A DNA stretch of 8,187 nucleotides, taken from Flammeovirgaceae bacterium UBA4659 (GTDB lineage Bacteria; Bacteroidota; Bacteroidia; Cytophagales; Cyclobacteriaceae). Below the pieces are notes generated by a model. It was not told the origin of the DNA and ran no database searches. It worked only from the letters and a program-made list of their open reading frames with translations. Numbering within the stretch: position 1 is the stretch's first letter; every line of letters starts with the position of its first letter. This document shows positions 1 through 8,187 of the stretch, in pieces. The stretch covers positions 8,820 through 17,006 of the forward strand of contig DHLV01000036.1 in assembly GCA_002405445.1 (NCBI GenBank), in the 5' to 3' direction. The position numbers and the translations under genes are program-made.

Positions 1-468
1 GGCTGGCGCGTAGGCTACATTGCTGCCCCCAAGTGGGTGGCTGATGGTTGCAACAAAGTGCAAGGCCAACTAACATCTGCGAACTGCTCTATTTCGCAGC
101 GGGGTGCACTGGCTGCCATCACGGGTGACTTAGTGCCTACCAAGAAAATGGTGGATCAGTACCACAAACGAAGAGACATTGTGTACAACCTGTTGAAAGA
201 CATGCCGGGTGTAAAAGCCAACTACCCGCAAGGGGCGTTTTATTTCTTCCCGGATGTAAGTAGCTATTATGGAAAGAAAGATGGTGACAAAGTGATAAAA
301 AACGGAGATGATTTTTGTTACTATATGCTGGAGAAAGGGCATGTTTCCTTAGTGCCGGGTGGCGCGTTTGGTGATGAAGCCTGCGTGCGGTTGTCGTATG
401 CCGCTTCGGAAAAAGACTTGGTAGAAGCAATGAAGAGAATGAAAGAAGCACTCGTGAATTTGAAATAG
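1..468 (+). CDS. Class I/II aminotransferase (aspartate aminotransferase type), C-terminal part, cut by left window edge
   Basis: This is the last 155 codons of a PLP-dependent fold-type I aminotransferase; the frame is open to base 1 and ends at TAG 466-468. The visible part begins with GWRVGYIAAPKW, which in this family follows the PLP-binding lysine by a few residues (SK-x-TGWRxGY), so that lysine lies just outside the window. Further landmarks are the QGAFYFFPDVS segment, the VPGGAFG loop and CVRLSYA, whose arginine (visible residue 130) is the expected substrate alpha-carboxylate ligand. The family transfers an amino group between aspartate (or a related amino acid) and 2-oxoglutarate in the cytoplasm. 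Substrate cannot be fixed from this part alone; other subfamily I aminotransferases share these motifs. The internal GTG at 37 is not the true start. The kinase gene follows 45 bases downstream on the same strand. Confidence 0.93.
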   Translation, partial: GWRVGYIAAPKWVADGCNKVQGQLTSANCSISQRGALAAITGDLVPTKKMVDQYHKRRDIVYNLLKDMPGVKANYPQGAFYFFPDVSSYYGKKDGDKVIKNGDDFCYYMLEKGHVSLVPGGAFGDEACVRLSYAASEKDLVEAMKRMKEALVNLK

Positions 469-503
469 ATGCTGGATTCTGGATACTAGTAGTACCCAGT
501 ATC
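468..503. repeat. Degenerate 7-bp tandem repeat with an inverted copy
   Basis: Three consecutive heptamers read GATGCTG (468-474), GATTCTG (475-481) and GATACTA (482-488). After a short spacer comes CCAGTATC (496-503), the reverse complement of GATACTGG, so GATACT (482-487) can pair with AGTATC (498-503) around a 10-base loop. The array starts on the last base of the aminotransferase stop codon and fills most of the gap before the kinase. It lacks a following T-run, so it is not a convincing terminator. It looks like a small slippage-type or dispersed intergenic repeat; its function is unknown. Confidence 0.5.
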
Positions 504-513
504 AACAAATATT

Positions 514-1497
514 ATGGCAGACCCTCAAAACATATTCCAATCATTTGCCCAATTGAAAGTATTGATCATTGGTGATGTGATGCTGGACAGTTACATCTGG
601 GGCGCAGTGGAACGTATTTCACCCGAGGCACCGGTACCTATTGTAACTGTGCGTACAAAGGATTTTCGTTTGGGCGGGGCGGCCAACGTAGCGCTGAATG
701 TTGCGGCCTTGGGGGCGCAGCCCATTTTATGTGCACTGATTGGTGATGATGAAGACGGAAAAAAACTATTGCAACGCCTGCACGAAAATAATATCAGCTC
801 GGAAGGCATTGTTACGAGTAATGCGCGTCCCACAACGGTAAAGACCAGAGTCATCGCCAGCCACCAGCACGTGGTGCGCGTAGACGAAGAGACAGATAAG
901 ATCGCCAATGCAGAAGAAGAAGATCGGCTGCTGGAAAAAATCCAGAAGCAGTTACCGCAGTGTGATGTAGTGATCTTTGAAGACTACGATAAGGGCGTGA
1001 TCACCACCGCAATCATTAACCAAACCGTAGCATGGGCAAAGCAACATGATATACCCACGGTGGTAGATCCCAAGAAACGAAACTTTCTATCGTATCAGGG
1101 TGTCACCCTCTTCAAGCCAAATCTCAAGGAATTGCGCGAGGGGCTGAAAGTGGATGTGGATGCGGGTCATCAAAACCAAGTTGAAATTGCTGTTGCCAAA
1201 TTGAAGGAAAAACTACAGGCGAGTGGTGTGATGCTGACTTTATCAGAGCATGGCGTGTATATCGACTTGAACGGAGAGCGTGTCAAAATCCCGGCACACG
1301 AGCGCGAAATTGCTGATGTATCCGGTGCAGGCGACACGGTAGTGAGTATTGCAGCGCTATGCCTTGCGTTGCAACTTTCTCCGCAAGATATTGCAGCTCT
1401 CGCTAACCTGGGCGGTGGCTTGGTTTGCCAGCATGTGGGCGTAGTGCCCATCAACAAGCGAGAGTTGGCGGCCGAGTGGGCTTCTATCCAAAACTAA
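514..1497 (+). CDS. rfaE1: D-glycero-beta-D-manno-heptose-7-phosphate kinase (RfaE domain I / HldA type, PfkB family)
   Basis: A 327-residue cytoplasmic sugar kinase of the PfkB/ribokinase family. It matches the RfaE/HldE first domain closely: VLIIGDVMLDSYIWG with ERISPEAPVPIV (residues 17-44), the substrate-side RLGGAANVA (52-60), DPKKRN (185-190), KPNLKE (201-206), and the ATP-site signature DVSGAGDT (268-275) with the expected catalytic base D274. The family phosphorylates heptose 7-phosphate at C1, a step towards ADP-heptose for lipopolysaccharide. The cytidylyl/adenylyltransferase domain of bifunctional HldE is absent: the protein ends shortly after the kinase fold, so a separate HldC/RfaE2 protein would be needed. 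ATG at 514 gives the normal family N-terminus, though no clear ribosome binding site precedes it. The close aminotransferase upstream suggests possible co-transcription. In some Bacteroidota the heptose branch is poorly characterised, so the exact sugar is inferred from family membership. Confidence 0.88.
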   Translation: MADPQNIFQSFAQLKVLIIGDVMLDSYIWGAVERISPEAPVPIVTVRTKDFRLGGAANVALNVAALGAQPILCALIGDDEDGKKLLQRLHENNISSEGIVTSNARPTTVKTRVIASHQHVVRVDEETDKIANAEEEDRLLEKIQKQLPQCDVVIFEDYDKGVITTAIINQTVAWAKQHDIPTVVDPKKRNFLSYQGVTLFKPNLKELREGLKVDVDAGHQNQVEIAVAKLKEKLQASGVMLTLSEHGVYIDLNGERVKIPAHEREIADVSGAGDTVVSIAALCLALQLSPQDIAALANLGGGLVCQHVGVVPINKRELAAEWASIQN

Positions 1498-1522
1498 TAA
1501 GGCGCACAAGGCGCCTTATTTT
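1496..1522. terminator. Bidirectional rho-independent terminator
   Basis: AATAAGGCGC (1496-1505) pairs perfectly with GCGCCTTATT (1511-1520) over 10 bp around the 5-base loop ACAAG, followed by TT. The stem begins inside the kinase stop codon (1495-1497). Read on the minus strand, the same hairpin lies 22 bases after the DUF1573 stop and is followed by TTAGTTTT-like sequence. It therefore probably ends both convergent transcripts. Confidence 0.85.
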
Positions 1523-1542
1523 GTGATCGTATTCACTAAAAG

Positions 1543-1965
1543 TTACTGTACCACTGTGACTTCCCCTTTAATCGTGAGCAGTGTAATACCGCCCTCTACG
1601 TTGCTGGTGACAGTGATGGTTTTGTTGAATGGACCCTGTGTTGCTGCATTGAAGGTTGCCTTCACAAAACCAGTTCCACCAGGAGGCACAGGTGTTTTTG
1701 TCCAATCAGGGGCCGTGCAGCCGCACGATGGTTGTGCGTTGGCGATAATAAAAGGCACCTTTCCGGTGTTTCTGAATGTGAATTGATGCTCGGCAGGCAC
1801 ACCCTGCTTTACCTTTCCGAAATCGTGCGCGGTGGCCTCCCACGTAACGGTGGCGTACTCAACTTTCACTTCGTTTTTGTTCAATGGAATAACCCCGCTA
1901 TTCTCTTGTGCAAAGCCAATTCCTGCGATCAAAGCAAAAATGGCAGTCAATGCTAATTTTTTCAT
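1543..1965 (-). CDS. Small secreted DUF1573-domain protein
   Basis: A 140-residue exported protein. Residues 1-20 (MKKLALTAIFALIAGIGFAQ) form a clear Sec signal peptide, with cleavage likely around GFA/Q. The mature part carries the DUF1573 pattern: TWEATAHDFGKVKQG (41-55), HQFTFRNTGKVPFII (60-74), the hallmark SCGCTAPDW (80-88; cysteines 81 and 83), PVPPGGTGFVKATF (92-105) and TITVTSNVEGG (116-126). This is an immunoglobulin-like (ASH/MSP-type) beta-sandwich family that is very common in Bacteroidota; its biochemical role is unknown. The frame extends upstream to a TTG at 1974, but the ATG at 1965 puts the lysines at the very N-terminus, as signal peptides require, so it is preferred. The gene is divergent from the sensor-kinase operon and convergent with the heptose kinase, so it is probably monocistronic. 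Confidence 0.9.
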   Translation of the reverse strand: MKKLALTAIFALIAGIGFAQENSGVIPLNKNEVKVEYATVTWEATAHDFGKVKQGVPAEHQFTFRNTGKVPFIIANAQPSCGCTAPDWTKTPVPPGGTGFVKATFNAATQGPFNKTITVTSNVEGGITLLTIKGEVTVVQ

Positions 1966-2010
1966 GAGATTCAATTTTAATGTAAACTTAAGATGTTGTT
2001 ATTAACTCTA

Positions 2011-2018
2011 CAAACATC
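2011..2018 (-). promoter_or_regulatory. Possible Bacteroidota -7 box for the DUF1573 gene
   Basis: Read on the minus strand, this is GATGTTTG, which matches the Bacteroidota -7 consensus TAnnTTTG at five of six fixed positions. It would start transcription about 40 bases before the ATG at 1965. No good -33 TTG element is seen at the expected distance, so this is tentative. Confidence 0.25.
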
Positions 2019-2040
2019 GGCCATAAAATGCTTTGAGGGT

Positions 2041-2078
2041 GTTAAAAGGCGCCTAATTGTTGTTAATGAGTTGTTAAT
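2041..2078 (+). promoter_or_regulatory. Phased direct repeats, candidate OmpR-family regulator operator
   Basis: Four hexamers fall on nearly the same helical face: GTTAAA (2041-2046), CCTAAT (2052-2057), GTTAAT (2062-2067) and GTTAAT (2073-2078), with steps of 11, 10 and 11 bases. The last two lie in a longer perfect 9-base direct repeat, GTTGTTAAT, at 2059 and 2070. OmpR/PhoB-type winged-helix regulators bind head-to-tail half-sites at about this spacing. The array lies 48 bases before the sensor-kinase start codon and in the divergent region shared with the DUF1573 gene. An opposite-strand copy, ATTAAC, is at 2001-2006. That the neighbouring regulator binds here is an inference from layout. 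Confidence 0.5.
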
Positions 2079-2126
2079 CCAAACTTCAACTTCTGTGCCA
2101 GTGCAAATACCGGCTACCTTTACAAG

Positions 2127-3425
2127 GTGAACAGGTTGGCACTACGAATCGTTATCGCCCTGGCTGTAGCCAGCATTTTGGGCATCACCATTACCCAAAT
2201 ATACTGGGTGCGCAAAGCCTTTGACCTCAAAGAAAACCAGTTTAACAGCGATGTGAACCTGGCGCTTGAGAATGTAGCCAACCAGATCTTTGCTTTCAAT
2301 AAAATGGTGGCGCCCGCGGGTAAGATTGTTGATCAGGTCTCTACCAATTATTTCGTGGTACTTTTGAACGGGCCTATCGACTCTAATCTGTTGGGGTATC
2401 TGATCAAGAACGAATTTGACAAACGAAAAATCACTACCGACTACCAATATGGTGTGTACGATTGTGCCGATCAGTGCATGGTAGGCGGCAACTACTATGC
2501 CCCTGTGAAGGGGCCGGCCGGCCGGGCTACCACTGTGCCGGGTTTGCTCAACCAAACTTCGCCTCATGACCTGCCCACTACGCAAACAGACGGCTACTAT
2601 TTTGGCGTGCGTTTCTTTAATATCGAGGCAAACCTGGTAAGCCAAATGGGCATTTGGATCTTTTCTACCAGTGTATTGTTGATAGTAATTTTCTTTTTCG
2701 CTTATGCGCTGTTTGTCATTTTAAAGCAACGCAGGTTATCTGAAGTACAGAAGGATTTTATCAATAATATGACGCACGAGTTCAAAACTCCGCTATCCAC
2801 TATCGCAATTTCATCGGGTGTATTAAAAGATCCATCTATCATTCAAACGCCAGAGCGGCTGCTCAACTATGCCACTATTATCGAAAGTGAAACGCACCGG
2901 TTGAAGCAGCAGGTAGAGCGTGTTTTGCAGATGGCACGCTGGGAGAAGAACAGCCTCAATTTGAAACGCGAGCCACTCTCGCTGCACCAATTGGTCACCG
3001 AGTCGGTGCGAAATAACTTATTTGCCGTAGAAAAAATGGATGGCTCTATTCAAACGCAGTTGAACGCCACCTACGATGTGGTGCAGATGGATAAGCTGCA
3101 TATCTCCAATGTGCTTTACAACCTTGTTGACAATGCTTTGAAGTACTGCCGGCAGCGTCCGGCAATTGTAATTTCAACTGATTCAAACGAACGGGCGATA
3201 ACGCTGGCGATAGCCGACAATGGCATCGGTATCAGCGAAGAGAACCAGAAAAAGATTTTTCACCGTTTTTACCGCGTGCCTACAGGCAACGTGCACGATG
3301 TGAAAGGCTTTGGCCTCGGCCTCAATTACGTGAAGCTGGTAGTGGAAGCCCATGGCGGAAAAATTAGTGTGCAGAGCAACATTGGCAACGGAAGCACCTT
3401 CATAATCGTATTACCACTGGCATGA
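2127..3425 (+). CDS. Membrane sensor histidine kinase (RprX-like, HisKA/HATPase_c)
   Basis: A 432-residue inner-membrane sensor kinase. Residues 6-28 form the first membrane segment and about 175-199 the second; between them lies a roughly 145-residue periplasmic sensor region of no recognised family, holding C113 and C117. The cytoplasmic part has a HisKA helix with phospho-acceptor H217 in NNMTHEFKTPLS. The ATP-binding domain follows, with N-box YNLVDNALK (331-339), G1 box DNGIGI (364-369), F-box KKIFHRFYR (375-383) and G2 box GFGLGL (394-399). All boxes appear intact, so it should autophosphorylate and pass phosphate to the regulator encoded next to it. No HAMP domain is evident between the second membrane segment and HisKA. 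The start is a GTG at 2127: the frame is open back to a stop at 2067-2069, but no ATG occurs and the GTG gives a short N-terminus before the first membrane helix. The signal sensed is unknown. Confidence 0.94.
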   Translation: MNRLALRIVIALAVASILGITITQIYWVRKAFDLKENQFNSDVNLALENVANQIFAFNKMVAPAGKIVDQVSTNYFVVLLNGPIDSNLLGYLIKNEFDKRKITTDYQYGVYDCADQCMVGGNYYAPVKGPAGRATTVPGLLNQTSPHDLPTTQTDGYYFGVRFFNIEANLVSQMGIWIFSTSVLLIVIFFFAYALFVILKQRRLSEVQKDFINNMTHEFKTPLSTIAISSGVLKDPSIIQTPERLLNYATIIESETHRLKQQVERVLQMARWEKNSLNLKREPLSLHQLVTESVRNNLFAVEKMDGSIQTQLNATYDVVQMDKLHISNVLYNLVDNALKYCRQRPAIVISTDSNERAITLAIADNGIGISEENQKKIFHRFYRVPTGNVHDVKGFGLGLNYVKLVVEAHGGKISVQSNIGNGSTFIIVLPLA

Positions 3426-4105
3426 GCGCAAAAATACTTTTGGTAGAAGACGACCACAGTCTGGGGTTTGTGATGAAAGACAACCTGGTACACCATGGTT
3501 ACACTGTAGACTGGGCCGAAAATGGCGAGCTCGGTCTCCACAAATTTGCAGCTGGTGATTTTGATTTGTGCATACTGGACGTGATGCTGCCCAAGAAAGA
3601 CGGATTTCGTTTGGCAACAGAAATTCGCAGCAAAAATCAGCAGGTGCCCATTTTATTTGTAACGGCCAAGGCAATGCTCGAAGACAAAATGATCGGATTT
3701 AAAGCAGGCGGTGACGATTATATTGTGAAGCCATTTAGCATGGATGAGCTGCTGGCCCGCATTGAAGTTTTTTTAAGGCGCACGCAGCCAGCTGTAGCAG
3801 CTCCTGAGCATTTGATTGGTGCGTTTCGGTTTGACTTTAATAACCTGCAGCTGGTGCACCCGGGGGGCGATAAAACACTCACGCAAAAGGAAGCTAATGT
3901 ACTCAAACTGCTTTGTGCCAACCGCCACCGCGTGTTAAAGCGTGAGGAAATCCTGAACGAAGTATGGGGTGATGACGATTATTTTATGGGCCGCAGTTTG
4001 GACGTGTTCATCTCCCGGTTACGTAAATATTTGAAAGACGACCCCTCAGTTGAGATCGTGAATTATCATGGTGTCGGGTTTAGAATTGAGGTGAGTAGGG
4101 CGTAA
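3422..4105 (+). CDS. OmpR/PhoB-family response regulator (RprY-like)
   Basis: A 227-residue cytoplasmic DNA-binding regulator. The receiver domain (residues 3-120) has acidic pocket residues D10 and D11, phospho-acceptor D53 in CILDVMLPKKDG, switch threonine T81 and conserved K103 in YIVKPF, all intact. The C-terminal winged-helix domain (about 130-225) shows LTQKEANVLKLL, the KREEILNEVWG loop region, recognition helix RSLDVFISRLRKYL and the wing hairpin VNYHGVGFRIE. The ATG overlaps the kinase stop codon (ATGA, 3422-3425), which points to translational coupling and a dedicated kinase-regulator pair. Target genes are not known; the phased repeats upstream of the operon make autoregulation plausible. 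The operon is closed by a hairpin beginning at its stop codon. Confidence 0.95.
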   Translation: MSAKILLVEDDHSLGFVMKDNLVHHGYTVDWAENGELGLHKFAAGDFDLCILDVMLPKKDGFRLATEIRSKNQQVPILFVTAKAMLEDKMIGFKAGGDDYIVKPFSMDELLARIEVFLRRTQPAVAAPEHLIGAFRFDFNNLQLVHPGGDKTLTQKEANVLKLLCANRHRVLKREEILNEVWGDDDYFMGRSLDVFISRLRKYLKDDPSVEIVNYHGVGFRIEVSRA

Positions 4106-4126
4106 ACTGAAGCGTACTTTAGTTTT
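4104..4126 (+). terminator. Probable rho-independent terminator of the two-component operon
   Basis: AAACTGAAG (4104-4112) pairs with CTTTAGTTT (4117-4125) over 9 bp including one G-T pair, around the tetraloop CGTA, ending in TTTT (4123-4126). The stem starts inside the regulator's stop codon. Being A/T-rich, it should be a moderate terminator. In the opposite direction it would also face transcripts leaving the restriction gene. Confidence 0.6.
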
Positions 4127-4133
4127 CAGCAAT

Positions 4134-4176
4134 GGCCACCTGCGAGGTGCCGCAAGATTCTTTTGAATCCGGTTGC
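4134..4176. repeat. Two adjacent imperfect hairpins between convergent genes
   Basis: The first hairpin pairs GGC-ACCT (4134-4141, with C4137 bulged) with AGGTGCC (4145-4151) over a GCG loop. The second pairs GATTC (4156-4160) with GAATC (4165-4169) over TTTT, and can be extended by GCAA (4152-4155) with TTGC (4173-4176) across an unpaired CGG. Neither has a terminal T-run. The compact paired palindromes resemble a dispersed REP-like element or an extra termination/RNA-end structure; copies elsewhere in the genome cannot be checked here. Confidence 0.4.
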
Positions 4177-4196
4177 TGGCATGGTTTGTGGGCAGG

Positions 4197-6728
4197 TCAA
4201 TCAGGCTCATTTACAAACGACTCCGCGTAGTCCATTGCGGTTAAAACGGTATCGTAAAGTCCTACGTCTTCGCCTTTATGTTTGACAATTCCCGTGTAAG
4301 TCAAAGAAGAATCTTCGTAGCGTTTAAACTTGTAAACAGCATCGTTCATCAGTGCACTATTGAAAACGCCAAGACTCACCAATAATTCAAAGTCCTTTAC
4401 ATTTAAACCAGTCACTTTTTTAAATAGTCCAGGTTCTAATTGTGTAATTACATCTTTTAGACTTCTTTCCCGATAATCTGTCAGGTACATGAATATGGGA
4501 ACACGAGTTGCGAACTTGATTAGTTTTTCCTGAATCTCCTTTCTCTTGCTCTTGAATTCTTTTTCTTGCTCTGATAATTCCTGCTTTTCCTTCTTCGTCA
4601 GTTCGCGTTCGTTGGCTTCTTTCTTTGTTTTGTTAACTGCTTCCGATTTATTGATGATGGTCTCAATGTCCTGATTCAAATTTCTAAATCCTTCAATGCT
4701 CATGAGTGCTTCCATTGCTTTCTCATTGTTCATGAGTCGTTGAAGCGTGTTGTTGTCAACATTCACCAACAAAGCACTTTCCCAGCGTCTTGCCAACAAA
4801 GTTGCGGTTGTGCCGCTCATGGCCATGTCCAAAATTCCGGCAGCATCAATTTGTTTCATTGAACTGCCGTCATAAGCCAGAACTGGCAAGAAGTGAATGA
4901 ACTCTTCAACTTTCTTTTCTGGATTTGTATCGTTTACATTCAGTCGGCAACTATAGTCGGCTATCTGTCTCAAAGCCCTGTCGGGAGCAAAATCAAAAAC
5001 ATAGCATTCTTGTTTAATGATTTCTTCTTTGTTGGGTGATTTGCTGTCTGGATTTTTTATTGTCCACGGTGTTTGCACTCTGAACGCTGCTTGAAAATAC
5101 GTTTCGGGACTCGATGAATTTCTTAACATAAAAATTCCCGTCCAAGGTTTTACTGAAACGCCTGTGGTCAGCTTGCCGCAAGAGAGTGTAATCGTTTTTG
5201 TTTTCAATGGATTGTCCATTGCTTCCTGAACGGGTGGCAATGCCTCAACACCAATTCCTGCACTTGTGCCGGCTGCTACAATAATTTTATAATCCTGATA
5301 AAACTTATTTTGCTTTTGCTCCAATAAATTGCGCATGGCATAACAGGCGGCTACCGAAGGCAGAAACCAAAACGTATGTGACAATACATTTAACAAAGGC
5401 GCATGAGAAAATGGAAGTGGCGGTTTCTTCGCGCCCAACTTTAAATTATCAACCGTTGTTTCGGCAAACGAACCTCTTATTAAGTCTAACCATTTCTGAA
5501 CTTCATCTTGGTATTTGAATTTGGCTTTCTTGCCTTCGCCTTCAGCCGAAAAGAAAACATTCAAATCAAACTCGTTGAATTCTCCCTTCATGGCTATTTC
5601 CCGAATGGAATCAGGCAGCTGATAGGTCATCATCACCATTCTTGGAAGCGAAGCATACGGATTAGGTTCTCCCCAGCCTTCGCGTTCGCTGCGGCTGGCA
5701 GGTTTCCAGTTTTCCTTTGCCCGCTGCTCGTCTGAGTATGTCCAGTTGTAAATTTGTTCTTCTATAAATTCGCCTGAAGCTATTGCCCGGAATGGTGTGC
5801 CTGATAGATACAGATAATGATTGGTGGTAATGGGCATGTTTTCTTCATCGAAATAGTCGAGCCCTTCGCCTTCGGCAAATTTTAGTTCTTTGGCGTCCTC
5901 ACCTTCAAACAAGTCTTTCGCACTTTCGCGCCAGGCGCCAAAGTGGTATTCATCCAATACCACACAATCCCAATCGGTGGCATGTACCCATTCGTTTTTT
6001 GGTTTGATGCCGCCCGCTTCGTTTCTACCGAGGTAATCTTGAAACGATCCAAAACACACAATCGGCTGTTTTTTATTGGCTTTGGTAACCGGCATGCCCC
6101 CTTTAGAAATAAACTGCCACCCTTTAAAATCAATGTGCGACTTCAAATCTTCCTCCCACGCACTTTGCACAGCCGGTTTAAAGGTGAGCACCAAAATCTT
6201 TTTCCAACCCATTCGTTTGGCCAACTGATAGGTGGCAAACGTTTTACCAAAACGCATCTTGGCATTCCACAGAAAATGAGGCGTCTTTTTTGGGTCTTCT
6301 TTCTTCGCGTCTTTAAAATATTGAATCGTTTTAACTACCGCCTCTTCCTGCTCCGGCCGCATGGCGAAATCCAACGAGCGGTTGTCTTCATTGCTCACAC
6401 CGCTTTTGATTTCAAGCACAGCAGCCTTTACCTCTTTTACCGTACAGGCAAACCATTCACCTTCCGGGTTTTTAATTTTCTTACTGCGCAATAGCCTGTG
6501 AACATCCGCATCGGTAAAAGCCGAGCCATCATTTTTCATGGCCGACTCTTCCAATACAATTTTATACTTGATGGCTGCCGTTTTGGTTTGCTCTGCAATG
6601 CGCTTTTCGGATGAGCGACTGGTGTAGCCTACTTTAAGCAAGCCCGCATGAGTTGAAACACCTATTAACTCATAAGCATAGATTGTGGGATTGGCTTCTG
6701 GCCGAGGCGGAAAGAATTTCTTATTCAT
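4197..6728 (-). CDS. GIY-YIG-like nuclease fused to SF2 helicase, probable restriction subunit
   Basis: An 843-residue protein. Residues 15-95 form a GIY-YIG-like domain of the T5orf172 type: IYAYEL (16-21) and KVGYTSR (32-38) correspond to the two named strands, R43 to the helix arginine, and H77 plus GEWF (90-93) to the later conserved positions. An SF2 helicase/translocase follows: motif I KMRFGKT (157-163), motif II DEYH (259-262), motif III SGTP (309-312), a TTGVSV motif V region (521-526) and motif VI-like QAAFRVQ (546-552). Residues about 693-737 are very rich in K and E and predict a coiled coil. The C-terminal 100 residues match no domain I know. The first ATG (6728) overlaps the methylase stop by 8 bases (ATGAATAA) and is preferred to a TTG at 6755. 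Inferred role: ATP-driven translocation and cleavage of unmodified DNA, with specificity from the methylase. Confidence 0.85.
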   Translation of the reverse strand: MNKKFFPPRPEANPTIYAYELIGVSTHAGLLKVGYTSRSSEKRIAEQTKTAAIKYKIVLEESAMKNDGSAFTDADVHRLLRSKKIKNPEGEWFACTVKEVKAAVLEIKSGVSNEDNRSLDFAMRPEQEEAVVKTIQYFKDAKKEDPKKTPHFLWNAKMRFGKTFATYQLAKRMGWKKILVLTFKPAVQSAWEEDLKSHIDFKGWQFISKGGMPVTKANKKQPIVCFGSFQDYLGRNEAGGIKPKNEWVHATDWDCVVLDEYHFGAWRESAKDLFEGEDAKELKFAEGEGLDYFDEENMPITTNHYLYLSGTPFRAIASGEFIEEQIYNWTYSDEQRAKENWKPASRSEREGWGEPNPYASLPRMVMMTYQLPDSIREIAMKGEFNEFDLNVFFSAEGEGKKAKFKYQDEVQKWLDLIRGSFAETTVDNLKLGAKKPPLPFSHAPLLNVLSHTFWFLPSVAACYAMRNLLEQKQNKFYQDYKIIVAAGTSAGIGVEALPPVQEAMDNPLKTKTITLSCGKLTTGVSVKPWTGIFMLRNSSSPETYFQAAFRVQTPWTIKNPDSKSPNKEEIIKQECYVFDFAPDRALRQIADYSCRLNVNDTNPEKKVEEFIHFLPVLAYDGSSMKQIDAAGILDMAMSGTTATLLARRWESALLVNVDNNTLQRLMNNEKAMEALMSIEGFRNLNQDIETIINKSEAVNKTKKEANERELTKKEKQELSEQEKEFKSKRKEIQEKLIKFATRVPIFMYLTDYRERSLKDVITQLEPGLFKKVTGLNVKDFELLVSLGVFNSALMNDAVYKFKRYEDSSLTYTGIVKHKGEDVGLYDTVLTAMDYAESFVNEPD

Positions 6729-8187
6729 CAATTTCTTCGTTTTCTGTTGAATCAATTGACTTTATTCTTGAATCAATAAATTTCCATTCCTCTTTTGTTA
6801 TTCCCCATCTCTTACAAAGAATTTCATCGGTATATGTTCCTTCGTATTTACCAATATCAGGTATGAATGCAAAATTCGATCTTGTCACATCTTGAGAAAC
6901 TACAGTTTGCAATAACAGAAATCGAAATGTCTTTGTGAATAAGTATGATTTGAAAGAAATGACTTCTTTTAATATTTTTGAAGAAAATGCTACAATCCAT
7001 GATTCCGTGCATGCCTCTCCTGGTTTGGCGATTCTAATATTACGATCATAATAGAATCCAACAGGCTTTGAAAAATCAGTTTGTCCAGCAATAGGCGCTC
7101 TTGGTATTAATAATTTATACTTATCTAAAAGATTATTATTATCAGAAACATCACTCTTACTAGCATACTTTAATCCTATCCGCTGAATAAACCAACAAGG
7201 TATTCCTGAATTCTTAGGTGCATAGTTAGTTGGCAGACCAAACGGTTTTCTTGAAGAGACAAGGTCACTCAGATTCCTTCCTCCATTTTCCTTTTTAGCA
7301 ACGACCTTTCTAATTATTGGGATAGCTTTGCTATGGCGAATGAAGATTGGAAATTCATTAAGTACCCTGTTTGATTTTTCTTCTTGTCCGTTAATGAAGT
7401 TAGTTACTTCACAAAGTCCGGGGTTATCTCTATCCCATAAGAAATAACAAATACCACCAGCAACATCTACTCCGGGAAATACTTCATTAGAGTTTTCGAA
7501 ATCCACTAGTTTTCTTATCCTCTTATCATTGAGCATTTCAGTGCGGAATTCATCTAATCCTTTACCTCCGGCAAACCATCGTGCAGGTATTATCATTGTC
7601 AGATAGCGTGGATTTAGTTTTTTTGCTTGCTGAATAAATTGGTGATAAATGGGACTTGCGCTTCTTCCATGTCCTGCATCACTTAATTGGTACGGAGGAT
7701 TACCAACGACTACATCAAATTTCATATTCTTAAAAATGCTTTTAGTTATATCGGTGTGTATAAATGGATAAGCGTATGTCTCTAAACCTTCTTCACGGTC
7801 GTAAACTTCCTGACTTGCTCCGCAATATGAACAGCTCCCATTCTCCCACGTATGCCTTAGCTTTTTATAAATTATATTTCCTTCTGCGTTATCAAACGCG
7901 TCACAAACAGAATACTTTCCGTTTGCAAATTTTGAACAATACAAAGTCCTGCGAGATAGCAGCGAAGTGAGTTCGGTAATGGCAATACCAAAAACCTGCT
8001 TGGTGTAAATGTGGTTGGCTCTCTTTTGTGGGTCGGGTATTTCTTTTTCAAGTCCCTTCATCAACCGCTTGGTAATCTCTCGCAGAAACACACCCGATTT
8101 TGAAACGGGGTCTAAGAAGGTGGCATGCTTGTCTTTCCAAATGCCGGCCGGCAGTAAATCTAACATTTGGTTGGCCAAGGCGGGTGG
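6721..8187 (-). CDS. Eco57I-type N6-adenine DNA methyltransferase, 5' end cut by right window edge
   Basis: The last 488 codons of an adenine methylase; the frame runs unbroken into the edge (PPALANQMLDLLP), and the TTG at 8178 is internal. In numbering from that TTG codon, the AdoMet-binding motif I is LDPVSKSGVFL (22-32), a variant of the usual DPxCGSG, and the catalytic motif IV is GNPPY (159-163), diagnostic of N6-adenine methylases. C81, C92 and CSYC (116-119) between them may bind zinc. Family-typical stretches follow: MIIPARWFAGGKGLDEFR (195-212) and VFPGVDVAGGICYFLWDRD (233-251). The rest (about 270-485) is probably the target-recognition region and is notably A/T-rich. The product would methylate adenine in a specific site to protect host DNA. 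Only a few N-terminal residues, perhaps more, are missing. Upstream genes and promoter lie outside the window. Confidence 0.9.
   Translation of the reverse strand, partial: PPALANQMLDLLPAGIWKDKHATFLDPVSKSGVFLREITKRLMKGLEKEIPDPQKRANHIYTKQVFGIAITELTSLLSRRTLYCSKFANGKYSVCDAFDNAEGNIIYKKLRHTWENGSCSYCGASQEVYDREEGLETYAYPFIHTDITKSIFKNMKFDVVVGNPPYQLSDAGHGRSASPIYHQFIQQAKKLNPRYLTMIIPARWFAGGKGLDEFRTEMLNDKRIRKLVDFENSNEVFPGVDVAGGICYFLWDRDNPGLCEVTNFINGQEEKSNRVLNEFPIFIRHSKAIPIIRKVVAKKENGGRNLSDLVSSRKPFGLPTNYAPKNSGIPCWFIQRIGLKYASKSDVSDNNNLLDKYKLLIPRAPIAGQTDFSKPVGFYYDRNIRIAKPGEACTESWIVAFSSKILKEVISFKSYLFTKTFRFLLLQTVVSQDVTRSNFAFIPDIGKYEGTYTDEILCKRWGITKEEWKFIDSRIKSIDSTENEEIDE

Follow-up and report, generated by a model that had tools for sequence, protein, structure and literature searches.

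A methylase–helicase gene pair of Flammeovirgaceae bacterium UBA4659 as the probable M2 and HEL genes of a DrdVI-type three-gene restriction–modification set

Introduction

In Type IIG restriction–modification (RM) systems, restriction and modification reside in one polypeptide, while Type III systems comprise a Res subunit with a C-terminal PD-(D/E)XK nuclease. DrdVI is filed under Type IIG; its methylase, M1-2.DrdVI, is listed by Fomenkov et al. 2019 (PMC6430315) with the site GCAGCC and the modification 6mA, and the same paper describes methylation at this site, with E. coli ER2796 as cloning host (PMC6430315). In Deinococcus wulumuqiensis NEB 479, the plasmid pDrdVI carries three genes, whose annotations are DNA methyltransferase, Eco57I methylase and DEAD/DEAH helicase; reading the plasmid name together with the table of that paper, we equate these with the M1, M2 and REase genes of DrdVI. 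By description, and apart from the sequence comparison reported below, a second member of the kind is M1-M2.MaeIV of Methanococcus aeolicus, whose m6A lies, according to the accessible text, in one strand of GCACY (PMC10113651). These were the two members with a methylation specificity found in the literature, in which no published mechanism was found. In their accessible parts, the published accounts of DrdVI and MaeIV show neither cleavage nor ATPase activity nor translocation, and do not demonstrate the need for each of M1 and M2.

Two other groups of enzymes invite comparison. Type ISP enzymes (LlaGI, LlaBIII) are, in the accessible text, single chains with an Mrr-family nuclease (PMC4666363), and in PacII M1M2S, a non-canonical Type I system, two different M subunits are described as part of one methylase in the accessible portion of the source (PMC9613975).

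The locus and its DrdVI-like gene set

The window, i.e., the whole stretch of 8,187 nucleotides that was analysed, contains an Eco57I-type adenine methylase gene (M2) and a GIY-YIG/SF2 helicase fusion gene (HEL), whose coordinates and features are collected in Table 1. The Pfam domains bear out this assignment, made in an earlier note from the letters alone, and so does the overlap of the two genes by 8 nt, in which the end of M2 lies over the HEL ATG (common bases ATGAATAA). Read from an upstream TTG, the HEL frame would span 4197–6755 on the minus strand (852 aa); the ATG used in the table is the start in several close relatives, too. Each protein has at least 7,999 relatives at E <= 0.001, and since these are 7,999 of 7,999 scored candidates per protein, chance reading frames are excluded.

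Table 1. Features of the window; positions are counted from its first letter.
Feature	Position	Strand	Remarks
HEL (DrdVI-like), GIY-YIG/SF2 helicase fusion	4197..6728	(-)	843 aa from ATG at 6728
ResIII/SF2 ATPase lobe of HEL	5907..6368	(-)	GKT (Walker A) and DEYH box, invariant in 77/77 rows
GIY-YIG-clan domain (T5orf172/MUG113) of HEL	6408..6686	(-)	Pfam; HEL N-terminus
M2, Eco57I-type adenine methylase	6721..8187	(-)	N-terminus cut by window edge and N gap
M2 variable region, probable target-recognition domain	6868..7317	(-)	approx. residues 291–440
M2 motif IV, NPPY (catalytic loop)	7690..7701	(-)	motif comparison
M2 motif I, FLDPVSKSGVFLR	8080..8118	(-)	invariant Lys replaces Gly of other Eco57I-family methylases scored

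M2 runs past the window edge, its first ~24 residues falling within a run of 248 Ns (contig positions 17007–17254). Beyond this gap, on the same strand, follow a DUF1016 gene, whose product has a Pfam match to the YhcG PDDEXK nuclease domain, and then M1 (218 aa), the third core gene of the set. The local order is thus M1-(DUF1016)-M2-HEL on one strand, with the join between M1 and M2 spanning the Ns. The locus is flanked by a response-regulator gene and a purN-like gene, between which HEL, M2, DUF1016 and M1 are the only large minus-strand reading frames.

The gene set agrees with DrdVI in the number, order and orientation of the genes and in the distribution of methylase motifs over M1 and M2. 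M1, M2 and the translocase–REase gene stand in tandem (M1 across the N gap), and all three proteins are homologous to those of pDrdVI, with identities of 41.8% (M1), 45.1% (M2) and 57.5% (HEL) over 201, 517 and 849 aligned columns, respectively. In contrast to the locus here, the annotation of pDrdVI has M1 directly followed by M2, hence no DUF1016 gene at this place; and given an M2 identity of 45% with a variable recognition region, the specificity of DrdVI may not carry over. The kind of system is, therefore, already known, if poorly studied, and the locus is a further member. The earlier note had rightly stated that related pairs exist in databases under generic names; its addition that they lack a well-defined type fails in view of the named DrdVI set. 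Taken together, we consider it highly probable that the window holds M2 and HEL of a DrdVI-type three-gene RM set, in which an M1-M2 pair likely modifies an asymmetric site on one strand, and cutting of unmethylated DNA is predicted for the translocating GIY-YIG protein.

Gene order and co-occurrence among relatives

Altogether 80 loci of relatives were scanned, with reading frames taken from the first ATG/GTG/TTG and starts, hence, approximate. After exclusion of 23 loci with <=3 kb upstream of HEL, the order M1-M2-HEL was found in 54 of the remaining 57, so that M1 as an accidental neighbour was dismissed, all the more as an M1-like gene lies upstream, on the same strand, in six of seven loci with fused HEL-M2 genes. 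The M1 genes beside fused genes were missed by a first phmmer search with the M1 of this locus alone and found by a profile. At one fused locus, L054, the gene directly upstream encodes a 604-aa methylase with NPPW and without a match to the M1 profile; downstream lies an M1-like match of lower score (37 bits). The three loci deviating from the common order are devoid of M1 and of an intact M2; two retain M2 fragments and one (L080) none.

In a sample of 296 genomes, HEL was found in 26, M2 in 27 and both in 25, and M1 was present in all 20 genomes with HEL and M2 as separate genes. In three genomes (G009, G171, G272), the M1 match and HEL are on different contigs. The earlier note had named two findings that would refute its two-gene layout; of these, the first, a place of the pair inside a known typed system with other genes past the right edge, is borne out in part by M1 and by the match to DrdVI, whereas the second, rare adjacency of the two families, was not encountered.

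The HEL protein and the question of cleavage

At its N-terminus, HEL carries a T5orf172/MUG113 domain, which we take to be a member of the GIY-YIG clan. Counted over 76 reading frames above the length limit plus the HEL sequence itself (852-aa numbering), Tyr26 is kept in 76 of 77 rows, and Lys41, Gly43, Arg52 and Glu100 in all 77; in the domain, Lys-Val-Gly replaces Tyr-Ile-Gly. The predicted structure of HEL is weak (mean pLDDT 69, pTM 0.58). A fold search with it gave an SF2 match for model residues 117–623, leaving the GIY-YIG part (~11–110) largely outside the matched range, and many SF2 motors with similar scores; because the model is weak, this supports only a general SF2 motor, without assignment to a subfamily. 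Searches of PDB sequences yielded no useful relative for HEL or for M2.

The lysine in place of the YIG tyrosine would suit an alternative in which HEL does not cut: T5orf172 would bind or position DNA, with another nuclease (e.g., DUF1016/YhcG) cutting, or HEL would only block. A DUF1016 gene with its YhcG PDDEXK domain is indeed present here, and DUF1016 was found in 8 of the 80 loci. Against this stand the invariant Arg52 and Glu100 and the result of a search with a single query sequence, which found no DUF1016 in 72 of the 80 loci, some of them with short flanks. A non-cutting HEL is, thus, unlikely, and cleavage by its GIY-YIG domain remains the preferred reading.

Relation to the established restriction types

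Membership in Types I, III and ISP was considered and not adopted, as their defining features are lacking. No HsdS-like gene was found among the large reading frames between the flanking genes, as the earlier note had held for the stretch it saw, and one hidden in the N gap is dismissed because 248 bases are too short. Its view that the Res protein is not of Type III form likewise stands: the nuclease-like domain (T5orf172/MUG113) is N-terminal, and Pfam gave no PD-(D/E)XK family in HEL at E <= 1, with a weakly modelled C-terminus that could hide one. Equally correct was the statement that methylase and nuclease are not fused as in Type IIG; M2 and HEL are separate genes, and only the fused relatives (loci L053–L057 and L142), in which one polypeptide takes the place of the two here, combine restriction and modification in a single chain.

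With Type ISP enzymes, the system would share an SF2 motor, an m6A methylase and a recognition domain for asymmetric sites. An alternative reading derives it from the LlaGI/LlaBIII lineage, divided over three genes and with GIY-YIG in the place of the Mrr nuclease. It differs from the Type ISP enzymes in its three chains, its GIY-YIG-clan domain in place of an Mrr-type nuclease (no Mrr family was found in HEL by Pfam) and the additional M1, for which no Type ISP counterpart was found in the literature consulted. Further, the PDB sequences that HEL and M2 match in sequence or profile searches include neither LlaGI nor LlaBIII, and scores equal or higher are reached by many other SF2 motors and m6A methylases. 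Descent from Type ISP is, therefore, improbable, and the DrdVI-type assignment is retained. As to PacII, the likeness lies in a pair of distinct subunits, M1 and M2; as far as the accessible text describes them, the PacII subunits make m6A and m4C together with an S subunit, whereas here NPPY is present in M2 only and there is no S.

The methylase proteins M2 and M1

M2 is an Eco57I methylase (E 5e-39), and its model shows a predicted whole methylase fold with recognition domain, matched over the whole protein by CamA–DNA complexes; matches to herpesvirus glycoprotein H were weak, with E above 0.1, and were disregarded. The lysine of motif I occurs in 65 of 65 locus rows (64 reading frames above the length limit plus M2 itself) and in 120 of 120 database relatives among the matches listed. 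As a control, the best 30 loci of a longer match list were used; of 22 loci outside the M2 family, three had no motif match, and none of the other 19 Eco57I-family methylases scored has lysine at this position. Mean pairwise identity drops from 0.63 in residues 1–290 to 0.34 in residues 291–410; site recognition likely takes place within the methylase, as the earlier note had proposed.

M1 retains motif X and the cofactor motif I, the latter intact in 62 of 62 rows (61 reading frames above the length limit plus M1 itself), and lacks NPPY in all 61 loci. In a PDB sequence search, the matches of M1 were confined to DNA methylases (type I, type II and others), aligned at motifs X/I. The missing NPPY would fit an M1 outside the enzyme, i.e., a SAM-binding regulator or a decaying leftover methylase, but the intact motif I and the conserved position in the loci scanned argue against it, as does a relative from Bibersteinia (inactive and fragmented) with an M1-like N-terminus and an M2-like C-terminus; this explanation is, consequently, very improbable, and M1 is preferably seen as part of the methylase. 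Finally, the layout favoured by the earlier note, an untyped two-gene system with modification by M2 and restriction by HEL, each without a partner, can point to the M2/HEL overlap and to the whole methylase fold of M2 with its recognition domain, but is largely refuted, and hardly credible, given M1 upstream in nearly all loci, an M1-like gene upstream in most of the fused ones, and the match to DrdVI.

Proposed mechanism

Most likely, M1 and M2 would act as one methylase on one strand, and the GIY-YIG translocase would cut after travel along DNA. In M2, the variable C-terminal region would recognise the site and NPPY would methylate, with M1, owing to its intact cofactor motif without a catalytic motif, as a putative obligate partner. 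At an unmethylated site, HEL would join the M1-M2 complex, hydrolyse ATP, move along DNA and cut with its GIY-YIG domain. With modification on a single strand, replication would produce sites without the mark, and cutting should, therefore, depend on a pair of sites in opposite orientation or on a collision, similar to Type ISP and Type III. The filing of DrdVI under IIG, and not as a motor enzyme, is at odds with this mechanism, as are the replaced Tyr-Ile-Gly of HEL and the three loci without M1 and intact M2. Further points against the DrdVI-type reading are the join of M1 to M2 across Ns only, the DUF1016 gene between the two, where none of the other DUF1016 loci has it, and the fused locus L054 with its different upstream methylase.

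A more far-reaching version, which we regard as rather doubtful, is that M1 and M2 are reciprocally incomplete by design: M1 would bind S-adenosylmethionine or pass it on, or else license M2 through its own cofactor state. Cofactor and catalysis would then lie on different polypeptides of a single DNA methylase, coupled to a GIY-YIG-armed motor. If true, this would amount to a cofactor-sensing, three-part restriction machine.

Distribution and annotation

The M1-M2-HEL system is spread over many phyla and also occurs on plasmid pDrdVI and in one gut-phage record. HEL and M2 both align to one PADLOC model (PDLC03626 ‘REase_MTase_IIG’, 1359 aa), and M1 gives a weak methylase match to the PADLOC models (best E 4e-10); because HEL and M2 are scored as IIG parts and M1 only weakly, a three-gene set may end up filed as unconnected parts. 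Additional matches of the M1 profile are reading frames of 510 aa and 502 aa elsewhere in genomes G034 and G168, respectively; in G177 and G184, which have no HEL or M2 match, the profile matches fragments.

Gene Content of the Locus

The restriction gene set of the window belongs to a named, thinly studied kind, of which it is an ordinary and widespread representative. The large minus-strand ORFs lying from the response-regulator gene to purN are HEL (a GIY-YIG/SF2 helicase fusion), M2 (an Eco57I-type adenine methylase) and, beyond the window edge, a DUF1016 gene and M1, the third core gene. The HEL start that agrees with relatives is the ATG at 6728; hence, the M2 stop and the HEL start overlap in ATGAATAA, the bases common to both.

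Features of the window and of the adjoining contig stretch (L003)
Feature	Position	Strand	Remarks
Sugar-kinase-like gene	window 514–1497		named by eye
DUF1573-like secreted protein	window 1543–1974	minus	named by eye
Sensor kinase	window 2127–3425		named by eye
Response regulator	window 3422–4105		named by eye
HEL	window 4197–6755 (ORF)	minus	T5orf172 (residues 32–116, E 7e-9)/MUG113 (40–114, E 8e-8), then ResIII (130–283, E 7e-6)
M2	window 6721–8187 (ORF)	minus	Eco57I methylase, E 5e-39
DUF1016/YhcG protein	L003 2265–3266 = contig 17264–18265	same as M2	YhcG_C, E 9e-60; C-terminus in gap
M1	L003 3250–3906	same as M2	methylase-like, 218 aa
Formyltransferase (purN-like) gene			next after M1

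On the scaffold, the window (contig 8820–17006 of 21,703) is bounded by N runs at 8616–8819 and 17007–17254; about 24 residues of the M2 N-terminus are missing in the gap. The DUF1016/YhcG gene, linked to the window across 248 Ns, sits between M1 and M2, a position never seen in the other loci with DUF1016; this placement could reflect a variant arrangement or an error in scaffolding.

Relationship to DrdVI

A plasmid search with HEL led to pDrdVI of Deinococcus wulumuqiensis NEB 479, which carries three genes in the same order as M1-M2-HEL, with protein identities of 41.8% (M1), 45.1% (M2) and 57.5% (HEL). M1-2.DrdVI on this plasmid is listed as GCAGCC, 6mA, IIG, and its methylase genes have been expressed in E. 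coli ER2796 (PMC6430315). Because of this match and this listing, the kind of system is already known.

Gene Order and Co-Occurrence

A HEL-profile search of genome contigs gave at least 587 confirmed relatives. The top 80 loci were retained; according to the titles of their records, they span numerous bacterial phyla and include a single archaeal metagenome contig. Fifty-seven of these 80 extend over more than 3 kb on the upstream side of HEL; in 54 of the 57, M1, M2 and HEL follow one another in this order on one strand, with M1-M2 gaps of at most 92 bp in 46 of the 54 and M2-HEL gaps of at most 140 bp in 32. Two of the three exceptions (L070, L093) retain C-terminal M2 fragments, and the third (L080) is without M2 and M1. 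Accessory genes interrupt the operon at L064, L072, L083, L087, L104, L111, L114 and L135; in ten inserted genes, Pfam identifies DUF1016, Bro-N (twice), RhuM, PDDEXK_3, ORF6N, DarT-macro, AAA (ATPase, twice) and HARE-HTH domains.

In a sample of 296 genomes of the phylum, 26 contain HEL and 27 contain M2, with 25 having both; fragments are found in the HEL-only genome (G278) and in the M2-only genomes (G028, G075). Wherever HEL and M2 are separate genes (20 genomes), an M1 match is present, located on a different contig from HEL in G009, G171 and G272; the remaining five of the 25 carry fused HEL-M2 genes. M1 fragments alone are present in G177 and G184.

A complete M1-M2-HEL set was also observed on a gut-phage record (NatCom_35866, PV036449.1; L173 3688–8919), with the motifs EPACGDGNFL in M1 and DPACKTGVFL plus NPPY in M2; therefore, a phage or prophage is able to carry the system.

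Motifs of M1 and M2

M1 and M2 are reciprocally incomplete methylase proteins, and the point of interest is how they would share one reaction. M1 has EPACGxGxFL (62/62 rows) and lacks NPPY in all 61 loci, the position being taken by an EW pair, mostly FSEW; its W162 is invariant (58/58). M2 has NPPY and a motif I of the form DPxx-Lys-(S/T)-G, each in 65/65 rows and in 120/120 listed database relatives. As a control, motif I was inspected in the 30 top-ranking loci of the Eco57I family in 148 genomes: eight belong to the M2 family and have the Lys. Among the 22 others, a motif match was obtained for 19, in every case with Gly, and none for three. The invariant Lys looks selected rather than drifted. 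No published account of the reciprocal motif split or of the M2 Lys, nor a published test of motor and nuclease, was found in a search of mainly open-access papers.

HEL and M2 form a single ORF at seven loci (L053–L057, L142 and, in part, L059), and acid-x-x-x-Lys-x-Gly is retained in the fused genes. Upstream, six of the seven have an M1-like gene on the same strand, directly adjoining in five and 1.8 kb off in the partial L059; an NPPY-like motif is absent from all six. At L054, a different methylase (604 aa, with NPPW) lies upstream, and the sole M1-like match, a weak one, is about 2.8 kb downstream.

Between motifs I and IV, M2 contains an insert (window 7756–7854, residues ~112–144; missing in L049) with a conserved H..C-x-x-C-G..H (CSYCGAS in the window's M2), possibly a zinc-binding site. 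The window's genome encodes a second Eco57I-family methylase (G000:C267:1336-2097, L157), whose open frame spans 1121 aa and whose motif I has the normal Gly.

Proposed Mechanism and Target Recognition

The observed basis of a mechanism is the genes, their order, motifs and homology. M1 and M2 would form a complex to which HEL would be recruited, ATP would drive movement, and the GIY-YIG domain would cleave, presumably requiring a site pair. The methylation step is established for relatives elsewhere (M1-2.DrdVI, PMC6430315; the second member, MaeIV of Methanococcus aeolicus, PMC10113651). The strand opposite GCAGCC is without adenine, and MaeIV modifies one strand (PMC10113651). Type ISP and III enzymes likewise mark one strand and, as stated in PMC5737866, require inverted site pairs, which prevents self-cleavage after replication. 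Since HEL combines an SF2 motor with a nuclease-like domain, we infer by analogy that this site-pair logic would apply to the DrdVI-like set.

Mean pairwise identity is 0.74 for HEL and 0.58 for M1; within M2, it is 0.63 (residues 1–290), 0.34 (291–410) and 0.46 (411–488). The variable stretch of M2 lies in its C-terminal part and, judged from sequence, appears placed as a target-recognition domain would be.
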